Shown here: positions 1 through 64,000 of the stretch, in pieces
Position numbering within the stretch: position 1 is the stretch's first letter
How the letters are laid out: each line of letters starts with the position of its first letter
NCBI GenBank assembly: GCA_019359615.1
Contig: JAHHHA010000002.1
Coordinates: forward strand, 1 to 64,000
Reading direction: 5' to 3'
Length of the DNA: 64,000 nt
Source: Cyanosarcina radialis HA8281-LM2
GTDB lineage: Bacteria > Cyanobacteriota > Cyanobacteriia > Cyanobacteriales > CCAP-1448
Notes under the pieces: model-generated
What the model saw: only the letters and a program-made list of their open reading frames with translations
Database searches by the model: none
Told to the model about the DNA's origin: nothing
Program-made: the position numbers and the translations under genes

Positions 1-118
1 TGGTCGCGATTGGGTTTTCGGCGGCTCATAAAGATACCTAAAAGCTGAAATATTCTCCTAGTCTGAGTTTCGCCTGTTTTGTTTACCTCCTTGACAAATC
101 CTAGTTTTTCTTAACTTG

Positions 119-364
119 TCACGAATGTTCTTTAATCAACTTCGGGAAGCCAACCCAAGCAATCGGTTGTTCGGCGACGGGTTCGGTGGTTTCAGTTTGG
201 GTGGGATTGTAAAACTGATTTTTCCCTTGACCTAGAGTTGCTTCAAGTCCTTGGATTTCCTCATCAAAGCTAGAAGAAATAAACTCGTTCCATCCCGCTC
301 TTTGATTGGGAATTGAGTCGAAATCATCGATGTTTGCAGGTGGGTCGAATTGTGGCAATTTCAT
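119..364 (-). CDS. small acidic protein of unknown function
   Basis: An 81-residue protein that I do not recognise. It is rich in Asp, Glu, Asn and Gln, has no membrane segment or signal peptide, and ends in a short hydrophobic patch (AWVGFPKLI) followed by a charged tail. It is the last gene seen of the minus-strand series that begins with the haloperoxidase gene, 142 bases after the protease-nuclease stop codon, with a 57-bp repeat in between. A purine-rich stretch lies just upstream of the ATG. Its size and position would fit a chaperone, immunity or accessory peptide for its neighbours or for a gene left of the window, but the sequence does not show this. Confidence 0.55.
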   Translation of the reverse strand: MKLPQFDPPANIDDFDSIPNQRAGWNEFISSSFDEEIQGLEATLGQGKNQFYNPTQTETTEPVAEQPIAWVGFPKLIKEHS

Positions 365-438
365 GAATTTTTTTCCTTTTAATTTGTGAATGTCATGTGG
401 GATTTACACAGATCTGGTTCTCGTACTCGCTTAATCCA

Positions 439-495
439 GCCCTCACCCCGCCTCCGGCACCCCTCTCCCACGGGAGAGGGGCTGGGGGTGAGGGC
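439..495. repeat. 57-bp palindromic repeat, copy 1
   Basis: A 57-bp element starting GCCCTCACCCC and ending GGGTGAGGGC, with an inner stem CCCCTCTCCC/GGGAGAGGGG. A nearly identical copy in the opposite orientation lies at 4651-4707. It separates the small acidic gene from the protease-nuclease gene and can fold into a strong hairpin, so it may also act as a transcription barrier. Confidence 0.8.
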
Positions 496-506
496 AACCA
501 TGCTAA

Positions 507-2339
507 TCACCCCAAAATCTCCTTAACTGAGGAAATGCGGCGAATTTTCTCCTGTTTGGCGATTGCTGCGGTTTCGCGTCCCGCTCGACTGCCAGGTGGT
601 AGCGATAGCCCGGTCATTTGACCGATCGTGGAGAGAGGAACTTCGTAAACCGAAAATTCAGGCAGTTGGAGGATTTCCAGTCGATCGAGCAAATCGGCTT
701 GGGTGAGGACGTACCCTTTGACTTCGATCGCAGCGTTTCCCGTTTCCCGAAAATAGATGGTTTTCCAAAACTGCTGGGGAAGCTGAATGCCGCGATAAAC
801 CGGATCGCTCTCTGAGAAGATCGGCCCGCCCATCACAGCAATTCTTAAATTCTCCACATCGACATCAGCAAAAATGGCATCTTCCAACGCTCCCCAAATC
901 CCGCTGGCGGACGACTGATTGAAGGCTTCGTGCTGCGGGGTAATGTTGGTAAAAAAGAACGAGTCGGTATTGGCTTTCCGGGCTTCCGATAAAGGGCCCC
1001 ACAGCAGATCGGCACGTCGGGCAATGTGTCCGCGATCGAGGGGATTGTTTCTGTAAATCTCGTCGCCGACTTGTGCGTCATTAGGCAGTCTCGGATCTTT
1101 TTTAAACTTGATGCCGCTACGATTTAAGCGTTGCAGCGAGCCGCCATCAACGTTCCAAGCTACCCAGCGGGCAAAGCGGCGCGATCGACTCATGGCTAGA
1201 GAGAAGTGCATATAATCGATCGCTTGAACCCCTCCAACTTCCAAAAGATCGTCTTCGACTTCATCGGTTGCGGCTTTGGGTTTGGGAATCGACGCGCCCA
1301 GAAAATTCTCTGCATAACCTATGCCCGCAGCCTGTTCTCGCAGGATTTCTAAGGTTTTTGTCGGGCTGATATTCAACTTCTTAAATACCGATTCGGCGTA
1401 GCAAGCCAGAGCGTGTTCGGGTTGGTCGCCTACTTCTCCAGCAAAATGCAGCCCCAGCATCATATCTGTAATCTCGTCCCCATCGACGAACATCCAAACC
1501 GAGCCTGAGTCTCCTGGCATACTAATTTCTTCATTTAGTGCGGGATGCTCTGGATCGGGGCCGATTTCAAAGCCGCCAATATCCCTCGGACCTACTTCAT
1601 AGTTGATGCGGGCGGTAACGTGGATGCGCTGCACTATCCCGTAAGTTACATCTGTGGTTCTACCTGATTTAACTACTCGATCGCCCAGTTCGGCTTCGCC
1701 AATGCGGGAGACAATGGTGTTGAGGTCGAAGATTTCGGGAGCGAGTTTGCGGTTATCGATTGAAGCGATGGCGCAATCTCCAGCGACTCCTAAATGGCTG
1801 CGTACCAGTTTCCCGACGATGTTGCGATCGACCCGATTATCGTCGTAGGAACCGGGCTGGACGATCGCATCGCCGATTTCCCCATTTCCCCCGTGGAGAA
1901 CGTGCCAGTTTGACAAAATTAAGGTAGCGCCATTACTAGCGTCATAAACCACGCATCCTAGAGTACCCGCAGAGATGCTGGTATGTCCGATGCTGACACC
2001 GGGGACGATCGGATCGATCGCCATCTTTCGTTTGGAAACTGTTTCGGGTTTGACTTCTTTGGCGCTGAGATCGTAACTTCTTTGGATAACGTCGGTAGGA
2101 ACTTCTACACCATCGATCGTGAAGGATTTGGGAATTTCTACCGAACCAATGCTTTGAATATCTTCTGGCGCTACTTTGCGATCGACTGTAAATTGAACGC
2201 TCAATTCTTTAGTGGGCTTACCATCTTTGATTTTGTAGCCAATTCCAACTGAGGTAATATTTTCTCGATCTAAAAAGCGAGAAGCTTCTTTACGAACAAA
2301 GTTTTTCAGAGTTTCAGTCGAGAGTGATTTTTTAGCCAT
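507..2339 (-). CDS. trypsin-like serine protease fused to DNA/RNA non-specific endonuclease
   Basis: A 610-residue two-domain protein. The N-terminal half is a bacterial trypsin-fold protease: the His in SNWHVL (His146), an Asp in GDCAIA (Asp188) and the Ser in PGDSGS (Ser278) are in the right order for a catalytic triad. The C-terminal half (about 375-585) is a NUC-family beta-beta-alpha metal nuclease: DRGHIARR (435-442) gives the general-base His438, and the following TNITPQ...FN stretch supplies the metal-binding Asn. Both active sites look intact. No signal peptide or membrane segment is visible, so any export would need a non-Sec route. The gene sits downstream of the phenoloxidase-like gene on the same strand. 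It could be a self-processing toxin, a damage-response enzyme or a protease that activates a neighbour; the fusion and motifs are seen, the role is inferred. Confidence 0.88.
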   Translation of the reverse strand: MAKKSLSTETLKNFVRKEASRFLDRENITSVGIGYKIKDGKPTKELSVQFTVDRKVAPEDIQSIGSVEIPKSFTIDGVEVPTDVIQRSYDLSAKEVKPETVSKRKMAIDPIVPGVSIGHTSISAGTLGCVVYDASNGATLILSNWHVLHGGNGEIGDAIVQPGSYDDNRVDRNIVGKLVRSHLGVAGDCAIASIDNRKLAPEIFDLNTIVSRIGEAELGDRVVKSGRTTDVTYGIVQRIHVTARINYEVGPRDIGGFEIGPDPEHPALNEEISMPGDSGSVWMFVDGDEITDMMLGLHFAGEVGDQPEHALACYAESVFKKLNISPTKTLEILREQAAGIGYAENFLGASIPKPKAATDEVEDDLLEVGGVQAIDYMHFSLAMSRSRRFARWVAWNVDGGSLQRLNRSGIKFKKDPRLPNDAQVGDEIYRNNPLDRGHIARRADLLWGPLSEARKANTDSFFFTNITPQHEAFNQSSASGIWGALEDAIFADVDVENLRIAVMGGPIFSESDPVYRGIQLPQQFWKTIYFRETGNAAIEVKGYVLTQADLLDRLEILQLPEFSVYEVPLSTIGQMTGLSLPPGSRAGRETAAIAKQEKIRRISSVKEILG

Positions 2340-2376
2340 AAATTTGTTGCCTGTAAGAGTTTGGATTTTTTATTAA

Positions 2377-2480
2377 AAACCACAGATGAACACAGATAAA
2401 CACAGATGTAGATTAGATTTTGTAGGTTGGGTTGTAGGCGTAGCCTTCCCGTAGGGTACGGAGTGAAACCCAACAGCCCA
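2377..2480. repeat. composite repeat: ACAGAT tandem unit and GTTGGGTTTC family
   Basis: Bases 2377-2408 hold a tandem ACAGAT(G/A)(A)ACAC unit that recurs at about 60800-60826. Bases 2426-2480 hold an inverted GTAGGTTGGGTT...AACCCAAC repeat that also occurs at 21030-21062, 52894-52933 and 63219-63265. Both are intergenic dispersed repeats. Confidence 0.6.
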
Positions 2481-2509
2481 ACCATCAATCCTCTGCCGAA
2501 CAAATTAAT

Positions 2510-4582
2510 TCACAATCGAGGATCTTTCTCGTACCATTTAACCGATATATCCTTGAAAGCCATATTTTGATTAGCTGCGATCGTCTCAGAAATCGGCAGA
2601 GCTAGGGTGTTGTTGAAAGGTCGATCGAAAGGATAGCCCATCGGTCTTTTATCGGGATAGCGATCGATCGCCCCACAAAAACTCAGGGAACCGCAACAGC
2701 CATCGGGGCCTACTTTATCTAGTTCCCAATCTGTCAGCACGATCGCTAATCGGAAGGGCATACCTTCTTTATTACCTCTGGGCAGCAACAGATGATACGG
2801 CCAGCCACAAGTACAGTAGTTAGATTCATCATTCCCGTTAGTATTGGCGTTGCCGTCATCATCAGATGTCGAGTCTGGCTCTTTGAGGATAAGTTCTGGT
2901 TCCATTTGCACTGGTTTGCGATTTATAGTTGAGTCGCTGCCGCGTCGAGCAATGACGGCTTTTTCTAAAGGTTGAAGTTCGTAGAGAAACTTATCCATTT
3001 CGAGCCACAAGCGGCGATCTTCTGCCCAAGTTTGATTTTCATTTCCTTCCGCATTGGGCATTTTGGTATTAGGAACCATGAAGATCCTCACCGTCACGGT
3101 TTGATGTCGCTTCAGCAGGTTTTCAACTCGAATGAAATAAACAAACTCGCGATGTACTAAATGTTCGATCGGAGCTTGAGTGCCGTCGAATAATTTGACC
3201 TGACGCTGAATTAACCAGGTTTGCAATTCGTCAGTATTGAAATCGAGTTGTGCTGGATCGTCATTCCAATGTTCCCCGCCTAAAGTGCTACTAGCAAACT
3301 GTTGGAGATCGAAGTTTGGTTGTCCGTAACCGGGTAAGCGATCGCTAAAACTGAGAATAATATCTGACGACTTAGCTGTTATCCCATCAAAACTTTTGCG
3401 AATTTTGGCGTAAGGGCGATCGAGAAAATCATACGATGGTTGTTTTTCCTGCAATTGCCAGTACAAGTTATCGACTTGTTTGTGCCACTGGAAAAAGATC
3501 GGATCGCGAATGGCAGCCGCTGTATCGTACATTACCCCTGGCTTATTGGTGTCGGAAAGATCTTCATCCGGCTGATTGATTTGGGCAATGAGTACGTGTC
3601 CCATGCCGTGATAGTTGCCGTAAAAAGACCGAAAAGAACGCGGTGGGGTGACAGTGCCAATAGTAGATTCAATTGTTCCCCCTAGCTTATCGGCGGTGAC
3701 GACTTCTGGAGATGCCGTATTCTCAAAATTACCGCTATCGATCGCAGTATTCAGTCTTTGTCGTCTGAGTTCGTGATCGTCGAGGGTGTAGCTAAAAGTA
3801 TCTGACAGCAGGCTTTGCAACCGCTTCCCAGCATCTCGCTTAGAAAAACCCGTCAGGAAGTTGATAGTTGAAAGTTCGTTCGGATCGTAGCCTTGTCGCA
3901 ACAAAGCCATATCGCGCGGTAGGGGGATAACTCTTTCTAATCCCTGCGCCAAGCGTTCGGCATCGTAACGCGCCAACATCTGTTGGTGCATATAGAAGAA
4001 CAATTCGCCCTGACGATCTTTGGTTTTGCTGCCGCCTCTGCCGTCGGGAATGCCGCTGGTAGGGTAGACGATATGCCAGTGTTCGTGATGTTCGTTGGCA
4101 AAGGGATCTTCTCGAAACCACTCTAAGCCGTCTGGGGGAATGGCGCGGCCTTTACCCCTAGTGCCAGTTTGTTCGTCAACTATGGGAGCGATCTTATCTG
4201 GTTGTCTGAGGAGTAGCGGGGGAATTGCGTCTGTTAGCAATTTACCTTGAGGGTGATGGGTGATAAAAACCATCAAGGCATAGTCTACTAAATCGGGATT
4301 TTCTATTTCTTTTTGACGTTGGTACTCGTTGAGAACTGCTTCTAATTTATCGGCGATCGCTTCATTCGGTCGTGCCATGATTTGCATGAAGCGATCGACT
4401 ATTTGCATGGCCCGATCTACGTGTTCGGGAATGAAGGTGGAGAAAAACTTAATTGCTGGCTTAGTCGCTTTCTCCATGGGCGATCTTGCCTCTACGGTTT
4501 GGAAGAATTGCTGCAATTGGGGCTGGGTTGGTGCGATTAATGCTCCCCAGGTTCGGTTTTTTAGTTCTTTGAGATTGGCCAT
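2510..4582 (-). CDS. arthropod-type hemocyanin/prophenoloxidase homologue (type-3 copper protein)
   Basis: A 690-residue protein with the three-domain layout of arthropod hemocyanins and prophenoloxidases. An alpha-helical N domain (about 1-145) is followed by the copper domain: CuA site His166 and His170 in HHEHWHIVYP and His199 in GELFFYMHQQMLARYDAER; CuB site His325 and His329 in YHGMGHV and His367 in RDPIFFQWH. All six copper ligands are present with spacing like that of Limulus hemocyanin. The C-terminal Ig-like domain carries the family blocks VRIFMVP, CTCGWPYHLLLPRG and YPDKRPMGYPFDRP. Known members carry O2 or oxidise phenols to quinones. There is no signal peptide, as in arthropod prophenoloxidases. 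It lies in a minus-strand series with a haloperoxidase, a ferritin-like protein and a serine protease. Oxidase activity rather than O2 transport is the likelier role, by inference. Confidence 0.9.
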   Translation of the reverse strand: MANLKELKNRTWGALIAPTQPQLQQFFQTVEARSPMEKATKPAIKFFSTFIPEHVDRAMQIVDRFMQIMARPNEAIADKLEAVLNEYQRQKEIENPDLVDYALMVFITHHPQGKLLTDAIPPLLLRQPDKIAPIVDEQTGTRGKGRAIPPDGLEWFREDPFANEHHEHWHIVYPTSGIPDGRGGSKTKDRQGELFFYMHQQMLARYDAERLAQGLERVIPLPRDMALLRQGYDPNELSTINFLTGFSKRDAGKRLQSLLSDTFSYTLDDHELRRQRLNTAIDSGNFENTASPEVVTADKLGGTIESTIGTVTPPRSFRSFYGNYHGMGHVLIAQINQPDEDLSDTNKPGVMYDTAAAIRDPIFFQWHKQVDNLYWQLQEKQPSYDFLDRPYAKIRKSFDGITAKSSDIILSFSDRLPGYGQPNFDLQQFASSTLGGEHWNDDPAQLDFNTDELQTWLIQRQVKLFDGTQAPIEHLVHREFVYFIRVENLLKRHQTVTVRIFMVPNTKMPNAEGNENQTWAEDRRLWLEMDKFLYELQPLEKAVIARRGSDSTINRKPVQMEPELILKEPDSTSDDDGNANTNGNDESNYCTCGWPYHLLLPRGNKEGMPFRLAIVLTDWELDKVGPDGCCGSLSFCGAIDRYPDKRPMGYPFDRPFNNTLALPISETIAANQNMAFKDISVKWYEKDPRL

Positions 4583-4650
4583 GATAAGTTGTTGAATTCG
4601 ATTTAGAAAATGGATTGTTATAAGCGATCGTCTTTTACCAACAGCCTCTT

Positions 4651-4707
4651 GCCCTCACCCCCAGCCCCTCTCCCACGGGAGAGGGGTGCCGGAGGCGGGG
4701 TGAGGGC
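4651..4707. repeat. 57-bp palindromic repeat, copy 2 (inverted)
   Basis: Reverse complement of the element at 439-495, differing only at the centre of the inner stem. It lies between the BNR-propeller gene and the phenoloxidase-like gene. With copy 1 it brackets two genes. Confidence 0.8.
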
Positions 4708-4711
4708 TGGA

Positions 4712-6034
4712 TTATGTCTGCAATCGAATCACTCGACTTTCGGCATTACCATCTACAGTTATTCTGTAAATAAAGATTCCGGCTGGTAATGTTTCTCCAG
4801 CATCGTTTTTACCGTCCCAGACGATCGATCGCTCCCCAGCAGCAGGATTGCTTTCATCGACTAGTTGCCGGACGTAACTACCAAATCGATCCCAAATATC
4901 GATCGCTACTTTTTTGACATTCTCTGGTAACTTGTATTCGATTTTCACCGATTTCTCAAACTTTGCTGGGGCGTTAGTAGTGAGAAATTTTAAAGGTGTA
5001 ACCGTCTCAATTACAGGGGTGGTTACTGGTGCAGTCGAATACTTATAAACGGTTTTACCCGAAGCATAGCCGACTGTTACGGGATTGCCAAAGAATCGAA
5101 AACGATTGATAAATTGACCGATTTCATTGGCATCTTGCCAATTTTTACCGCCGTCTTTGGTGGCACTGCTAAAACCGCCTTCAAAGTTGGCATCTCCCCA
5201 GCCGCCAACCCAACCTTGTTTCTCATCGATAAATCCGATGCCTTCAAGGTTGGCATTTTTTTGCGGATCGTTAATAGGAAATCGCGTCCAAGTTTTGCCC
5301 CCATCTGTGGTTTTGAGAATTGCCCCTTGATTGAAGTTTTCTAGGGAAACAAAACCGATATTCTCATTAAGAAACTGAATTTTCCAACCCCATTCTCCGA
5401 TAGGAAAAGCATCGCTCATATCGGCGACTCGATTTACCCAAGTTTTTCCTCCGTCTTCTGTATAGAGGACCACGGGAATCAGATCGTCGCGCGTGGGATT
5501 AGCAATACTTGGATCGGCTTTACCGCCAACCACCCAGCCACAACGATCGTTAATGAAATAGTTATCGATTAAGTTGGAGGCATATGCGCTCATATCCCAC
5601 GCCGTCCAAGTTGCACCGCCATCAACTGTTTTCATCATCCCAGGAGGGCGATCGGCGTAGTTAGTTCCAGAACCGTAAACCACCGATTCATTGACGACAC
5701 AAAGACCACAAATTGCTGATGGAGCCAGTTCGGGCAGAATATTATCGATTAACTGCCAATTTTGACCGCCATCAGTAGTAGAATACAGGCGTTTTCCCTC
5801 TGTTAAAGTTCCCGCCCATCCTTTTAACTCATTAGCAAAACCAACGCACCGCAAGTAAATACTATCTTGAAATTGTTGTTCCCAAGTATTACCGCCATCG
5901 GTAGTTTTGATAATTTGACCGTTGCTATTAACTGCCCAACCTACCATCGGATCGATAAACCAAATATCGTCAGTTCTCGAACTAGCTATAGGAGCATTTG
6001 TGGGAAACCATTGCAAATTTGTAGAATTTGTCAT
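4712..6034 (-). CDS. BNR/Ycf48-type beta-propeller protein with FlgD-like C-terminal domain
   Basis: A 440-residue protein with six clear Asp-box units of the form T-x-DGG-x-(T/N)W (TTDGGNTW, TTDGGQNW, TVDGGATW, TEDGGKTW, TTDGGKTW, TKDGGKNW), which predict a six- or seven-bladed propeller over residues 1-330. After a Thr/Pro-rich linker, residues about 360-440 match the FlgD Ig-like fold: IDIWDRFGSYVRQL, WDGKNDAGETLPAGIFIYRI. No signal peptide is seen, whereas most Ycf48 proteins are secreted lipoproteins. Such propellers usually bind proteins or glycans, and FlgD-type tails often act as sorting or docking modules. It sits between the ferritin-like and copper-protein genes on the same strand, which suggests a scaffold or targeting role for the enzymes; that role is inference. 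Confidence 0.8.
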   Translation of the reverse strand: MTNSTNLQWFPTNAPIASSRTDDIWFIDPMVGWAVNSNGQIIKTTDGGNTWEQQFQDSIYLRCVGFANELKGWAGTLTEGKRLYSTTDGGQNWQLIDNILPELAPSAICGLCVVNESVVYGSGTNYADRPPGMMKTVDGGATWTAWDMSAYASNLIDNYFINDRCGWVVGGKADPSIANPTRDDLIPVVLYTEDGGKTWVNRVADMSDAFPIGEWGWKIQFLNENIGFVSLENFNQGAILKTTDGGKTWTRFPINDPQKNANLEGIGFIDEKQGWVGGWGDANFEGGFSSATKDGGKNWQDANEIGQFINRFRFFGNPVTVGYASGKTVYKYSTAPVTTPVIETVTPLKFLTTNAPAKFEKSVKIEYKLPENVKKVAIDIWDRFGSYVRQLVDESNPAAGERSIVWDGKNDAGETLPAGIFIYRITVDGNAESRVIRLQT

Positions 6035-6164
6035 CGTTAATATTTCCTTTTGCTTGTAAATCGAAGATTAGGATTAATACCAAACCTAATTAAAACGCTC
6101 TTTTTTCTTTAGTCTGCGCAGGCAGACTTTGTTTGTGTAGCAGCGAATTCATTCGCCCATATCC

Positions 6165-7682
6165 TCATTGGGGAAAGTTATTATCTTTCCACTGCTCGAA
6201 CGAGCTAATTCTTGCTTCCGTCCAAGGCCCTTCTGGAAGTAAAGGCATAGACTTGGAGGATACCGAACCTAAAATTGTCTCAGCATTATTCTTCACCGTT
6301 TCGTAATCGCTAAGATTCACAGGAAATCTCGGTTGCGATTTCATATGATCGATATCCATTGGTGAGAATAATTGAGAGATTCCCTGCATCCAAGTTCCCG
6401 GACTTGGTTCGAGAGAAATTGTATAAGCTATATTTTTCAACGCTGCCGATACTTCAGTTAAGGACGATCGCAACTGTGAATATGGTTGAGTTCTAGAATC
6501 GTCAATCAGCGCGTCGCAGGCTTGGTAAATTTCTTGCAGCCTCTCTTGAAAAAAGATCCAAGCACTGCTCATTTGCGGTAGCAATTGAACGTCGGCATAA
6601 ACTTCAAAACTCGGCCCGGCATTTATCCCAGGAAAACCTTCGCCTGCTGGTAATTGAGTTATCGCTTTAGCTAAAGGAGAAACGCCAAAAGGCATCAGAT
6701 TGATAAACGCACTTTTGAGAACGTACATCTGCTCTTCATTCTCTTCCGTATGGGCAAAGAAACGCAGGAGAATTTGCAACATCACCTCATAGAGAGCCAC
6801 GAAGATCTCGATCGCATCTCGACTCAAGGAATCGGTAATGATGTTGGCCCCAGGAGTCGTATTATCTTGTTGAAGGCTTAAGAGAGGATTTTCAATGACT
6901 GGACGAGCGGGTTGAAAATTAGGATCGCTCTGTAATTCAGCCAAATACTCTTCCCTAATTTTGGTAAATTTAGCAAAATGACTGTCATCTCTTTGTGCGG
7001 GAGAACCTTCGCCTTGGACGACAATTAGCTCGATCGCCTTTACTGCTGATTCTAAGTCTTTAACTTGAATCATCTGCCTAAAAATCCCAGTGGCTTGAGC
7101 TTCCGGCGGCCCGATAAACAGTTTTTGTCCGATAGTTTCAAAGCCTTGGCGGATGAGTCCGTAGAGTTCTCCAATGGTGTTATACTCAATTTTTCTCGGC
7201 ACTAATGGTTGCGGCAGCAACGCCATAATTCTGAGCAATTCTTCGTCCCTAATTTGCTGACAAAACTGAATCCAATTGTCTTTTTGTTCCTCAGTGTCAA
7301 AGTTATTGGGCAATTCAAAACAAATATAGCGATTCAGCGTAGTTTCACTGAAAGGAGCTAATTTGAATTGCAGCTTTAAAGAGGTGTAGGTTTTAGCTTG
7401 GGGAAAATTTGCCCGACGGAAATAGGGCGCTCCTCCTATAGATGTCAGCAGATTGCTGGCCAATGCTAGATGCAGCATTTCCTCGACAGCAATGCCGTTA
7501 ATTGTCCGCCGCCACCGATTAATCTTGGTTAATTGAGCTTGAGAAACTCCTTCGTCTGTAGATTCTTTCAAACTGAAAGCAGTAAAAAGATACTGACAAG
7601 CCAGGGAATGTTCTAATTCTGCGGCTTGGGACAAAAGGTAAAGTAAATCTTCTCTAGTTTTGACTCGATTGTTTGTACTCAT
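6165..7682 (-). CDS. ferritin-like domain protein (VioB/RebD iminophenyl-pyruvate dimer synthase type)
   Basis: A 505-residue protein whose first 230 residues match the ferritin-like domain found in VioB and RebD: AAELEHSLACQYLFTAF near residues 17-35 and GIAVEEMLHLALASNLL near 63-79 supply Glu and His ligands typical of a four-helix di-iron or heme-associated fold, followed by GGAPYFRR. The C-terminal half is mostly helical and shows no further motif that I recognise. In violacein and rebeccamycin biosynthesis the family couples two imines made by an amino-acid oxidase; no such oxidase is in this window. The start is ATG with a modest purine-rich leader. It lies between the haloperoxidase and propeller genes on the same strand. 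The fold assignment is good; the substrate is unknown. Confidence 0.78.
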   Translation of the reverse strand: MSTNNRVKTREDLLYLLSQAAELEHSLACQYLFTAFSLKESTDEGVSQAQLTKINRWRRTINGIAVEEMLHLALASNLLTSIGGAPYFRRANFPQAKTYTSLKLQFKLAPFSETTLNRYICFELPNNFDTEEQKDNWIQFCQQIRDEELLRIMALLPQPLVPRKIEYNTIGELYGLIRQGFETIGQKLFIGPPEAQATGIFRQMIQVKDLESAVKAIELIVVQGEGSPAQRDDSHFAKFTKIREEYLAELQSDPNFQPARPVIENPLLSLQQDNTTPGANIITDSLSRDAIEIFVALYEVMLQILLRFFAHTEENEEQMYVLKSAFINLMPFGVSPLAKAITQLPAGEGFPGINAGPSFEVYADVQLLPQMSSAWIFFQERLQEIYQACDALIDDSRTQPYSQLRSSLTEVSAALKNIAYTISLEPSPGTWMQGISQLFSPMDIDHMKSQPRFPVNLSDYETVKNNAETILGSVSSKSMPLLPEGPWTEARISSFEQWKDNNFPQ

Positions 7683-7732
7683 AACAATACTCTTGTTTCC
7701 TAAAGAGGACTAAACTTCGATCGCCAGTCGGT

Positions 7733-7840
7733 TAATGAAGGTTAAGAATTAAATTCGGTAATTGTGGGGTGGGACTCTTGTGGGATAGCCCTCTGGGCTG
7801 TCCCACAAGAATTACCCAATTATTTTTTTAACTTCCATAA
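7733..7840. repeat. MITE-like element R2, copy a
   Basis: About 108 bp, running from TAATGAAGGTTAAGAATTAA to ATTTTTTTAACTTCCAT around a core hairpin (7777-7809) of the form CTTGTGGGATAGCC...GGCTGTCCCACAAG. Full or near-full copies occur at 27202-27312 (inverted), 50150-50226 and 59931-60056, and core-only versions near 16772, 17228, 19191, 54275 and 60868. No transposase is linked. Confidence 0.75.
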
Positions 7841-7937
7841 ACCGACTTTAGCTATGAGCCAGGGATTTGAATCCCTGGCGGACTGTCGGGGCGGACTAGA
7901 TGGCAATAAAATCACCTCACCACCAACCTGTAGAACT

Positions 7938-9278
7938 TTATTGGAAAGCGGCGCAAACTTTGCGGGCTACAGCTTTACCAACTGTCTCGCCGCCAGTAGC
8001 GTCGAATATCCAATGCACGCCCAGATAAACGCGACTGATTTTGTTTTGTTCTATAGCTTCTTGCAAAGTAAAAGTCGCTTCCCACCTCGGACGAGCAACG
8101 CCCATGTTATCTGTGGTCTGGCCGTTAAATTCGTCGGAAACAAACGTCACTGAGATCTCTTGAGGTGTCTTGCCCAAAAGCGCCGCTGCGACCTCAAAAC
8201 AGGCCGAACCAAATGTGGCGTGCCCCGATGGATAAGCTGGGAAATTGGGAGTAAAGTTGCTGCCAGATCCCCCGAAAGTAGGAGCGGGAAAAGGGTTGCT
8301 CTTGGGGGCACCCAATGGCAGCCAGAAGGGATCGCCTTGTCTGGCTCGCAGATTATTGCCATCGCCTTGCCCGGTGGGGCCCCAACCTGCATCGGCTTCG
8401 CGAACTCCCAGCACTGGCCGCCAGAAGTCGTAGGCGTATTTCCAATGCCAAGAGGCAATTCCGGCATCAGCCATGGAAACGTTAATGGCAGTCAAGATTT
8501 TAATCTGTTGGGCGTGAGAGGCCGATTGAAACTCAGGGATAGCCAGTACCACCTGGTTGTAAAGACGCGGTGGCGTTCCGAGTTGGTTAGCGCCATCGTA
8601 ACCCCAATAAATCCCGATCGCAGCTTTATAACGATAATCTGGATCGCGCTCGACGATATCGCTCTTGCCGCATTCGATTACTTGGTCGAAAGCCAAGGCA
8701 TACTCGTCGCTATTTAAAGGTGGTGGCGGCTCTAGAGGTGCATCGGCGACAACGCTATTCAGCGTAAAAGGCTTAACTTGCCCCCAAGTACGGCCGAGAG
8801 TTGGTTGGTTCGGACTAAGAGGATCGGGACGGTGGCGACCGGGATCTTGACTGTAGTTCCGATCTAGATCTGGGGCGCTAGAACCATCGTTATTGCGGTA
8901 ATCGATCCAAGCATCTCCCACTTGCTTGCCGTAATTGAAGGCATCAGAATTAATTCCCACCGTCAGCAGGGCAGTTTCCGTGGAGATAAATTGCACGAAG
9001 TCGGGATAAAGCTGTTCTGCCGCAAAGATTCCAGCCCCCAATAGAGCAGCAGTCCCCGTCGCTTCGTCATTGCCAATAGTCGCAGGCGGATTTGGTAGGC
9101 TTCCCAATTGCGGATTCAGCAGCCCTGTAACCTTGGCATAAGCATCGTGGGCGGCCAGGTGAATAATTGCTAACGCCCTAGAAGTTTTAGTGGGACCAGC
9201 ATTGTTGGGTTGATGGCCGTCACTAAAATCTCTAGCCACTAGTTTTAGGGCTAGGTCGTTAATCTTTAAGATACTCAT
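7938..9278 (-). CDS. vanadium-dependent haloperoxidase (PAP2 fold)
   Basis: A 446-residue protein carrying the whole vanadate-binding signature of the haloperoxidase branch of the PAP2 family: Lys280 and Arg287 in WKYAYDFWRPV, Ser351-Gly352-His353 in YPSGHATFGSAC, and Arg416 with His422 in SRVYLGVHWIFDATGG. Family enzymes use H2O2 to oxidise halides to hypohalous acids, or halogenate organics. There is no signal peptide. It is the first gene of the minus-strand series that runs on to the ferritin-like, propeller, copper-protein and protease-nuclease genes, although an R2 element separates it from the next. PAP2 phosphatases share part of the signature, but the length and the Lys-x6-Arg spacing favour the haloperoxidase type. 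Confidence 0.88.
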   Translation of the reverse strand: MSILKINDLALKLVARDFSDGHQPNNAGPTKTSRALAIIHLAAHDAYAKVTGLLNPQLGSLPNPPATIGNDEATGTAALLGAGIFAAEQLYPDFVQFISTETALLTVGINSDAFNYGKQVGDAWIDYRNNDGSSAPDLDRNYSQDPGRHRPDPLSPNQPTLGRTWGQVKPFTLNSVVADAPLEPPPPLNSDEYALAFDQVIECGKSDIVERDPDYRYKAAIGIYWGYDGANQLGTPPRLYNQVVLAIPEFQSASHAQQIKILTAINVSMADAGIASWHWKYAYDFWRPVLGVREADAGWGPTGQGDGNNLRARQGDPFWLPLGAPKSNPFPAPTFGGSGSNFTPNFPAYPSGHATFGSACFEVAAALLGKTPQEISVTFVSDEFNGQTTDNMGVARPRWEATFTLQEAIEQNKISRVYLGVHWIFDATGGETVGKAVARKVCAAFQ

Positions 9279-9950
9279 TGCAATTCTCCAAATTTGAAAA
9301 TTCCGATGTGCCTTTTTTGCTTGGTGTTAATATTCAGCGGCAGGCCAAACTAGATGACTAAACTTAATTTCAGTCACACACAAATCAGCGCATGAAGTTA
9401 CCTTCAGTCGCGATCGCTAAATCCCATCGCCGCTTTGAAATCGGACACCAAAAATTCCCTGACAAAAGACTTTGGGCGAAGACCAGTTAATGCCAGATCG
9501 CCAATCGATTAGCAGGCTTCTTCAAACGTTCGATCGAACAGCCATCCCTACTAAATACTTGTTGATTAGGATTAATCCTGAAATTGCTTACCCCTGATAC
9601 TAGGTTAGCCTCTCGATCGAGTAATGTCAGTGATAAAAAGTGGCAAAAAGTTGCTAATTTCTGAAATTACCAAAGCAGGAACCAGATAATAAGGCACAAA
9701 GAACAGTTTTCCTGCTTCCCATTCTCTATCTAGAAGTAAGGAAACCCCACTGCTACGAGTTACATATTTTAGGCAAAGTCCCCTCTCCCCATCACCCCAT
9801 CACCCCATCATCCCCTCTCCCCCTCTCCCCCTCTCCCCAAATCGATCGACTTTCGTTAAAAATCTTAATGAAAACACTCATCAAATCGGTTTAATGTAAC
9901 GATTTAGTAGTGTTTCTGCACGCCTAGAAACAAAACATAGGGAATTTAAC
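9279..9950. other. 672-bp divergent intergenic region
   Basis: This lies between the haloperoxidase (left, minus) and heme oxygenase (right, plus) and must carry both promoters. Bases 9781-9838 form a low-complexity C/T tract built of CATCACCC and CCTCTCCC units. I see no RNA gene or supported small ORF in it. Confidence 0.5.
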
Positions 9951-10664
9951 ATGAGCGGTAATTTAGCAACTAAGTTACGTGAGGGGACAAAAAAATCCCA
10001 CACAATGGCAGAAAATGTTGGTTTTGTCAAGTGTTTTTTAAAAGGAGTTGTTGAGAAAACCTCTTATCGGAAGCTAGTCGCCAATCTCTATTTCGTCTAC
10101 ACCGCTATGGAAGAAGAGATGGCCAAGCATCGGCAGCATCCAATTGTTTCCCAGATTTATTTCCCCGAACTCGATCGCAAAGCCAGCCTAGAAGAAGATT
10201 TGTACTACTACTACGGCAGCAATTGGCGGGAACAAGTTGCGCCCTCAGCCGCAGGTAAAGCTTACGTCGAAAGAATTCGGGAAGTATCGGCTAACGCTCC
10301 AGAACTGTTAGTCGCTCACTCCTACACCCGTTACTTGGGAGACTTATCTGGCGGGCAAATCCTTAAAGGAATCGCTCAACGGGCTATGAATTTGACCGAC
10401 GGCGGTACGGCTTTCTACGAATTCCCAGATATTGCTGACGAAAAGGCTTTCAAAGCCAAATATCGTCAGACCATGAACGATCTGCCAGTGGATGAAGCTA
10501 CAGTCGATCGAATTGTAGACGAAGCCAACGATGCTTTTGGCATGAACATGAAGCTGTTTATGGAATTAGAGGGCAACCTGATTAAAGCGATCGGTCAAAT
10601 GCTCTTTAACACCCTAACCCGTCGCCGGACAACTGGCAGCACCGAACTGGCAACGGCCGAGTAA
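9951..10664 (+). CDS. ho1: heme oxygenase (biliverdin-producing)
   Basis: A 237-residue protein matching cyanobacterial HO-1 over its whole length. The proximal heme ligand is His17 in TKKSHTMAENV, and the distal helix carries GDLSGGQ with its flexible Gly residues, preceded by LLVAHSYTRYL. It opens heme at the alpha-meso carbon using ferredoxin electrons to give biliverdin, CO and Fe(II); biliverdin feeds phycobilin and phytochrome chromophore synthesis. A short purine stretch precedes the ATG. The gene stands alone: the upstream gene is divergent and cobW follows after 141 bp. Either the constitutive or the low-oxygen paralogue is possible; the sequence alone does not decide this. Confidence 0.95.
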   Translation: MSGNLATKLREGTKKSHTMAENVGFVKCFLKGVVEKTSYRKLVANLYFVYTAMEEEMAKHRQHPIVSQIYFPELDRKASLEEDLYYYYGSNWREQVAPSAAGKAYVERIREVSANAPELLVAHSYTRYLGDLSGGQILKGIAQRAMNLTDGGTAFYEFPDIADEKAFKAKYRQTMNDLPVDEATVDRIVDEANDAFGMNMKLFMELEGNLIKAIGQMLFNTLTRRRTTGSTELATAE

Positions 10665-10805
10665 AACGAATTCGGATTTCGGATTTCTAGACGAAGTTTA
10701 ATTTTTGTAGCAATCCTGGGAACTGGGTGCTGGTGTCAGCATCATCATCTAGCTCTCAGGATTGTTAGCTTTGTTAACGTACTTATTACTTACTCCTTAC
10801 TCCTT

Positions 10806-11849
10806 ATGGCTGCAAAACTTCCCGTCACGATCGTTACTGGATTTTTAGGGAGTGGCAAAACCACTCTGATTCGTCATCTGTTGCAAAACAACCAGGGAAG
10901 ACGAATTGCAGTTTTAGTCAACGAGTTTGGGGAATTGGGAATTGATGGGGAACTGTTGCGATCGTGCGGATATTGCCCAGAAGATGGGGATACTAGCAGC
11001 AATATTGTGGAGTTGACGAATGGTTGCTTGTGTTGCACCGTTCAGGAAGAGTTTTTGCCCACGATGCAAGCATTACTCGAAAGACGAGACTCTATAGATA
11101 GCATCTTAATCGAAACATCGGGATTGGCATTACCCAAGCCGCTGGTAAAGGCGTTTCGCTGGCCAGAGATCCGTCAAGCAGCGACGGTAGATGCTGTCAT
11201 TACGGTAGTAGATTGCGAAGCTGTTTCTACTGGCAGATTTGCTGCCGATCCCACCGCTGTCGAGCAACAGCGTCAAGCCGATCCCAATTTGGAACATGAA
11301 ACCCCTTTGCAAGAACTCTTTGAAGATCAGCTAGCTTGTGCCGATTTGGTGGTACTGACTAAAACCGATTTAGTAGATGCTGGCAGTCAAGCAGAAGTGG
11401 TAGATTTAATTCAAACTGAGTTGCCTCGATCGATCAAAATTGTAGAAAGCGATCGCGGCGTATTAGATCCCGACTTAATGATGGGATTCCAAGCAGCAGT
11501 AGAAGATAATTTAAACGATCGCCCCAGCCACCACGACACCGAAGAAGAACACGATCACGACGACGAGATTACTTCAACCCACGTCGTTTTAGAACGTGCG
11601 TTTGACCCTCAAATCTTGCAAAAGCAGTTAGAAAATCTCGTACAGCAACAGGAAATTTATCGGATCAAAGGTTTCGTCGCCGTGCCGAACAAAGCGATGC
11701 GGTTGGTGCTGCAAGGTGTAGGCAAGCGATTTGAACAATTTTACGATCGCCCTTGGCAAGAATCAGAACCTCGGCAAACTTGCTTAGTATTCATCGGTCG
11801 AGATCTCGATGCTACAGAAATTGAGGCTCAATTAGCATCTGAATTATGA
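10806..11849 (+). CDS. cobW: CobW/COG0523-family GTPase, putative metallochaperone
   Basis: A 347-residue G3E GTPase. Walker A is GFLGSGKTT (12-20), the metal-binding CxCC motif is C74-L-C-C77 in NGCLCCTV, and the guanine-specificity motif is LTKTDLVD. A His/Asp/Glu-rich loop (HHDTEEEHDHDDE, about 240-252) separates the GTPase from the CobW C-terminal domain, a feature of zinc or cobalt chaperones in this family. The name cobW is traditional; members deliver Zn, Co or other metals to client proteins, and no cobalamin gene is adjacent. The ATG directly follows a short tandem repeat (TTACTCCTTACTCCTT), so the leader is unusual. Confidence 0.88.
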   Translation: MAAKLPVTIVTGFLGSGKTTLIRHLLQNNQGRRIAVLVNEFGELGIDGELLRSCGYCPEDGDTSSNIVELTNGCLCCTVQEEFLPTMQALLERRDSIDSILIETSGLALPKPLVKAFRWPEIRQAATVDAVITVVDCEAVSTGRFAADPTAVEQQRQADPNLEHETPLQELFEDQLACADLVVLTKTDLVDAGSQAEVVDLIQTELPRSIKIVESDRGVLDPDLMMGFQAAVEDNLNDRPSHHDTEEEHDHDDEITSTHVVLERAFDPQILQKQLENLVQQQEIYRIKGFVAVPNKAMRLVLQGVGKRFEQFYDRPWQESEPRQTCLVFIGRDLDATEIEAQLASEL

Positions 11850-11881
11850 AGTTAACCCGTCATCTCGTATATCCAGATTTT

Positions 11882-12024
11882 GCCCTCACCCTAAATCCCT
11901 CTCCCACGGGAGAGAGACTTTGACCGCAGAATTCAAAAGTCTACAGAGCAAACACTGATGGCAACTTCTTTCCTCGTTTTTCTCTCTTGCTCCCTCTCCT
12001 GCGGGAGAGGGCTGGGGTGAGGGC
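11882..12024. repeat. MITE-like element with GCCCTCACCC ends, copy A
   Basis: A 143-bp element with inverted ends GCCCTCACCC and GGGTGAGGGC, each followed by a CCCTCTCCC/GGGAGAGGG hairpin. The same element, shortened and inverted, lies at 38863-38988. It sits between convergent cobW and the pseudopilin cluster. Confidence 0.75.
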
Positions 12025-12072
12025 AAACTAGGTTTTGTTAAGCAGATTTAGTTAAATACCTAAATCGACAAT

Positions 12073-13422
12073 TTACAGTTTGATTTTCTGCCAACTCTTC
12101 ACAGCCCCAATTTTGTATCTAGAATTTGAGTTCATAACATCAGACAGGCTAGAAAGATCGTCGGGAACCGATATACCAGCAGTACCAGGATTTAACTGGT
12201 TAATGTCTTCAGCCCAAACCACGCCATCAATGTTGCTGCTGCCAGCACTCGGACAACCATCTCCTGAACCTTCAATGTGTACGTCCGACCTAGCATCGTA
12301 AATAAAAGCCGTCTCAATGCAGGAACTGTCGTAAAGGAAGACTTCTTCAAAGTCTTGCTCGCCCAAAATTAACCGCAAGTCTCCTACCCTCGGTGGCTGA
12401 CCGTCACTGCGAACGTTGCGAATTTTAGAAGTTCCTCTCAGGGTAATATCGTCACCGACGTAGATATAAACAGGGCCATTGGTAGTGTTGAAATCTAATG
12501 TTTTATTGTTGTCAAGGTTAATCTTTTTGGCTTTATAGTATTTGATGCCACCACTGGTATTACCATAATTGCCACCATTATTGACATCTCCTAAATCCTC
12601 CGCCCCAGAGGGAGAAATGTAAGACAAACCTGGGTCAAACGTACAAGCAACTATTTTTCCAGAAATGTTATCAGTTCCGGTGCTGATAGCATTGAAATAT
12701 TGGGAGCGGTTAGCCTCTCCAGGGGCAGCAGAGCCAGTTAAACTCTGATTTTTAGACCAAGTGCGGTTGTAGTAAACGTTGCCATTTTTGCCCAGAACGG
12801 GCCGTCCCTTCAGATCGAAATAGTCGGTGTCTCCCATCGACATCACCCCAGGGAAATCGCTGCCAGTAGAATCGAGGGAGACGGTAACGGCCACATAAGC
12901 ATTGGCAAAAGTTGTTTGTCTGCCTTCAACTACAAAAGTGGCAGTCTTATCGGCACTGTTGTAGCGGTAGGCTAGCAGGGTATAAGTACCATCAGTGCCA
13001 ACAGTCCCGCTGTAGCTGATACTAGGAGTACCCGTAACGGTGGCAGCAGCGCAAGGCGACGCACCAGCAGTTGGATTGGCCCACTGATTGACGGTGCTAC
13101 TTTCTTCATCGCCATTGTTAGGGACACCATCTGAACCGAGAAAGGTTTTGTTCGTCTCTGGATTAATCGGATCGTAGTTCAGGGACAACAAAATAGCATT
13201 ATTGGCTTCAGTCAGTTGAGCTAAAGTTCTGGCAACACCAGCTTCGGCTATAGCTAAACTATTGCTAGAGCGCGATCGACCGATGGAAATAGCTTGACTT
13301 TGCATCGATCTGGCGATCAGCAACGCCCCAATCATCAAGATCACTAATCCCATGCCCATCGCCACCGGAAGGCTGAAACCAGAATCGCTCTTACCAGCTT
13401 TTTCGATCGAGGATAACGACAT
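12073..13422 (-). CDS. HpsA-like pseudopilin, paralogue 3
   Basis: A 449-residue protein with a short polar leader ending in Gly15, then FSLPVAMGMGLVILMIGALLIA, the class III signal and hydrophobic helix of type IV pilin-like proteins, and the block IAEAGVARTLAQLT also seen in cyanobacterial HpsA proteins. The large remainder is rich in Gly, Ser, Thr and Asn with paired Cys and probable beta structure. HpsA-type pseudopilins take part in hormogonium polysaccharide secretion and gliding; by analogy this acts in the periplasm or outside after PilD-type cleavage. It is the last of three tandem paralogues. Whether it works in motility, adhesion or secretion is not shown by the sequence. Confidence 0.75.
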   Translation of the reverse strand: MSLSSIEKAGKSDSGFSLPVAMGMGLVILMIGALLIARSMQSQAISIGRSRSSNSLAIAEAGVARTLAQLTEANNAILLSLNYDPINPETNKTFLGSDGVPNNGDEESSTVNQWANPTAGASPCAAATVTGTPSISYSGTVGTDGTYTLLAYRYNSADKTATFVVEGRQTTFANAYVAVTVSLDSTGSDFPGVMSMGDTDYFDLKGRPVLGKNGNVYYNRTWSKNQSLTGSAAPGEANRSQYFNAISTGTDNISGKIVACTFDPGLSYISPSGAEDLGDVNNGGNYGNTSGGIKYYKAKKINLDNNKTLDFNTTNGPVYIYVGDDITLRGTSKIRNVRSDGQPPRVGDLRLILGEQDFEEVFLYDSSCIETAFIYDARSDVHIEGSGDGCPSAGSSNIDGVVWAEDINQLNPGTAGISVPDDLSSLSDVMNSNSRYKIGAVKSWQKIKL

Positions 13423-13559
13423 ATAACATTTTTTTCTCCCAATTACAGCTTAACGCTTAGTACCGAGTATTTTTGCTGACCGCACTTAATTTATTTTCTA
13501 AATTGTAAAACTCGGCACTCTACAACTGTTTGCGTTCCCAACTTTTAACCGCTTGTGAC

Positions 13560-15143
13560 TCATAGTTTTAGCCTCTGCCAATTTTTAATCGACCCCATTT
13601 TGTATCGCACCGGCCAGTCGAGATATCCCAGCAGATCGACCAGACTGGTGACATCATCGGGCACAGCAATACCAGAAGTCACCCCTGGCGTAATGGTGGT
13701 GTCGTAGTCATTACCTGAATATCCACCGAGATAGTTGACATCCCGATTGCTAGCGGCATTCTTAGCGCTGAGAATTGCTTCCACCCAGACCACACCTTCA
13801 AAGTTCGTATTCTTCCCACTCGGACAACCCGGCCCTGAAGTTAAGAGCCTGAGTTCGTCTATATACATCCAGAGGAAGGCATTTTGAATGCAGGTTTGGT
13901 CGTAGAGTATGACTCTGGTGTTGCCTTGGTTATTGTTAGGATCGCTCTCGGACATAATACGTAAATCGCCGACTCGCGGCGTTTGGCCGTCGGTGCGAAT
14001 ATTGAGGATTTTGGCTGTATCCCGTAAGGTAATGGTTGGCAGTCCAGGGCCAGAAACGGGCACGCTGGGAACCAGGTTGATGTAAACCGGACCGTTGGTA
14101 GTATCGACTGTTAGCGTGTCGTTATCGGCCAGATGGATCTCTTCAATCCGATAAACTGTCGGAACGTTGCCCCCTAGCCCCTCTATCTTTTGGCTGGTGG
14201 TAATAACTCCCAAATTCGTTGTTGGAACTGGGAGAGGAATTTGGGGATTGAGCCTGCAAGCAAAAATCTTTCCTTGGACTGCATCTCCACTGGCATCGTC
14301 ATCATCATCGTCATCGTCATCATCATCATCATCGCCATAGTCTTGAGTAAAAGAAGAGAAAATAGCGTTTAAGTAGCTAGGACGAGTGGCATCCCCTGGT
14401 GCAGAACTTCCAGTTAAGGACGGCTCTGGCGAACTGCTAGGGGGAAAGTAGACATTCCCCTTGCTGCCCAATATTTGCCGCCCCCGTAATGCCAGTAAGC
14501 CAGTTTTCCAAGTAGGAGCGCTATTAGCTGGGTCGGTGAGGATAATCCCAGGAAAGTCATCTACAACAGGGTTAACGGGAAATGTCACTAATATTAGCCC
14601 AGAGGACCCGCTGCTATCGTTGCCCTCGACCAACAGGATGCCTAATTGTTGGGTTCGATCGTAACGGTAGGCTCTGAGAGTATAGTAGGAGCCATCTGTA
14701 CCGATGGTTCCTGTAAGGGAGACGCTAGGCGGGCCCCATCCTTTTTGTTGAAAGCAGGGCTGGCCGCTAGGATTGTACCCCGTCCACTCATCGACGGTGG
14801 CACTCTCTTCATCCCCATTATTGAGAATGCCATCGGGGCCGAGATAGGTTTTGCCCGTTTTGGGGTTAATCGGGTCGTAGTTGCGGGCCAGCAACACGGT
14901 ATTATCGAGTTTGGTCAGTTGGGCTAAAGTTCTGGCAATACCGCCTTCAGCTATAGCTAAACTATTACTAGATCGCGATCGACCGATGGCAATGGCTTGA
15001 CTTTGCATCGATCTGGCAATTAGCAGAGCACCTATCATCAAGATGACTAATCCCATGCCCATGGCTACTGGGAGACTAAAGCCCGAATCGCTGCGATCGA
15101 GTTTAGTAACAGAGAATAATGTCATCCCTTGCGTTCCCTCCAT
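13560..15143 (-). CDS. HpsA-like pseudopilin, paralogue 2, with poly-Asp tract
   Basis: A 527-residue paralogue of the genes on either side, sharing GFSLPVAMGMGLVILMIG and the AEGGIARTLAQLT block. It begins only 3 bases after the stop of the upstream paralogue, so translation may be coupled; an ATG six codons on (15125) is an alternative start. A run of 13 Asp encoded by GAT/GAC triplets (about 14293-14337) lies in a loop region and is absent from the two sisters. Such a tract may bind Ca2+ or be a slipping microsatellite. Function is inferred from the family only: a PilD-processed pseudopilin of the HpsA type. Confidence 0.75.
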   Translation of the reverse strand: MEGTQGMTLFSVTKLDRSDSGFSLPVAMGMGLVILMIGALLIARSMQSQAIAIGRSRSSNSLAIAEGGIARTLAQLTKLDNTVLLARNYDPINPKTGKTYLGPDGILNNGDEESATVDEWTGYNPSGQPCFQQKGWGPPSVSLTGTIGTDGSYYTLRAYRYDRTQQLGILLVEGNDSSGSSGLILVTFPVNPVVDDFPGIILTDPANSAPTWKTGLLALRGRQILGSKGNVYFPPSSSPEPSLTGSSAPGDATRPSYLNAIFSSFTQDYGDDDDDDDDDDDDDASGDAVQGKIFACRLNPQIPLPVPTTNLGVITTSQKIEGLGGNVPTVYRIEEIHLADNDTLTVDTTNGPVYINLVPSVPVSGPGLPTITLRDTAKILNIRTDGQTPRVGDLRIMSESDPNNNQGNTRVILYDQTCIQNAFLWMYIDELRLLTSGPGCPSGKNTNFEGVVWVEAILSAKNAASNRDVNYLGGYSGNDYDTTITPGVTSGIAVPDDVTSLVDLLGYLDWPVRYKMGSIKNWQRLKL

Positions 15144-15146
15144 TGG

Positions 15147-16520
15147 CTACAATTTCAATCGCTGCCAAGCATTAATAGCCTGAATCTTGTTTTTCGCGGG
15201 CAAGTTGACGCTGTTTAAAACATCCGTCAGGCTAGAAACGTCGTTAGGTAAGGCAATGCCAGAATTAGCGGAGTTGCCATTATTGACAATTTCTTTGACC
15301 CAGACAACTCCATCGATATTGCTGCTACCACTACTGGGACATCCATCTCCCGAACCTTTTAATTGCAGTTGAGCGAGGGGAGCGTAAATAAAAGCAGTTT
15401 GGATGCAGACGGTATCGTTAAGTTCTATATTTTTAGCCGCAGTGACTATTATCCGCAGATCTCCGACTTTTGGGGCAATGCCATCTGTCCGAATGTGGCG
15501 AATTTGAGCCGCATCGTTCATTTTAATGTCGCCGTTAACGTAAAGATAAACTGGACCGTTGGTGGTATCGATATCTAATGTGTCAGTATCATTGATTTCG
15601 ATCTTGTTGGCTTGGTAGTAAGAGATGCTACCACTAGTGCCAGAAATCGCCGTCACCTTATCTTTAATCGTGCCCAGATCCGTTCCTTGAGGAGTGTAAG
15701 GCAGGGTAGGAGTGAGTTTACAAGCGACAATTGTGCCATCGATCGAATCGGCAGTAAAGCCGTTGCTCGGACCAGATTTAACAGCATTAAGATAGTCTGG
15801 GCGATTGGCATCTCCAACTTTGGCCGAACCTGTCAGGCTGGGATTGGTAGAAAATGCCGGATCGTAGTAAACATTGCCATTGCTCCCCAGAATCACGCGC
15901 CCATACAGGTCAATAAGTTCTATAGCTATTACTCCCGGAAAATCGCTAACGGTAGAAGTATTAGAATCGATCGACATAGTGACGGCAATATAAGCAGATG
16001 CCAGAGTTCCTTTTTTGCCTTCGATCAACAAAGTGCCTGTTTTAGTAGCACTGTTGTAGCGGTAGGCTTTGAGCGTATATTGTCCGTCGCTGCCAACTGT
16101 ACCGCTGTAACTGATATTGGGTGTCCCCGAAGAAGTTGCTGAAGCGCACGATGAAGCCGCAGAAGGATTTGCCCACTCATCTACCGCCGTATTTTCTTCA
16201 TCGCCATCGTTAGCAATGCCATCCGCTCCGAGATGGGTTGTGCCCGTTTTTGGGTTGATGGCATCGTAATTGCTCGTCAGCAAGATGCCATTATTAGATT
16301 TAGTCAGTTGAGCTAGCGTTCTGGCCACGCCAGCTTCAGCTATAGCTAGACTGTTGCTAGTTTGCGATCGCCCGATGGAAATGGCTTGACTTTGCATCGA
16401 TCTGGCAATCAGCAACGACCCGACCATCAACAACACCAATCCCGTCCCCATGGCTACTGGGAGACTAAAACCGCGATCGGTTGCATCGAGTTTAAAAGTG
16501 ACTTTTAACTTTCTTTTCAT
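15147..16520 (-). CDS. HpsA-like pseudopilin, paralogue 1
   Basis: First of the three tandem paralogues, about 457 residues from the ATG at 16520. That start is preferred because the upstream GTG (16556) lies inside a dispersed palindrome. The leader is rich in Lys (MKRKLKVTFKLDATDRG) and is followed by FSLPVAMGTGLVLLMVGSLLIA, a class III signal with the pilin-type helix. The body shares the Asn/Gly/Thr-rich beta-type sequence, paired Cys and repeated blocks (DTTNGPVYLYVNGDI, VGDLRII, GDGCPSSGSSNIDGVVW) with its sisters. The recurring last block is also typical of these HpsA-like proteins. The three genes probably form one transcript; a secretion or surface-structure role is inferred. Confidence 0.75.
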   Translation of the reverse strand: MKRKLKVTFKLDATDRGFSLPVAMGTGLVLLMVGSLLIARSMQSQAISIGRSQTSNSLAIAEAGVARTLAQLTKSNNGILLTSNYDAINPKTGTTHLGADGIANDGDEENTAVDEWANPSAASSCASATSSGTPNISYSGTVGSDGQYTLKAYRYNSATKTGTLLIEGKKGTLASAYIAVTMSIDSNTSTVSDFPGVIAIELIDLYGRVILGSNGNVYYDPAFSTNPSLTGSAKVGDANRPDYLNAVKSGPSNGFTADSIDGTIVACKLTPTLPYTPQGTDLGTIKDKVTAISGTSGSISYYQANKIEINDTDTLDIDTTNGPVYLYVNGDIKMNDAAQIRHIRTDGIAPKVGDLRIIVTAAKNIELNDTVCIQTAFIYAPLAQLQLKGSGDGCPSSGSSNIDGVVWVKEIVNNGNSANSGIALPNDVSSLTDVLNSVNLPAKNKIQAINAWQRLKL

Positions 16521-16556
16521 AGAAGATCGAACTAGAGCGCGATACGTGCTCCGCAC

Positions 16557-17331
16557 ACGCTACGCGAACGATTTTTACTGCTTGATTTAAGCGATATATA
16601 ATATCCAATACGATCGCTATATATAATTCTTATAACCATTGGCTTACTAATATAAATAGTACCCACGATCGCCTAAAAAAGGTACAGTATTTATAGCGAT
16701 TCTAGTTTCAGTAATCTCAGGGAATTTACTTAGACTATTTTGTTGATTTGGCGAAAGCATAAATTGTAGAAAAGCCTGCTGCGGGACAGCCGAGATGGCT
16801 ATCTCACAAGTCATAAATCGATTGTTATAGATAGGTAAGAGCTTCGACCGCATGAGTATTAAACTGAAGAATTCGATCGATTAAATTTAAGATCGGCTTG
16901 GTATTAACTTGAGTTGCTATTTAGTGCTATCGATCGATTCGATTGGTATAAATTTGGTTTAATTGCCACAAAAAACAGTAGTGCGATCGCATAGCGATCG
17001 CACTACTTATTATGGCCAATAGTAAGAATTCGAGATCGGAAATTCGGAAATAAGGATGTATAGCAATTCTAAGTAGTCGGACATAATAAATGGCGTTATG
17101 CCGTAGGGGCGGGTTTAGCCAAAAACCTTTGCTACGCAAGGACTTAATTCCCAGCAAAACCCGCCCTGCCCTCACCAATATTTTTGCCCTTAGATCGTCG
17201 ATCGAAATTTATTGTAGGACAACCCAAAAAGCCTACTGTGGGACAGCCGAGACGGCTATCCCACAAATCATTTAGGATTGGTATAGAGACATCTAGCTAC
17301 TAAGTCTCTACAAAACATAACGCGACAGCGT
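16557..17331. other. 775-bp intergenic region packed with palindromes
   Basis: No supported gene. It holds a GTGCTCCGCACACGCTACGCG palindrome family (about 16540-16570), R2 cores at 16772-16815 and 17228-17270, the HIP1 hairpin at 16977-17007, and an inverted pair GGGCGGGTTT/AAACCCGCCC at 17107-17116 and 17157-17166. Confidence 0.6.
16977..17007. repeat. perfect HIP1-containing hairpin
   Basis: A 14-bp perfect stem (AGTAGTGCGATCGC and its complement) with a 3-base ATA loop. Each arm ends in a complete GCGATCGC octamer. It is not followed by a T-run and lies far from any stop codon. Confidence 0.75.
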
Positions 17332-17952
17332 TCATCGTGGCGATGGAGCAGGTGGTGGCGAAGAAGGTGGTGGTGTAGAACTAGGATAAGCAGTTTCTAC
17401 AAAGCCCAGTTCAAATAATTGTTGATAGGCTTTTTTCCCCAAAGGCCGAGTTGGGTTTTGACTGCGGATAATTTGAATTAGCAAAGGTACGGCTAGTTCT
17501 GGTTGATTTTGGGCCCGATGGACGAGGGCTAGCTGATAGGTAGCCTCATCTCGCAAATCTGCTGTCTCTAAAGCTTTACGGCGATTAGTTTCAACATAAC
17601 GGTTATCGATTCCAGAGAAACTAGCAGATAGTTGTTGATAGAAATTGGATAGCTGGTTGAAGACTTGGCGAGCATCCTGGAGTTTTTTGGAGGCAACGGG
17701 ATAGTTTTGAGAATTAACTGCTTTATTTGCCTCGTCCATCAAATTTTTGCCTCCTTGAATGCTCAAGAGACTATTACTTTGAGGTAGCGGGCGCACGTTG
17801 TTGGGATCGGTGACATCAGGTTGCGCTTCAAACGTTACACCTGGCGCTGAGGTCTGAGCCTGCACTGACGATGATAGAGCCAAAAGGGCGATCGAAGGTG
17901 TAGCAACAAGGGCGATCGAGGCGAGGCGATAAAGAATTTTGCTAGCTATCAT
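17332..17952 (-). CDS. secreted TPR-like protein of unknown function
   Basis: About 206 residues from the ATG at 17952, chosen because it has a GAGAG ribosome site and starts a normal signal peptide (MIASKILYRLASIALVATP...SSVQAQT); the open frame runs 20 codons further upstream. The mature protein has helices of TPR type: NLMDEANKAVNSQNYPVASKKLQDARQVFNQL, then RDEATYQLALVHRAQNQPELAVPLL. It ends in a Pro/Ser tail. I do not recognise a named family. It lies downstream of the exporter ATPase on the same strand but is separated by tandem repeats, so a link to the exporter is uncertain. Confidence 0.65.
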   Translation of the reverse strand: MIASKILYRLASIALVATPSIALLALSSSVQAQTSAPGVTFEAQPDVTDPNNVRPLPQSNSLLSIQGGKNLMDEANKAVNSQNYPVASKKLQDARQVFNQLSNFYQQLSASFSGIDNRYVETNRRKALETADLRDEATYQLALVHRAQNQPELAVPLLIQIIRSQNPTRPLGKKAYQQLFELGFVETAYPSSTPPPSSPPPAPSPR

Positions 17953-18062
17953 TGACTCTCTCAAATATTTTACCTTCAACATATTGAATCTCAATCTTGC
18001 TGATTTTAACATCCCCTGACTTCCAATCGGTTCAGATGTTCCTCAGAGTTATACCATGCGCA

Positions 18063-18154
18063 TGGGACATCGGGCATCGGGCATCGGGCATCGGGCATGG
18101 ATCGAGCCGCAAGAAAAAAATTACTTATTACTTATTACCTATTACCTATTACTT
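18063..18154. repeat. two short tandem repeat blocks
   Basis: About 18065-18100 is a tandem CATCGGG unit (7 bp, roughly five copies). About 18119-18154 is a tandem ATTACTT/ATTACCT unit (7 bp). They are typical cyanobacterial short tandemly repeated sequences lying between the ABC ATPase and the TPR-like gene. Confidence 0.75.
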
Positions 18155-18157
18155 AAT

Positions 18158-18838
18158 TCATGCTACTGGCTGAGTCACTAACCCATCTTTGACGTAAATC
18201 GTGCGGCTAGCGCAAGCGGCAACATCGTGTTCGTGGGTGACGATCGCAATGGTAATGCCTTGACGATTGAGATCGCCCAGTAAGTCCATGACTTCGGCTG
18301 AAGTTTGAGTATCTAAGGCCCCGGTAGGCTCATCAGCGAGGAGTAGGGCGGGACGATTGATCAGGGCGCGGGCGATCGCTACCCGTTGCTGTTGTCCGCC
18401 AGATAGCTGATTGGGACGGTTGTGGAGTCGTTCTGCCAAGCCCACGCGAGTCAGTACGTCCTCAGCGCGACGACGACGTTGAGGCTTAGGAAGTCCTGCA
18501 TAGATTGCTGGCAGCATCACATTTTCTAAGGCGGTGGCGCGGGGTAGCAAGTTGAACTGTTGAAATACAAACCCTAGGCGCTGATTGCGAATGTATGCTA
18601 GTTCGTCGTTTGTCAGAGTTGTTAAGTTTCTCCCTTCCAGAACATAGTCGCCGCTGGTAGGACGATCTAAGCAGCCGATGATATTCATCAGGGTGGATTT
18701 ACCAGAACCAGACATCCCCATAATGGCGACATACTCGCCTTCTTCGATATTGAGGTCGATGCCTTTGAGAACTGGCACCTCCATGTCCCCTAGTCGATAG
18801 TTCTTAGTAATTTCTCTCATCCAGATCGTCGTAGTCAT
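18158..18838 (-). CDS. ABC exporter ATPase (MacB/DevA/LolD type)
   Basis: A 226-residue ATPase with Walker [10 protein letters not shown] (41-49), Q-loop [18 protein letters not shown], signature LSGGQQQR, Walker [13 protein letters not shown] and the switch His in IVTHEHD. It belongs to the MacB/LolD/DevA class that pairs with MacB-type permeases and acts as a mechanotransmission motor rather than a classic transporter. The partner permease (19646-20905) and adaptor (21113-22975) lie upstream on the same strand, but an 807-bp stretch with a toxin-antitoxin remnant and MITE-like repeats separates it from them. It probably still energises that exporter, perhaps from its own promoter. Confidence 0.92.
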
Positions 18839-18839
18839 C

Positions 18840-18886
18840 AGCCCTCACCCCCAGCCCCTCTCCCAGACTTGGGAGAGGGGAGTCAG
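18840..18886. repeat. GCCCTCACCC-type hairpin repeat
   Basis: Begins with the same GCCCTCACCCCCAGCCCCTC block as the 57-bp element, with the stem CCCCTCTCCCA/TGGGAGAGGGG around GACT. It lies directly upstream of the ABC ATPase start codon, where it would affect the mRNA leader. Confidence 0.65.
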
Positions 18887-18955
18887 AAATATTACTATTG
18901 ATTTAGGATTACTATATAGCGAGTCTAAATCATTGATGAACAGTCTTGTGGGGTG

Positions 18956-19197
18956 GGCTTCCAGCCATAGGTGTCAACTTAAGGTTAGAGCCTTTGCTGG
19001 ATCTCGATCTTCAGCGCCAACCGCCAGGGGTTCAAAACCCCACAGCTTAAGCACAAGTCCATTGAAATGGACTAAGGAAGGAAATTAACCAGAGATTGGC
19101 TAGTCCTCTTTAGAGGACTTTAGCTTTGAGGCAGGGGTTTTCAACCCCTGACGGATGAAGGTTTTGACCGTTAACTTGACACCAATGGCTTCCAGCC
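18956..19197. mobile_element. MITE-like element with GGTGTCAA terminal repeats
   Basis: Terminal inverted repeats GGTGTCAACTTAA (18970-18982) and TTAACTTGACACC (19171-19183) match at 12 of 13 positions. An 11-bp direct repeat GGCTTCCAGCC lies just outside each end (18956-18966 and 19187-19197). The interior (about 190 bp) has two strong hairpins (AGTCCATT/AATGGACT and AGTCCTCT/AGAGGACT) and no coding capacity. This layout fits a non-autonomous transposon. Confidence 0.6.
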
Positions 19198-19253
19198 TGC
19201 CCACTGGGACAGCCGGGACGGCTATCCCACAAGTCATGAGAGAAAGGCTATAT

Positions 19254-19472
19254 TTACCCTGTTAAAGAATCAAGTTTAACCAGTAGCTTCAAGCCTTCCT
19301 TTGGATTTCCATTAGCAGCCATTGCTTTAAATCTAGTATTGGTATCAAATTCTGCTAAGGCTATAATGGCAAGTTCTTCCATCAGCTTATTGATACTTAT
19401 GCCTCTAGTTTGAGCCAGTTCTTTTAATCTCATATGTTTGTCGTCTGGTAAACGAATAGTTAAAATCGCCAT
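19254..19472 (-). CDS. ribbon-helix-helix antitoxin-like protein
   Basis: A 72-residue protein whose start AILTIRLPDDKHMRLKELAQ is the beta-strand and helix A of an RHH DNA-binding fold, followed by RGISINKLMEELA, the second helix. It matches small antitoxins of HicB/CopG type that pair with PIN toxins. The reading frame upstream (19479-19637) encodes only the C-terminal part of a PIN toxin, so this antitoxin appears to be an orphan. The PIN remnant stops six bases before the ATG and carries the AGGAG ribosome site. The pair lies between two genes of an ABC exporter, which points to insertion. Confidence 0.75.
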   Translation of the reverse strand: MAILTIRLPDDKHMRLKELAQTRGISINKLMEELAIIALAEFDTNTRFKAMAANGNPKEGLKLLVKLDSLTG

Positions 19473-19478
19473 GAATGT

Positions 19479-19637
19479 TTAACTCCTGATAATTTCTTCT
19501 GGTTTTAAGATTGACAAATTAGGAAATAGCAACTGGGAGTTTTGAAAATCTCTGACATTATTGGTGGCAATAATTTGAGCGTTACCAGCAACAGCTAACT
19601 CAATTAAGTGATTGATAGCATATGTGCTACCATTTTT
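19479..19637 (-). pseudogene. C-terminal remnant of a PIN-domain toxin
   Basis: Reading minus strand from about 19637 to the TAA at 19479-19481 gives ...TYAINHLIELAVAGNAQI, then IATNNVRDFQ and a tail ending in LKPEEIIRS. This is the last third of COG1569-type PIN toxins, with the late acidic and aromatic positions of the fold. The N-terminal part with the first catalytic Asp is missing, no start codon is available, and the homology begins directly after the stop codon of the ABC permease. It is therefore a truncated toxin, upstream of its likely antitoxin. Confidence 0.7.
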
Positions 19638-19645
19638 TCCTCTCT

Positions 19646-20905
19646 CTAATCGCTACGCAAAGCCGCGATCGGATCGAGGCGGGCAGCATTGCGGGCTGGG
19701 ATTACGCCAGCTACTAGCCCGACGATTAAAGCGATGATAATTCCAGCGATCGCCGACCAAACGGAAATAACAAACGGGAAGCCGAACATCTGCGAGGCTC
19801 CAAAAGACAAACCGACCCCGAACAACACCCCGATCGCTCCTCCTAGTATAGATACGAGGATCGCCTCAGTGAGAAATTGGTTTAAAACTGCACTGTTGGT
19901 GGCTCCTACGGCTTTACGAATCCCGATTTCGCGGGTGCGTTCGACCACCGATACTAACATGATGTTGGCAATTCCAATGCCGCCGACCACTAGAGAGATA
20001 CTAGCGATCGCGCTTACTAATACCGTAAACATTCCCACGACACTGGTGAAGGTGTTGATGATATCGATCTGATTGCTGAGGCGGAAATCGTCTGGCTTGG
20101 GCGGAACAATGTTGTGGCGAATTCGCAGTAAGTTAGTCACCTGAAATTGAGCGGCTTCGAGTTGAATTTGGTCTTTGGTTTTTACCCACAAACCGCTAAT
20201 TCCCGTACCGCTGACAGCATTGTTACCCACCAATCGAGAAGACATATTAGTCAGAGGAATGTAAACGCGATCGTCTTGATCTTGTCCTCCCACCGAGCCT
20301 TTAGGCTCCATGACCCCAATAACGGTATAACGGGCGTTTTGAATTCTAATGCTAGTTCCCACCGCTGGTTCTTCAGGCGCAAACAGATCTTCCCGTACCT
20401 TACTACCCAACAACACTACCGAGTTAGCATTATTCAAATCCTCGGCGGTAAAAAACTGCCCTTCTTGGGGGTAAATTTCCTTCACCTCTGGGTAGTTGAG
20501 ATCGACCCCCAGAACTGAGGTAGACTCGTTGCGATCGCCATATACTACCTGTGTAGTTCTTTGGAGATAGGCCGTTACCGATTCCGCCGCTGGCACTTCC
20601 TTAGCGATCGCCTGGGCATCTTCCCACGTCAGGGTGTTGGCCGAACCAAATCCTTGACTGATACCGCCAGACCGAAATGCTCCTGACAGCACCAGCATTA
20701 CGTTCGTCCCCAAGGATTGAATCTGTTGCTCGGTAGACTTTTGCACTCCTTGTCCCACCGATGTCACCATAATCACCGAAGCAATGCCGATAATTACTCC
20801 CAGCATCGTCAGGCTAGTTCGCAGGCGATTGCTCCACAAAGATTCGATCGCCATCGTCACTACTTCCGTCAAGGAAACCTGAGTTCGATAAATTCGTTTT
20901 CCCAT
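19646..20905 (-). CDS. ABC exporter permease (MacB-like, FtsX domain)
   Basis: A 419-residue permease with the MacB topology: TM1 in LTMLGVIIGIASVIMVTSVG, a periplasmic MacB_PCD domain (about 60-270), then three membrane helices in the FtsX region with the conserved VGGIGIANIMLVSVVERTREIGIRKAVGAT block and the C-terminal end PARNAARLDPIAALRSD. Unlike E. coli MacB the ATPase is a separate gene. It follows the adaptor gene by 207 bp on the same strand. DevC-type permeases work with DevB and DevA to export glycolipids or peptides through an outer-membrane TolC. The substrate here is unknown. Confidence 0.92.
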   Translation of the reverse strand: MGKRIYRTQVSLTEVVTMAIESLWSNRLRTSLTMLGVIIGIASVIMVTSVGQGVQKSTEQQIQSLGTNVMLVLSGAFRSGGISQGFGSANTLTWEDAQAIAKEVPAAESVTAYLQRTTQVVYGDRNESTSVLGVDLNYPEVKEIYPQEGQFFTAEDLNNANSVVLLGSKVREDLFAPEEPAVGTSIRIQNARYTVIGVMEPKGSVGGQDQDDRVYIPLTNMSSRLVGNNAVSGTGISGLWVKTKDQIQLEAAQFQVTNLLRIRHNIVPPKPDDFRLSNQIDIINTFTSVVGMFTVLVSAIASISLVVGGIGIANIMLVSVVERTREIGIRKAVGATNSAVLNQFLTEAILVSILGGAIGVLFGVGLSFGASQMFGFPFVISVWSAIAGIIIALIVGLVAGVIPARNAARLDPIAALRSD

Positions 20906-21112
20906 CGGCCCTTCCTTCTGAAAATCGCGTTTTTTTCTATAACAAGACTCGATCGAAGTCTCTAAATATAACCAAAATGGTGCCCTGCGACGGATATTTG
21001 AATTGAACTCATAGCATTAGAGGGTGGGGTTAGTTGGGTTTCCTGTCGTCAACCCAACCTACAAGTCCTCTGCTTCCCCTGCTCCCCCTGCCTCCCCTGC
21101 TTCTCCTCTCCT

Positions 21113-22975
21113 CTACGGACCTCTGCCGCCGCCACCACCGGGCCCCATCCCCGGCATTAGCGAGGGAGTTCTTGAAGTCGGGCGCTCTCCTTCAGGAAAG
21201 CTAAGCAGCACCTTGTCTCCTGCTTCCAACCCAGAAACTACGACCGTTTTGTCTTCCGCCGTTGCGCCAGTAGTAATGGGCTGAAATCTCGGTTTAGAAT
21301 TCTCTCCATTACCAGCTACATAAACGCCCGTACCTTTAGCTTGCCGCACGATCGCTACCGTAGGAATCACCAGAGCATTGTCTAAATTACCAACATCGAA
21401 CTTGACGTTGACGTTCATGCCTGCCTGCAAGCGATTTTCTGAATCGTTGACTGAAGTTTTGACCAGAAAGTTAGTGACGTTTTGCTCTACGGTAGATTGG
21501 GTTGCCACTTGCGTCACGCGGCCGGTAAACTTCTGGCGGGGATAGGCATCAGCTTCGATCGAAACACTTTGCCCGACTTTAATTTTTGGGATGCTCGTCT
21601 CAGCCACCTTGACCTCGATTTGGTTATTAGCTGCTAGCGATAAGATCGAAGATGAAGTAGCTGACGACTCCGCACTACTAGAGGTAGTTGGAGTAACGAA
21701 CGAACCAGGATCGGCAAATTTACGGGTGACGATGCCGCTAAAAGGAGCGCGAATCACGGTGTCGTTAATCTGCGCCTGAATTGTTTGTAATTGCCCCCTA
21801 GCATTCTGCACTTGAGCGCGGGCTTGAGCGATGTCTTCGCTCCGAGAGCCAGATTGTTGAAGTTGCAGGGCTTGCCGTGCCTGTTCCACCTGAGCGCGGG
21901 CTTGGGCGATATCTTCGCTCCGAGAGCCAGATTGCTGAAGTTGCAGAGCTTGCCGTGCCTGTTCCACCTGAGCGCGGGCTTGGGCGATATCTTCGCTCCG
22001 AGAGCCAGATTGCTGGAGTTGAAGGGCTTGCCGTGCCTGTTCCACCTGAGCGCGGGCTTGGGCGATATCTTCAGGGCGGGAACCAGCTTGTTGGAGTCGA
22101 AGTACCTGTTGTGCTTGTTCTACCGAAGCTTTGGCGGTTTCATAGGAGGTCAGAGCCGTATCGCGATCGCGCCGAGAAATTGCCCCTTGGGTAAATAGTC
22201 GCTCGTTCTGATTGAAAATCAGTTCTGCCTGCCGCAAATTCGCTTGAGCCGAAGCCAGTTGAGCTTGAGCCTGAGCCACTTCTTGAGGGCGATTGCCCGC
22301 TAGCAGTTTGTTCAAGTTGGCTTGAGCCGAAGCCAGTTGAGCTTGAGCCTGAGCCACTTCTTGAGGGCGGTTGCCCGCCAGCAGCTTGTTCAAGTTGGCT
22401 TGAGCCGAATTCAGTTGAGCTTGAGCCTGAGCCACTTCTTGAGGGCGGTTGCCCGCCAGCAGCTTGTTCAAATTTGCTTGAGCCGAATTCAGTTGAGCTT
22501 GAGCCTGAGCCACTTCTTGAGGGCGGTTGCCCGCCAGCAGCTTGTTCAAATTTGCTTGAGCCGATGCTAGTTCGGCCTGAGCCTGAGTCAGTTCTCCTTG
22601 CAGGTTAGAGCTATCCATGTATGCTAAAATTTGCCCAGCTTGGACGCGATCGCCCTCATCTACCAGCAATTGTTTCAGCACTCCAGAACTCTTGGGACTG
22701 ACGTTAACCGATCGCACTGGTTGTACGGTACCATCAGCCGCGATCGACAGCGGGACATTGACCCTTTCTACCGTTACCGTCTGTTGTTGACCTTGAGCTT
22801 CCTGGCGGTTGGCAGTGTTAATTTGGGTATACGCTAGATAGCCGCCACCACCTAATAAACCGATCGCTAGCAGCCATAGTAGCCATTTGGGACTATTGAC
22901 TAGTAGCCATTTTGGCCTCTTGACTCGAAACGGTACTCGATCTTTGAACGGCACTCGATCTTTGACAGGTTCCAC
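21113..22975 (-). CDS. periplasmic adaptor of ABC exporter (MacA/HlyD/DevB type) with expanded repeat hairpin
   Basis: A 620-residue membrane-fusion protein. A single TM helix lies at about 31-50, a lipoyl half follows (SPKSSGVLKQLLVDEGDRVQAGQILAYMD), then a long coiled-coil hairpin, the second lipoyl half (DTVIRAPFSGIVTRKFADPGSFV) and beta-barrel domains. The hairpin is made of four 26-residue repeats (LLAGNRPQEVAQAQAQL) at 142-245 and four different 26-residue repeats (GSRSEDIAQARAQVEQAR) at 290-393, joined by 44 residues. Typical family members are near 400 residues, so the extra length is the repeat arms. The C-terminus is Gly/Pro-rich. It is the first gene of the exporter set and would bridge the MacB-like permease to TolC. 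Confidence 0.92.
   Translation of the reverse strand: MEPVKDRVPFKDRVPFRVKRPKWLLVNSPKWLLWLLAIGLLGGGGYLAYTQINTANRQEAQGQQQTVTVERVNVPLSIAADGTVQPVRSVNVSPKSSGVLKQLLVDEGDRVQAGQILAYMDSSNLQGELTQAQAELASAQANLNKLLAGNRPQEVAQAQAQLNSAQANLNKLLAGNRPQEVAQAQAQLNSAQANLNKLLAGNRPQEVAQAQAQLASAQANLNKLLAGNRPQEVAQAQAQLASAQANLRQAELIFNQNERLFTQGAISRRDRDTALTSYETAKASVEQAQQVLRLQQAGSRPEDIAQARAQVEQARQALQLQQSGSRSEDIAQARAQVEQARQALQLQQSGSRSEDIAQARAQVEQARQALQLQQSGSRSEDIAQARAQVQNARGQLQTIQAQINDTVIRAPFSGIVTRKFADPGSFVTPTTSSSAESSATSSSILSLAANNQIEVKVAETSIPKIKVGQSVSIEADAYPRQKFTGRVTQVATQSTVEQNVTNFLVKTSVNDSENRLQAGMNVNVKFDVGNLDNALVIPTVAIVRQAKGTGVYVAGNGENSKPRFQPITTGATAEDKTVVVSGLEAGDKVLLSFPEGERPTSRTPSLMPGMGPGGGGGRGP
21797..22108. repeat. four 78-bp tandem repeats coding the descending hairpin arm
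   Basis: Four direct 78-bp repeats inside the adaptor gene. Three are almost identical and the fourth, toward the loop, is diverged. Each encodes one 26-residue unit with GSRSEDIAQARAQ at its core. Confidence 0.85.
22241..22552. repeat. four 78-bp tandem repeats coding the ascending hairpin arm
   Basis: Four direct 78-bp repeats inside the adaptor gene, each encoding a 26-residue unit with AGNRPQEVAQAQAQL at its core. Copy number and length equal those of the second arm at 21797-22108. Confidence 0.85.
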
Positions 22976-23122
22976 TTGCTCTCCAGAGAATCTGCAACAG
23001 AACTAGATGGCAGCAATCCTATAGTAGGAATTCGCCCTTAGTATAAGGCTTGTTACTTTTAGACAACAGCTTTTGAAAAATGGTTCAATCTGGCATGGGC
23101 CAGGCTGCGCCAATAGGCACGG

Positions 23123-23160
23123 GGTTAATTGCGAATTGCGAACTGTTAATTGCGAATTGG
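23123..23160. repeat. TTAATTGCGAATTG tandem repeat
   Basis: Two copies of GTTAATTGCGAATTGxxAACT upstream of the CruP-like gene. The same repeat lies at 46791-46828, immediately before another start codon. Confidence 0.65.
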
Positions 23161-23224
23161 TTTGTCCGATCGCCCATAACATACTGGAGATGGTAGTTAT
23201 AACATTTCTGGAGACTGCTGGATA

Positions 23225-24766
23225 ATGATACTCACTGAAGGAATTCTTTCTCGTCTATCTGGAGATGTATTAGGCGGACTGCGGCGCGCGGATAATCTTT
23301 GGCAAGCTCTGAGAACAGATACCTCTCCAATACCGAACGCCGTCAAAGAAAGTCCCCAACCTTTAGAAAATATAGACTGGGATGTTGTAGTTTGCGGCGG
23401 CACGTTAGGCATTTTCATTGCTGCTGCCTTGCAAATGTCAGGCAGACGAGTAGCCGTCATCGAGCGGGGGATTTTGCGGGGTAGAGAACAAGAGTGGAAT
23501 ATTTCTCGCGAGGAACTAACGGCGTTTTTAGAGCTAGGTTTGCTCTCAGAAGCAGAATTAGAGCAGGCGATCGCTAGTGAATATAACCCCGCCCGCGTTG
23601 CCTTTCCCAACTCTCCCGATATTTGGGTGCGCGATGTTCTCAATATTGGTGTCGATCCAGTATTTTTACTCGATACCCTCAAAGGCAAATTTCTCGCCGC
23701 TGGCGGCCGACTTTTAGAAAAAACCCCGTTTGAGGGAGCAGTTATTCATCCCAATGGCGTGCGGATTGAAGCTAACGGTAGCGCGTTGCATACCCGACTG
23801 CTAATCGATGCCATGGGACACTTTTCACCCATTGCCAAGCAAGCCAGACAAGGAGAAAAGCCAGAGGGCGTTTGCTTAGTTGTCGGCAGTTGCGCCCAAG
23901 GGTTCCCTAAAAATGAAACTGGCGATTTATTTGTTTCTTTCACCCCGATTCAGCATCAGTGTCAGTATTTCTGGGAAGCATTTCCAGCGCGAGATGGCAG
24001 AACTACTTATTTATTCACCTACATGGATGCCAAGCCAGAACGCCCCAGCTTAGAGTTTTTGTTAGAAGAGTATTGGCGCTTGCTACCGGAATATCAAAGC
24101 GTGGAACTTTCCCAATTGGAATTTCAACGGGTGCTATTTGGTTTCTTTCCCTCATACCGTCAAAGTCCGCTGAAGACACCTTGGCAGCGCGTCTTGTTAG
24201 TCGGAGACAGTAGCGGCAGTCAATCGCCCGTCAGTTTTGGCGGATTTGGGGCGATGGTGCGACACCTCAAGCGTCTCACTCAAGGTATTAATGAAGCCCT
24301 GGAAATAGACGATTTGAGTCGCAATTCCCTGGCGCTATTGCAACCTTATCAACCTAATATTGCCGTCACTTGGATGTTTCAACGAGCGATGAGCGTCGGC
24401 ATTAACCAACAGTTAAACCCAAATCAAATCAATCAGTTACTATCTACCGTATTTCAGGCAATGGCGCAACTAGGAGATGAGGTTTTGCGACCATTTTTGC
24501 AAGATGTCGTGCAGTTTTCTGGTTTATCTCAAACCCTGTTGAAAGTCTCGCTGACTAAACCTCAAATAGTCGTCCCCGTCGTCCCTCAAGTCGGAATTTT
24601 ACCCCTATTAGATTGGCTGATTCATTACCTGAATCTAGGTACTTACAGCGGTTTGTATGCTTTAGGCAAGCGCATCGAACCGCTCATCGATAAGCTACCG
24701 CAGTCGCAAAAATATTATGGCGATCGCTGGTTAGAAGCTTGGCAATATGGTTCTGGAGCAGATTAG
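23225..24766 (+). CDS. cruP: FAD-dependent oxidoreductase, CruP (lycopene cyclase-like) family
   Basis: A 513-residue flavoprotein. After about 50 N-terminal residues, DWDVVVCGGTLGIFIAAAL gives the GxGxxG-type FAD site (here CGGTLG), followed by AVIERGILRGREQEWNISREEL, characteristic of the CruA/CruP group. WVRDVLNIGVDPVFLLDTLK and the C-terminal YYGDRWLEAWQYG also fit CruP. CruA is a lycopene cyclase; plant CruP is a plastid paralogue that limits carotenoid over-oxidation and singlet oxygen damage, and cyanobacterial CruP has no firmly shown cyclase activity. It stands alone on the plus strand; a tandem repeat lies upstream. Confidence 0.75.
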   Translation: MILTEGILSRLSGDVLGGLRRADNLWQALRTDTSPIPNAVKESPQPLENIDWDVVVCGGTLGIFIAAALQMSGRRVAVIERGILRGREQEWNISREELTAFLELGLLSEAELEQAIASEYNPARVAFPNSPDIWVRDVLNIGVDPVFLLDTLKGKFLAAGGRLLEKTPFEGAVIHPNGVRIEANGSALHTRLLIDAMGHFSPIAKQARQGEKPEGVCLVVGSCAQGFPKNETGDLFVSFTPIQHQCQYFWEAFPARDGRTTYLFTYMDAKPERPSLEFLLEEYWRLLPEYQSVELSQLEFQRVLFGFFPSYRQSPLKTPWQRVLLVGDSSGSQSPVSFGGFGAMVRHLKRLTQGINEALEIDDLSRNSLALLQPYQPNIAVTWMFQRAMSVGINQQLNPNQINQLLSTVFQAMAQLGDEVLRPFLQDVVQFSGLSQTLLKVSLTKPQIVVPVVPQVGILPLLDWLIHYLNLGTYSGLYALGKRIEPLIDKLPQSQKYYGDRWLEAWQYGSGAD

Positions 24767-24940
24767 GCATAACAAGGCGGACTTCGACTCTATAGCCGCG
24801 AATTCATTTGCCTGGGGTTGGAGATTGGAGATCGATCGCTTTCTCAAACTCTTCTAAAGCCTGGAAACTTCCTACCTCCCAGGCTCGTTTTACGTGCGGG
24901 TGCTAAAACACGAGGAGTTCTTTAACGGCGATCGCTGCTT

Positions 24941-25309
24941 TTAAGTTTCTGACTCAGTTTCGGTAGCTTTGAATTTGGCAAAGCTTGCGGCTTGTTGGAT
25001 GACTCGATCGCTCAGGCGATGGCAAACCAGATCGCACAACTCAAAAATCATCGGATCGGCAATCTCATAGAAGGCGCTAGTTCCCCTTTGCTGTCGGATT
25101 AGCATTCCGGCTTGGGTTAAGATCTTCAGATGTTTGGAAAGATTGGCTTGTCCTAAGCCAGTAGCTTCAGCAATTTCCATGACGCTCATGGGTTCTGAAT
25201 TCAGACAGTTCAAAATCTCTAGCCGACTGACTTCTGAAAGCACTTTAAAATAGTCAGCTACAGACGCTAGAATAGCGCGATCGACTTTCGATGATTTATT
25301 TCCAAGCAT
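24941..25309 (-). CDS. ArsR/SmtB-family winged-helix regulator
   Basis: A 122-residue regulator. Helix alpha3-alpha-R is VMEIAEATGLGQANLSKHLKILTQAGML, and the wing is RQQRGTSAFYEIADP. The classic ELCVCDL metal box is absent (EPMSVMEIAE is in its place), so arsenic or zinc sensing by that site is unlikely. Cys35 lies in the helix before the HTH (ILNCLNSEP), and Cys92 and Cys96 in the C-terminal helix (FELCDLVCHRL). This recalls the two-Cys arrangement of the persulfide sensors SqrR/BigR, although the exact register differs. A rhodanese gene follows on the opposite strand after 260 bp. A sulfur or redox role is inference. Confidence 0.85.
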   Translation of the reverse strand: MLGNKSSKVDRAILASVADYFKVLSEVSRLEILNCLNSEPMSVMEIAEATGLGQANLSKHLKILTQAGMLIRQQRGTSAFYEIADPMIFELCDLVCHRLSDRVIQQAASFAKFKATETESET

Positions 25310-25569
25310 GGAGAAAATTTAAGTGATTGCCAATATTATTATGAAATAAACTAGCGATATTATGATTGAATAGGAGTTCAGAAGTTCAAGCTTCGGCTAC
25401 GCTCAGATTGAAGGAGTTTAGGAGTTTAGGACTAGCCTGCGCGAAGGTTTAACCCACAGGTATTAGGAATCTAGAAGTCAGGATACTTGAGGACTTCAAC
25501 TGTGCGCGCAGCATTTGGGCGATAACATGATGGTTTAGCCCTCAGATTTCTCAAATTTTATTTCTGCAA

Positions 25570-25905
25570 ATGATTAACCAGATTAGCGTTGAAGAGCTAG
25601 CTACCCGTCTGGCCGATGCTTCAGAAGGCTGGCAATTGGTCGATGTCAGAGAACCACAAGAGGTAGAGATCGCCAGTCTTCCAGGTTTTGCCAATCTCCC
25701 CTTAAGCCAGTTCGATCGATGGTCTGACAACATCCGCGATCGCCTCGATCCTGACGCTGAAACCATAGTCTTATGTCACCACGGCATTCGATCGGCTCAG
25801 ATGTGCCAATGGCTCGTTTCTCAGGGGTTTACCGATGTCAAAAATGTTTCTGGTGGCATTGATGCCTACTCTACACTAGTGGATCGATCGATTCCTCAGT
25901 ATTAA
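25570..25905 (+). CDS. single-domain rhodanese (sulfurtransferase)
   Basis: A 111-residue rhodanese domain. The substrate loop is CHHGIRS with catalytic Cys69, preceded by ETIVL; VDVREPQEVEIASLPGFANLPLSQF is the conserved N-terminal half. It is cytoplasmic: no signal peptide. Such enzymes move sulfane sulfur through a Cys persulfide. It is divergent from the ArsR regulator at 24941-25309, whose promoter region it shares. Substrate and acceptor are not indicated. Confidence 0.92.
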   Translation: MINQISVEELATRLADASEGWQLVDVREPQEVEIASLPGFANLPLSQFDRWSDNIRDRLDPDAETIVLCHHGIRSAQMCQWLVSQGFTDVKNVSGGIDAYSTLVDRSIPQY

Positions 25906-26004
25906 ATTGTCGAACCGAAAACTGTTATATGCAAAATAACTTAACAAAACACTAGGCCGATCGAGTTGTAAAGTAGAGCTAAATAATCAATGGGATAAAC
26001 ACTT

Positions 26005-26205
26005 ATGGTTCAACGTGGTTCAAAAGTGCGCATTCTTCGCAAAGAATCCTACTGGTATCGGGATGTCGGCACAGTAGCTTCTGTCGATCAAAGTGGGATT
26101 AAATACCCCGTGATTGTCCGCTTTGACAAACTCAATTATGCTGGCGTAAACACCAACAACTTTGCTGAAAGCGAATTGCAAGAGGTGGAAACAGCTAAGA
26201 AGTAA
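26005..26205 (+). CDS. psaE: photosystem I reaction centre subunit IV (PsaE)
   Basis: A 66-residue SH3-like protein beginning [28 protein letters not shown] and holding [21 protein letters not shown], a full-length match to PsaE. It sits on the stromal face of photosystem I, helps ferredoxin and flavodoxin docking and supports cyclic electron flow. The gene follows rhodanese by 99 bp and is followed at 10 bp by fpg, which may be read from the same promoter. It is the clearest marker that the organism is an oxygenic phototroph. Confidence 0.98.
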
Positions 26206-26215
26206 GGGATAAATC

Positions 26216-27106
26216 GTGCCAGAACTCCCTGAAGTTGAAACAATCCGCCAAGGTCTAAATCAAACGACCTTGGCCAGAGAAATTAGGGGTGGAGATGTGT
26301 TGCTCGATCGCACCATTGCCCACCCTCTTTTTGTCGGCGAATTTTTAGCTGGGGTAAAAGGAACGACGATTGCTAGCTGGCATCGTCGAGGGAAATATTT
26401 GCTAGCAGAACTGAAGCGATCGCCAAATCGTCCCGCTGGCTGGCTGGGAGTCCACTTGCGAATGACCGGGCAATTGCTGTGGCTGGAGAGAGACGGAGAG
26501 AGGGAGAGGGGGAGAGGGGGAGAGGGGGAGAAAGAGGGTGAATTACACAAGCATACGCGGGTCAGGTTGTTTTTTGCTGGGAACCGCGAACTGCGTTTTG
26601 TCGATCAGCGCACCTTTGGGAAAATGTGGTGGGTACCACCGGAAACTTTACCGGAAAGCGCGATCGCCGGATTGAAAAAACTCGGACCGGAACCATTTTC
26701 AGATGATTTTCAGGTTGAATACTTAGCCAAACAATTGCAATATCGTCGCCGTCCGATCAAAAATGCGTTGCTAGATCAGGCGATCGTGGCTGGTATCGGC
26801 AATATCTATGCTGACGAAGCCTTATTCATTAGTCGCATCCATCCAGAAACTCTTTGTAGCGACTTAAAATTAGACCGAGTTACTCGCCTGAAAGCAGCAA
26901 TTCAACAAGTCTTGCAAACCGCGATCGAAGCTGGTGGCACTACGTTCAGCAACTTCTTGAACGTCGAAGGCGTTAACGGTAACTATGGAGGTGTGGCTTG
27001 GGTATACAACCGCACTGGCCAACCCTGTCGCGTCTGCGGTACGCCCATACAACGACTCAAATTGGCTGGGCGCTCTGCTCACTTTTGCCCCCAATGTCAA
27101 AAGTAA
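26216..27106 (+). CDS. mutM: formamidopyrimidine-DNA glycosylase (Fpg/MutM)
   Basis: A 296-residue glycosylase/AP lyase that removes 8-oxoguanine and formamidopyrimidines. After the initiator (GTG codon) comes PELPEVETIRQ with catalytic Pro and Glu; the Lys of RRGKYLL, the H2TH region and the C-terminal zinc finger CRVCGTPIQRL...FCPQCQK are all present. An insert of about 18 residues rich in Arg, Gly and Glu (near 90-108, bases 26486-26540) is coded by a GAGAGGGG tandem repeat like those in intergenic DNA. It falls in a loop after LRMTGQLLWLE and should be tolerated. It begins 10 bp after psaE. Confidence 0.95.
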   Translation: MPELPEVETIRQGLNQTTLAREIRGGDVLLDRTIAHPLFVGEFLAGVKGTTIASWHRRGKYLLAELKRSPNRPAGWLGVHLRMTGQLLWLERDGERERGRGGEGEKEGELHKHTRVRLFFAGNRELRFVDQRTFGKMWWVPPETLPESAIAGLKKLGPEPFSDDFQVEYLAKQLQYRRRPIKNALLDQAIVAGIGNIYADEALFISRIHPETLCSDLKLDRVTRLKAAIQQVLQTAIEAGGTTFSNFLNVEGVNGNYGGVAWVYNRTGQPCRVCGTPIQRLKLAGRSAHFCPQCQK

Positions 27107-27201
27107 TGGTAGCAATAGTTTTTGCCACATTGACAAATCGATCGCAAGCAGAACGCTGGCACTAAAAAAATTATCGAAACAATCAGGTCTAAAATCTCCC
27201 C

Positions 27202-27312
27202 TTTATGGAAGTTAAAAAAATAATTAGGTAATTCTTGTGGGATAGCCCTCTGGGCTGTCCCAGTCAAAGGGCTATCCCACAATTACCGGATTTAATTCTT
27301 AACCTTCATTAA
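27202..27312. repeat. MITE-like element R2, copy b (inverted)
   Basis: Inverted full-length copy of the element at 7733-7840, from TTTATGGAAGTTAAAAAAAT to TTAACCTTCATTAA, with an extra partial core (CAGTCAAAGGGCTATCCCACA). It lies between convergent fpg and methyltransferase genes and is followed by a tandem ACTCCTG repeat at about 27359-27383. Confidence 0.75.
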
Positions 27313-27416
27313 GGGGAAAAGTTTTGGGAGTGGGGCATAAATCCCCTCCTGCAAAAACATACTCCTGACTCCTGACTCCTGACTTCGTTAAGACCGCTCG
27401 ATCGAATTCGATCTGA

Positions 27417-28445
27417 TTACTTATAGGCAATTGCAGCGCTACAAGGTCCGGCTAAATGTAAGACTTCATAACGTCTAAAACCTGCTTCTCGACACCAACC
27501 CCAAAAATCGGCTCCGGTAAAATCAAACGCTTTGCCAAACTCGATGAGCATATTGAGCGACATCAGCAAACCAAAGGCATTTTCCCGACGAGCATCATCG
27601 ATTAAATTTTCAATGGCAATAAAAGCACCATTTTCTGGTAGTGCTTCGTAAGCCAGACGGATAAGATGCTTCTTGTTCTCTAGATTCCAATCGTGCAAAA
27701 TCATTCCCATGGCGATCGCATCGGCTTTGGGCAGTGAATCGGTGAAGAAGTCTCCAGATATGACTCGAATGCGATCGCTTAATCCTGCTTTCTCGATCGA
27801 CTTTTTGGCAATGGTTTCTACTTGAGGCAAATCGAAAGTCAGGCATTGCAGATGCGGATTTTGTTTGGCAACCAGGATAGAAAGCAAACCCGAAGCGCCA
27901 CCAACATCGCAAAATGTTGCATATTTAGACAAGTCAAATTTTTCGGCAAAAGCTTGAAAGTTGCCGCAAGAAATCCCCGACATGGCATCGATAAATTGTT
28001 CCAGTCGGGGGATGTCTTCATATAGCGTTTCAAACACGGACTTTTGGCTGTGTTTGATTTCATTTTGAGGTTTTCCGGTTTTGAGGGCTGGTTCGAGATC
28101 GCTCCAGAATTTGAATAGGCGATCGTTGGCCATTTCCAGAATGCCACCGATGTAATTGGGGTCGTGCTGGTTCAAATACTGCGCCGTTGCTTCCGTATTC
28201 CGATAGCGCCCGCCAGGGCCATCTCCGTCTCTATACAAGAACCCCAGGGCTACTAAGGCATCAAAAAAATCAAAAATCCCACGGGGATGAATATCGATCG
28301 CTTTCCCCAATTCTTCGCCAGTTAGAGATCGATCGCCTAGTTTGGTAAAGACTCCCATCTTCACCGCTGTCAGCAGCACCTTAGATGCCCAAAAGCCAAA
28401 TCCCACTTCCAGAATACGTGACGGGTCAGGCGCTATACTCATCAC
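27417..28445 (-). CDS. SAM-dependent O-methyltransferase (Methyltransf_2 family)
   Basis: A 342-residue enzyme with an N-terminal winged-helix dimerisation domain (SKVLLTAVKMGVFTKLG...GKAIDIHPRGIFDFFDALVALGFLYR) and a Rossmann methyltransferase domain with the SAM loop FCDVGGASGLLSILVAK and the post-II block ISGDFFTDSLPKADAIAMGMILHDW, where the His of HDW is the usual catalytic base. Family members methylate small phenols or hydroxy-indoles and polyketides. The neighbouring RidA gene (same strand, 114 bp upstream) gives no substrate. Its name cannot be narrowed from sequence. Confidence 0.88.
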   Translation of the reverse strand: MMSIAPDPSRILEVGFGFWASKVLLTAVKMGVFTKLGDRSLTGEELGKAIDIHPRGIFDFFDALVALGFLYRDGDGPGGRYRNTEATAQYLNQHDPNYIGGILEMANDRLFKFWSDLEPALKTGKPQNEIKHSQKSVFETLYEDIPRLEQFIDAMSGISCGNFQAFAEKFDLSKYATFCDVGGASGLLSILVAKQNPHLQCLTFDLPQVETIAKKSIEKAGLSDRIRVISGDFFTDSLPKADAIAMGMILHDWNLENKKHLIRLAYEALPENGAFIAIENLIDDARRENAFGLLMSLNMLIEFGKAFDFTGADFWGWCREAGFRRYEVLHLAGPCSAAIAYK

Positions 28446-28559
28446 CTACATCCTTATCGCATGACAATAAAAGATTACTTCTAGAAATGGAACTAAGGTA
28501 GATAGCGCCAAAAAAATTAACCATTTAGCCTTAAGTACGAACTCTCGTCCGCCTTAAAT

Positions 28560-28958
28560 CTACAAATCGCTGGTGGAAATAACGGCATCGGCTTCAATTT
28601 CTACCAGAATTTCGGGAGAAATCAAGCGACTGACTTCTACCATCGATGTGGCTGGGCGAATTGCCCCAAAAAACTCGCCATGGGCCTTACCGACTTTTTC
28701 CCAATCGTCGATATTGGTGACATAAATCCGCGTCCGCACGACATCTGATAAGCTAGCGCCCGCTGATTTGAGAGCGGTTTCAATATTGGCGATTGCCCGC
28801 ACTGTTTGAGCGTATACATCTCCTTTCCCTACAACTTTACCGGCCTCATCAGTCGCCGTCGTGCCAGAAACATAAATCGAGTTACCGAGCCGAACTGCTC
28901 GCGAGTACCCAACTATTGGTTCCCAAGAAGTGCCGCTGGCGATATTTTGTCTTTGCAC
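28560..28958 (-). CDS. RidA/YjgF-family protein
   Basis: A 132-residue Rid protein: [44 protein letters not shown] and the C-terminal [11 protein letters not shown]. The Arg in VRTRIYV is the residue that binds the 2-imino acid carboxylate in active RidA enzymes, and the terminal Glu is also present. The family deaminates reactive enamines/imines; some Rid subgroups have other roles. It is likely cytosolic and trimeric. It is read toward the methyltransferase gene. Confidence 0.85.
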
Positions 28959-29119
28959 GTTTTCTCTCCTAACTTATAGACTCCATTCGATAACCAGAGC
29001 CAATCCCAACTCTAGATTTTCTATCCTCCCCTGCCTCCCCTGCCTCCCTCCCTTCTCCCTCTTCCTCCTCACCCCCTCCCATCTCTTGCATAATGGAGAA
29101 AGAGTGGAATCCTTGTTTT

Positions 29120-29983
29120 ATGTTGCGTAAATTAACAGTTCTTTTCATGTCCGTGGTCTTGTGTTTGACCACGCTTAGTTGTGGAAGCCCATCTACAACC
29201 CAGTCTCAAAATCAAAATCGAGACTTCCAATCTACTTCTACTCAAGCTCCTTTAAGTGCAGGTAAATATCCCGTACAGCAAGCAACTTATGACGATGCCA
29301 ATGGGGAATACACGTTAATGCTGCTTAACACCCCACCAGGTACTCCTTCTACTTACCGGACTACCAATCTGCGGATGGCTCGGTTAACTGAAGCAGAAAT
29401 TGCTGCGGGCGAAAAGACTTATCTTCAGGTTGAGAACAACCAAGCAGATATGCACCTGAGTGAAGACTTCAAGATCGAATACGTCCACAACGTAGTGGAA
29501 AACCAGACTAATCCGCAAACCGGCCAGCAGGAAACGGTGATAGTTCGTCGAGAATCTAACTTCTGGAGTCCATTTTTTGGCGCTCTGGCAGGTCAGGCTT
29601 TAGGCAGCCTGCTGTTTACTCCTCAATACTACGTCCCACCAGTCTATCGACCGGGCGTGGCGCTACAAGGTTATGGTGGATACGGCAGTAATTACAACCA
29701 AGCGGTCGAGCGATATCAAACTCGCTATAAAGCGCCACCAGCAGCCGTGAGAAACCGTACTGCTTTCCGTTCTACTGGCCGCTTGAGATCGACGACTTCA
29801 AACCAGCCTAGAATTAATCGTCGGACGCAAAATGGCAGCCGCGCTCCTGGTTCCGGTTTTGGTGCTAGCGATCTAAATCGCTCTAATAGATCGACTACCA
29901 GACGATCGCCCGGTTCGAGCTTTGGCAGCGGGGGACGATCGCGTACTCCTTCTCGTTCTTTTGGTTCTCGGCGGCGACGCTAG
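29120..29983 (+). CDS. putative lipoprotein with Arg/Ser/Gly-rich tail
   Basis: About 287 residues from the ATG at 29120, picked because it opens a signal peptide (MLRKLTVLFMSVVLCLTTLSC) with a Cys at its end that may be lipidated, although the lipobox is imperfect; an ATG 27 bases upstream is in frame. The middle part is conserved-looking (YDDANGEYTLMLLNTPPGTPSTYRTTNLRMARL), then SNFWSPFFGALAGQALGSLLF and a Tyr/Gly stretch. The last 80 residues are strongly basic and Ser/Gly-rich, ending RSFGSRRRR, and might bind polyanions or membranes. No named family is recognised. Confidence 0.7.
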   Translation: MLRKLTVLFMSVVLCLTTLSCGSPSTTQSQNQNRDFQSTSTQAPLSAGKYPVQQATYDDANGEYTLMLLNTPPGTPSTYRTTNLRMARLTEAEIAAGEKTYLQVENNQADMHLSEDFKIEYVHNVVENQTNPQTGQQETVIVRRESNFWSPFFGALAGQALGSLLFTPQYYVPPVYRPGVALQGYGGYGSNYNQAVERYQTRYKAPPAAVRNRTAFRSTGRLRSTTSNQPRINRRTQNGSRAPGSGFGASDLNRSNRSTTRRSPGSSFGSGGRSRTPSRSFGSRRRR

Positions 29984-30017
29984 AATTGCTCAGCCGAAGT
30001 TGAGATAAAGATAGTTT

Positions 30018-30043
30018 AGGGCAAGCGATCGCTTGCCCTTTTC
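30018..30043 (+). terminator. intrinsic terminator
   Basis: A perfect 22-bp palindrome AGGGCAAGCGATCGCTTGCCCT followed at once by TTTCTT, 34 bases after the stop codon of the lipoprotein gene. A HIP1 octamer forms the apex. Confidence 0.75.
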
Positions 30044-30176
30044 TTATTAGACCTACAGGGGCGATGTCGATCCCATGAAAGCTTTTTAGAGGTAACACAT
30101 CCTGGGTAGGGGCGCAATGCATTGCGCCCCTACAGGTAATTTGCGTGTAGCAGGTATGCCAGCAAAATGTTATGAG

Positions 30177-30842
30177 TTACCACTTCTTACATTTCTTGGG
30201 AAAGGGAACGCCCAAGCTTTGGCAAAAGTCTTGCTGGACTTTGCGAGTTAAGCGATGAGAAACTTGGCGGACGATTTGAGCTAAAAGCTTATCGCCTGTG
30301 GTTTGAATTACTTTCTTGGGCAACTTGCGAATAAATTTCGGGAAGTGCATATCTACAATCAGATCGAGTTGCCACTGAATTTTAGTCATTACCCCCGATC
30401 CATTATCTACCTCGGTTTCTACCAACTCTAAAGCCGCATTAAAATCGACCTCATAGCCTGGAGCCACGTAGTCTGGGATCGATACAGTTTTGATCCGATA
30501 CACGCTTTGCTCTTGGGGAAGTAGTTCTAAGCCGACTTTGGGTTCGACTTCATGACCGAAAGCACCATAGCGCCCGACGCTTAAGGCATAACTGTTACTG
30601 CCCAAAGACTCTACTTTCATCGGGTGAGCCGAGCGGCAGAACCACTCCTGGTGGTCATCGAGATATTTTTGGACGGCGATCGCGTCGGCATACATTTCCA
30701 TACAGTCTTGAAAGCGACCGTGGAAACGCATCGGCTCGGCACGATCCGGCATTTCAGCAACCGCATCCTCTACATCTCTGCCAGTCGAAGCCGAACAAAA
30801 CATGGCTTCCATGGGTTGATTTTGAATGAATGGCGATTGCAT
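30177..30842 (-). CDS. DUF1997 family protein
   Basis: A 221-residue protein matching the DUF1997 family of cyanobacteria and plastids, which resembles START/SRPBCC lipid-binding folds: FHGRFQDCMEMYADAIAVQKYLDDHQEWFCRSAHPMKVESLG, then IPDYVAPGYEVDFNAALEL and WQLDLIVDMHFPKFIRKLPKK. No signal peptide or membrane helix. The biochemical role of the family is not established; a lipid or pigment-related role in photosynthetic membranes has been thought likely from its distribution. It is a single gene with 237 bp of upstream DNA shared with the divergent SDR gene. Confidence 0.8.
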   Translation of the reverse strand: MQSPFIQNQPMEAMFCSASTGRDVEDAVAEMPDRAEPMRFHGRFQDCMEMYADAIAVQKYLDDHQEWFCRSAHPMKVESLGSNSYALSVGRYGAFGHEVEPKVGLELLPQEQSVYRIKTVSIPDYVAPGYEVDFNAALELVETEVDNGSGVMTKIQWQLDLIVDMHFPKFIRKLPKKVIQTTGDKLLAQIVRQVSHRLTRKVQQDFCQSLGVPFPKKCKKW

Positions 30843-31079
30843 TACCTGCCCTCCTCAGTTTAAATAGCTGTTTAAAGTTAATAAGTATCTATACCTGGGG
30901 ATAAATATGGCTCCCCTGTTAAGTTCATACAATGGGAAAAAAGGAGATTCCGGTTAAGTGGAAATCTATCTTTTGTTCTTCATCAGCATAGCTTGCCAAA
31001 CTCAAGGTCAACTACAGGTAATTTACTGAGATTATCGATCGCCGTCCTCATTAATTTTGCGTAATTTACGGAGCCAGTC

Positions 31080-31739
31080 ATGAAAGCATTTGTTGCCGGA
31101 GCTACAGGTCAAACAGGCCGTCGCATCGTGGGAGAGTTAGTCAAACGTCAGATTCCTGTCCGGGCCTTAGTGCGGAACTTGGAAACCGCCAAACAGATTT
31201 TGCCGCCAGAAGCCGAACTAGTCGTGGGCGACGTTTTGCAGCCAGAAAGCATAGAAAGCGCGATCGGCGATAGCACGGTTTTATTATGCGCTACCGGAGC
31301 GGCTCCCACTTTCGATTTTACGGCTCCCTATCGAACCGATTACCAAGGCACGAAAAATCTAGTCGATGCGTCCAAGGTTAAAGGAATCGAGCATTTTGTC
31401 TTTGTATCTTCTCTATGTACTTCTCAGCTATTCCATCCGCTCAACTTGTTCTGGCTGATTTTAGTCTGGAAGAAAAAAGCGGAGGAGTATTTGCAAGCGA
31501 GTGGCTTGACTTACACGATCGTTCGCCCTGGTGGTTTAAAAAACGAAGACAACCAAGAAGCGATCGTAATGTCGGCGGCTGACACCCTCTCGGATGGCAG
31601 CATTCCTCGTCAGAAAGTAGCACAGGTTTGCGTCGAGTCGCTATTTCAACCAGCAGCTAAAAACAAAGTGGTCGAGATCGTGACTAAAGCCGAAACTGTA
31701 AATCGAAGCTGGGAAGAGTTGTTTGCTAGCGTCCCCTGA
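31080..31739 (+). CDS. NAD(P)-binding SDR family protein (atypical, NmrA/Ycf39-like)
   Basis: A 219-residue Rossmann protein beginning MKAFVAGATGQTGRRIVGELVKR, the atypical-SDR glycine motif GATGxTG. VSSLCTSQ replaces the usual active-site Ser region, and the YxxxK of classical SDRs is not obvious; KKKAEEYLQASGLTYTIVRPGGL is typical of the divergent, plastid-type members (Tic62/Ycf39 relatives). A role in photosystem assembly, redox sensing or quinone reduction is known for some relatives, but no specific activity is shown here. The lysozyme gene follows after 35 bp and may be co-transcribed. Confidence 0.85.
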   Translation: MKAFVAGATGQTGRRIVGELVKRQIPVRALVRNLETAKQILPPEAELVVGDVLQPESIESAIGDSTVLLCATGAAPTFDFTAPYRTDYQGTKNLVDASKVKGIEHFVFVSSLCTSQLFHPLNLFWLILVWKKKAEEYLQASGLTYTIVRPGGLKNEDNQEAIVMSAADTLSDGSIPRQKVAQVCVESLFQPAAKNKVVEIVTKAETVNRSWEELFASVP

Positions 31740-31774
31740 CCGATTCCCCTTTAGCCGTGTAAGGATCTTGTCCC

Positions 31775-32479
31775 GTGAAAGTGAGTTTATCGAGTGCAAT
31801 CGCTAATTCCCAACTTGAATCTCGACATCAGATGGTCAACCGCAGAGCCATGCAAAAAGGATTTACTGGAATTGTAGCGATCGCTGGGCTGACGTACTTG
31901 CTGTTAATTTCCCAAGCGGCTTATAGAAAACACCTCTTATCGGAAGATCCTACCGGGATGTATGGCACGCAAGCCCTGGTAATGAAAGGAGGCGATCCTT
32001 ACGTGCGAGCGCTGATGCGAACCATCTCGGCCAGCGAAGCCAACGATCGCCAGCCCTATAACATTATCTACGGGGGAGAACGAGTATCCGATCTCAGCCA
32101 GCATCCCGCTCGCTGCGTGACGATTACCGCCGGGCCCAACCGAGGGAACTGCTCGACAGCGGCAGGAAGGTATCAATTCTTAAATCGGACGTGGGCGGAA
32201 AAGTCCAAACGCTATCACCCGCAAATGTCAGATGCGAGCTTGAGTTTTGCCCCCCAATACCAGGATGCGGTGATTTATGCTTGGTTGAGCGATCCTCAAG
32301 CGTGGCGCGGGGAAGACATTCCAGCTTTGCTCAGACAAGGCGAACTCGATCGAGTGTTGCGGTTGCTCTCTCCCACCTGGACGAGTTTGGGTTACGGCAT
32401 TGAAACCAATTCCATGAGCGGAAAATTACCCAGAATTTATCAGCGAGTGTTGCATGAAGAATTGCAAATGGCCAGTTAG
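31775..32479 (+). CDS. membrane-anchored lambda-type lysozyme (GH24/GH104 fold)
   Basis: A 234-residue protein from a GTG start. A single TM helix (about 30-48) anchors it, and the rest is a phage lambda R-like transglycosylase: ISASEANDRQPYNIIYGGERVSDLSQHPAR (catalytic Glu88), AAGRYQFLNRTW, FAPQYQDAVIYAW and SPTWTSLGYG all align to lambda endolysin blocks. It would cut peptidoglycan in the periplasm. No holin, spanin or phage gene is near, so this is a chromosomal muramidase used for wall remodelling rather than lysis. It starts 35 bp after the SDR gene. Confidence 0.85.
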   Translation: MKVSLSSAIANSQLESRHQMVNRRAMQKGFTGIVAIAGLTYLLLISQAAYRKHLLSEDPTGMYGTQALVMKGGDPYVRALMRTISASEANDRQPYNIIYGGERVSDLSQHPARCVTITAGPNRGNCSTAAGRYQFLNRTWAEKSKRYHPQMSDASLSFAPQYQDAVIYAWLSDPQAWRGEDIPALLRQGELDRVLRLLSPTWTSLGYGIETNSMSGKLPRIYQRVLHEELQMAS

Positions 32480-32491
32480 GAGTTCATACAG

Positions 32492-33004
32492 TCAATCTGG
32501 TTCGGCCAAGATCGACCGCACAGTTTCAAGCGTCATAAACAGGGTCATCGGTTGTAAGGGTGATTCGACGAAGCCGCGCGACAGGTAGAACAGCTTGGCT
32601 CGATCCGAAAGAGCATGAATCAAAATGGCGAACACACCAGCATCCCTAGAGACGTTTACTGTCCTCATCATGGCATCGCGTAGCAAGGCGCTTCCCAGAC
32701 CCCGATCGTGGTAGCGTCGATCGACAGCCAGCCGACCGAGCAACAGGATGGGCAACGGATCGGGCATATTCCGCCGCATCGCCTTAGGTGCTAGCTCGTG
32801 ACCGATCGCACCAGCCGACAGGCTGTAGTAACCGATGACGACCTTGCCAGAACACAACACGAAACAACGCGAAGCACCAGTAACCTGGTTCTTGAGCGCC
32901 CGCTTTTTGAGCCACTCGTCCAGGGACGATTCACCGCTGTCAAAATCTGCCAGTTCGCAATCGGATGCTATCGGTGCAGGTGGGGTGAGATCGAGGACGG
33001 TCAT
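32492..33004 (-). CDS. GNAT acetyltransferase toxin (TacT/AtaT-like)
   Basis: About 170 residues from the ATG at 33004, which overlaps the antitoxin stop as ATGA; a start three codons upstream is possible. The acetyl-CoA loop is RRYHDRGLGSALLRDA, the core strand is LLGRLAVD and the C-terminal block is AKLFYLSRGFVESPLQPMTLFM, all typical of TacT-type toxins that acetylate the aminoacyl group of charged tRNA and stop translation. It pairs with the upstream DUF1778 antitoxin. Which tRNA is attacked cannot be read from the sequence. Confidence 0.9.
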   Translation of the reverse strand: MTVLDLTPPAPIASDCELADFDSGESSLDEWLKKRALKNQVTGASRCFVLCSGKVVIGYYSLSAGAIGHELAPKAMRRNMPDPLPILLLGRLAVDRRYHDRGLGSALLRDAMMRTVNVSRDAGVFAILIHALSDRAKLFYLSRGFVESPLQPMTLFMTLETVRSILAEPD

Positions 33005-33282
33005 TCTTCCCACGGTGCTTTCGTTTTCAGCAGTCGGCGCAGCTTGTCGGTTGGGGGTAAGGGATCGTCAAGTAACTTTTGAAATTCGGCAAAGGTACTA
33101 GCATCGACCGTAAAGAACGCTCGATCGAGCAATACCTCTTCCGCCTCACGGCAAGCCGCTTCCAGCATGAAATCCGAACGACTGCGGCCAAGTCGGTAGG
33201 CAGCTTGGTCGATCAAGTCGCGTTGCCGCGCCTTAGCACGGATATTGATGGAAACGGCTTGTCTGTCCTCTGGCTGGCGCAT
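33001..33282 (-). CDS. DUF1778 ribbon-helix-helix antitoxin (TacA-like)
   Basis: About 93 residues from the ATG at 33282, preferred over the open upstream extension because it opens the RHH motif directly: RQAVSINIRAKARQRDLIDQAAYRLGRSRSDFMLEAA. The C-terminal part (FQKLLDDPLPPTDKLRRLL) is the toxin-wrapping tail typical of DUF1778 proteins paired with GNAT toxins. Stop and toxin start overlap by four bases (ATGA). Autorepression of the pair is the usual regulation; a TTTGTATA repeat lies at about 33294 and 33318 in the promoter. Confidence 0.9.
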   Translation of the reverse strand: MRQPEDRQAVSINIRAKARQRDLIDQAAYRLGRSRSDFMLEAACREAEEVLLDRAFFTVDASTFAEFQKLLDDPLPPTDKLRRLLKTKAPWEE

Positions 33283-33495
33283 GGTAAGTCTCTTTTGTAT
33301 ACACTTTAAGTTTACATTTTTGTATAGAAGATTGCTACACAAATGGCTGTGTTGGCCTTTGGAGCCAAGCTCTAGACGGTTAGAGGCGATCTCCTCCCGG
33401 TAATAGCAACTCCCATCGGCTGTTTGGGAAACTTGACACCCTCGCCTCGCCCCTACAATTGCTTGCCCTCTTTTCCCCTTACCCTTCCCCTCTCT

Positions 33496-33894
33496 TTACT
33501 TTCGCTTCCGGGCCTTGACCTGATGCTTGGCTGGCTTTTCGCCTGGTAAAAATCGATCTAAAGCGGCTTTTAACTCCTTAATTTCCTCCTCAATATTGCC
33601 CTCTTGGGCGGCGCGAGCGATACACTCGGTTAAATGCTCGTCCAGAATGATTCGCGCTACCCTATCGATCGCGCCACGAACGGCTGCCAGTTGGATTAAT
33701 ACATCGGGGCAAGGGCTGCTCTCTGAAACCATAGTCTTAATTCCTCGGATATGCCCTTCAATGCGAGATAGCCGATTCACGATTTGTCTGAGGGATTCTT
33801 CGCTGTGAACGTGAGGGTGAGAATGTTCTGCATTTTGATGAATGTGAGTTTCTAAGGGTAAAGTTTCCTCAGCGATCGAATTTGAGACTACCAT
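33496..33894 (-). CDS. CsoR/RcnR-family metal-responsive repressor (InrS-like)
   Basis: About 132 residues from the ATG at 33894; the frame continues 38 codons upstream but that part is not family-like. After a His-rich leader (HIHQNAEHSHPHVHSEES) comes the four-helix core IVNRLSRIEGHIRGIKTMV. Metal ligands of the family are present: Cys in SSPCPDV, and His and Cys in LDEHLTECIA. The His-rich N-terminus and C-H-C pattern resemble the nickel sensor InrS of Synechocystis. It would de-repress a metal exporter on binding Ni, Co or Cu. No exporter is adjacent, so the target operon must be elsewhere. Confidence 0.85.
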   Translation of the reverse strand: MVVSNSIAEETLPLETHIHQNAEHSHPHVHSEESLRQIVNRLSRIEGHIRGIKTMVSESSPCPDVLIQLAAVRGAIDRVARIILDEHLTECIARAAQEGNIEEEIKELKAALDRFLPGEKPAKHQVKARKRK

Positions 33895-33900
33895 GCTGTT

Positions 33901-33917
33901 TGTCACGTATGTTGACA
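33901..33917. promoter_or_regulatory. inverted repeat upstream of CsoR-like gene, possible operator
   Basis: TGTCA-N7-TGACA (17 bp) lies 6 bases before the preferred ATG of the CsoR-like gene. Position and symmetry would suit autoregulation, but CsoR-family operators usually have G/C tracts, which are lacking here, so this is tentative. Confidence 0.3.
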
Positions 33918-34026
33918 GGGTTCTCAAGATCTTAGCTCGACTTCCTCCCTGCCGTGAAGGAGCGGGCATTCTCATCTCGACTCCTGCCCTACTTGCTTGG
34001 TTCTCCATAAGGGTCTTCCTGGCACA

Positions 34027-34506
34027 TCAACGACCTACATTAGTTTCGCGATCGCGTAAATGTTGGATCAGCGGAGCGCAGCGGTAAACCATAGCCGCAC
34101 GGCTATCTACGCCGAGTTTCGCAAATATTCGGCTCAAGTAAGTAGCAACCGTACACTCGCCGATGCCAAGCTGATTGGCAATTTGTTTGTTAACCCGTCC
34201 CAAGGCTACGAGAGTAGCAATTTGCTGTTCCCGTTTGGTCAATCGCTTAGCGATATCTGGTGGCGATTCTGGGGGAATTGCGATCGACTCTGCTAGTAGG
34301 CAAATGCGCTCGCCTACTTGAAAGCGCACAATTTCCCGCACCTCTAACTCAGATGGAAATAATAAACCGACAGCAGACAAGATTTTATCTCGATCTAGTT
34401 CGATTCCATCTCTCAGACTTAATATAAAGTAATGCCGATTTTGTAGATCTAGTTCACCAATTAACTCGTATAAAGAAGTATTATCTTGCATTGCGATCGT
34501 CACCAT
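34027..34506 (-). CDS. LuxR-type HTH transcription regulator
   Basis: A 159-residue protein. The C-terminal HTH (about 88-145) is clear: LTKREQQIATLVALGRVNKQIANQLGIGECTVATYLSRIFAKLGVDSRAAMVY. The N-terminal 85 residues form a small domain that is not a receiver (no Asp pocket) and holds one Cys (ICLL). Two further Cys are in or after the HTH (GECTVA, YRCAP). Small cyanobacterial LuxR regulators such as PedR respond to redox through Cys, so a redox link is possible but not shown. A second start five codons in is possible. It lies 104 bp downstream of a short hydrophobic peptide gene. Confidence 0.85.
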   Translation of the reverse strand: MVTIAMQDNTSLYELIGELDLQNRHYFILSLRDGIELDRDKILSAVGLLFPSELEVREIVRFQVGERICLLAESIAIPPESPPDIAKRLTKREQQIATLVALGRVNKQIANQLGIGECTVATYLSRIFAKLGVDSRAAMVYRCAPLIQHLRDRETNVGR

Positions 34507-34609
34507 ATTTCGTTACTCAAATCAGAGATTTTTTCAAGTGTGGTAAAGATATCTCCAGCTTCAGAATTCGAGCGCCCATAGCGCCCTAAGTAAAGCTGAC
34601 TCGATCGAG

Positions 34610-34720
34610 CTATTGAGTAGTAGGACGATGAAGATAAAGTGACGCAGTTAAAATATTTGCAGATGCCAGAGACAGCGCTAAAGCAGAAGTTGCTAAAGCG
34701 TTACTGAGTTCGATCGCCAT
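34610..34720 (-). CDS. 36-residue hydrophobic small protein
   Basis: A short frame MAIELSNALATSALALSLAS... ending YLHRPTTQ-stop. It is preceded by a strong ribosome site AGGAG 10 bases before the ATG, which is better than most in this window. Residues 8-31 could form a small-residue-rich (Ala, Ser, Leu) membrane or amphipathic helix. It precedes the LuxR regulator on the same strand. I do not recognise the protein; candidates are a membrane microprotein, a leader peptide for the regulator, or a type I toxin-like peptide. Confidence 0.5.
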   Translation of the reverse strand: MAIELSNALATSALALSLASANILTASLYLHRPTTQ

Positions 34721-35149
34721 CTAATTTTTTCTCCTAAAAATTGGTTGTTTTTTCAATTGCGATCTAATTACTCGATCGCAAAATTTAATTTCCTTCAAGG
34801 GCTAATATCAAATCTGTTTCTTATACCCCCTCGATCGAAGTTCTCATCCCCACACTACATCCACCGACTCGATCGGGTACAATATAAGAGAGTTTTAGCA
34901 ACCGAATTTGTAAGATGCAAACTCTTTATCCCTGGTATAATCCGGTCAATAATCTCTAAATTTTTTGTTCAAAACTGTATTAAATTTAAACTATAAATTT
35001 AACAATCGTGGTATGAAAAGGTCAGAAAAAGTCATTATTTTTGGCAGAAAAAGTCGGAAAAAGTAGTTTGCTGAAGCTAGAGCGATGTAGAAAGCTAAGT
35101 TCAAAATGTTAAGTATATTTCTCTAACGAAAAAGTCGCAACAAAATTAA
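34721..35149. other. intergenic region without supported gene
   Basis: About 430 bp, AT-rich, between the small-peptide gene and the hairpins downstream of the secreted-protein gene. It has a tandem-like AAAAAGTC(G/A) motif near 35024-35065 and the -10-like TATAAT at 34938. No RNA gene or convincing ORF is seen. Confidence 0.4.
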
Positions 35150-35177
35150 GAGGAGCAAAGCCCTTTGCTTGCTCCTC
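35150..35177. terminator. hairpin, possible terminator
   Basis: A 9-bp stem GAGGAGCAA/TTGCTCCTC with a 10-base loop, beyond the stronger hairpin at 35207-35235 when read from the secreted-protein gene. No T-run on that side, so its role as terminator is weak. Confidence 0.4.
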
Positions 35178-35206
35178 GCGCGATCGCTATTAACAAAATT
35201 AACAAC

Positions 35207-35235
35207 TATCGCGGGCAGATTTTAGGCCCGCGATA
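35207..35235 (-). terminator. intrinsic terminator hairpin of the secreted-protein gene
   Basis: A perfect 10-bp stem TATCGCGGGC/GCCCGCGATA with a 9-base loop, 9 bases after the stop codon of the minus-strand gene at 35244. It is followed on that strand by GTTGTTAATTTTG, a weak T-rich stretch. Confidence 0.65.
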
Positions 35236-35243
35236 AAACTTAC

Positions 35244-35756
35244 CTATATGCAGGCTATAGACAAGGTAGAATCTCCAATCACCATATTCGGGGCGTTAGC
35301 ATCTGCTTTTCGACCTAAAAGACGAATAGTATGGGACGCGTTCGCCGCTAGAACGAAGGTATCGTTGGTAGATACCGGCCAGAAATTTGGATCGTTCACG
35401 CCCGATTGATCTCTCATCTCAATCGAACGCTCGGCTCGCCCATTGGTTACGGGATTACTGTTATTGGCTGTGACTGTGAACAGATAAGTTTGTCCGGCAT
35501 TGGCACCAGAGTTATTACCGTTAGGGTTTAGAGCTTCAAGGCTGCCAACTACCATACAGGTACGAGTTGTAGAACGAGCCGGAACGTTTAGCGCCAGCAG
35601 GGGTGTCCAGTTAGCACTGCTGAAGATCGTGATATTGCCATTCGTGCCAGTACCGAGAACCTGTGCGTTTGCCGCCAGGGGCATAGTAGCGAAGGAAGCC
35701 AATAGCGTGCCGCCGACAATCAGCTTCGATTTAATTCCGTAAACTAGGTTATTCAT
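35244..35756 (-). CDS. secreted protein of unknown function
   Basis: A 170-residue protein with a clear Sec signal peptide (KSKLIVGGTLLASFATMPLAANAQV, probable cut after NAQ or ANA). The mature part is about 138 residues, rich in Asn, Thr, Ser and Ala, with two Cys (TCMVVG and the last-but-one residue), consistent with a disulfide-linked beta-sandwich. SD-like AGGAGACTT precedes the ATG. I do not recognise a family. It resembles small surface or fimbria-like proteins in composition only. Confidence 0.7.
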   Translation of the reverse strand: MNNLVYGIKSKLIVGGTLLASFATMPLAANAQVLGTGTNGNITIFSSANWTPLLALNVPARSTTRTCMVVGSLEALNPNGNNSGANAGQTYLFTVTANNSNPVTNGRAERSIEMRDQSGVNDPNFWPVSTNDTFVLAANASHTIRLLGRKADANAPNMVIGDSTLSIACI

Positions 35757-35934
35757 TGCAAGTCTCCTTGGTTGGAAGTTAATGAATCCAAGGTAGCCGC
35801 ACTATTTATTCAAACGACAGTCAGATAATCTATGTAGTGTAAGTTGAGTCATCTATTTGCAGGACAAAGACAGTCATAGACTGCTCGCCGCAACCATGTC
35901 CTAAAATTAAGAAAATGTATGTGAAATAACCGAT

Positions 35935-36159
35935 ATGGATAGAATCTCGGTGAACTCTCAAATTCACTTTGGTAAACCCTGCATAACGGGTACGCGGATT
36001 ACCGTTCAGAGCGTGCTTGAGTTGCTGAACGAAGGACTTTCGTTCCAATCGATTATCCAAGATTACTACCCCGAACTACAAGTTGACGATATTCGTGCTT
36101 GCCTGCGATATGCCATAGCGCTAGTAGCATCTGAGGATATCCAACTAGTCTCGGCTTAA
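35935..36159 (+). CDS. DUF433 antitoxin-like protein
   Basis: A 74-residue protein with the DUF433 pattern: INSQ-like start, HFGKPCITGTRITVQSVLELLNEGLSFQSIIQDYYPELQVDDIRACLRYA. DUF433 proteins carry an HTH and pair with DUF5615 PIN-like proteins as VapBC-type modules. The partner starts two bases after the stop codon, so the two are co-translated. The likely role is toxin neutralisation and autorepression. Confidence 0.9.
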   Translation: MDRISVNSQIHFGKPCITGTRITVQSVLELLNEGLSFQSIIQDYYPELQVDDIRACLRYAIALVASEDIQLVSA

Positions 36160-36161
36160 CC

Positions 36162-36521
36162 ATGCGATTCTTACTAGACCAAGATGTGTATGCCCTGACA
36201 GCAAGATTTTTGATTGAATCCGGTCATGATGTAGTTCTTGTTTCCCAGATTGGTCTTTCGCAAGCTCCTGACGAAGAAATACTCAGTGTTGCACAAGAGG
36301 AGAATCGCATTCTGGTCACGCGAGATCGAGATTATGGAAATCTGGTTTTTGTCAGAGCCATGGGATCTGGAGTAATCTACCTTCGCATTCTGCCCAACAC
36401 GGTAAATGTAGTCCACAATGAACTGACGCGAGTTTTGACAACTTACTCGGAAATAGATCTGGTAAGAGCTTTTGTGGTTGTAGAGCCTGACGGACATAGG
36501 CTCAGACGACCGCCTTTGTGA
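36162..36521 (+). CDS. DUF5615 PIN-like toxin
   Basis: A 119-residue PIN-like protein. MRFLLDQDVYALTARFLIESGHDVV gives the first acidic residue (LDQD), AQEENRILVTRDRDYGNLVF gives the central Asp pair, and LVRAFVVVEPDGHRLR ends the fold. Members are thought to be RNases paired with DUF433 proteins. It directly follows its antitoxin gene. Catalytic activity is inferred from the retained acidic residues. Confidence 0.88.
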   Translation: MRFLLDQDVYALTARFLIESGHDVVLVSQIGLSQAPDEEILSVAQEENRILVTRDRDYGNLVFVRAMGSGVIYLRILPNTVNVVHNELTRVLTTYSEIDLVRAFVVVEPDGHRLRRPPL

Positions 36522-36562
36522 GATCCCGATCTTGAGAGCTATTAAAATATCAAAAATTACCC

Positions 36563-38815
36563 ATGCCGAACATTCCCCAACTTCTGGCTGAAGAACTCGA
36601 CCTCAAACTATCTCAGATCCAAAATGCCCTAGATCTTTTTGCCGAAGGCTCGACGATTCCCTTCGTAGCCCGTTACCGCAAAGAACGAACTGGAGGCATG
36701 GATGAAATTCAACTTCGCACCCTCAGCGATCGCTTTACCTACTTAACCGAACTAGAAGCACGCAAGCAAGTAATTATAGAATCGATCGCCTCCCAAGACA
36801 AACTTACCGACGAACTGAAAGCTAAAATCGAATCTTGCTGGCAAAAAACCGAACTCGAAGATCTCTATCTGCCCTACAAACCCAAGCGTCGGACGCGAGC
36901 TACCATTGCCAAAGAAAAAGGTTTAGAACCTCTAGCAGAATTTATTAAATCTCTGAACCAACCTGCCGCTCAGCCCGTATCTTTAGAAGCGGAAGCTGCC
37001 AAATACATTGCTGAAGAAAAGGGCGTTAAAACCTCAGAAGAAGCCCTTAAAGGTGCGGCGGATATTCTGGCAGAAGCCGTATCGGAAAAAGCCGAATTGC
37101 GAGCCTATTTGCGAGATTACTTACTGGAAGAAGGGTTATTAGTCTCTCGCATCAAAGACGATTATCCCGAAGGCACTACTAAGTTTGAAATGTATCGGCA
37201 ATATCAGATTAAAGTCAAAGATATTGCGCCGCATAATTTACTAGCCCTATTTCGAGGCGAGTCAGAAGGAGTAGTGAGTTTCGATATTTCCTTCGACGAT
37301 CTAGTAGTAATGTCTTACTTAGAATCCAAGGAAATTAAAACTAAAGTTCCGGCGGTTCGCAATTTTTACCAAGAAATGCTCAAAGACGCTTTCAATCGGC
37401 TGATAAAATCTTCTTTAATTAACGAGATTCGTTCTGACAAGAAAGAATATGCCGATCTGGAATCGATTAAAACCTTTGAAACTAATTTGCGCGAGTTGTT
37501 ATTATCGGCTCCAGCCGGAATGAAACCAACTCTAGCGATCGATCCAGGGTTTAGGACTGGTTGTAAGGTATCGGCGCTGTCAGAAACTGGCAAGTTTTTA
37601 GAATATCAAACTATCTTTCCCCATCAAGCAGAAGGGCAGAGAATTCAAGCTGCCAGTACGATTAAAAATCTAATTGAGAAATACAAAATCGAACTTATTG
37701 CGATCGGCAACGGTACAGCTTCCCGCGAAACCGACGAGTTTGTAGCGGCAGTATTAAAGGCAATCGAACGCAAGCCGATTAAAGTTATCGTCAACGAATC
37801 GGGCGCTTCTATTTACTCAGCTTCAGATGTAGCGATCGCGGAATTTCCCGATTTAGATGTTACTATCAGAGGGGCAATTAGCATCGGACGGCGCTTGCAA
37901 GATCCTCTAGCCGAACTCGTGAAAATCGACCCGAAATCGATCGGCGTAGGACAGTATCAGCACGATGTTGACCAAAAGTTGCTGAAAAAGAAACTAGATG
38001 AAACCGTAGAAAGTTGCGTCAACTACGTGGGAGTCGATCTAAATACTGCTTCTAAAGAACTGCTCACATTTGTTTCTGGAATTACGCCAACGATTGCCAA
38101 AAATATTATCGGCTATCGCAACGAAAACGGGGCGTTTAAAAACCGTCGCCAACTGATGAAAGTGGCAAAACTAGGAGCAAAAACGTTTGAACAAGCGGCT
38201 GGTTTTTTGAGAATTAGAGGTGGGAATCAGCCTTTAGATAATACCGCCGTTCACCCAGAAAGCTATTCTGTAGTAGAAGCGATCGCCTCCGATCTCAACG
38301 TCCCTTTAGATCGAATTTCTCAGTCTCCGCAGCAACTAAAATCGATCGACTTGAAGAAATATATTACCGATACAGTCGGACTGCCAACCCTGCGAGATAT
38401 CGTCAGCGAACTAGAAAAACCAGGTAGAGATCCGCGTGCTGAATTTAAATATGCCACCTTCAAAGAAGGGATTAAAGAGATTAAAGATCTAACCGTGGGG
38501 ATGGAATTAGAAGGAATTGTGACTAACGTGGCTAACTTCGGGGCCTTTGTCGATATCGGCGTGCATCAAGACGGTTTAATCCATATTTCTCAACTAGCCG
38601 ATCGATTTGTTGACGATCCTAAGAAAATCGTCAAAGTAGGGCAGGTAGTGAAAGTGCGAGTTTTAGAAGTGAACGAACAACTGCGACGTATCAGTTTGTC
38701 GATGAAATCGGGAGAAGCAACTAGTAGCGATCGCACTGTCAAAAAACCTGCTAAAAGCGATCGACAAAAACCTTATACTCTCGAAGATTTGAAAACCAAA
38801 TTTGGTAATAGGTAA
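36563..38815 (+). CDS. tex: Tex-family RNA-binding transcription accessory protein
   Basis: A 750-residue protein with the full Tex layout: N-terminal HTH-helical domain (SQIQNALDLFAEGSTIPFVARYRKERTGGMDE), YqgF/RNase H-like domain from about residue 318 (PTLAIDPGFRTGCKVSAL), helix-hairpin-helix repeats near 494-530 (FVSGITPTIAKNIIGYRNENGAF) and a C-terminal S1 domain near 646-715 (LEGIVTNVANFGAFVDIGVHQDGLIHISQL). It binds nucleic acid and is linked to transcription and RNA turnover; eukaryotic Spt6 is a relative. It follows the DUF433/DUF5615 pair by 41 bp and has a Lys-rich tail. Confidence 0.95.
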   Translation: MPNIPQLLAEELDLKLSQIQNALDLFAEGSTIPFVARYRKERTGGMDEIQLRTLSDRFTYLTELEARKQVIIESIASQDKLTDELKAKIESCWQKTELEDLYLPYKPKRRTRATIAKEKGLEPLAEFIKSLNQPAAQPVSLEAEAAKYIAEEKGVKTSEEALKGAADILAEAVSEKAELRAYLRDYLLEEGLLVSRIKDDYPEGTTKFEMYRQYQIKVKDIAPHNLLALFRGESEGVVSFDISFDDLVVMSYLESKEIKTKVPAVRNFYQEMLKDAFNRLIKSSLINEIRSDKKEYADLESIKTFETNLRELLLSAPAGMKPTLAIDPGFRTGCKVSALSETGKFLEYQTIFPHQAEGQRIQAASTIKNLIEKYKIELIAIGNGTASRETDEFVAAVLKAIERKPIKVIVNESGASIYSASDVAIAEFPDLDVTIRGAISIGRRLQDPLAELVKIDPKSIGVGQYQHDVDQKLLKKKLDETVESCVNYVGVDLNTASKELLTFVSGITPTIAKNIIGYRNENGAFKNRRQLMKVAKLGAKTFEQAAGFLRIRGGNQPLDNTAVHPESYSVVEAIASDLNVPLDRISQSPQQLKSIDLKKYITDTVGLPTLRDIVSELEKPGRDPRAEFKYATFKEGIKEIKDLTVGMELEGIVTNVANFGAFVDIGVHQDGLIHISQLADRFVDDPKKIVKVGQVVKVRVLEVNEQLRRISLSMKSGEATSSDRTVKKPAKSDRQKPYTLEDLKTKFGNR

Positions 38816-38862
38816 AAGGGTATGGGGCGCGGATTTAGGATAACGCCTGCTGCACAATGCTG

Positions 38863-38988
38863 GCCCTCACCCCAGCCCTCTCCCCCAGGAGAGGGAGCAA
38901 GAGGGAGACGAGAGAGGAAAGGCTAGACCAAGAAGGGAAGCTATAGTCAAAGTCCCTCTCCCACGGGAGAGGGATTTAGGGTGAGGGC
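38863..38988. repeat. MITE-like element with GCCCTCACCC ends, copy B (inverted)
   Basis: A 126-bp inverted and shortened copy of the element at 11882-12024, with both terminal hairpins kept and a diverged middle. It lies between convergent tex and the HTH-protein gene. Confidence 0.75.
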
Positions 38989-39007
38989 GAAATCTGTATG
39001 GTAGCCC

Positions 39008-39946
39008 CTAAAGAGAGTAAATCTGTCCGTCGATCAGCAATCGGGTAATGCCTTTAGCTTGCAGATAAGAGCGGGTTTTGTGCAACATCTTTCCATCGGG
39101 AACCTTAATTACTTTCTGCGATCGATTAGAAAATCGCAAAGCAATGCGGTGATTGTGGAAAACAGGTAAGGTTTTCTGCTGAATTTCTGTCGATGGAATA
39201 TTGCCTAAATCGCTAAATTCTTTCAGCGGCTTGACTATCAATTCAGCCGATTTATCGACCACCAAATAACACAATTTAGGCAGCGAGGATTCAGACAGTG
39301 GCAAGACTTCGATATTAGCCCCTGCTTCTGCCAGCAATCTCGGTCTGGAAACCGGAAAATCGGGGTAGGAATTTTCTTCGTCCCAGTCTTCATCTTCGAG
39401 ATCTTCTAAGTCGTCGTCATCATCATCATCGTCATCGTCGTCGTCCTCGTCATCGATATCGATCGAATCTTCGCCCAGCATCTCCTGTATAACCCTGACT
39501 TCCGGCTGAGGAGAAACTTCAGGTTTAGCGATCGCTTCGGCAGTAATTTCCTCTCTTACTTCGTCAATTTCTGGCGGCGATACAATCGCTGGGATCTCCA
39601 AGGGGGCTGGCTTGCTTGTTGGTTTAGTTGCACTCGATCGACGTTTGGCTTTTTCTGGCTTCGGCTTGACAGAAACTGATGGGGCAGGCTGGCTATTAAC
39701 TTCGGTTAACTCTAACTGCTCGACTTCCGGTCCGACAGATTCAGATCCCTTGCCCAAAGCCAGAGCGCGTTTTTTTTCGATCAACCGCTCGTATTCCTCT
39801 GCCGACAAAGTGTTTTTGAGGAATCGGCTAATGGTCGAACTGCTGACCTCATAAAGCTCGGCCAGCTTTGATGTCGTCGCTGGTGAGTGGCGATATGAGT
39901 TGATAATATTTTGCTTGTCTGCTTCAGAGAGTTTTCTAGGACTCAC
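39008..39946 (-). CDS. HTH protein with poly-Asp tract
   Basis: A 312-residue protein. Residues 1-58 (SEADKQNIINSYRHSPATTSKLAELYEVSSSTISRFLKNTL) form a transposase-like/homeodomain-type HTH. A low-complexity Pro/Lys/Glu middle follows, then an acidic run (about 12 Asp, coded by GAT/GAC, near 39411-39455) and a conserved-looking C-terminal domain (LCYLVVDKSAELIVKPLKEF...IALRFSNRSQKVIKVPDGKML). It has no catalytic DDE residues, so it is a DNA-binding regulator or structural protein rather than a transposase. It is divergent from the MFS gene. The family is seen in cyanobacteria but its role is not known to me. Confidence 0.7.
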   Translation of the reverse strand: MSPRKLSEADKQNIINSYRHSPATTSKLAELYEVSSSTISRFLKNTLSAEEYERLIEKKRALALGKGSESVGPEVEQLELTEVNSQPAPSVSVKPKPEKAKRRSSATKPTSKPAPLEIPAIVSPPEIDEVREEITAEAIAKPEVSPQPEVRVIQEMLGEDSIDIDDEDDDDDDDDDDDDLEDLEDEDWDEENSYPDFPVSRPRLLAEAGANIEVLPLSESSLPKLCYLVVDKSAELIVKPLKEFSDLGNIPSTEIQQKTLPVFHNHRIALRFSNRSQKVIKVPDGKMLHKTRSYLQAKGITRLLIDGQIYSL

Positions 39947-40245
39947 GGATCTCCACCATTAACCTAACGACAGCCCTGCGACTGCTACCCTATCTGCCCA
40001 AATTAGGAAACAGGCTACCTCAACAGCTTATCGCATTTTAGCCAGCAGCCATTAACGAGCGATCGAGACTCAAACAGCTATAATTTTAGTTTTAATTTTT
40101 GTTTCAATAAGTTTAGAAGTATATCTGATTCCGGAAAGCTATTAATAATGCGTTGGTATTTAAAGTTATTTACCTCTCTCATAACTTGAGGAAGACGACG
40201 TACTAGCCGTGAATTTGTAAAATTTGGCTCAATTGAGCCTTAAGC

Positions 40246-41745
40246 GTGAGGAATTTAGTGATTTTTAGTCCATCCCCACCAAACTTGGAATCGACCGCAA
40301 TTGACGCGCCATCTCCTGAGTTATTGGAGAAACTGGCAACAACTGATGGGTCTTTATCCAAACTGACCAAACCAGAGATTCGCTCCAGCCTCAAAGCATC
40401 GACTTGGGATGGCGTGTTCGCGGCCGTTTTTTCCAGCATTACTGGGGGAGTGTTGCTCAGCAATTTTCTCCTAGATCTGGGGGCTAATGCTATGGAAATC
40501 GGGCTGTTGTCTTCGATTCCCATGCTGGCGAATTTTTTGCAACCAGTCGGGGCCTATATCTCAGAGCAAACCAACAGCCGTCACTGGTACAGCTTGTGGA
40601 TTTTTGCCCCGTCGCGATCGCTTTGGCTGGCTTTAGTCGTGGGGATTGCGTGGCAGTGCTGGCATCAGGTTGACGGGCATCAGCTAATAATTTGGACGAT
40701 CGCGATCCTCTCGGTCAGCCATCTGATGGGGGCTTTGGGCAGCGCTTCTTGGCTGAGTTGGATGGCGGCTTTAGTTCCTCCCAGATTGCGGGGGCGATAT
40801 TTTGGCATTCGCAACATCGCTACTAACTTAACTAATTTGATCGGCGTACCCTTGCTGGGGATAGCTGTTGCCGCTTGGCCGGGTGGCAAGGTCGAGGGCT
40901 ACGGCGCGATTTTGTTGCTGGGGGTAATCGCTGGCATTGTTAGCTTATGCTTTCAGTTCTTCATGACAGACGTGAATCCGAAAGAAGAGAGGGAGAGAGG
41001 GAGAGAGGGGGAAGAGAGCGAAGAGGGGAGACACGGAGAGGGGAGAGGGGAGAATCATTCACTCAACACTCAACACTCAACACTTCACACTTCCTACAGC
41101 ACTCCACACTTCGGAGAGGGGGAGTTAGCTAATTTTTTGAAGTTTTTGCTCTACTTCGGCCTGTGGATGTTTGCGGTGAACGTCAGCAGTCCTTTCTTCA
41201 ATCTCTATATGCTGGATAATCTGGCCATAGATATTAGATGGGTGACGATCTACACTAGCTTGAACGCTGGGGCTAGCTTGCTGATGCTGGTGGTGTGGGG
41301 CAAGTTGGCAGACAGAATCGGCAATCGTCCCTTGTTAGTCTTGGTAGGGATACTAGTAGCCCTGACCCCTTTAATGTGGTTGGGATCTGGCAATAACCCG
41401 ATCTACCTTTGGGTGTGGTTTCCCTTGCTGCACTTGTTGACGGGTGGGGCGGGAATCGCGATCGATCTGTGCGGCAATAACTTGCAAATGGCGGTAGCAC
41501 CAGAACGCCATCAAGCTACTTACTTTGGCATCACCGCAGCGGTGGCTGGCTTGAGCGGGGCGCTGGGAACCACCGCTGGCGGCTTTCTGGCCCAATTTGC
41601 CGATTACGGTGGCTTGCCAGGGATATTTGCCCTCTCAGCCGTGCTGCGATTGGTAGCCTTGTTGCCATTAGTTTTCGTGCAGGAGAAACGCAGTCAACCG
41701 TTACGCGATACGCTGCGATCGCTCGTCGGTCGATCTGCCAAGTAA
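40246..41745 (+). CDS. MFS transporter with repeat-derived central loop
   Basis: A 499-residue, 12-helix transporter of the major facilitator superfamily from a GTG start. FSSITGGVLLSNFLLDLGANAMEIGLLSSIPMLANFLQPVGAYISEQTNSRHW covers TM1-2 and the motif-A loop. Between TM6 and TM7, residues about 245-295 are polar and repetitive (KEERERGREGEESEEG, then LNTQHSTLH), coded by GAGAGAGG and CAACACT tandem repeats like those of intergenic DNA. The insertion is in frame in the cytoplasmic loop, where length is tolerated. The substrate is not indicated; relatives include sugar and drug exporters. Confidence 0.85.
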   Translation: MRNLVIFSPSPPNLESTAIDAPSPELLEKLATTDGSLSKLTKPEIRSSLKASTWDGVFAAVFSSITGGVLLSNFLLDLGANAMEIGLLSSIPMLANFLQPVGAYISEQTNSRHWYSLWIFAPSRSLWLALVVGIAWQCWHQVDGHQLIIWTIAILSVSHLMGALGSASWLSWMAALVPPRLRGRYFGIRNIATNLTNLIGVPLLGIAVAAWPGGKVEGYGAILLLGVIAGIVSLCFQFFMTDVNPKEERERGREGEESEEGRHGEGRGENHSLNTQHSTLHTSYSTPHFGEGELANFLKFLLYFGLWMFAVNVSSPFFNLYMLDNLAIDIRWVTIYTSLNAGASLLMLVVWGKLADRIGNRPLLVLVGILVALTPLMWLGSGNNPIYLWVWFPLLHLLTGGAGIAIDLCGNNLQMAVAPERHQATYFGITAAVAGLSGALGTTAGGFLAQFADYGGLPGIFALSAVLRLVALLPLVFVQEKRSQPLRDTLRSLVGRSAK

Positions 41746-41977
41746 TACTTTTTTCGGCAATACTTCCCCCAACTCGTTGCCAAGAGCAATACGTGCTACG
41801 CACAGGCTGCGACAACGCTTGTTGCTGGCTCTTGGCGGCATAGTTTTTAAAATTTTGAAGAAATGTATGCGAATTAATACATTTAGCGATCGATTAAAAG
41901 TATTTTTCGCCGACGATCGGATACTAGAGCCATAGATCGCCCAGTCAACTAGAATTTCACCTATCGCTGTCCTCTAC

Positions 41978-42430
41978 ATGAAAATCGCGAACCATAAATT
42001 CTTGCAAGGTGTTAAAGCTATTACCCTTGTTGCTGTTGCTAGCTTCCCTCTGGGACTGAACTGTCAAAATCTGCCTCCTGCTGTTGCCATTCTTCCCAAG
42101 ATCGAGGTTGAGCAAGCCGACATCCGACAGGTCGAACTGGGCGTATGGGAAGGAGTAGTCGATCTGAGCGACGAAAAAACTACCCTCAAACAAGTTAAGG
42201 GCAACAAAAAAGTCTTAGTAGCTTCTTTGTTGGGCAACGGTACTAACGTTACCGCTACGATCGCAGCCAGACTCTATAAAAATAAAATATTACGCGCCAA
42301 TGGTGGCAACAACTTTGCCTCCCTATCTTTGCGCTGGCGGATTACTAACAATACTGGAGCCACTTTGGGAGAAGCGACAGCGGGCAACCCCACAGGAATG
42401 TGGAAAGACAGGTGCTTCTGGGAGAAATGA
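41978..42430 (+). CDS. N-terminal part of a secreted NHL-propeller protein (frameshifted)
   Basis: A 150-residue frame starting with a signal peptide (KFLQGVKAITLVAVASFPLGLN) followed by a beta-rich domain (VEQADIRQVELGVWEGVVDLSD...LRWRITNNTGATLGEATAGNPTG). It ends at 42430 while the next frame (42300-43778) carries on with matching content: the two frames would join around 42395-42428, for example by removing one A from the AAA just before the TGA. It is read here as the 5' half of one gene broken by a one-base shift or a sequence error. Confidence 0.6.
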   Translation: MKIANHKFLQGVKAITLVAVASFPLGLNCQNLPPAVAILPKIEVEQADIRQVELGVWEGVVDLSDEKTTLKQVKGNKKVLVASLLGNGTNVTATIAARLYKNKILRANGGNNFASLSLRWRITNNTGATLGEATAGNPTGMWKDRCFWEK

Positions 42431-43778
42431 CGGTAGCGATCCGGTGTACGTGGCTTACATGAACCCCCGCAACTCAATTAACTTGGCTTCTGGCGATGAC
42501 GATAGGGCACCAGAATTCAAGGAAGCCACAGGTCGTATCGGCCCGATTGATTTTGCCCGCACGGTATGGTTGCCTAGCACCACCATTCCCAATGGTAGTT
42601 TTACTAATATCGGGTTGCGCTTTCGCTATCAGCAAACAGCACCAGGAGACGGACAGCCGCGAGTCACTAGGTTTCGCTATAAGTTTCGGATTATCGCCGA
42701 TCGAATTGGCGGGGCAGAACCGACAGCCAGTAATGCTTACGTGACTACTATAGCTGGGGATAGCACACCTAGCTTCAACAACGGGGTGGGAGCGCAAGCC
42801 CAGTTTAACAACATATTTAGCGTAGCTGTCAGCCCTAGTGGGACAGTATTGTATGTCGTCGATAGGTACAACCAGCGAATTCGGGCGATCGATCTGACTA
42901 CCAATCGCTCCAGAACCCTAGCTGGGAATAGTACAAATGGTTTCCAAGATGGGAACGCAGCTACAGCGCGTTTCCAGTACCCAACTGGCGTAGCAATTAG
43001 CCCTAGTGGAACCGAGGTCTATATCGCCGATACTGGTAACGAGCGAATTCGGGCGATCGATCTGACTACCAATCGAGTCAGAACCATTGCTGGTAATGGT
43101 ACAGGTGGGTTCCAAGATGGGAATGCAGCGACAGCGCAGTTCTACTCCCCATTTGGCATAGCAGTTAGCCCTAGTGGAACCAAGGTCTATGTCGCCGATA
43201 CTGGCAACAGCCGAATTCGGACGATCGATCTGACCACAGATCGAGTCAGTACCATCGCTGGCAATGGTACGCGAGGATTCCGAGACGGAAACGCTACCAC
43301 AGCGCAGTTCGACTACCCGCGTAGCGTCGCTGTCAACCCCAGCGGCACCAAGATCTATGTCGCTGATGAATCGAATAACCGAATTCGGGAGATCGATCTG
43401 ACCACCAATCGAGTCAGTACCATCGCTGGCAGTGGCGAATTTGGCTCCCGAGATGGGAATGCCACTACCGCCCAGTTTAAGTTGCCCTATGGCGTAGCTG
43501 TCAATCCTAGCGGCACCAAGGTCTACGTAGCCGATTATTCTAACAATCGGATTCGGGAGATCGATTTGACCGCCAATCGAGTCAGTACCCTAGCTGGCGA
43601 TGGGACAGAAGGATTCCAAGATGGAAATGCCGTCGCCGCCAAGTTCAATTCTCCAACTGGTATAGCGGTCAACCCCAATGGGACGACGGTTTATGTTGTT
43701 GACTATAACCACCTGGTTCGGCAGATTCAAGCAATTGAGGGCGGTGCCAGCTTCCTATCCGGTAACGTGCGCCCATAA
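42300..43778 (+). CDS. six-bladed NHL-repeat propeller protein, C-terminal part of frameshifted gene
   Basis: The real coding content starts at about 42420 (GRNDGSDPVYVAYMNPR); the first 40 codons of the open frame are a shadow of the preceding frame. Six NHL repeats follow, each with AQF/ARF, a GVAVSPSGT strand, VYVADTGNxRIR and a IDLTTNRVxTIAG strand, forming a six-bladed propeller typical of secreted or periplasmic binding proteins. Units are about 50-55 residues and very alike, so they probably arose by recent duplication. The signal peptide is in the other frame. The likely role is extracellular protein or glycan binding. Confidence 0.75.
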   Translation: MVATTLPPYLCAGGLLTILEPLWEKRQRATPQECGKTGASGRNDGSDPVYVAYMNPRNSINLASGDDDRAPEFKEATGRIGPIDFARTVWLPSTTIPNGSFTNIGLRFRYQQTAPGDGQPRVTRFRYKFRIIADRIGGAEPTASNAYVTTIAGDSTPSFNNGVGAQAQFNNIFSVAVSPSGTVLYVVDRYNQRIRAIDLTTNRSRTLAGNSTNGFQDGNAATARFQYPTGVAISPSGTEVYIADTGNERIRAIDLTTNRVRTIAGNGTGGFQDGNAATAQFYSPFGIAVSPSGTKVYVADTGNSRIRTIDLTTDRVSTIAGNGTRGFRDGNATTAQFDYPRSVAVNPSGTKIYVADESNNRIREIDLTTNRVSTIAGSGEFGSRDGNATTAQFKLPYGVAVNPSGTKVYVADYSNNRIREIDLTANRVSTLAGDGTEGFQDGNAVAAKFNSPTGIAVNPNGTTVYVVDYNHLVRQIQAIEGGASFLSGNVRP

Positions 43779-43814
43779 TCAACATTTATCGCGATTGTTG
43801 ACAACGAACGAAAA

Positions 43815-43837
43815 AGGGCGGACAAAAAGCCCGCCCT
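43815..43837. terminator. bidirectional terminator between NHL gene and pgk
   Basis: A stem AGGGCGG/CCGCCCT with a 9-base loop between convergent genes. It is preceded by GAACGAAAA and followed by CTAAC, so the T-run is short on the plus strand and better (TTTT) on the minus strand. Confidence 0.55.
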
Positions 43838-43862
43838 CTAACTAGGAAACTAATTGGCAAAT

Positions 43863-45065
43863 CTAAGCTGCGTCTAAAGCGGCGATTCCAGGTAATTCTT
43901 TACCTTCGAGTAACTCTAGCGAAGCACCGCCACCAGTAGAAATATGACTCATCTGTTCGGCCACACCAACTTTTTCTACGGCTGCTACCGAGTCGCCACC
44001 ACCAATAATCGTGGTTGCCCCTTTTTTGGTGAGATCGGCAAGGCTATGAGCTATAGCTTCTGTGCCGACAGCAAATTTATCGAACTCGAACACGCCCATC
44101 GGTCCGTTCCAAATGACGGTTTTACAATCGGCTAAAGCCTCTTGGAAAAGTTTTACCGAATCGGGGCCGATATCCAAGCCCATCCAACCATCGGGAATAC
44201 TTTCGATTTTGACAGTTTGGGAGTTGGCATCGGGAGCGAAATTATCAGCTACTACGACATCTGTTGGCAACAACAACTGTACGCCTCTTTCTTTCGCCTT
44301 AGCTTCTAGAGTTTTCGCTAGTTCTAACTTATCTTCTTCCACCAAAGACTTACCGACGCTCAGCCCACGAGCTTTGTAGAAGGTGAAGATCATCCCACCG
44401 CCGATTATCAACTTATCGCACTTATCTAACAGGGTTTCAATTACGCCGATCTTGCTCGAAACCTTAGAACCGCCAATAATTGCTGCCAGAGGACGCTGAG
44501 GGCTTTCGATCGCACTTTGCAGGTACTTGAGTTCTTTCTCGATTAAGTATCCCGCCACCGAAGGACTCAGATAGTGCGTTACCCCTTCAGTAGAAGCGTG
44601 GGCGCGGTGTGCCGTCCCGAAAGCGTCGTTGACGTACAGATCGGCATTCGCAGCTAGCTGCTTGGCAAACTCAGGAGTATTCTTTTCTTCTTCTGGGTGA
44701 AACCGGACGTTTTCTAACAGCAGCACTTGCCCGTTTTGCATCGCCCCGACTTTAGCTGCAACTTCATCGCCAATGCAGTCATCTGTCTTGACAACATTTT
44801 GCCCTAAGAGTTCTGAGAGGCGCTTGGCAACTGGTGTCAAACGATATTTGTCATCTACACCTTTGGGGCGACCGAAGTGACTGCTTAAAATTACCTTAGC
44901 GCCCTTTCCAGTCAAATCTTGAATGGTTGGCAAAGCTGCCCGAATGCGGGTGTCATCGGTAATATTGCCGCCATCGTCTACTGGCACGTTGAAATCTACC
45001 CGCACTAAAACTCGCTTGCCTGATAAATCTGAAGACGACAAATTAGCTACACTCTTCTTTGCCAC
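43863..45065 (-). CDS. pgk: phosphoglycerate kinase
   Basis: A 400-residue enzyme of glycolysis and the Calvin cycle, reversibly converting 3-phosphoglycerate and ATP to 1,3-bisphosphoglycerate. [13 protein letters not shown] is the N-terminal substrate motif, SSHFGRPKG holds basic substrate residues, [30 protein letters not shown] is the hinge and nucleotide region, and [15 protein letters not shown] and [13 protein letters not shown] complete the ATP domain. Length is typical of bacterial Pgk. The gene is a single unit, convergent with the NHL gene. Confidence 0.98.
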
Positions 45066-45178
45066 ATCAACCTCCTAAATTGCCTTGTTGTTAAATCTTT
45101 ACCGAAATTAAGCGTACATTCTGGCCGCGTCCGGTGTGAAGTCTCAAATTCACTAAAAACGGGCGCGGGGAAGAGATT

Positions 45179-45481
45179 TCAATCCTCGGTAGGGATTTTA
45201 TCGTCTACTTGCAAGCGAGCGCACCAAATCTTCTCTGAGAGGATCGCTGTTGCCATCTTGCTGGTATAGATTTCTAGTTGAGCTTCGGGTGGTGCTTCAA
45301 ACAACAACCGCTGTCCGGGAAACACCACGCGCTCGAAGTACCACTCTGCAATGTTGGCAATGCGAGCAATCTGGATCTGATTGCTCGCATTGACATAAAC
45401 GCAGAGCCTCTGACGTGAAGTTTGAAGGTTCGCGTCAGCAAAATCCTGGTCTGCCATTCGATCGAGTTCTAAAGTCTTCAT
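45179..45481 (-). CDS. DUF1830 family protein
   Basis: A 100-residue cyanobacteria-specific protein. The family core is plain: RLCVYVNASNQIQIARIANIAEWYFERVVFPGQRLLFEAPPEAQLEIYTSKMATAILSEKIWCARLQV. DUF1830 proteins are small, soluble and of unknown function. The gene is upstream of pgk on the same strand, 113 bp away. Confidence 0.85.
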   Translation of the reverse strand: MKTLELDRMADQDFADANLQTSRQRLCVYVNASNQIQIARIANIAEWYFERVVFPGQRLLFEAPPEAQLEIYTSKMATAILSEKIWCARLQVDDKIPTED

Positions 45482-45647
45482 TTTTAAATAAGCATTTTTA
45501 CTATTGTAAACTAATGTAACGAAAATTTTAATCTAATTCAGCAATCAGTTCTGCTTAGGCGATCGATAAGCAAAACTTTACCCCTTTGACAGACCTGAAG
45601 CAGAAAATAATCTATAGCAACATAGCTGTTCTTAGACACTCGGCATC

Positions 45648-45992
45648 ATGGCAAATTTACCAAATGAAACCGTAACTATTGTTTTTAACTTGCAGCGTCA
45701 ACTGTGGGAGCTAATCGATCGAACTACAGGAACTACTTGGGCAATTTTGGAGCAATATGGGGAGACAGATACTACTGTAATTGCCCTAGAACAGCTTGAG
45801 AACTCCACAGAACGGTTAACATCTTCTTACTCCCGTCTTTACAACCTCATGCTGAGAATAGGGGAGGCTCAACCTATGGCTGATTCTGCTACATTAAATT
45901 TGTTACTCGCAACCATCGCCCAGTCTCAAGCAATTGTTGCTGCTGTTGAGGCTAGCGTTCGAGAAGCTAGAAGGGACTTCGATTTGCCATGA
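45648..45992 (+). CDS. small protein of unknown function, pair member 1
   Basis: A 114-residue mostly helical protein with NLQRQLWELIDRTTGTTWAILEQYGETDTTVIALEQLENSTERL, no signal peptide and no motif I recognise. Its stop overlaps the next gene's start by four bases (ATGA), so the two are translated together and probably act together. The style (two short, overlapping, helix-rich genes) recalls toxin-antitoxin or phage-type accessory pairs, but no family signature supports that. Confidence 0.6.
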   Translation: MANLPNETVTIVFNLQRQLWELIDRTTGTTWAILEQYGETDTTVIALEQLENSTERLTSSYSRLYNLMLRIGEAQPMADSATLNLLLATIAQSQAIVAAVEASVREARRDFDLP

Positions 45993-46204
45993 CTCAAACC
46001 GCACAACTTCCCGATCCAGAGAAAATTCAGCAGGGGGCGCAAAAGTTGCACGAAGCTTGCAAAATGCTAGATGCTCTTAACGTGTTACTAGATGAGGCGA
46101 TCGCGCAAGTAGAAGCCGAAAATCGTCGCAGTCCTTTGTATCGCTACCGTCTGGAAAGAGCAAAGAAATTACTAGATGCTCGATCGGAAAAACAAAATGT
46201 TTAG
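45989..46204 (+). CDS. small helical protein of unknown function, pair member 2
   Basis: A 71-residue helix-rich protein (IQQGAQKLHEACKMLDALNVLLDEAIAQVEAENRR, then LERAKKLLDAR). The heptad-like hydrophobic spacing suggests a coiled coil or helical hairpin. It starts inside the stop codon of the preceding gene. No named family is recognised. Confidence 0.6.
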   Translation: MTQTAQLPDPEKIQQGAQKLHEACKMLDALNVLLDEAIAQVEAENRRSPLYRYRLERAKKLLDARSEKQNV

Positions 46205-46243
46205 TTCTGTAGTGTTATCCTTGGTGCTTTTAGTGGAAGGCTG

Positions 46244-46705
46244 ATGGGTTATTGGCTAATGAAGTCAGAACCAAGCGTATACAGCATTGTCGATCTAGAA
46301 CGCCAACGCCAAACGCTTTGGGATGGGGTGCGCAATTATCAGGCGCGAAACTTTATCAAGGAAATGCAGTCGGGAGATTTGGTGTTCTTCTACCACTCCA
46401 ACGCCACCCCTCCAGGCATCGTCGGGTTAATGAGCGTAGTTAGTTCTGCGGTAGTCGATCCGACTCAGTTCGACGCTAAAAGTAAATATTACGACCCGAA
46501 ATCGAGTCCAGATTCTCCCCGCTGGTACGCCGTCGAGGTGGAATTTATTCAGGCTTTTCCTCAGATAGTATCTTTAGAAACGCTCAAACAAGAATTTAGC
46601 GACTCAGAATTATTAGTAATCAAGCCAGGAAATCGGCTATCGGTGATGCCAGTTGCCGAAATAGTTGCTAAAAGAATTATCGCGATCGCTAATTCGCTAA
46701 GCTGA
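46244..46705 (+). CDS. EVE domain protein
   Basis: A 153-residue single-domain EVE (PUA-like) protein: MGYWLMKSEPSVYSIVDLERQRQTLWDGVRNYQARNFIKEMQSGDLVFFYHSNATPPGIVGLMSV is the family signature, followed by WYAVEVEFIQAFP. EVE domains bind modified DNA or RNA bases in an aromatic cage; the human relative is THYN1. The gene follows the two small genes by 39 bp on the same strand. The ligand is unknown. Confidence 0.92.
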   Translation: MGYWLMKSEPSVYSIVDLERQRQTLWDGVRNYQARNFIKEMQSGDLVFFYHSNATPPGIVGLMSVVSSAVVDPTQFDAKSKYYDPKSSPDSPRWYAVEVEFIQAFPQIVSLETLKQEFSDSELLVIKPGNRLSVMPVAEIVAKRIIAIANSLS

Positions 46706-46790
46706 AGATAACTAAAAGGCGATCGCAGGTAGCTCGATCGGTCAATTCGCAACTGCCTATGCCTGCGGCAGACTGTCCCAACAGGCATGA

Positions 46791-46828
46791 AGTTAATTGC
46801 GAATTGCAAACTGTTAATTGCGAATTGG
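46791..46828. repeat. TTAATTGCGAATTG tandem repeat abutting a start codon
   Basis: Same repeat as 23123-23160. It ends one base before the ATG at 46830, so the leader of the PlsY-PEP-synthase-like gene is repeat sequence and lacks a normal ribosome site. Confidence 0.65.
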
Positions 46829-46829
46829 T

Positions 46830-49800
46830 ATGACACTGGCGCAACTCGGTGGAGTCGTTCTCATTTTTATCCTCTGTCCCTTATTAGGCGGACTACCCCT
46901 AATAAGTTGGATGACATATCTGCTTACAGGTCGCAAATTGTCACAACTGGGGACGGGTAACATCTCCGTCTCGGCCGCTTTTTACCATGGGGGACGGCTA
47001 GCTGGAATCTTGGCGGTGCTGTCAGAGGCGTTTAAGGGCATTGCAGCGGTATTGCTGGCGCGGGCGTTCTTTCCGTCTGGATCGGAGTGGGAATTAATCG
47101 CTCTGATCGCTTTGGTAATGGGGCGTTACTGGATGGGAAAAGCTGCTGGTACTACTAACGTTGTCTGGGGTTTTACCGTTCACGACTGGGTAAGCGCCCT
47201 CTTCGTGCTGCTGATTGGGGGCATCAGTTTTACCATTTTTCGGAATCGCGCCACCGGACGGCTGGGAGTATTAATCTTATTCCCCGTCGTGCTGGCCATG
47301 CTACACCCCTATGAGAGCGCCAGAATTGGAGCCGCGATCGCCTTGGCAGGTATACTCTTTTGGATCTATCAAAAAATCCCGGATGACTTAACTCTAGAAC
47401 CAGAAAGAGCAAATATGAGTTCTCGATCTGCATTTCGGTTTTTTCGTGGAGACAGAGCGATCGTCTCTTTAGATCGCCCTTTGGCAGCCCAAAAAGTGGG
47501 CGAAAAAGCAGCTACCCTATCTCAACTCAAGCGTTGGGGTTATCCGGTTCCCGATGGTTGGGTACTCGAAGCTGGAGACGATCCGCAACCTTTAATCGAG
47601 TACCTTCAGCCTTCGCAATCGACACCCTTAGCAGTTCGCTCTTCCGTGGTGGGGGAAGACTCGGAAGCCGCATCAGCCGCCGGACAGTACGCCTCGATTT
47701 TAAACGTCAAAAGTCGCGCTGCCTTGGAACAAGCGATCGAAATTTGTCTGGCTTCTTACGACGCACCAGCAGCGATGCAGTATCGCCGCGATCGATCTTT
47801 GTCAGAAGGCTCGATGTCAATTCTGATTCAAAAACAAGTCCAAGGCGCGTACTCAGGAGTTGCCTTTAGCCGCGATCCGATCGCTCAACAAGGGGATACT
47901 GTTATCGTTGAAGCCTTGCCAGGAGAAGCCAGCCGCATCGTTTCCGGCAAGTTTACCCCAGAACAGTATCGGGTAGCGATCGGGGAGATGGGGAGATGGG
48001 GAGATGGGGAGATGGGGAGATGGGGAGATGGGGAGATGGGGAGAAAATTCTTGACTCCGAACTCCGAACTCCGAACTCAGTTTTGGTTGTTGCCAGAGGA
48101 TCGAGAGTTAGAGGTTGAGGGGACTGGAGAAGTACCGTCGAGGTTGATTCAACAAGTGGCTTACCTTGCCCGTCAGTTAGAAAGCCGCTATCGCGGCGTT
48201 CCTCAAGATATCGAGTGGAGTTACGACGGGGAACGATTATGGTTGCTGCAATCTAGACCGATTACTACTCTGTTACCGATTTGGACGCGCAAAATTGCCG
48301 CTGAGGTGATTCCAGGGTTAATTCGCCCCTTAACTTGGTCGATCAATCGTCCCTTGACTTGCGGAGTTTGGGGAGAAATTTTTACTTTAGTTTTGGGGAA
48401 GCGATCCCATGGATTAGATTTCGAGCAAACGGCGGCGCTGCACTACTCTCGCGCCTATTTTAATGCTTCGTTGCTAGGCGATATTTTCCTGCGGATGGGT
48501 TTACCTCCAGAAAGTTTGGAGTTTCTCACTAGAGGGGCTAAGTTTAGCAAACCGCCATTTAGCTCTACTTTGGTAAATTTGCCCGGTTTGATGCGGTTGC
48601 TGGGTCGAGAATTTCAGTTAGAAAAAGATTTTCAGCAAGACGATCGCCGTTACTTTGTTCCTACTTTAGAGCAGTTGGCAGGTCAACCCCTGTTGGAGCT
48701 ATCGCCTTCAGCTTTATTAGAACGCATCGATCTGATTTTAGAGGTACTCAAGAAAGCCACTTATTACAGCATTCTGACTCCTTTAAGCCTAGCTTTTCGC
48801 CAAGCCATGCTCAAAGTTAAAGAGACAGAACTAGATAACAGCCATACGCCAGAAGTAGAATCGATGCGATCGCTTCAACAACTAGCCGACGATGCCCGTC
48901 ACCTGCTATCTGCTTCCCAGCCAACATCAGATGGTTCTACTCTTTTTGCTATCCTAGCCGAAATTGCCGACGGCGATCGCGTCATCGCCCAGTTCGATCG
49001 ATGGCTGCAAAAATATGGATATCTCAGCGAAGTTGCCACCGATATTGCCGTTCCGACATGGCAAGAAGATCGTCAACCAGTACGAGATTTATTTGCCCAA
49101 TTCCTCACCGCAGATGTAGAGACGTTCCATGGAACGTCTCCCCGAATGTCGTCCCCACAAACAGAAAGCCACAAATGGCAGGTAAAGGTAGTTCAATCGC
49201 GTCTCAATCTCAAAGGAAGAGTGACAGCAGTTTACAGTCGGCTGCTGGCAGAACTGCGCTGGAGTTTTGTCGCCTTAGAGCAAGGATGGTTAAAATCAGG
49301 TTTGCTTTCCCAGTCGGGAGATGTTTTTTTCTTGGAATTTGCTGAAATTAGGCGTTTAATTACCGATAAAGATGCCGGATTGAGAGCGATTGCCCCTCAG
49401 TTGGTAAAATCGAGACGAGCTAAATTAGAGAGCGATCGCCAATTAACTAACATCCCTTATGTCTTTTACGGCAGCGAACCGCCAGTTACTTTCTGGAGTT
49501 TGAGCGAACGCCAATCCCAAACTCAGTTGCAAGGGCTGGGCGCTAGTCCTGGACTAGTAGAGGGCAAGGTAAAGGTGCTGCGTCACCTCAAAGCCATTGC
49601 AGAGATCGATCGGCAAACAATTCTCGTCGTCCCCTACACCGATTCTGGTTGGTCCCCCTGGTTGGCGAGGGCTGGGGGTTTGATTGCCGAAGTTGGAGGC
49701 AGGCTGTCTCATGGCGCGATCGTGGCTCGCGAGTACGGTATCCCAGCGGTGATGGACGTTCACAATGCAACTGAGTTATTGCTAGACGGCCAGCAAGTCC

Positions 49801-49838
49801 GAATTGACGGCCAGCGGGGAATAATTGAAATATTTTGA
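46830..49838 (+). CDS. PlsY-like membrane domain fused to PEP-synthase/rifampin-phosphotransferase-like protein
   Basis: A 1002-residue protein from the ATG at 46830; the frame opens 12 bases earlier with TTG. Residues 1-190 are a multi-helix membrane domain of glycerol-3-phosphate acyltransferase (PlsY) type with LGTGNISVSAAFYHGG in place of motif 1; the other acyltransferase motifs are degenerate. Residues 210-470 are a PPDK-type ATP-grasp: EKAATLSQLKRWGYPVPDGWVL, AVRSSVVGEDSEAASAAGQY, GAYSGVAFSRDP, WLLQSRPIT. A long middle domain follows, then a swivelling phospho-His domain GGRLSHGAIVAREYGIPAV (His961). A Gly/Trp/Asp-rich insert (about 384-417) comes from tandem repeats. There is no PEP-binding barrel. 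The layout resembles rifampin phosphotransferase with a lipid-enzyme membrane anchor. Confidence 0.82.
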   Translation: MTLAQLGGVVLIFILCPLLGGLPLISWMTYLLTGRKLSQLGTGNISVSAAFYHGGRLAGILAVLSEAFKGIAAVLLARAFFPSGSEWELIALIALVMGRYWMGKAAGTTNVVWGFTVHDWVSALFVLLIGGISFTIFRNRATGRLGVLILFPVVLAMLHPYESARIGAAIALAGILFWIYQKIPDDLTLEPERANMSSRSAFRFFRGDRAIVSLDRPLAAQKVGEKAATLSQLKRWGYPVPDGWVLEAGDDPQPLIEYLQPSQSTPLAVRSSVVGEDSEAASAAGQYASILNVKSRAALEQAIEICLASYDAPAAMQYRRDRSLSEGSMSILIQKQVQGAYSGVAFSRDPIAQQGDTVIVEALPGEASRIVSGKFTPEQYRVAIGEMGRWGDGEMGRWGDGEMGRKFLTPNSELRTQFWLLPEDRELEVEGTGEVPSRLIQQVAYLARQLESRYRGVPQDIEWSYDGERLWLLQSRPITTLLPIWTRKIAAEVIPGLIRPLTWSINRPLTCGVWGEIFTLVLGKRSHGLDFEQTAALHYSRAYFNASLLGDIFLRMGLPPESLEFLTRGAKFSKPPFSSTLVNLPGLMRLLGREFQLEKDFQQDDRRYFVPTLEQLAGQPLLELSPSALLERIDLILEVLKKATYYSILTPLSLAFRQAMLKVKETELDNSHTPEVESMRSLQQLADDARHLLSASQPTSDGSTLFAILAEIADGDRVIAQFDRWLQKYGYLSEVATDIAVPTWQEDRQPVRDLFAQFLTADVETFHGTSPRMSSPQTESHKWQVKVVQSRLNLKGRVTAVYSRLLAELRWSFVALEQGWLKSGLLSQSGDVFFLEFAEIRRLITDKDAGLRAIAPQLVKSRRAKLESDRQLTNIPYVFYGSEPPVTFWSLSERQSQTQLQGLGASPGLVEGKVKVLRHLKAIAEIDRQTILVVPYTDSGWSPWLARAGGLIAEVGGRLSHGAIVAREYGIPAVMDVHNATELLLDGQQVRIDGQRGIIEIF
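49119..49140. repeat. GAGACGTT palindrome inside coding sequence
   Basis: A 22-bp perfect palindrome GAGACGTTCC/GGAACGTCTC around AT, within the PlsY-fusion gene, where it encodes VETFHGTSP. Relatives lie in intergenic DNA at 61743-61768 and 61981-62004. Confidence 0.7.
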
Positions 49839-50279
49839 GATGAATGCCAAAAAAAATCGCGCCCGCTGCTAGTTGGTTGCCCCTTCGTAAACCCCTTGGG
49901 ACTAGATCGCTCAACTCCAGCGGGCAACAAAGGGGTTGATCTTTAGCTTCAAAGAAGCCAAACTGCAAAAACAACCCCTTTGTTCAAGCCCGCACAGTCA
50001 AGAGCGGGCTAGTGATGCGTGTCTCGACTAAGCGCGAGGATGGCGATCCACCATCCAAATTGCAAGGCTGTTGACCAACAAACGCAGCTAGATTGCGTCC
50101 CTACAGCAGGCGCGATTAATAACACTATAATCTGATTCTCAACGATCGAGGTTAAGAATTAAATTCGGTAAATGTGGGACAGCCCAGAGGGCTATCCCAC
50201 AAGAAATTACTCAATTATTTTTTTAATCAGAACCGCTATATCATGTTAGATTGAGCGATCTTTTGAGCAACTGCAAATC
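49839..50279. other. 441-bp intergenic region with long hairpin and R2 copy
   Basis: It holds an exact inverted repeat AACAAAGGGGTTG (49926-49938) and its complement (49972-49984), flanked by GCGGGC/GCCCGC arms, and the R2 element at 50150-50226. No gene is supported. The hairpin could be the transcription end of the PlsY-fusion gene but has no T-run. Confidence 0.5.
50150..50226. repeat. MITE-like element R2, copy c
   Basis: A shortened copy (77 bp) of R2 with GGTTAAGAATTAAATTCGGTAA at one end and ATTATTTTTTTAA at the other. It lies 53 bp before the aroC start. Confidence 0.75.
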
Positions 50280-51374
50280 ATGGGCAACACCTTCGGACAT
50301 TTGTTTCGGATTACGACATTTGGCGAATCTCACGGCGGCGCTGTGGGCGTAGTCATTGATGGTTGCCCGCCGCGACTAGAAATTTCGGCCGCAGAAATTC
50401 AAGTAGAACTCGATCGCCGCCGTCCCGGACAAAGTAAAATTACTACTCCGCGCAAAGAATCCGATACCTGCGAAATTCTCTCTGGAGTGTTTGAAGGCAA
50501 AACCTTGGGAACTCCGATCGCGATTTTAGTTCGCAACCAAGATACGCGGCCTCAAGACTACGATGAAATGTCTTTCAAGTATCGACCCTCTCATGCCGAT
50601 GCTACCTACGATGCCAAATACGGCATCCGCAACTGGCAGGGTGGAGGTCGTTCTTCTGCCAGGGAGACTATTGGTAGAGTCGCCGCTGGTGCGATCGCTA
50701 AGAAAATCTTGCACCTAATGGCTGGGGTCGAAATCGTCGCCTATGTCAAGCGGATTAAAGATTTAGAAGCCGTCATCGATCCCGATACAGTCACTTTAGA
50801 ACAGGTAGAGAGTAACATCGTTCGCTGCCCTGATGCTGAATGTGCAGAACGGATGATCGAATCGATCGAACGGGTGCGGCGAGATGGAGACTCTATAGGC
50901 GGCGTGGTTGAATGCGCTGCCCGCCACGTTCCTATAGGCTTGGGAGATCCGGTATTTGAGAAGTTAGAAGCTGACTTGGCTAAGGCAGTGATGTCATTAC
51001 CTGCCTCTAAAGGGTTTGAAATCGGTTCGGGTTTTGCTGGCACGTTGCTGACGGGTAGCGAACATAACGACGAATATTACATTGATGAAAACGGCGAGAT
51101 TCGGACTAGAACTAACCGTTCGGGCGGAATTCAAGGGGGTATTTCTAACGGTGAAAATATCGTTTTGCGAGTAGCATTTAAACCCACAGCCACGATTCGG
51201 AAAGAACAGCGAACGGTGACTAATCAAAAGGAAGAAACTACCCTAGCAGGTAAAGGCCGTCACGATCCTTGCGTTTTGCCCAGAGCCGTACCGATGGTAG
51301 AAGCGATGGTAGCTTTAGTATTGTGCGATCGCCTGTTGCAACATCAAGCGCAATGTGGTTTGTTGCCTCTTTAA
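50280..51374 (+). CDS. aroC: chorismate synthase
   Basis: A 364-residue enzyme that makes chorismate from EPSP using reduced FMN, the last step of the shikimate route. [30 protein letters not shown] is the first signature, then [27 protein letters not shown] and the C-terminal [17 protein letters not shown]-type block ([15 protein letters not shown]) and [16 protein letters not shown]. The 3' end matters: its last 18 codons are repeated, mostly with synonymous changes, at 52035-52088, beyond the adjoining MntA-HepT module. The stop codon touches the end of the HepT gene. Confidence 0.97.
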
Positions 51375-51728
51375 TTAATTTGCACCGAGTTCTCTTTGCA
51401 ATAATGATTCAAGTTGAGATTTGACTGCGGGCAGGTTCTTTTGAATGGTACTCCAGAGAATCTGACTGTCAATCTGAAAATACTCATGAGTCATGACATT
51501 TCGCATATCCTTCATCAGTCGCCAAGGAATTTCAGAATATTTATCTTGGATGTCCTGTGAAACATGGATTGAGGCTTCCCCAATAATTACGAAGCTATAC
51601 AAAATCGCTCTTAACAAAATTGTGTTAGTTTCAAGATCTTCCTGGGTTTTATCCAAAGTCCATCCTTGAATATCTGCGATCGCAGCCAAAATATCCTCTA
51701 TTCTTTGCTGCCAATTTCTAGAAGGCAC
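51375..51728 (-). CDS. HepT-family toxin (DUF86)
   Basis: A 117-residue helical HEPN protein with the RNase motif R-x4-H-x-Y seen as RNVMTHEY, in MKDMRNVMTHEYFQIDSQILW. HepT toxins are HEPN ribonucleases inhibited by MntA, which AMPylates the motif Tyr. The gene overlaps the MntA gene by 11 bases and ends exactly at the aroC stop. The active-site residues are intact. Confidence 0.92.
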   Translation of the reverse strand: MPSRNWQQRIEDILAAIADIQGWTLDKTQEDLETNTILLRAILYSFVIIGEASIHVSQDIQDKYSEIPWRLMKDMRNVMTHEYFQIDSQILWSTIQKNLPAVKSQLESLLQRELGAN

Positions 51729-52008
51729 GAATAGCCTCCTGCAATACAGGTTGGCGGAGATGTTGCCTGAGTGCCGCTCTCGTTCCCAAGTCCACCTGGC
51801 ATCCTAGTATTTCTTCTAGATAATGTTGCACCCGGAATAGATCGAATAATGTCGCTTCGATCGCAAATTCTACCAACAAGTCAACATCACTATCGGGATG
51901 CGCTTCATCTCTAGCAACAGAGCCAAACAGATCGAGCGACTTCACTCCCAATGCTTGCAATGGTTCTCGATGGATTTCTAAAATGCCTAAAACCTCTGCT
52001 CGCTTCAT
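51718..52008 (-). CDS. MntA-family nucleotidyltransferase antitoxin
   Basis: A 96-residue minimal nucleotidyltransferase with the catalytic motif GS-x10-DxD seen as GSVARDEAHPDSDVD, followed by LLVEF. It would AMPylate the HepT toxin encoded just downstream. Strand order (MntA then HepT) and 11-base overlap are typical. The module lies between aroC and an aroC 3' remnant. Confidence 0.92.
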   Translation of the reverse strand: MKRAEVLGILEIHREPLQALGVKSLDLFGSVARDEAHPDSDVDLLVEFAIEATLFDLFRVQHYLEEILGCQVDLGTRAALRQHLRQPVLQEAIRAF

Positions 52009-52034
52009 TGTTATTTTTTAGGAGCGTCCATTTT

Positions 52035-52088
52035 CTGTGCGATCGCCTGCTGCAACATCAAGCTCAATGCAGTATATTAACACTTTAA
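52035..52088 (+). pseudogene. 18-codon remnant of the aroC 3' end
   Basis: Read in frame this gives [17 protein letters not shown]-stop, against [17 protein letters not shown]-stop at the end of aroC. Over the first 12 codons every base change is synonymous, and the two tails end at the same position. The remnant lies on the far side of the MntA-HepT module, so it marks the old aroC terminus or the partner of a site-specific insertion. Confidence 0.75.
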
Positions 52089-52103
52089 GATGGCAATAGA
52101 AAT

Positions 52104-52757
52104 TTAGGAGGCAAAATCCTTTAAAAACCGCTCAAACTCTCGCAAAGCAACGCTCGACCCTACCTGCCAACCTCGATCGACGTATTGCGGTATCAAGGTT
52201 TTCAGATCGAATTGGGTAAAATGATAACTGGTTTTGCGTTCTTGATATCCTTGTTCCTGAAATTGATAAATTAGTAAATTACTTCGGCGATAAATCCACA
52301 GTTCTAAAGGAGCAATTGCCTGATAATCTTCGGGTTTAGTAGTAGAAGTTAGATCGATCTCGATCGCTAGATCGGGTGCGGGATCGGTTTCCAAGTCTAT
52401 ACGTTTCTTGCCCAAGATGCGAGCGCGATTTTGGATATAGAAACAGTAATCTGGTTCTGCTCCCTGTTGGCTAGCACGTTTGAGAGTAATGGGCGTAAAA
52501 GCCTCCCAGTCTCGCTCTTGATGTTTGAGCAAAGCCTTAACTAAATCTGCCAAAATATCGGAGTTTTTACCATGTTCTGGCAGCGGTGACATAATTTTAA
52601 TTTCTTGGGTAGAACTGCTGTATCGGATCTTCAATCCCGCTTTATCTTGCCTGCGGGCGAGCAAACTTTCGTAATCGTCCCAAGTTCTAAACCTGAGAAT
52701 TAGCTCATCTCCTGGAGCCAGATCGATCGTGTTTTCAGTAATGTTAGGTAACGTCAT
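52104..52757 (-). CDS. Uma2-family (DUF820) putative restriction-like endonuclease
   Basis: A 217-residue protein with the DUF820 core: IRYSSSTQEIKIMSPLPEHG, QQGAEPDYCFYIQN, DPAPDLAIEIDLTSTTKPEDYQAIAPLELWIYRRS. The PD-(D/E)xK-like residues (Asp in PDYCFY, Asp and Glu in DLAIEID) are present. The family is very abundant in cyanobacteria, usually in many copies, and its function is not settled; it is thought to be nuclease-like. It lies downstream of no clear partner. Confidence 0.88.
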   Translation of the reverse strand: MTLPNITENTIDLAPGDELILRFRTWDDYESLLARRQDKAGLKIRYSSSTQEIKIMSPLPEHGKNSDILADLVKALLKHQERDWEAFTPITLKRASQQGAEPDYCFYIQNRARILGKKRIDLETDPAPDLAIEIDLTSTTKPEDYQAIAPLELWIYRRSNLLIYQFQEQGYQERKTSYHFTQFDLKTLIPQYVDRGWQVGSSVALREFERFLKDFAS

Positions 52758-52893
52758 TTGGCTGAAAATCCCATATGTAAAACGAAGTATTGCATTCGGG
52801 TAGCATTCGAGTAGGGTGCGTTAGACGGGGATAAACTTTGCTCTAACTTCAATTTAACAATCCGTCGCAGGAGCACCATTTTAGAGTTATCAT

Positions 52894-52933
52894 GGTTGGG
52901 TTTGTTGGGTTTCCTGCCGTCAACCCAACCTAC
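52894..52933. repeat. GTTGGGTTTC repeat
   Basis: An inverted GGTTGGGTTTG...CAACCCAACC repeat. A related copy lies at 21030-21062; in both places a second shared motif (AAAATGGTGC(TC)CTGCGACGGAT) lies within 60 bp, so the two form a larger dispersed composite. Confidence 0.6.
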
Positions 52934-53029
52934 GGCGTGACACGCTCCTTTGTCATTTTAGTTTAGGTGAAAATGTGTATCCCACAGATAGCGGTGCTTT
53001 TAGTTGTCATTCTCATTAACAGAAAACAA

Positions 53030-53479
53030 TTAATATTGAATTCCTTCGGGAATCTCATTTGAAGAAATCCATTCTATTTCAGTAGTTCGTTCGCCCGTAT
53101 TGCAAAAGTAGTTAATCGCGAGCCATGCTTTTTCCGAAGCAATGAATAAGCCAGTAGAAGCATATAATTCGTAGCTAAATTCAGCTACTTCCTCTCCAAG
53201 AGAAGACATACTTTTCAATGATATCCATTCAATACTTGTGCTTTCAGAGATTCTACAATATCTAAGATGAACGCCGTATTCAGGATTGGGTGCAACCATA
53301 AGCTCAACAGATATTTTAGGACTAAAGCTATATGTTAAGATTACTTCACCGTTACCTAGATTCCAGTAATCATCATATAAATTAAATATTTTATCTTTGA
53401 GTTCCTCAAAATCAACCGAACTTGGGTTATGTATAACTTCTCCATCTGTCGTTAAAATCCTTACAGTATTCTCAGTCAT
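53030..53479 (-). CDS. acidic protein of unknown function
   Basis: A 149-residue acidic protein, alternating strands and helices (EELKDKIFNLYDDYWNLGNGEVILTYSFSPKISVELMVAPNPEYGVHLRYCRI; SEKAWLAINYFCNTGERTTEIEWISSNEIP). Its base composition is AT-richer than the neighbours and almost lacks HIP1 sites, which suggests recent transfer. In size and charge it resembles immunity proteins of polymorphic toxin loci, but I see no toxin next to it. No family is claimed. Confidence 0.65.
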   Translation of the reverse strand: MTENTVRILTTDGEVIHNPSSVDFEELKDKIFNLYDDYWNLGNGEVILTYSFSPKISVELMVAPNPEYGVHLRYCRISESTSIEWISLKSMSSLGEEVAEFSYELYASTGLFIASEKAWLAINYFCNTGERTTEIEWISSNEIPEGIQY

Positions 53480-53501
53480 CTCTATTTCCTATTTACGAAT
53501 T

Positions 53502-54212
53502 GTGTTGAAAAATCTCGATCGAAACCTCTGGGTTGCCGAACAACCGTTAAAGTTTTGGGGAGTTGAAGTCGGTACTAGGATGACCCTAATTCGGCTGACA
53601 AATGGCGAATTAGTTGCTATCTCTCCGATCGACTGCGATCGCCAAACAATTAAACAAATTAACGAGCTTGGCAATATTACGGTAATTATCGCCCCCAATC
53701 TTTACCATCACCTGTTCGTAGCTGAATTTAAAGCCATTTATCCCGATGCCCAAATTTGGGCGGCTCCAGGTTTAGAATTGAAAAGACCAGATCTGCCAAT
53801 TGCCAAAACTTTGACTGATGGTAGCATTGGGATAAGTGATGAGATCGAACACTTATTTTTTGAGGGATTCAATTTTTTCGATCTGCCCAAAATATCGAGC
53901 TTAAATGAAGTGATATTTTTCCATCGACCCAGCCAGACTTTAATATTGACAGATATCGCTTATCACTTCGATCGCAGTTTCCCTTGGATAACTCAGCTAT
54001 CATTTCGCATCCTCGGCGGTTATGAAAAACTACAACCTTCCTTATTAGAAAAATTAGCGACTAGAGAGCGCGATCGGGTAAAAAACTCGATCGAACGAGT
54101 GCTTGCCTGGGATTTTCAAAGAGTTATTATGGCTCATGGCAGCATAGTCGATCGTGATGCCAAAAGCAAACTGAAAGCTGGGTATGAAGCATTTTTATCG
54201 ACTAGTTTATAG
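53502..54212 (+). CDS. DUF4336 family protein (metallo-beta-lactamase-like)
   Basis: About 236 residues from the GTG at 53502 (the TTG next to it is also possible); the open frame upstream overlaps the divergent gene and is not family-like. LDRNLWVAEQPLKFWGVEVGTRMTLIRLTNGELVAISPI, IIAPNLYHHLFVAEFKAIYPDAQIWAAPGL and RVIMAHGSIV are the DUF4336 landmarks. The fold is a lactamase-like alpha/beta sandwich with reduced metal motifs. Function unknown. The start lies 22 bp from the divergent gene, so both promoters must overlap the genes. Confidence 0.82.
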   Translation: MLKNLDRNLWVAEQPLKFWGVEVGTRMTLIRLTNGELVAISPIDCDRQTIKQINELGNITVIIAPNLYHHLFVAEFKAIYPDAQIWAAPGLELKRPDLPIAKTLTDGSIGISDEIEHLFFEGFNFFDLPKISSLNEVIFFHRPSQTLILTDIAYHFDRSFPWITQLSFRILGGYEKLQPSLLEKLATRERDRVKNSIERVLAWDFQRVIMAHGSIVDRDAKSKLKAGYEAFLSTSL

Positions 54213-54274
54213 TGGAAAATCTGTTCTTCGATCGGCCATAAAAAGATATGGCAATTCTCAATTAAGTGAAATAT

Positions 54275-54313
54275 ATTCTTGTAGGGTAGGCATCCTGCCT
54301 GCCCCACAAGAAT
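54275..54313. repeat. R2-type core hairpin
   Basis: A 39-bp inverted repeat ATTCTTGTAGGG...CCCCACAAGAAT around GGCATCCTGCC. A relative lies at 60868-60898. It sits between the DUF4336 gene and the next gene. Confidence 0.65.
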
Positions 54314-54383
54314 AGACTGCTTGCAGAAGTCAGGGAAAGGGTAAAAAATAATTTCCCCTTTCCCATCTTAGATTCTCCCCCCG

Positions 54384-55745
54384 ATGCGCAGGAAAAAAGC
54401 CAGTAAACCGCAAGTTCGTCTCATCGTGCCGCCTGCTGTAGGTGGCAAATGGATGGCTTCTGCTTACGCGATCGCAGCTTTAATTCTGGCTGCTGTAGTG
54501 GTAGCAGGTAGCAGTTGGCTGGCAATTTCGGCAATTCTCAATATCAAACCTTTGGCTTTCCCCAATCCCTTTGTTTCCACCTCAACTCAAACTTCTACTG
54601 GAATTGCGGGTTTTCAGACTGTAGGTGAAATTGAAGCTGAAATCAAACAACAGGGACAAATTCCTGGAACGCCCATTCCTCTAGAAAACAATAAAACGCC
54701 AGCAACGCTGTTAGTTCCAGTTTTAGCAACGATATCTCCTTGCCAGCAACAATGCCAGCAAATTGTCGAATTGAGGGTTTACCAGCCGACGGCTGAGGCA
54801 ACTTATTACGAACTGGTCAATCAAATCGCGATCGAAGGTCTAGAAGAAATATTTGTAGTGAATTCCCTACCGACGGGGACATCTGGCTATAAAGGCTCAG
54901 ATCGCCTTTTACCTTTAACCCAAATAACTCCTTTTGCCACCAAAGCACCTGGCACATGGTTAAATCTGACTGGCAAAAGCGATTTTGCTGATACTTCAGT
55001 TCTCTACGGGCAAGTAGTCCGCTACGATCCTCAGAGCAGTTATCTCAGCGTCAAGCTATCTTGGGCTAGTCCAGCAGGACAAGCTGCTTACTGGCAAGAA
55101 GTAGCTGGAGATAGCAACCCGGAGTTAGTAGTCAATCAAACTGTAGGTATCGAACCGCGATTTCAAATTTATCAACTCAAATCGAGGAAGTTTGCCGCCG
55201 ATCCGCTCGAATTGAAAGTAATTTCCCTCAATCCGCCTGCCCTCAAAAATACAGATTATCAGAAAGCTTTAACACTAGCAGATAAGGGCTTGTGGACTAC
55301 GGCCTGGGAAATGCTATCGGCTTTAAAGCTAGAGTCGTTGCCTGCCTCTGCGCGATCGCAAATCGGCATCATTAAGTTACACGCCGAATTCGCTCGATCG
55401 CAGTTAAAGCAAACTTGGGCTAGTCCCAGTCAGGCGGTGCTAGTCAATCTGATGAACGGTCGCTGGCAAGAAGCACTCAAAATATTCGAGTCTTCTGAGT
55501 TCGATCGCCGCGAAATTGCTATGACCCTCAAAAATGACTCCGATCGCCTCTGGCAGCGCGTAGAAGCGGCGCTGGAGGTCAAACCCGATCCCGATGCCCA
55601 AGCCTGGGGAGCCATGCTGATCGCCATTAGCGATGGCAAGCAAGATGCCCTCGATTGGTTGAACGAACAGCCGAATAATACTCCAGCTTTTACCACCCGT
55701 ACTAAGACACTGCTGGAGCTACTCGAACGGGCGAGCGATCTGTGA
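54384..55745 (+). CDS. membrane-anchored protein of unknown function
   Basis: A 453-residue protein with a basic N-terminus (RRKKASKPQVR), one TM helix (about 24-50) and a large extracytoplasmic part. The body has a beta-rich middle (QQCQQIVELRVYQPTAEATYYELVNQI with two close Cys) and a helical, TPR-like C-terminal region (ALTLADKGLWTTAWEMLSALKLESLPASARSQIGIIKLHAEFA). It is a conserved cyanobacterial type but I know no role. The gene starts directly after the repeat-bearing leader. Confidence 0.7.
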   Translation: MRRKKASKPQVRLIVPPAVGGKWMASAYAIAALILAAVVVAGSSWLAISAILNIKPLAFPNPFVSTSTQTSTGIAGFQTVGEIEAEIKQQGQIPGTPIPLENNKTPATLLVPVLATISPCQQQCQQIVELRVYQPTAEATYYELVNQIAIEGLEEIFVVNSLPTGTSGYKGSDRLLPLTQITPFATKAPGTWLNLTGKSDFADTSVLYGQVVRYDPQSSYLSVKLSWASPAGQAAYWQEVAGDSNPELVVNQTVGIEPRFQIYQLKSRKFAADPLELKVISLNPPALKNTDYQKALTLADKGLWTTAWEMLSALKLESLPASARSQIGIIKLHAEFARSQLKQTWASPSQAVLVNLMNGRWQEALKIFESSEFDRREIAMTLKNDSDRLWQRVEAALEVKPDPDAQAWGAMLIAISDGKQDALDWLNEQPNNTPAFTTRTKTLLELLERASDL

Positions 55746-55817
55746 ATGCCAATTAGCAATTCGCAGTTAACCTCTGGCGAATTGCTAATTACCTATGAGT
55801 CAGGAGAGGGTTTATCC

Positions 55818-56084
55818 CTAACGCTCCTCTATTTTCTTAACTGCTTCAATTTCTTTATCGGTTATTTCCAACTTTTGCTGTTGCAAGGTTTGCAAGTGCT
55901 GCAACAGAGATTCGACCTCGGCCTGCAAATGCAGGAACTTCTCTTGCTGGTCGGCTTGATAGACAGATTTCGTCAACTGCATAGTCCGTTGGTTGTCGAT
56001 CGCTGCGTTAGATTCATCTGCCAAAGACGGCAAACTACCAACAGAGGTTTCAGGACGAGTCAGAATCAAAGATCGAGTGGACAT
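55818..56084 (-). CDS. small coiled-coil protein of unknown function
   Basis: An 88-residue protein whose C-terminal 45 residues (QQEKFLHLQAEVESLLQHLQTLQQQKLEITDKEIEAVKKIEER) show a heptad pattern. The N-terminal part is Ser/Thr-rich. No family is recognised. It is separate from the ExbD gene upstream by 176 bp. Confidence 0.55.
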   Translation of the reverse strand: MSTRSLILTRPETSVGSLPSLADESNAAIDNQRTMQLTKSVYQADQQEKFLHLQAEVESLLQHLQTLQQQKLEITDKEIEAVKKIEER

Positions 56085-56260
56085 TGGTCGTTAACTAGTT
56101 ATTATTACTTACTCACACCATCTAGACCATTGTATCGTTAAGTTACATTTCTGCTGTATATGATGTGCCAATTTTTTAACTGTCACCCATAAGGAAGTGT
56201 GGAGTGTTGAGTGTTGAGTTAATAATTTTCTCCCGCTCTCCCACTCTCCCCCTCTCTCCT

Positions 56261-56932
56261 CTACCCCTTCCCCCTCTTCCCTTGAACCGGGGGCTTGGGT
56301 GCTGGACGCTTTGGCAGATTTGGCACTTGGGGAACAGGCCTGTAAGTAGGATTGCCTTGAGGGGCTGCCTTGGGATTTGCTGGCAACTGCTGGGATTGCC
56401 CAGAGTTGGGTAAGGGTTTGCTACCTCGATAAGGTTTGGGCGCAGGAGTGCTTAAATTTGGGGTAGAAGGCTCGACAGCGCCCTCACCATCGCCAGTATT
56501 AGGAATAGTTGCTAAGGCAACGCGACTGCCACCGAGGGCACGCAATCGATCGAGCAGTCGCATGACATCGTTATAGATTACCGTTCTCGGCGCGTACACG
56601 ACCATCAATCCGCTAGGATTATTCGTCCTGTAGTTTTTTAAAACTGCCTCGAATCGCTGTTTTTTGTCAGTTGGCTTCACTAGCTCTTCTAGCGAACCCA
56701 TGACTGTGCGATCGATGTAGACTTGATTGAATTCATCCAGACTGACTACCAACATATTTCGCATTTGCGGTTCGCCAGTCCCAGCTGGAGGTAAATCGAC
56801 ATTAATAGATTGCTGGCGAGCTAGTTGCAAAGAGGCTAAGAGGAAAAAGGTCAGAATGCAAAAGACGACATCAATCAAAGGAATGATTTCAATTCTGGCT
56901 TCTTCTTTGGCAGGATCGAGGTTAATCTTCAT
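56261..56932 (-). CDS. exbD: ExbD/TolR-type biopolymer transport protein with Pro-rich tail
   Basis: A 223-residue protein with the ExbD N-terminus: [21 protein letters not shown] is the TM helix with the proton-path Asp. The periplasmic domain ([24 protein letters not shown]...[27 protein letters not shown]) is normal. The last 75 residues are Pro/Gln/Lys-rich and add to the usual 130-150 length; they might bind the wall or a partner. It overlaps the upstream exbB by 11 bases. No TonB gene is near. Confidence 0.9.
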
Positions 56933-57632
56933 ACCGTCTGCGAGATTTGACAGTTAAATCGGAAGGTTCGGCATCAATTTTTTGGATGTCCTGACTGCTG
57001 GGATTAACTTGCGCCCAGTATTGCAGATAAAGCAACTCTAACTCGTTGCCGATCTGCCGAAAAACCTTTGCTTGGTTGAATAACAGCGCTTGAAATATGC
57101 GATAGAAGGCTAAAGATGTAATCGCTACTATTAACCCAGTAGCAGTGGATATCAAAGCGTTACTAATCCCGAAAACGGGCTCGTCAGTTGAAGTAGTGCC
57201 GATATCTCCTAAATCGATGCCGTCGAGAGACTTAATTAAGCCTAAAACCGTACCTAGTAAGCCTAACAATGGTGCCAGGGCAATTACTGCTTCTAAAATC
57301 TTGTCGCCCCGACGCATGGAAGTTAATTCTTCCTCGGCAGCAGCTTCTAAAGCAAGGCGAAACACTTCCGGGGCGAGATTTACCCGCCTTAAAGGAGCGT
57401 GGAGAAAGCGGCCTATCGGCTGCTTTCTAGCCTGAAGCGCTAACTCGCTAGCCACTTCCCAATTGTAACGACCCGCCGCCGTGAGAATCCGGTTGATGAC
57501 TTTCTTTTCCTTAATCAAGATTCTCGTCCAAAACCAGAGCCGCTCAAAGATGGTCGCCACTGACAACAGCGATAAAGCTAGCAGCGGCCACATCGCCGGA
57601 CCACCTTTTTCAAACAGTTCTGCTACAGTCAC
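56922..57632 (-). CDS. exbB: ExbB/TolQ-type proton channel protein
   Basis: A 236-residue MotA/TolQ/ExbB protein with three TM helices: [22 protein letters not shown], then [24 protein letters not shown] and [20 protein letters not shown], the last two carrying the conserved channel residues ([16 protein letters not shown]). With ExbD it forms a proton-driven motor in the inner membrane. A C-terminal cytoplasmic segment follows. It is read first, with exbD overlapping by 11 bases. Confidence 0.93.
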
Positions 57633-57972
57633 GATTATTCCTTCCTTTCAGACTATTTACTACCTCTAAGGGTGGGTAAAAAGCTACGTTGATTAAGTAT
57701 AAACTAACGATCGATCGGTTCTGGCATCAGCAGTTCAAGAAGTTCAGGAGTTTAGGAGTTTAGAAGTTCAGGAATTTAAGAGTTCGGAGGAAAGGAATTA
57801 ATAAATTCTCCCCTCTCCCCTCCCCGTGTCTCCCCTCTCTTGTTCTCGCCCTCTCTTGTTCTCGCCCTCTTCCCCCAACCGTACACTTAACTCTACTATT
57901 TCTGGAGTAGTATCCTCACTTTTAGGGAACGGCGATTTTTGTCAATATTAAAAGTAACTGGAGGAACAACAA
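57633..57972. other. 340-bp intergenic region with tandem repeats
   Basis: Bases about 57733-57790 are a degenerate heptamer series (AGTTCAGG, AGTTTAGG), and 57805-57870 hold CTCTCTTGTTCTCGCC repeats in a pyrimidine tract. The same AGTTTAGG series is seen near 25380-25430. The leader GGAGGAACAACAA before 57973 has a good ribosome site. Confidence 0.55.
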
Positions 57973-58290
57973 ATGAAAAATTTCTCAATCCAATCAATCT
58001 ATAACTGGTATCGCAATACACTTCGCCATCCTAAGTATCGCTGGTGGTTGATTCTGGGTTCTTTAGCTTATTTGTTCAGTCCGTTAGATATTTCTCCTGA
58101 CTTCATTCCCTTCATTGGATGGATTGATGATGGCGTAATTCTCACCCTGCTAGTATCTGAAGTTTCTCAGTTATTGGCTCAACGTCTCAAGTCCCAAAAT
58201 CAGGAAGCAGCCAGTAACGATGCTACAGCGGGCGAAGGTGCCACAGTTAATGCCGAACCGATCGATGTCAAAGCTGTTTCCATGAATTAG
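57973..58290 (+). CDS. YkvA-family DUF1232 protein
   Basis: A 105-residue protein with the DUF1232 motif: WWLILGSLAYLFSPLDISPDFIPFIGWIDDGVILTLLVSEVSQLL. YkvA proteins are small, membrane-associated and of unknown role; the block SPxDxxPDxIPxxGxxDD is complete. A clear GGAGGA ribosome site precedes the ATG, and a terminator follows. The tail is polar. Confidence 0.9.
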   Translation: MKNFSIQSIYNWYRNTLRHPKYRWWLILGSLAYLFSPLDISPDFIPFIGWIDDGVILTLLVSEVSQLLAQRLKSQNQEAASNDATAGEGATVNAEPIDVKAVSMN

Positions 58291-58318
58291 TTACTGACAT
58301 CAGGCAACGTAAACATAT

Positions 58319-58356
58319 AAGTGCTGAGGAAAAAATTATTTTTTCCAGCACTTTTT
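58319..58356 (+). terminator. intrinsic terminator after DUF1232 gene
   Basis: Stem AGTGCTG...CAGCACT extended by GGAAAAAA/TTTTTTCC, followed by TTTTT. It lies 28 bases after the stop and may also stop transcription coming from the other side. Confidence 0.75.
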
Positions 58357-58368
58357 GTACTTAATTGG

Positions 58369-59301
58369 TTAACTATTTAAAAAATCCCAACCGCTGCCCC
58401 TATAGCTGTATTGATAGATTTCTGGATGGAAGATCTCAGCTAGAATTTCTACTGAATCTGCCAATCGTGGTCCTGGACGATTGAAATACCAATTACCATC
58501 GGTGATGTAAACTCTTTGATTTTGAACGGCGGCTAATTTTTGCCACTGAGGATGCTTGGTTAATAGCATAGCTTCAGCGCGAGTTCGTTGGAGATCGAAA
58601 CCGCAAGGCATAAAGATAATTACTTCTGGATTAGCTTTCAGCAAAAATTCCCATTTTATTAATGGCGAGGCCGTACCCGAAAACTCTCCTATAGGCTCAC
58701 CACCAGCAATTTTTACCATTTCTGGTATCCAATTTCCTGCCAGCATCAGCGGCTCGATCCATTCGATACAGGCAACGCTAGGACGAGCGCTTGCTGGAAT
58801 TGCTTGAGTCTTTTGCTGACAATGTTGGACTCGCGCCTGCAACTTTTCAATTAAGCTTAAAGATTCGACCCCCAGAATTTTAGCTACTCTGTCGATATCA
58901 TTCCAAACATCATTTAAAGTTTGGGGTTGTAAAGAAATTATTTGAGGGTGGCTGTTAATTAGTTGACCTATAGCTCGTTCGACATCTGCCAGACTGACCG
59001 CACAGACCGCACATTGGTCTTGAGTAATAATATGAGTGGGCTGCAAGCGTTCTAAAATATCAATTTTAAGATCGTAAATACTCGATGCCGATATTAACAA
59101 ATCCGTGACATCGCGATGAATTTCTGCGCTCGATCGCTCTGAGTTTAACCTCGCTTGAGTGCAAACCTGTCGGTTTTGGATTTCTGGCGGATAGTCGCAT
59201 TCATGGGATCGGCCCACTAATACTGCCGTTAATCCCAAAGCTGCAACTATCTCGGTAGCGCTGGGGATGAGAGAGACTATTCTCAGACCGAAATTGCTCA
59301 T
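58369..59301 (-). CDS. BtuF-like cobalamin/iron-complex binding protein without signal peptide
   Basis: A 310-residue class III substrate-binding fold: RIVSLIPSATEIVAALGLTAVLVGRSHECDYP, HIITQDQCAVCAVS, ACIEWIEPLMLAGNWIPEMVKIAGGE, WQKLAAVQNQRVYITDG. The long bridging helix is in the middle (LNDVWNDIDRVAKILGVESLSLIEKLQARVQ). No signal peptide is present, as in many cyanobacterial members, so transport with a BtuCD is doubtful. The CxxC in QDQCAVCA is unusual for BtuF and might bind a metal or heme. It lies beside no transporter. Confidence 0.82.
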   Translation of the reverse strand: MSNFGLRIVSLIPSATEIVAALGLTAVLVGRSHECDYPPEIQNRQVCTQARLNSERSSAEIHRDVTDLLISASSIYDLKIDILERLQPTHIITQDQCAVCAVSLADVERAIGQLINSHPQIISLQPQTLNDVWNDIDRVAKILGVESLSLIEKLQARVQHCQQKTQAIPASARPSVACIEWIEPLMLAGNWIPEMVKIAGGEPIGEFSGTASPLIKWEFLLKANPEVIIFMPCGFDLQRTRAEAMLLTKHPQWQKLAAVQNQRVYITDGNWYFNRPGPRLADSVEILAEIFHPEIYQYSYRGSGWDFLNS

Positions 59302-59407
59302 TTTATCTCAACAAATTAATAAAACAGGGATGATTTTAGGATCGATCGAATTATAATTAAACCGTTTTAATTTTCTGACTACCGCAAACTCAACAGATGG
59401 TATTAAT

Positions 59408-59926
59408 ATGAAATCTGATTCTTCATCGCTCGATCGGTTGGTTGGGTATATCGTCACTCTAACAGTTCCGTTGGCGATCGTGGCTGAAGCTAACCCAGTT
59501 TTGGCACAGCCGTCCTTGACAAAAACTCCCCGCTGGCAAATGGCTCAATCCTCCCCCGCGATAGTTGGTAGTTGGCGACTGGCGAATATGACCGAGGGAG
59601 ACAGCCCCATGCCAATGGTTCCACCTCGAACGACCGAACTAACAGCAGAGTTTTCGAGCGAGCGCATTTCTGGTTCTGGGGGATGCAATCGCTTTTTTGG
59701 CAGTTACCAAACGACCGCAGATACATTGAGCATTGGCGCTCTAGGATCGACCCGCAAGGCTTGCCCAGAGCCGATTATGGACCAAGAAACCAAATATCTG
59801 TCGGCTTTGCAAGGCGCACAGCGGTATGAGGTCGATGCGCAAGGACAGTTGCAGATTTTTTACAAAACAGAACAAGGATCGGGCGTTTTACGCTTTACTT
59901 CTCAAAATGTTAGAGGGTTGTGGTGA
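59408..59926 (+). CDS. secreted META domain protein (HslJ-like)
   Basis: A 172-residue protein with a signal peptide (YIVTLTVPLAIVAEANPVLAQP) and one META domain: IVGSWRLANM, ELTAEFSSERISGSGGCNRFFGSYQTTADTLSIGALGSTRKACPEPIMDQETKYLSAL. The GGCN and RKAC motif is the family signature. META proteins are associated with novobiocin/heat stress (HslJ) or secretion; no direct biochemical role is known. It is a single gene. Confidence 0.92.
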   Translation: MKSDSSSLDRLVGYIVTLTVPLAIVAEANPVLAQPSLTKTPRWQMAQSSPAIVGSWRLANMTEGDSPMPMVPPRTTELTAEFSSERISGSGGCNRFFGSYQTTADTLSIGALGSTRKACPEPIMDQETKYLSALQGAQRYEVDAQGQLQIFYKTEQGSGVLRFTSQNVRGLW

Positions 59927-59930
59927 TATG

Positions 59931-60056
59931 GAGTAGGGGGACAGCCCAGAAAGCTATCCCACAGAGTAGGGGGACAGCCCAGAGGGCTATCCCACAAGAC
60001 GGCGGGCTTTCCTGCCCGCCCCACAATTACCGAATTTAATTTTCAACCTTCATTAA
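59931..60056. repeat. R2-type element with doubled core, copy d
   Basis: Two tandem R2 cores (GAGTAGGGGGACAGCCCAG... repeated), then GCGGGCTTTCCTGCCCGC hairpin and the R2 end CACAATTACCGAATTTAATT...CCTTCATTAA. It fills the gap between the META gene and the membrane protein gene. Confidence 0.7.
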
Positions 60057-60076
60057 TTGCGCCTCTACTAATTATG

Positions 60077-60778
60077 TTAGTTGTTTAACCGATCGATCTC
60101 TTGCCGGACGATCGCCCCAATTTGTAAAGCTTGACCGATTAAATCTGCATACTCGTTAGCCTGACTGTTAACTTGCAAATGTTGTAGGGTAGCTAAGTTA
60201 GATTCAATATTAGCAAATAGCTCGTAACGACGAGCAATAAACCGCTGGTGTTTTCTCAGAATTCTTTCGGTCATCAAAGCACAAACTAAAGTTTCTCTGG
60301 TGGCATTCAGGGCCTCGATCGCTTGGTGGCGCTCGCTCAACACTATTCCAGAATTGCTCGCGGCGCTTAATTCGTCAACAATCTGCACTCCTTGGATAAT
60401 CTCATTGTGTCGATCGACTTCATCGAGCAACCGGGCCAGAGCTTTCATTTCTTTGACTTTGAACCACATATATAGATTCCACAAACAGGCGATCGCGACT
60501 GATATTCCTAAAGTAATTCCCAAAAATGGAACTGTATTATTACTATCTTCTGTAAACCCATTGAAGTTACGAGCAACGATTAATCCGACAGGCAGACAAA
60601 AAATTATAATTAAGCCAAAAACAAATAGTTCGGTTAGTAAGAACGACAGTATTCTTTTGGGATAGCGCCAGAGAGACGATCTGTAGACCTTTCCCATAAA
60701 AGTATCGCTGATTTCTAGCCCTACGATCTTTTCTAATTCGCTATATTTAATAATTAAATCTATTAGATCGTTGGTCAT
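60077..60778 (-). CDS. membrane protein of unknown function (two TM segments)
   Basis: A 233-residue protein with two TM helices (SFLLTELFVFGLIIIFCLPVGLIVA and FLGITLGISVAIACLWNLYMWF) followed by a long helical cytoplasmic part (ALARLLDEVDRHNEIIQGVQIVDEL; IEALNATRETLVCALMTERILRKHQRFIARRYELFANIESNLATL). No family is recognised. It could be paired with the next membrane gene on the same strand, 161 bp upstream. Confidence 0.65.
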   Translation of the reverse strand: MTNDLIDLIIKYSELEKIVGLEISDTFMGKVYRSSLWRYPKRILSFLLTELFVFGLIIIFCLPVGLIVARNFNGFTEDSNNTVPFLGITLGISVAIACLWNLYMWFKVKEMKALARLLDEVDRHNEIIQGVQIVDELSAASNSGIVLSERHQAIEALNATRETLVCALMTERILRKHQRFIARRYELFANIESNLATLQHLQVNSQANEYADLIGQALQIGAIVRQEIDRLNN

Positions 60779-60796
60779 GGTTTAGATTGAAGTTTT

Positions 60797-60898
60797 TAAT
60801 AAAAACCACAGATGGACACAGATAAGCTAAAGAGCATCTAATTTGGATATTTAAATTGAGTTTAACTCTTGTGGGGTAGGCATCCTGCCTGCCTCACC
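60797..60898. repeat. ACAGAT tandem unit and R2-type core
   Basis: Bases 60800-60826 repeat the AACCACAGATGGACACAGAT unit of 2377-2408, and 60868-60898 repeat the GTGGGGTAGGCATCCTGCCTGCC core of 54275-54313. Confidence 0.6.
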
Positions 60899-60939
60899 GA
60901 TCTAAATGCAGATCGGCTTAAGAATGAGATTTATCGATT

Positions 60940-61665
60940 TTAATTAGCGCCCAGCAAGGTAAGAACTGCCCGAAATACTTGGGCGTAAAAATTACCTTCA
61001 ATATTTCGGAATAGCTGAAATGGTTCGCTAGGTGCGCCAAAAAATGGTCTGAGAGTCCATCCTAACTGACTGCCGACTAGTCCGTAGAGAATTAACCAAA
61101 ATTGCAACAGGCGATCGCGCGTTTGTTGATTGGCATATTCTGGCTTGACTTCTTCGCTTTCGCTTTTAAGTTCGCTATTAGCTGCTATTTTAGTTAGAGA
61201 TTGCATCCCATCATAAAATAACTTTACGCCTACGATGCCCGTAAAACTAAAAATACCTACATTTAATAATTGAAAAAATAAATAATCGTGAATGGAAACC
61301 AGAATAAATAAAGTAATTGGGGCAAAACTAAACAGCAGCACGCTAATTACAGAAACAGTAGTCAAACTAAGAGCAGCATATTGACCAAAAGTAAGCGCCG
61401 AGCCAAACAGAATGTCAAAAAAATATAAAGTGGGCAAGCAAATAATAAGAGTAATTAAATACAAAGCAGGGAGTTTTACCGCCGATGACAGCGATTGCAT
61501 CCAGCTATGAGATGCGCCAATAATTGCTCCGTAGATGGCTAAAAATACCGAACTGGCAACCAATAGAGAAAAAATCTTGCTTTCGAGCTTGATACCTTTA
61601 CTAATTTCGATGAGAAAATTAGTGCGATCGCGCAACAAGTTAATTAAGACGGCAAAAGGATTCAT
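60940..61665 (-). CDS. polytopic membrane protein of unknown function
   Basis: A 241-residue protein with about six TM helices, e.g. IFSLLVASSVFLAIYGAIIGAS, ALYLITLIICLPTLYFFDILFGSALTF, LTTVSVISVLLFSFAPITLFILVSI, and WLILYGLVGSQLGWTLRPFFG. The layout resembles Yip1-type or other small membrane families, but I do not assign one. The gene lies 161 bp upstream of the two-TM protein on the same strand. Confidence 0.7.
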   Translation of the reverse strand: MNPFAVLINLLRDRTNFLIEISKGIKLESKIFSLLVASSVFLAIYGAIIGASHSWMQSLSSAVKLPALYLITLIICLPTLYFFDILFGSALTFGQYAALSLTTVSVISVLLFSFAPITLFILVSIHDYLFFQLLNVGIFSFTGIVGVKLFYDGMQSLTKIAANSELKSESEEVKPEYANQQTRDRLLQFWLILYGLVGSQLGWTLRPFFGAPSEPFQLFRNIEGNFYAQVFRAVLTLLGAN

Positions 61666-61742
61666 CTCATTCCCCGATCGTAACTTGAGATTTAGAGTGA
61701 AATTTAGAGAAGCGATCGAACTCGTATTAATTGTTTGGAAAT

Positions 61743-61768
61743 AGAGACGTTCTGTGAAGAACGTCTCT
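61743..61768. repeat. AGAGACGTT palindrome
   Basis: Stem AGAGACGTTCT/AGAACGTCTCT around GTGA, followed by AACAGG. It may end transcription of the upstream polytopic gene's antisense side, but has no T-run. Confidence 0.6.
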
Positions 61769-61980
61769 AACAGGAGTACGGCTTTCGATCTTCCTATTTC
61801 ATTAGAACTTGCCCTTGACTGATTTCAGGACTGAGAACTTCCTGACTTGTGACTGACTTAGTAACTCATCTGCGGTCTACAATTAGGGATGGTGTAAGAC
61901 TCGATCGGGCGGAAGCATTTAGTGCTTTACTTTACATCGCCCACCTGAAAAGGACTGACTGGTATTCTGAACTCCAGACG

Positions 61981-62004
61981 AGAGACGTTGCATGCAACGT
62001 CTCT
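61981..62004. repeat. AGAGACGTT palindrome, perfect 24-bp form
   Basis: AGAGACGTTGCA/TGCAACGTCTCT, a perfect 24-bp palindrome 45 bp before mtnA. Same family as 49119-49140 and 61743-61768. Confidence 0.7.
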
Positions 62005-62048
62005 ACATTCTGAACTCCTGAACTTCTGTATTCTGAACTTCTGTTTTT

Positions 62049-63095
62049 ATGATCTATCCCGTCATCTGGCAAGAAGATCGCGCCCTACTGATCGATCAAA
62101 ATCGCTTGCCTACCGAATACTCTTTTGTCGAAATCAGCCGCTATGAAGATATGGCGGAGGCGATTAAAACCATGATCGTCAGGGGTGCGCCAGCAATTGG
62201 GGTGGCGGCCGCTTATGGAGTATATCTGGGGGCGAGAGAAATCGACACCGCAGATCGCCAAGAATTTTTGACTCAACTAGAGCAAATTGCCCAAATATTA
62301 GGCCAAACTCGCCCGACAGCGGTGAATTTGTTCTGGGCGATCGCTAGGATGCTGAAAGCTGCCCGTCAGACCGTAGGGCCTGTAGACTATATCAAAACCG
62401 TCTTGCTGGAAACTGCCAAAGAAATTAATGCTGAAGACTTGCAAACTTGTCAGGCAATAGGCGATCGCGGTTTAGAAGTCTTACCTACTCAACCGGAAAA
62501 ATTGTGTCTGCTGACTCACTGTAATGCTGGTGCGTTAGCCACAGCGGGTTACGGTACGGCATTAGGAGTAGTGCGCTCGGCTTGGCGAGAAGGGCGCTTA
62601 GCGAGAGTGTACGCCGATGAAACCCGTCCCCGCCTGCAAGGAGCCAAACTAACCACTTGGGAATGCGTTCGAGAAGGGATTCCCGTCACCGCCATTACCG
62701 ACAGCATGGCCGCCCATTGCATGAAACAGGGTTTAATCGATGCTGTCGTCGTCGGTGCCGATCGCATTGCGGCTAATGGCGATACGGCTAATAAAATCGG
62801 GACTTACAGCTTAGCCTTAGTAGCTAAGGCTCATAACGTGCCCTTCTTCGTCGCCGCCCCCCTATCTACGATCGATTGGGAACTCCCCGACGGCAGCCAA
62901 ATTCCGATCGAGGAACGCCACCCTTCAGAAATCTATCAAGTTGGAGATACCATTTTGTATCCGCCAGGGGTAGAGTTTTACAACCCCGCATTTGATGTGA
63001 CTCCAGCTAATTTAATTGCCGCGATCGTTACCGAATATGGGGCATTCGCCCCCAGTCAACTAAAGGAAAAGTTACATCAACAGCAAGCAGTTTAG
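62049..63095 (+). CDS. mtnA: methylthioribose-1-phosphate isomerase
   Basis: A 348-residue enzyme of the methionine salvage pathway that turns 5-methylthioribose-1-phosphate into the ribulose form. [15 protein letters not shown] binds phosphate, [18 protein letters not shown] holds the catalytic Cys158, and [20 protein letters not shown] holds Asp238; B. subtilis MtnA has Cys160 and Asp240. Length is normal. No other salvage gene is near. The leader is made of tandem repeats. An eIF2B-like paralogue (Rubisco-linked isomerase) is an alternative but MtnA fits better. Confidence 0.95.
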
Positions 63096-63109
63096 TTGGC
63101 TAAATATTT

Positions 63110-63391
63110 ATGCCCAAATCGAATCGTCCAGCCGGAGCGAACATCCGCGAACTGGCCCTAAAAAGACGAGTCAAGGCGATCGCTTCTTTTGCTTCCGCAG
63201 GATTAGCCATGATTGATGTAGGTTGGGTTGAACGGAGTGAAACCCAACACTCTTGGGGTGCTGGGTTTCTAGCAACTCAATTCAGTCGTAGAAATTGCTG
63301 GAGTCGATCGGCTATTTCTCCAACTCGAGCGAAATTTCTCACGCCAGGAAGCTTGTACTTCTTCCCAGAATTAAGCACGATCGTCAACTGA
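63110..63391 (+). CDS. possible small gene disrupted by a dispersed repeat
   Basis: An open frame beginning MPKSNRPAGANIRELALKRRVKAIASFASAGLAMI, 14 bp after mtnA. From about codon 36 it runs through the GTAGGTTGGGTT...AACCCAAC repeat (63219-63265) and then antisense to the next gene, so only the first 35 residues look real. They are basic and helical. It may be a truncated gene or chance. Confidence 0.25.
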   Translation: MPKSNRPAGANIRELALKRRVKAIASFASAGLAMIDVGWVERSETQHSWGAGFLATQFSRRNCWSRSAISPTRAKFLTPGSLYFFPELSTIVN

Positions 63392-63993
63392 TACAACTTC
63401 CAACGGCGACGATGAAAATACTCGCCCACTTCAACCGAGTGAATTTCTCGAAGCGCGTATGTTTTGGTACGAGTTCCCAGTAATGTATGGACTTCGCGAA
63501 GGTAGAGATTGCGGGTTTTATCGAGGGTAATGGTTTGCGATCGCACGCCTGCATACAGTACCAAAGGTGCAATTAAGACAAAGGACAACAAAAAGATCGC
63601 TCCTACCCAAAAGCCCTCGCTCCAGCGGGTATCCTCTTCAATTTGGAAAGAGGGAGCCTGGGAATTTAGAAAAGTTTTGATTTTTTGAGCGGCTTCAGGC
63701 TGAAATGTGGGTTGAGAACCCGATTCGATCGCATATTGCGTTTCAAATACCCTAACTTTACTGGACTTGGCAATCAAGGAAATCCAAACTTTTGCGGTTC
63801 CGCCCCCCCGGTTGTTCGACCACTTGGCCGAATCTAGCTTAGCATCGACAACTTGCGGAATCGAGCGATCGGGCACCATCTTCACCAAACCGAGATATTG
63901 AGATTTACTCCACGCGCAATCAACTATTTTGGGTTCGGTTCTTTGGCAAGATAGCCTAGATACGCCAAATTCAGACGAAAACAGCACCAGCAT
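63277..63993 (-). CDS. membrane protein of unknown function, possibly truncated by the window end
   Basis: A 238-residue frame with TM helix EGFWVGAIFLLSFVLIAPLVLYAG and a C-terminal PH-like or YdbT-like beta region (TITLDKTRNLYLREVHTLLGTRTKTYALREIHSVEVGEYFHRRRWKLYQLTIVLNSGKKYKL). The N-terminal part (SCQRTEPKIVDCAWSKSQ) looks like an extracytoplasmic domain whose start is missing; the frame stays open through the window edge, so the true start is probably outside. Function unknown. Confidence 0.7.
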   Translation of the reverse strand: MLVLFSSEFGVSRLSCQRTEPKIVDCAWSKSQYLGLVKMVPDRSIPQVVDAKLDSAKWSNNRGGGTAKVWISLIAKSSKVRVFETQYAIESGSQPTFQPEAAQKIKTFLNSQAPSFQIEEDTRWSEGFWVGAIFLLSFVLIAPLVLYAGVRSQTITLDKTRNLYLREVHTLLGTRTKTYALREIHSVEVGEYFHRRRWKLYQLTIVLNSGKKYKLPGVRNFARVGEIADRLQQFLRLN

Positions 63994-64000
63994 TCCTAGA

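Follow-up and report, generated by a model that had tools for sequence, protein, structure and literature searches.

A full-length arthropod-type hemocyanin/prophenoloxidase superfamily protein in a cyanobacterium, from a rare bacterial lineage that often adjoins proteases

A reading frame in the cyanobacterium Cyanosarcina radialis HA8281-LM2 raises the question of what a full-length, arthropod-type hemocyanin or prophenoloxidase (PPO) does in a bacterium, and how its gene came to be there. The frame lies within the first 64,000 nucleotides of contig JAHHHA010000002.1, the stretch of DNA analysed here (the window). Proteins of its kind, the beta-subclass of type-3 copper proteins, are given for eukaryotes only by Aguilera et al. 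2013 (PMC3658974), and a search confined to open-access literature found no report of a bacterial arthropod-type hemocyanin. The first-pass annotation of this DNA had described the family as normally an animal one, a description that needs qualifying, as fungal, amoebozoan, sponge and tunicate members have been published (PMC3658974, PMC6053404). A bacterial lineage with all of the arthropod hallmarks changes where the root of the hemocyanin/prophenoloxidase family may lie.

Identity and fold of the gene product

The gene product is, with near certainty, a full-length protein of the hemocyanin/prophenoloxidase superfamily. The frame is real: the coordinates first assigned to it were recovered exactly, and its strand, absent from that annotation, is minus (Table 1). 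The 690-residue protein matched the Pfam models Hemocyanin_M (E = 1.3e-36) and Hemocyanin_C (E = 4.7e-35), both above cut-off, and the two models were also matched in 14 of 14 homologues; the Pfam Tyrosinase model covered the CuB half only (E = 4e-7). A phmmer search of the PDB returned scorpion AA6 hemocyanin (2e-76), Limulus hemocyanin II (1.8e-75) and Manduca phenoloxidase (5e-72). The AlphaFold model, built from a 14-sequence alignment (pLDDT 74.8, pTM 0.83), had Limulus hemocyanin 1ll1 as its best Foldseek match over nearly the entire chain (E 1.8e-38, TM about 0.7–0.8), followed by PPOs and then by the fungal protein AsqI (E 2.6e-27). The superfamily membership first proposed is thus borne out by Hemocyanin_M and Hemocyanin_C matches far beyond chance, plain tyrosinases being the poorer match, and the C-terminal block singled out in the same annotation, YPDKRPMGYPFDRP, is found in the protein.

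Bacterial alpha-type tyrosinases resemble this protein in their type-3 copper centre, the CuB half of which is what the Pfam Tyrosinase model detects, but they are short, lack the hemocyanin N- and C-domains and are absent from the Foldseek matches; alpha tyrosinases and beta-subclass proteins have only a short CuA/CuB core in common. Pfam and Foldseek rule out a short bacterial tyrosinase, given the length of 690 residues, the Hemocyanin_C match and the presence of an N-domain.

That N-domain escapes Pfam. The profile search suggested by the first-pass annotation returned the M and C models, but Hemocyanin_N was unmatched at E ≤ 1, as it was in every one of the 14 homologues. A helical N-domain is present despite this silence: the profile of the bacterial sequences aligns through the Limulus N-domain from residue 34, the AlphaFold model predicts an all-helical N-terminus, as expected for this domain, and the Foldseek match agrees. 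The three domains originally claimed accordingly stand, M and C by Pfam and N by profile, model and Foldseek, though not N by Pfam. No hydrophobic, signal-like N-terminus was seen in the bacterial hemocyanin-family protein, in which it resembles the cytosolic PPOs. The window protein shows neither an obvious N-terminal propeptide of the PPO type nor an identifiable cleavage site, which counts against proteolytic activation.

Table 1 Features of the hemocyanin-family gene, its product and neighbouring genes
Feature	Position	Strand	Basis or remark
Arthropod-type (beta-subclass) type-3 copper protein, 690 aa	2510..4582	minus	ORF, Pfam, PDB, fold
N-terminal helical domain, residues 1–133	4184..4582	minus	Profile alignment with Limulus N-domain, model helices
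Placeholder Phe50 (Limulus F49, AgPPO8 F99)	4433..4435	minus	Profile alignment
CuA ligands His166, His170 (NEHHEHWH motif)	4073..4087	minus	Alignment
CuA ligand His199	3986..3988	minus	Alignment
Glu305, equivalent of AgPPO8 catalytic Glu364	3668..3670	minus	Alignment; PMC4700666
CuB ligands His325, His329	3596..3610	minus	Alignment
CuB ligand His367	3482..3484	minus	Alignment
C-domain cysteines 590, 592, 630, 636 and YPDKRPMGYPFDRP region	2675..2815	minus	Alignment
Trypsin-like protease fused to Endonuclease_NS/NucA, 610 aa	507..2339	minus	Next downstream of hemocyanin gene, 170 bp gap
YCF48/BNR-repeat protein with FlgD-type Ig domain	4712..6034	minus	Upstream of hemocyanin gene, 129 bp gap
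Ferritin-like (PF12902, VioB-like) protein	6165..7682	minus	Co-directional; putative operon from strand and gaps only
PAP2/vanadium chloroperoxidase-like protein	7938..9278	minus	Co-directional; Pfam
Stand-alone N-domain gene (G278)	L015 8609-9004		
Stand-alone N-domain gene (G387)	L004 6640-7005		
Stand-alone N-domain gene (G680)	L038 10985-11332		
Stand-alone N-domain gene (G680)	L039 8946-9272		

Active site

Residues were compared across 21 sequences, 15 bacterial and 6 arthropod. All six of the copper-binding histidines listed in the first-pass annotation (166, 170, 199, 325, 329 and 367) are invariant throughout (21/21), and so are the equivalents of AgPPO8 Glu364, Phe248 and Phe415 (E305, F195 and F363 in the window protein) and the four C-domain cysteines, whose pairing into two disulfides is carried over from arthropod structures. 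The classification table of PMC3658974 does not attribute two C-domain disulfides to fungal, amoebozoan or tunicate members. The placeholder Phe occurs in all full-length bacterial and arthropod sequences that cover the region, and the AgPPO8 salt-bridge residue Arg244 is not conserved, its place being taken by Gln or His in bacteria and by Lys in chelicerate hemocyanins. In mosquito PPO8, Glu364 has been found by experiment to be required for catalysis (PMC4700666); its equivalent is kept in the window protein, for which oxidase activity is predicted. The likeness to arthropod hemocyanins and PPOs therefore extends to the three-domain fold, the six histidines, the placeholder Phe, the E364 equivalent and the four cysteines, whereas the window protein differs in being bacterial, in its identity of 32–34%, in an N-domain beyond the reach of the Pfam model and in falling outside the arthropod clan.

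The fold has been turned to other chemistry in the fungal hemocyanin-like cyclopenase AsqI, likewise non-animal, which lacks site B (its positions there are His346/Leu350/Tyr387) and uses zinc (PMC6053404). AsqI shows that CuB can be lost from this fold and its function altered, and the bacterial protein might by the same token be a recruited non-oxidase; it keeps both sites, however, with all six histidines and Glu305 invariant, which makes this reading highly improbable and AsqI a poor guide to function here. An AsqI-like loss of CuB was rejected on the six histidines conserved in the 21 sequences.

Distribution and origin

About 15 bacterial homologues were found in six bacterial phyla. When 85,000 genomes were scanned with a strict pattern and plasmids were searched as well, relatives turned up in Chloroflexota, Acidobacteriota, Pseudomonadota, Bacteroidota and Actinomycetota; conjugative plasmids of Rhizobium also carried them. 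In sampled searches, counted without the weak, CuB-only matches of ordinary tyrosinases, the gene was present in 2 of 386 cyanobacteria and 2 of 297 members of the phylum that includes Acidicapsa. For Sphingomonas the figures were 1 of 289 at class level and 2 of 201 within the genus, and for a Chitinophagaceae family 2 of 180. The phage records and viral contigs searched held no hemocyanin-family match, and carriage of the gene by phages or viruses was rejected on this basis.

An unrooted tree, in which fungi, amoebae, sponges and crustaceans are not represented, groups the six arthropod proteins as a single clan (100/100, branch 1.27). The sister of the window protein is the Thermoanaerobaculia (acidobacterial) protein of locus L007 (98/93), and the other cyanobacterial copy (G278) pairs with Acidicapsa (100/100). 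Because both cyanobacterial copies pair with other phyla, the gene has moved between phyla; it is rare in bacteria and horizontally spread.

The first-pass annotation offered two origins, an ancient bacterial branch or a transfer between kingdoms, and proposed a tree to tell them apart. The tree, fungal members not being included, does separate bacterial from arthropod proteins (100/100), and this split, the occurrence in six phyla and the acidobacterial sister make the old bacterial branch likelier than a recent transfer from an animal to the cyanobacterium. A gene newly taken up from an arthropod, or contamination, could be suspected from the solved structures, among which arthropod proteins are the most similar, but the bacterial relatives are closer (identity up to 49–50%, against 32–34% to arthropods) and the arthropods form their separate clan on a long branch. 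The gene has no introns and a native GC content (0.472, against 0.469 for the window), and it lies on a 328-kb contig that also bears typical bacterial genes, heme oxygenase and CobW among them. Tree, GC content and contig lead us to reject this explanation as having a negligible chance of being right. An ancient transfer between bacteria and animals, in either direction, may fit the unrooted tree.

A truncated, apparently decaying gene (L062 8567-9427) in G1035, a member of the window genome's order, encodes 286 residues with the N-domain and CuA half only. In Rhizobium indicum, plasmid pPR12A203 carries the gene broken into two frames (L014 9600-11503), and the near-identical pPR13E04 has it intact. 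At L009 298-522 an in-frame N-terminal extension carries an LIIHHTGSG motif recalling N-acetylmuramoyl amidase fragments, and the true start may be later.

Neighbourhood in the window

The hemocyanin gene is the fourth of five co-directional genes separated by gaps of 129–255 bp, in the order haloperoxidase-like, VioB-like, YCF48/BNR, hemocyanin and trypsin–NucA. The last encodes a fusion with a putative catalytic triad (H146, D188 and S278 of GDSGS) and a nuclease motif (DRGHIARR). Pfam matched Endonuclease_NS (7.5e-40) and, besides this, Trypsin_2 at 0.027 only; owing to that weak score the protease call rests on the triad motifs. H146, D188, GDSGS and the DRGH motif are invariant in 4 trypsin–NucA homologues with 45–53% identity. 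Promoter and terminator scans of window positions 1-10000 were uninformative, their results falling below shuffled expectation.

Kaur et al. 2020 (PMC7159879) predict a conflict system, triggered by proteolysis and directed against invaders, that has trypsin–NucA as its core. The 610-residue fusion joins this defining core, a trypsin-like peptidase and NucA, in one protein, although membership can also be through one operon, and the hemocyanin may belong to the same system. The description of the system names no copper oxidase among its components, and the words tyrosinase, copper and phenol are absent from the text. PADLOC recognised none of the window proteins tested, and the neighbours of the window hemocyanin gene included neither a caspase nor an MBL gene. 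On plasmids of Rhizobium sp. T1473 (L072 4915-7854) and T136 (L074 3915-6854), 48 bp separate a tyrosinase-domain gene from the trypsin–NucA homologue downstream of it, which is the arrangement of the window with another type-3 copper protein.

These neighbours bear on the suggestion that the protein is an O2-binding hemocyanin proper, storing or scavenging oxygen in a cell that makes O2 by photosynthesis. Its closest solved matches are indeed chelicerate hemocyanins and not phenoloxidases. Yet a single subunit gene beside a nuclease–protease would be odd for O2 storage, many homologues occur in non-photosynthetic bacteria and few in cyanobacteria, and chelicerate hemocyanins, once activated, show phenoloxidase activity (cited in PMC4700666), so that we consider an oxygen carrier improbable.

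Elsewhere in the window, three tandem paralogues (12073-16556) are 44–56% identical to one another, the first with a weak DUF7305 match. The sole ARAGORN tRNA call (31977-32068; tRNA-Ala, anticodon CGC, 92 bases) may be spurious, given its odd length for a tRNA-Ala and its overlap with an ORF.

Proteases at other loci

The rare bacterial hemocyanin lineage often adjoins proteases resembling those of bacterial defence. Eight protease matches lie 141–3906 bp from the hemocyanin gene, at 7 of 14 loci, and they fall into unrelated families: trypsin–NucA in the window, caspase at L006, L038 and L039, CHAT at L038, and S8 at L004, L010 and L013. In Hellea (L006) the hemocyanin gene is followed by genes for a caspase, an unknown protein and an MBL protein, with a transposase remnant between the hemocyanin and caspase genes. 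G680 has two hemocyanin copies (L038 and L039), and downstream of each come an N-domain gene and a caspase gene, with CHAT farther downstream at L038; the G680 caspase has an apparent Ig-like C-terminus. In G387 (L004) an N-domain gene is followed by the start of an S8 protease gene at the contig end, and at L010 the S8 protease lies at 3.9 kb. Rhizobium indicum (L013) has the order S8, MBL, hemocyanin, with Shedu within 10 kb. Against LmuA, Avs1a and RTasMBL models the MBL proteins matched strongly at L006 and L013, a likeness to defence nucleases, and more weakly at L069.

Tuck et al. 2025 (PMC12799240) established antiphage activity for MBL nucleases activated by a protease and for caspase (Ig)–nuclease loci; the two bacterial protease–effector pairings work by proteolytic un-gating, and more protease-activated enzymes are predicted there. 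The gene orders of Hellea and G680, and the logic of a protease with a gated effector, resemble these Canu caspase–nuclease and trypsin–MBL systems, but hemocyanin is unmentioned in PMC12799240. The Canu pairing of a caspase with an MBL nuclease is absent from the window locus and present at Hellea L006.

A control of distal flanks (93 ORFs, 144 kb) contained no caspase, CHAT, S8 or trypsin family with two or more members; the tally comprised 25 families only, so that single matches could be hidden and the background is bounded only. The association of protease and hemocyanin genes, noticed post hoc at few loci, is suggestive. Seven of the 14 loci, including the well-supported G278–Acidicapsa pair and the Sphingomonas pair, showed no protease.

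These seven loci are compatible with a quite different function, a metabolic phenol or amine oxidase, free of proteolytic gating, that acts in a biosynthetic or detoxifying cluster with the VioB-like and haloperoxidase proteins, the neighbouring proteases being incidental cargo of variable genomic islands. Those two co-directional genes upstream look metabolic, and AsqI, a relative, acts in biosynthesis (PMC6053404). Near the gene, however, it is different protease families that recur, and the VioB-like and haloperoxidase genes are not conserved beside other copies: a conserved operon of the two was rejected, as other loci lack it and the one further VioB-like gene, that of Hellea, is some 8 kb off. 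Ordinary bacterial tyrosinases function in pigment synthesis. We regard a metabolic oxidase as the main rival reading, a real possibility if not the expected outcome.

Proposed mechanism

Our tentative preference, held short of confidence, is for a latent cytosolic phenoloxidase, gated by its N-domain and activated by a neighbouring protease, that is probably a toxic redox effector and possibly acts in defence. We infer copper content, oxidase activity, latency, proteolytic activation and a defence role as follows. Two coppers would bind O2 as in PPO, with Phe50 of the N-domain plugging the substrate site and Glu305 available to deprotonate a phenol substrate. Damage or infection would be the signal for the trypsin-like half of the downstream fusion to clip the protein or push its N-domain aside, and a quinone-forming activity would be set free alongside the nuclease activity. 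If so, a redox effector would join the list of bacterial immune effectors. The recurrent protease partners offer a testable case for proteolytic activation of a phenoloxidase in bacteria, a textbook immune reaction of arthropods.

Stand-alone N-domains and MerC-like genes

At four loci, the window not among them, a stand-alone N-domain gene (108–131 residues) lies beside the full-length gene (Table 1). All four products have Tyr at the placeholder position (FSxY, against F[ST]xF in the full-length proteins). That of G278 is 60% identical to its full-length neighbour by plain BLAST and the other three are alike, a pattern that suggests two origins. With an N-domain HMM built from a set including them, the four scored E 3e-39 to 2e-24. 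A model of one (pLDDT 85.5) had PPO8 and PPO6 among the top Foldseek rows at non-significant E-values (1.8 and 3.8), for which reason the assignment rests on sequence. They might load copper or act as inhibitors in trans, but this is a guess.

A broader proposal would join these elements into a bacterial prophenoloxidase-type immune module, with a latent, N-domain-gated enzyme, dedicated trypsin, caspase, CHAT or S8 switches, and N-domain proteins as trans regulators or caddies. We hold this to be rather unlikely as a whole. Were it true, the arthropod proPO cascade would have a bacterial counterpart that draws on one and the same family of zymogens and on matching types of protease, and this counterpart might be the source of the animal gene.

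At three loci (L007, from about 4300; L008 11926-12606; L069 10469-11176) the gene directly downstream of the hemocyanin gene is MerC-like, encoding a small membrane protein, possibly a metal transporter, whose MerC match is weak and which carries the motif KCPxCWAAY; as a guess, it might deliver copper. A large SpvB/TcdB-middle-domain RHS-type protein is encoded on the opposite strand at L008 2126-9469, adjoining the hemocyanin gene. Near the hemocyanin genes of a cyanobacterium (L015 8060-8494) and an acidobacterium (L010 8958-9566) there is a small protein without known family, 53% identical between the two.
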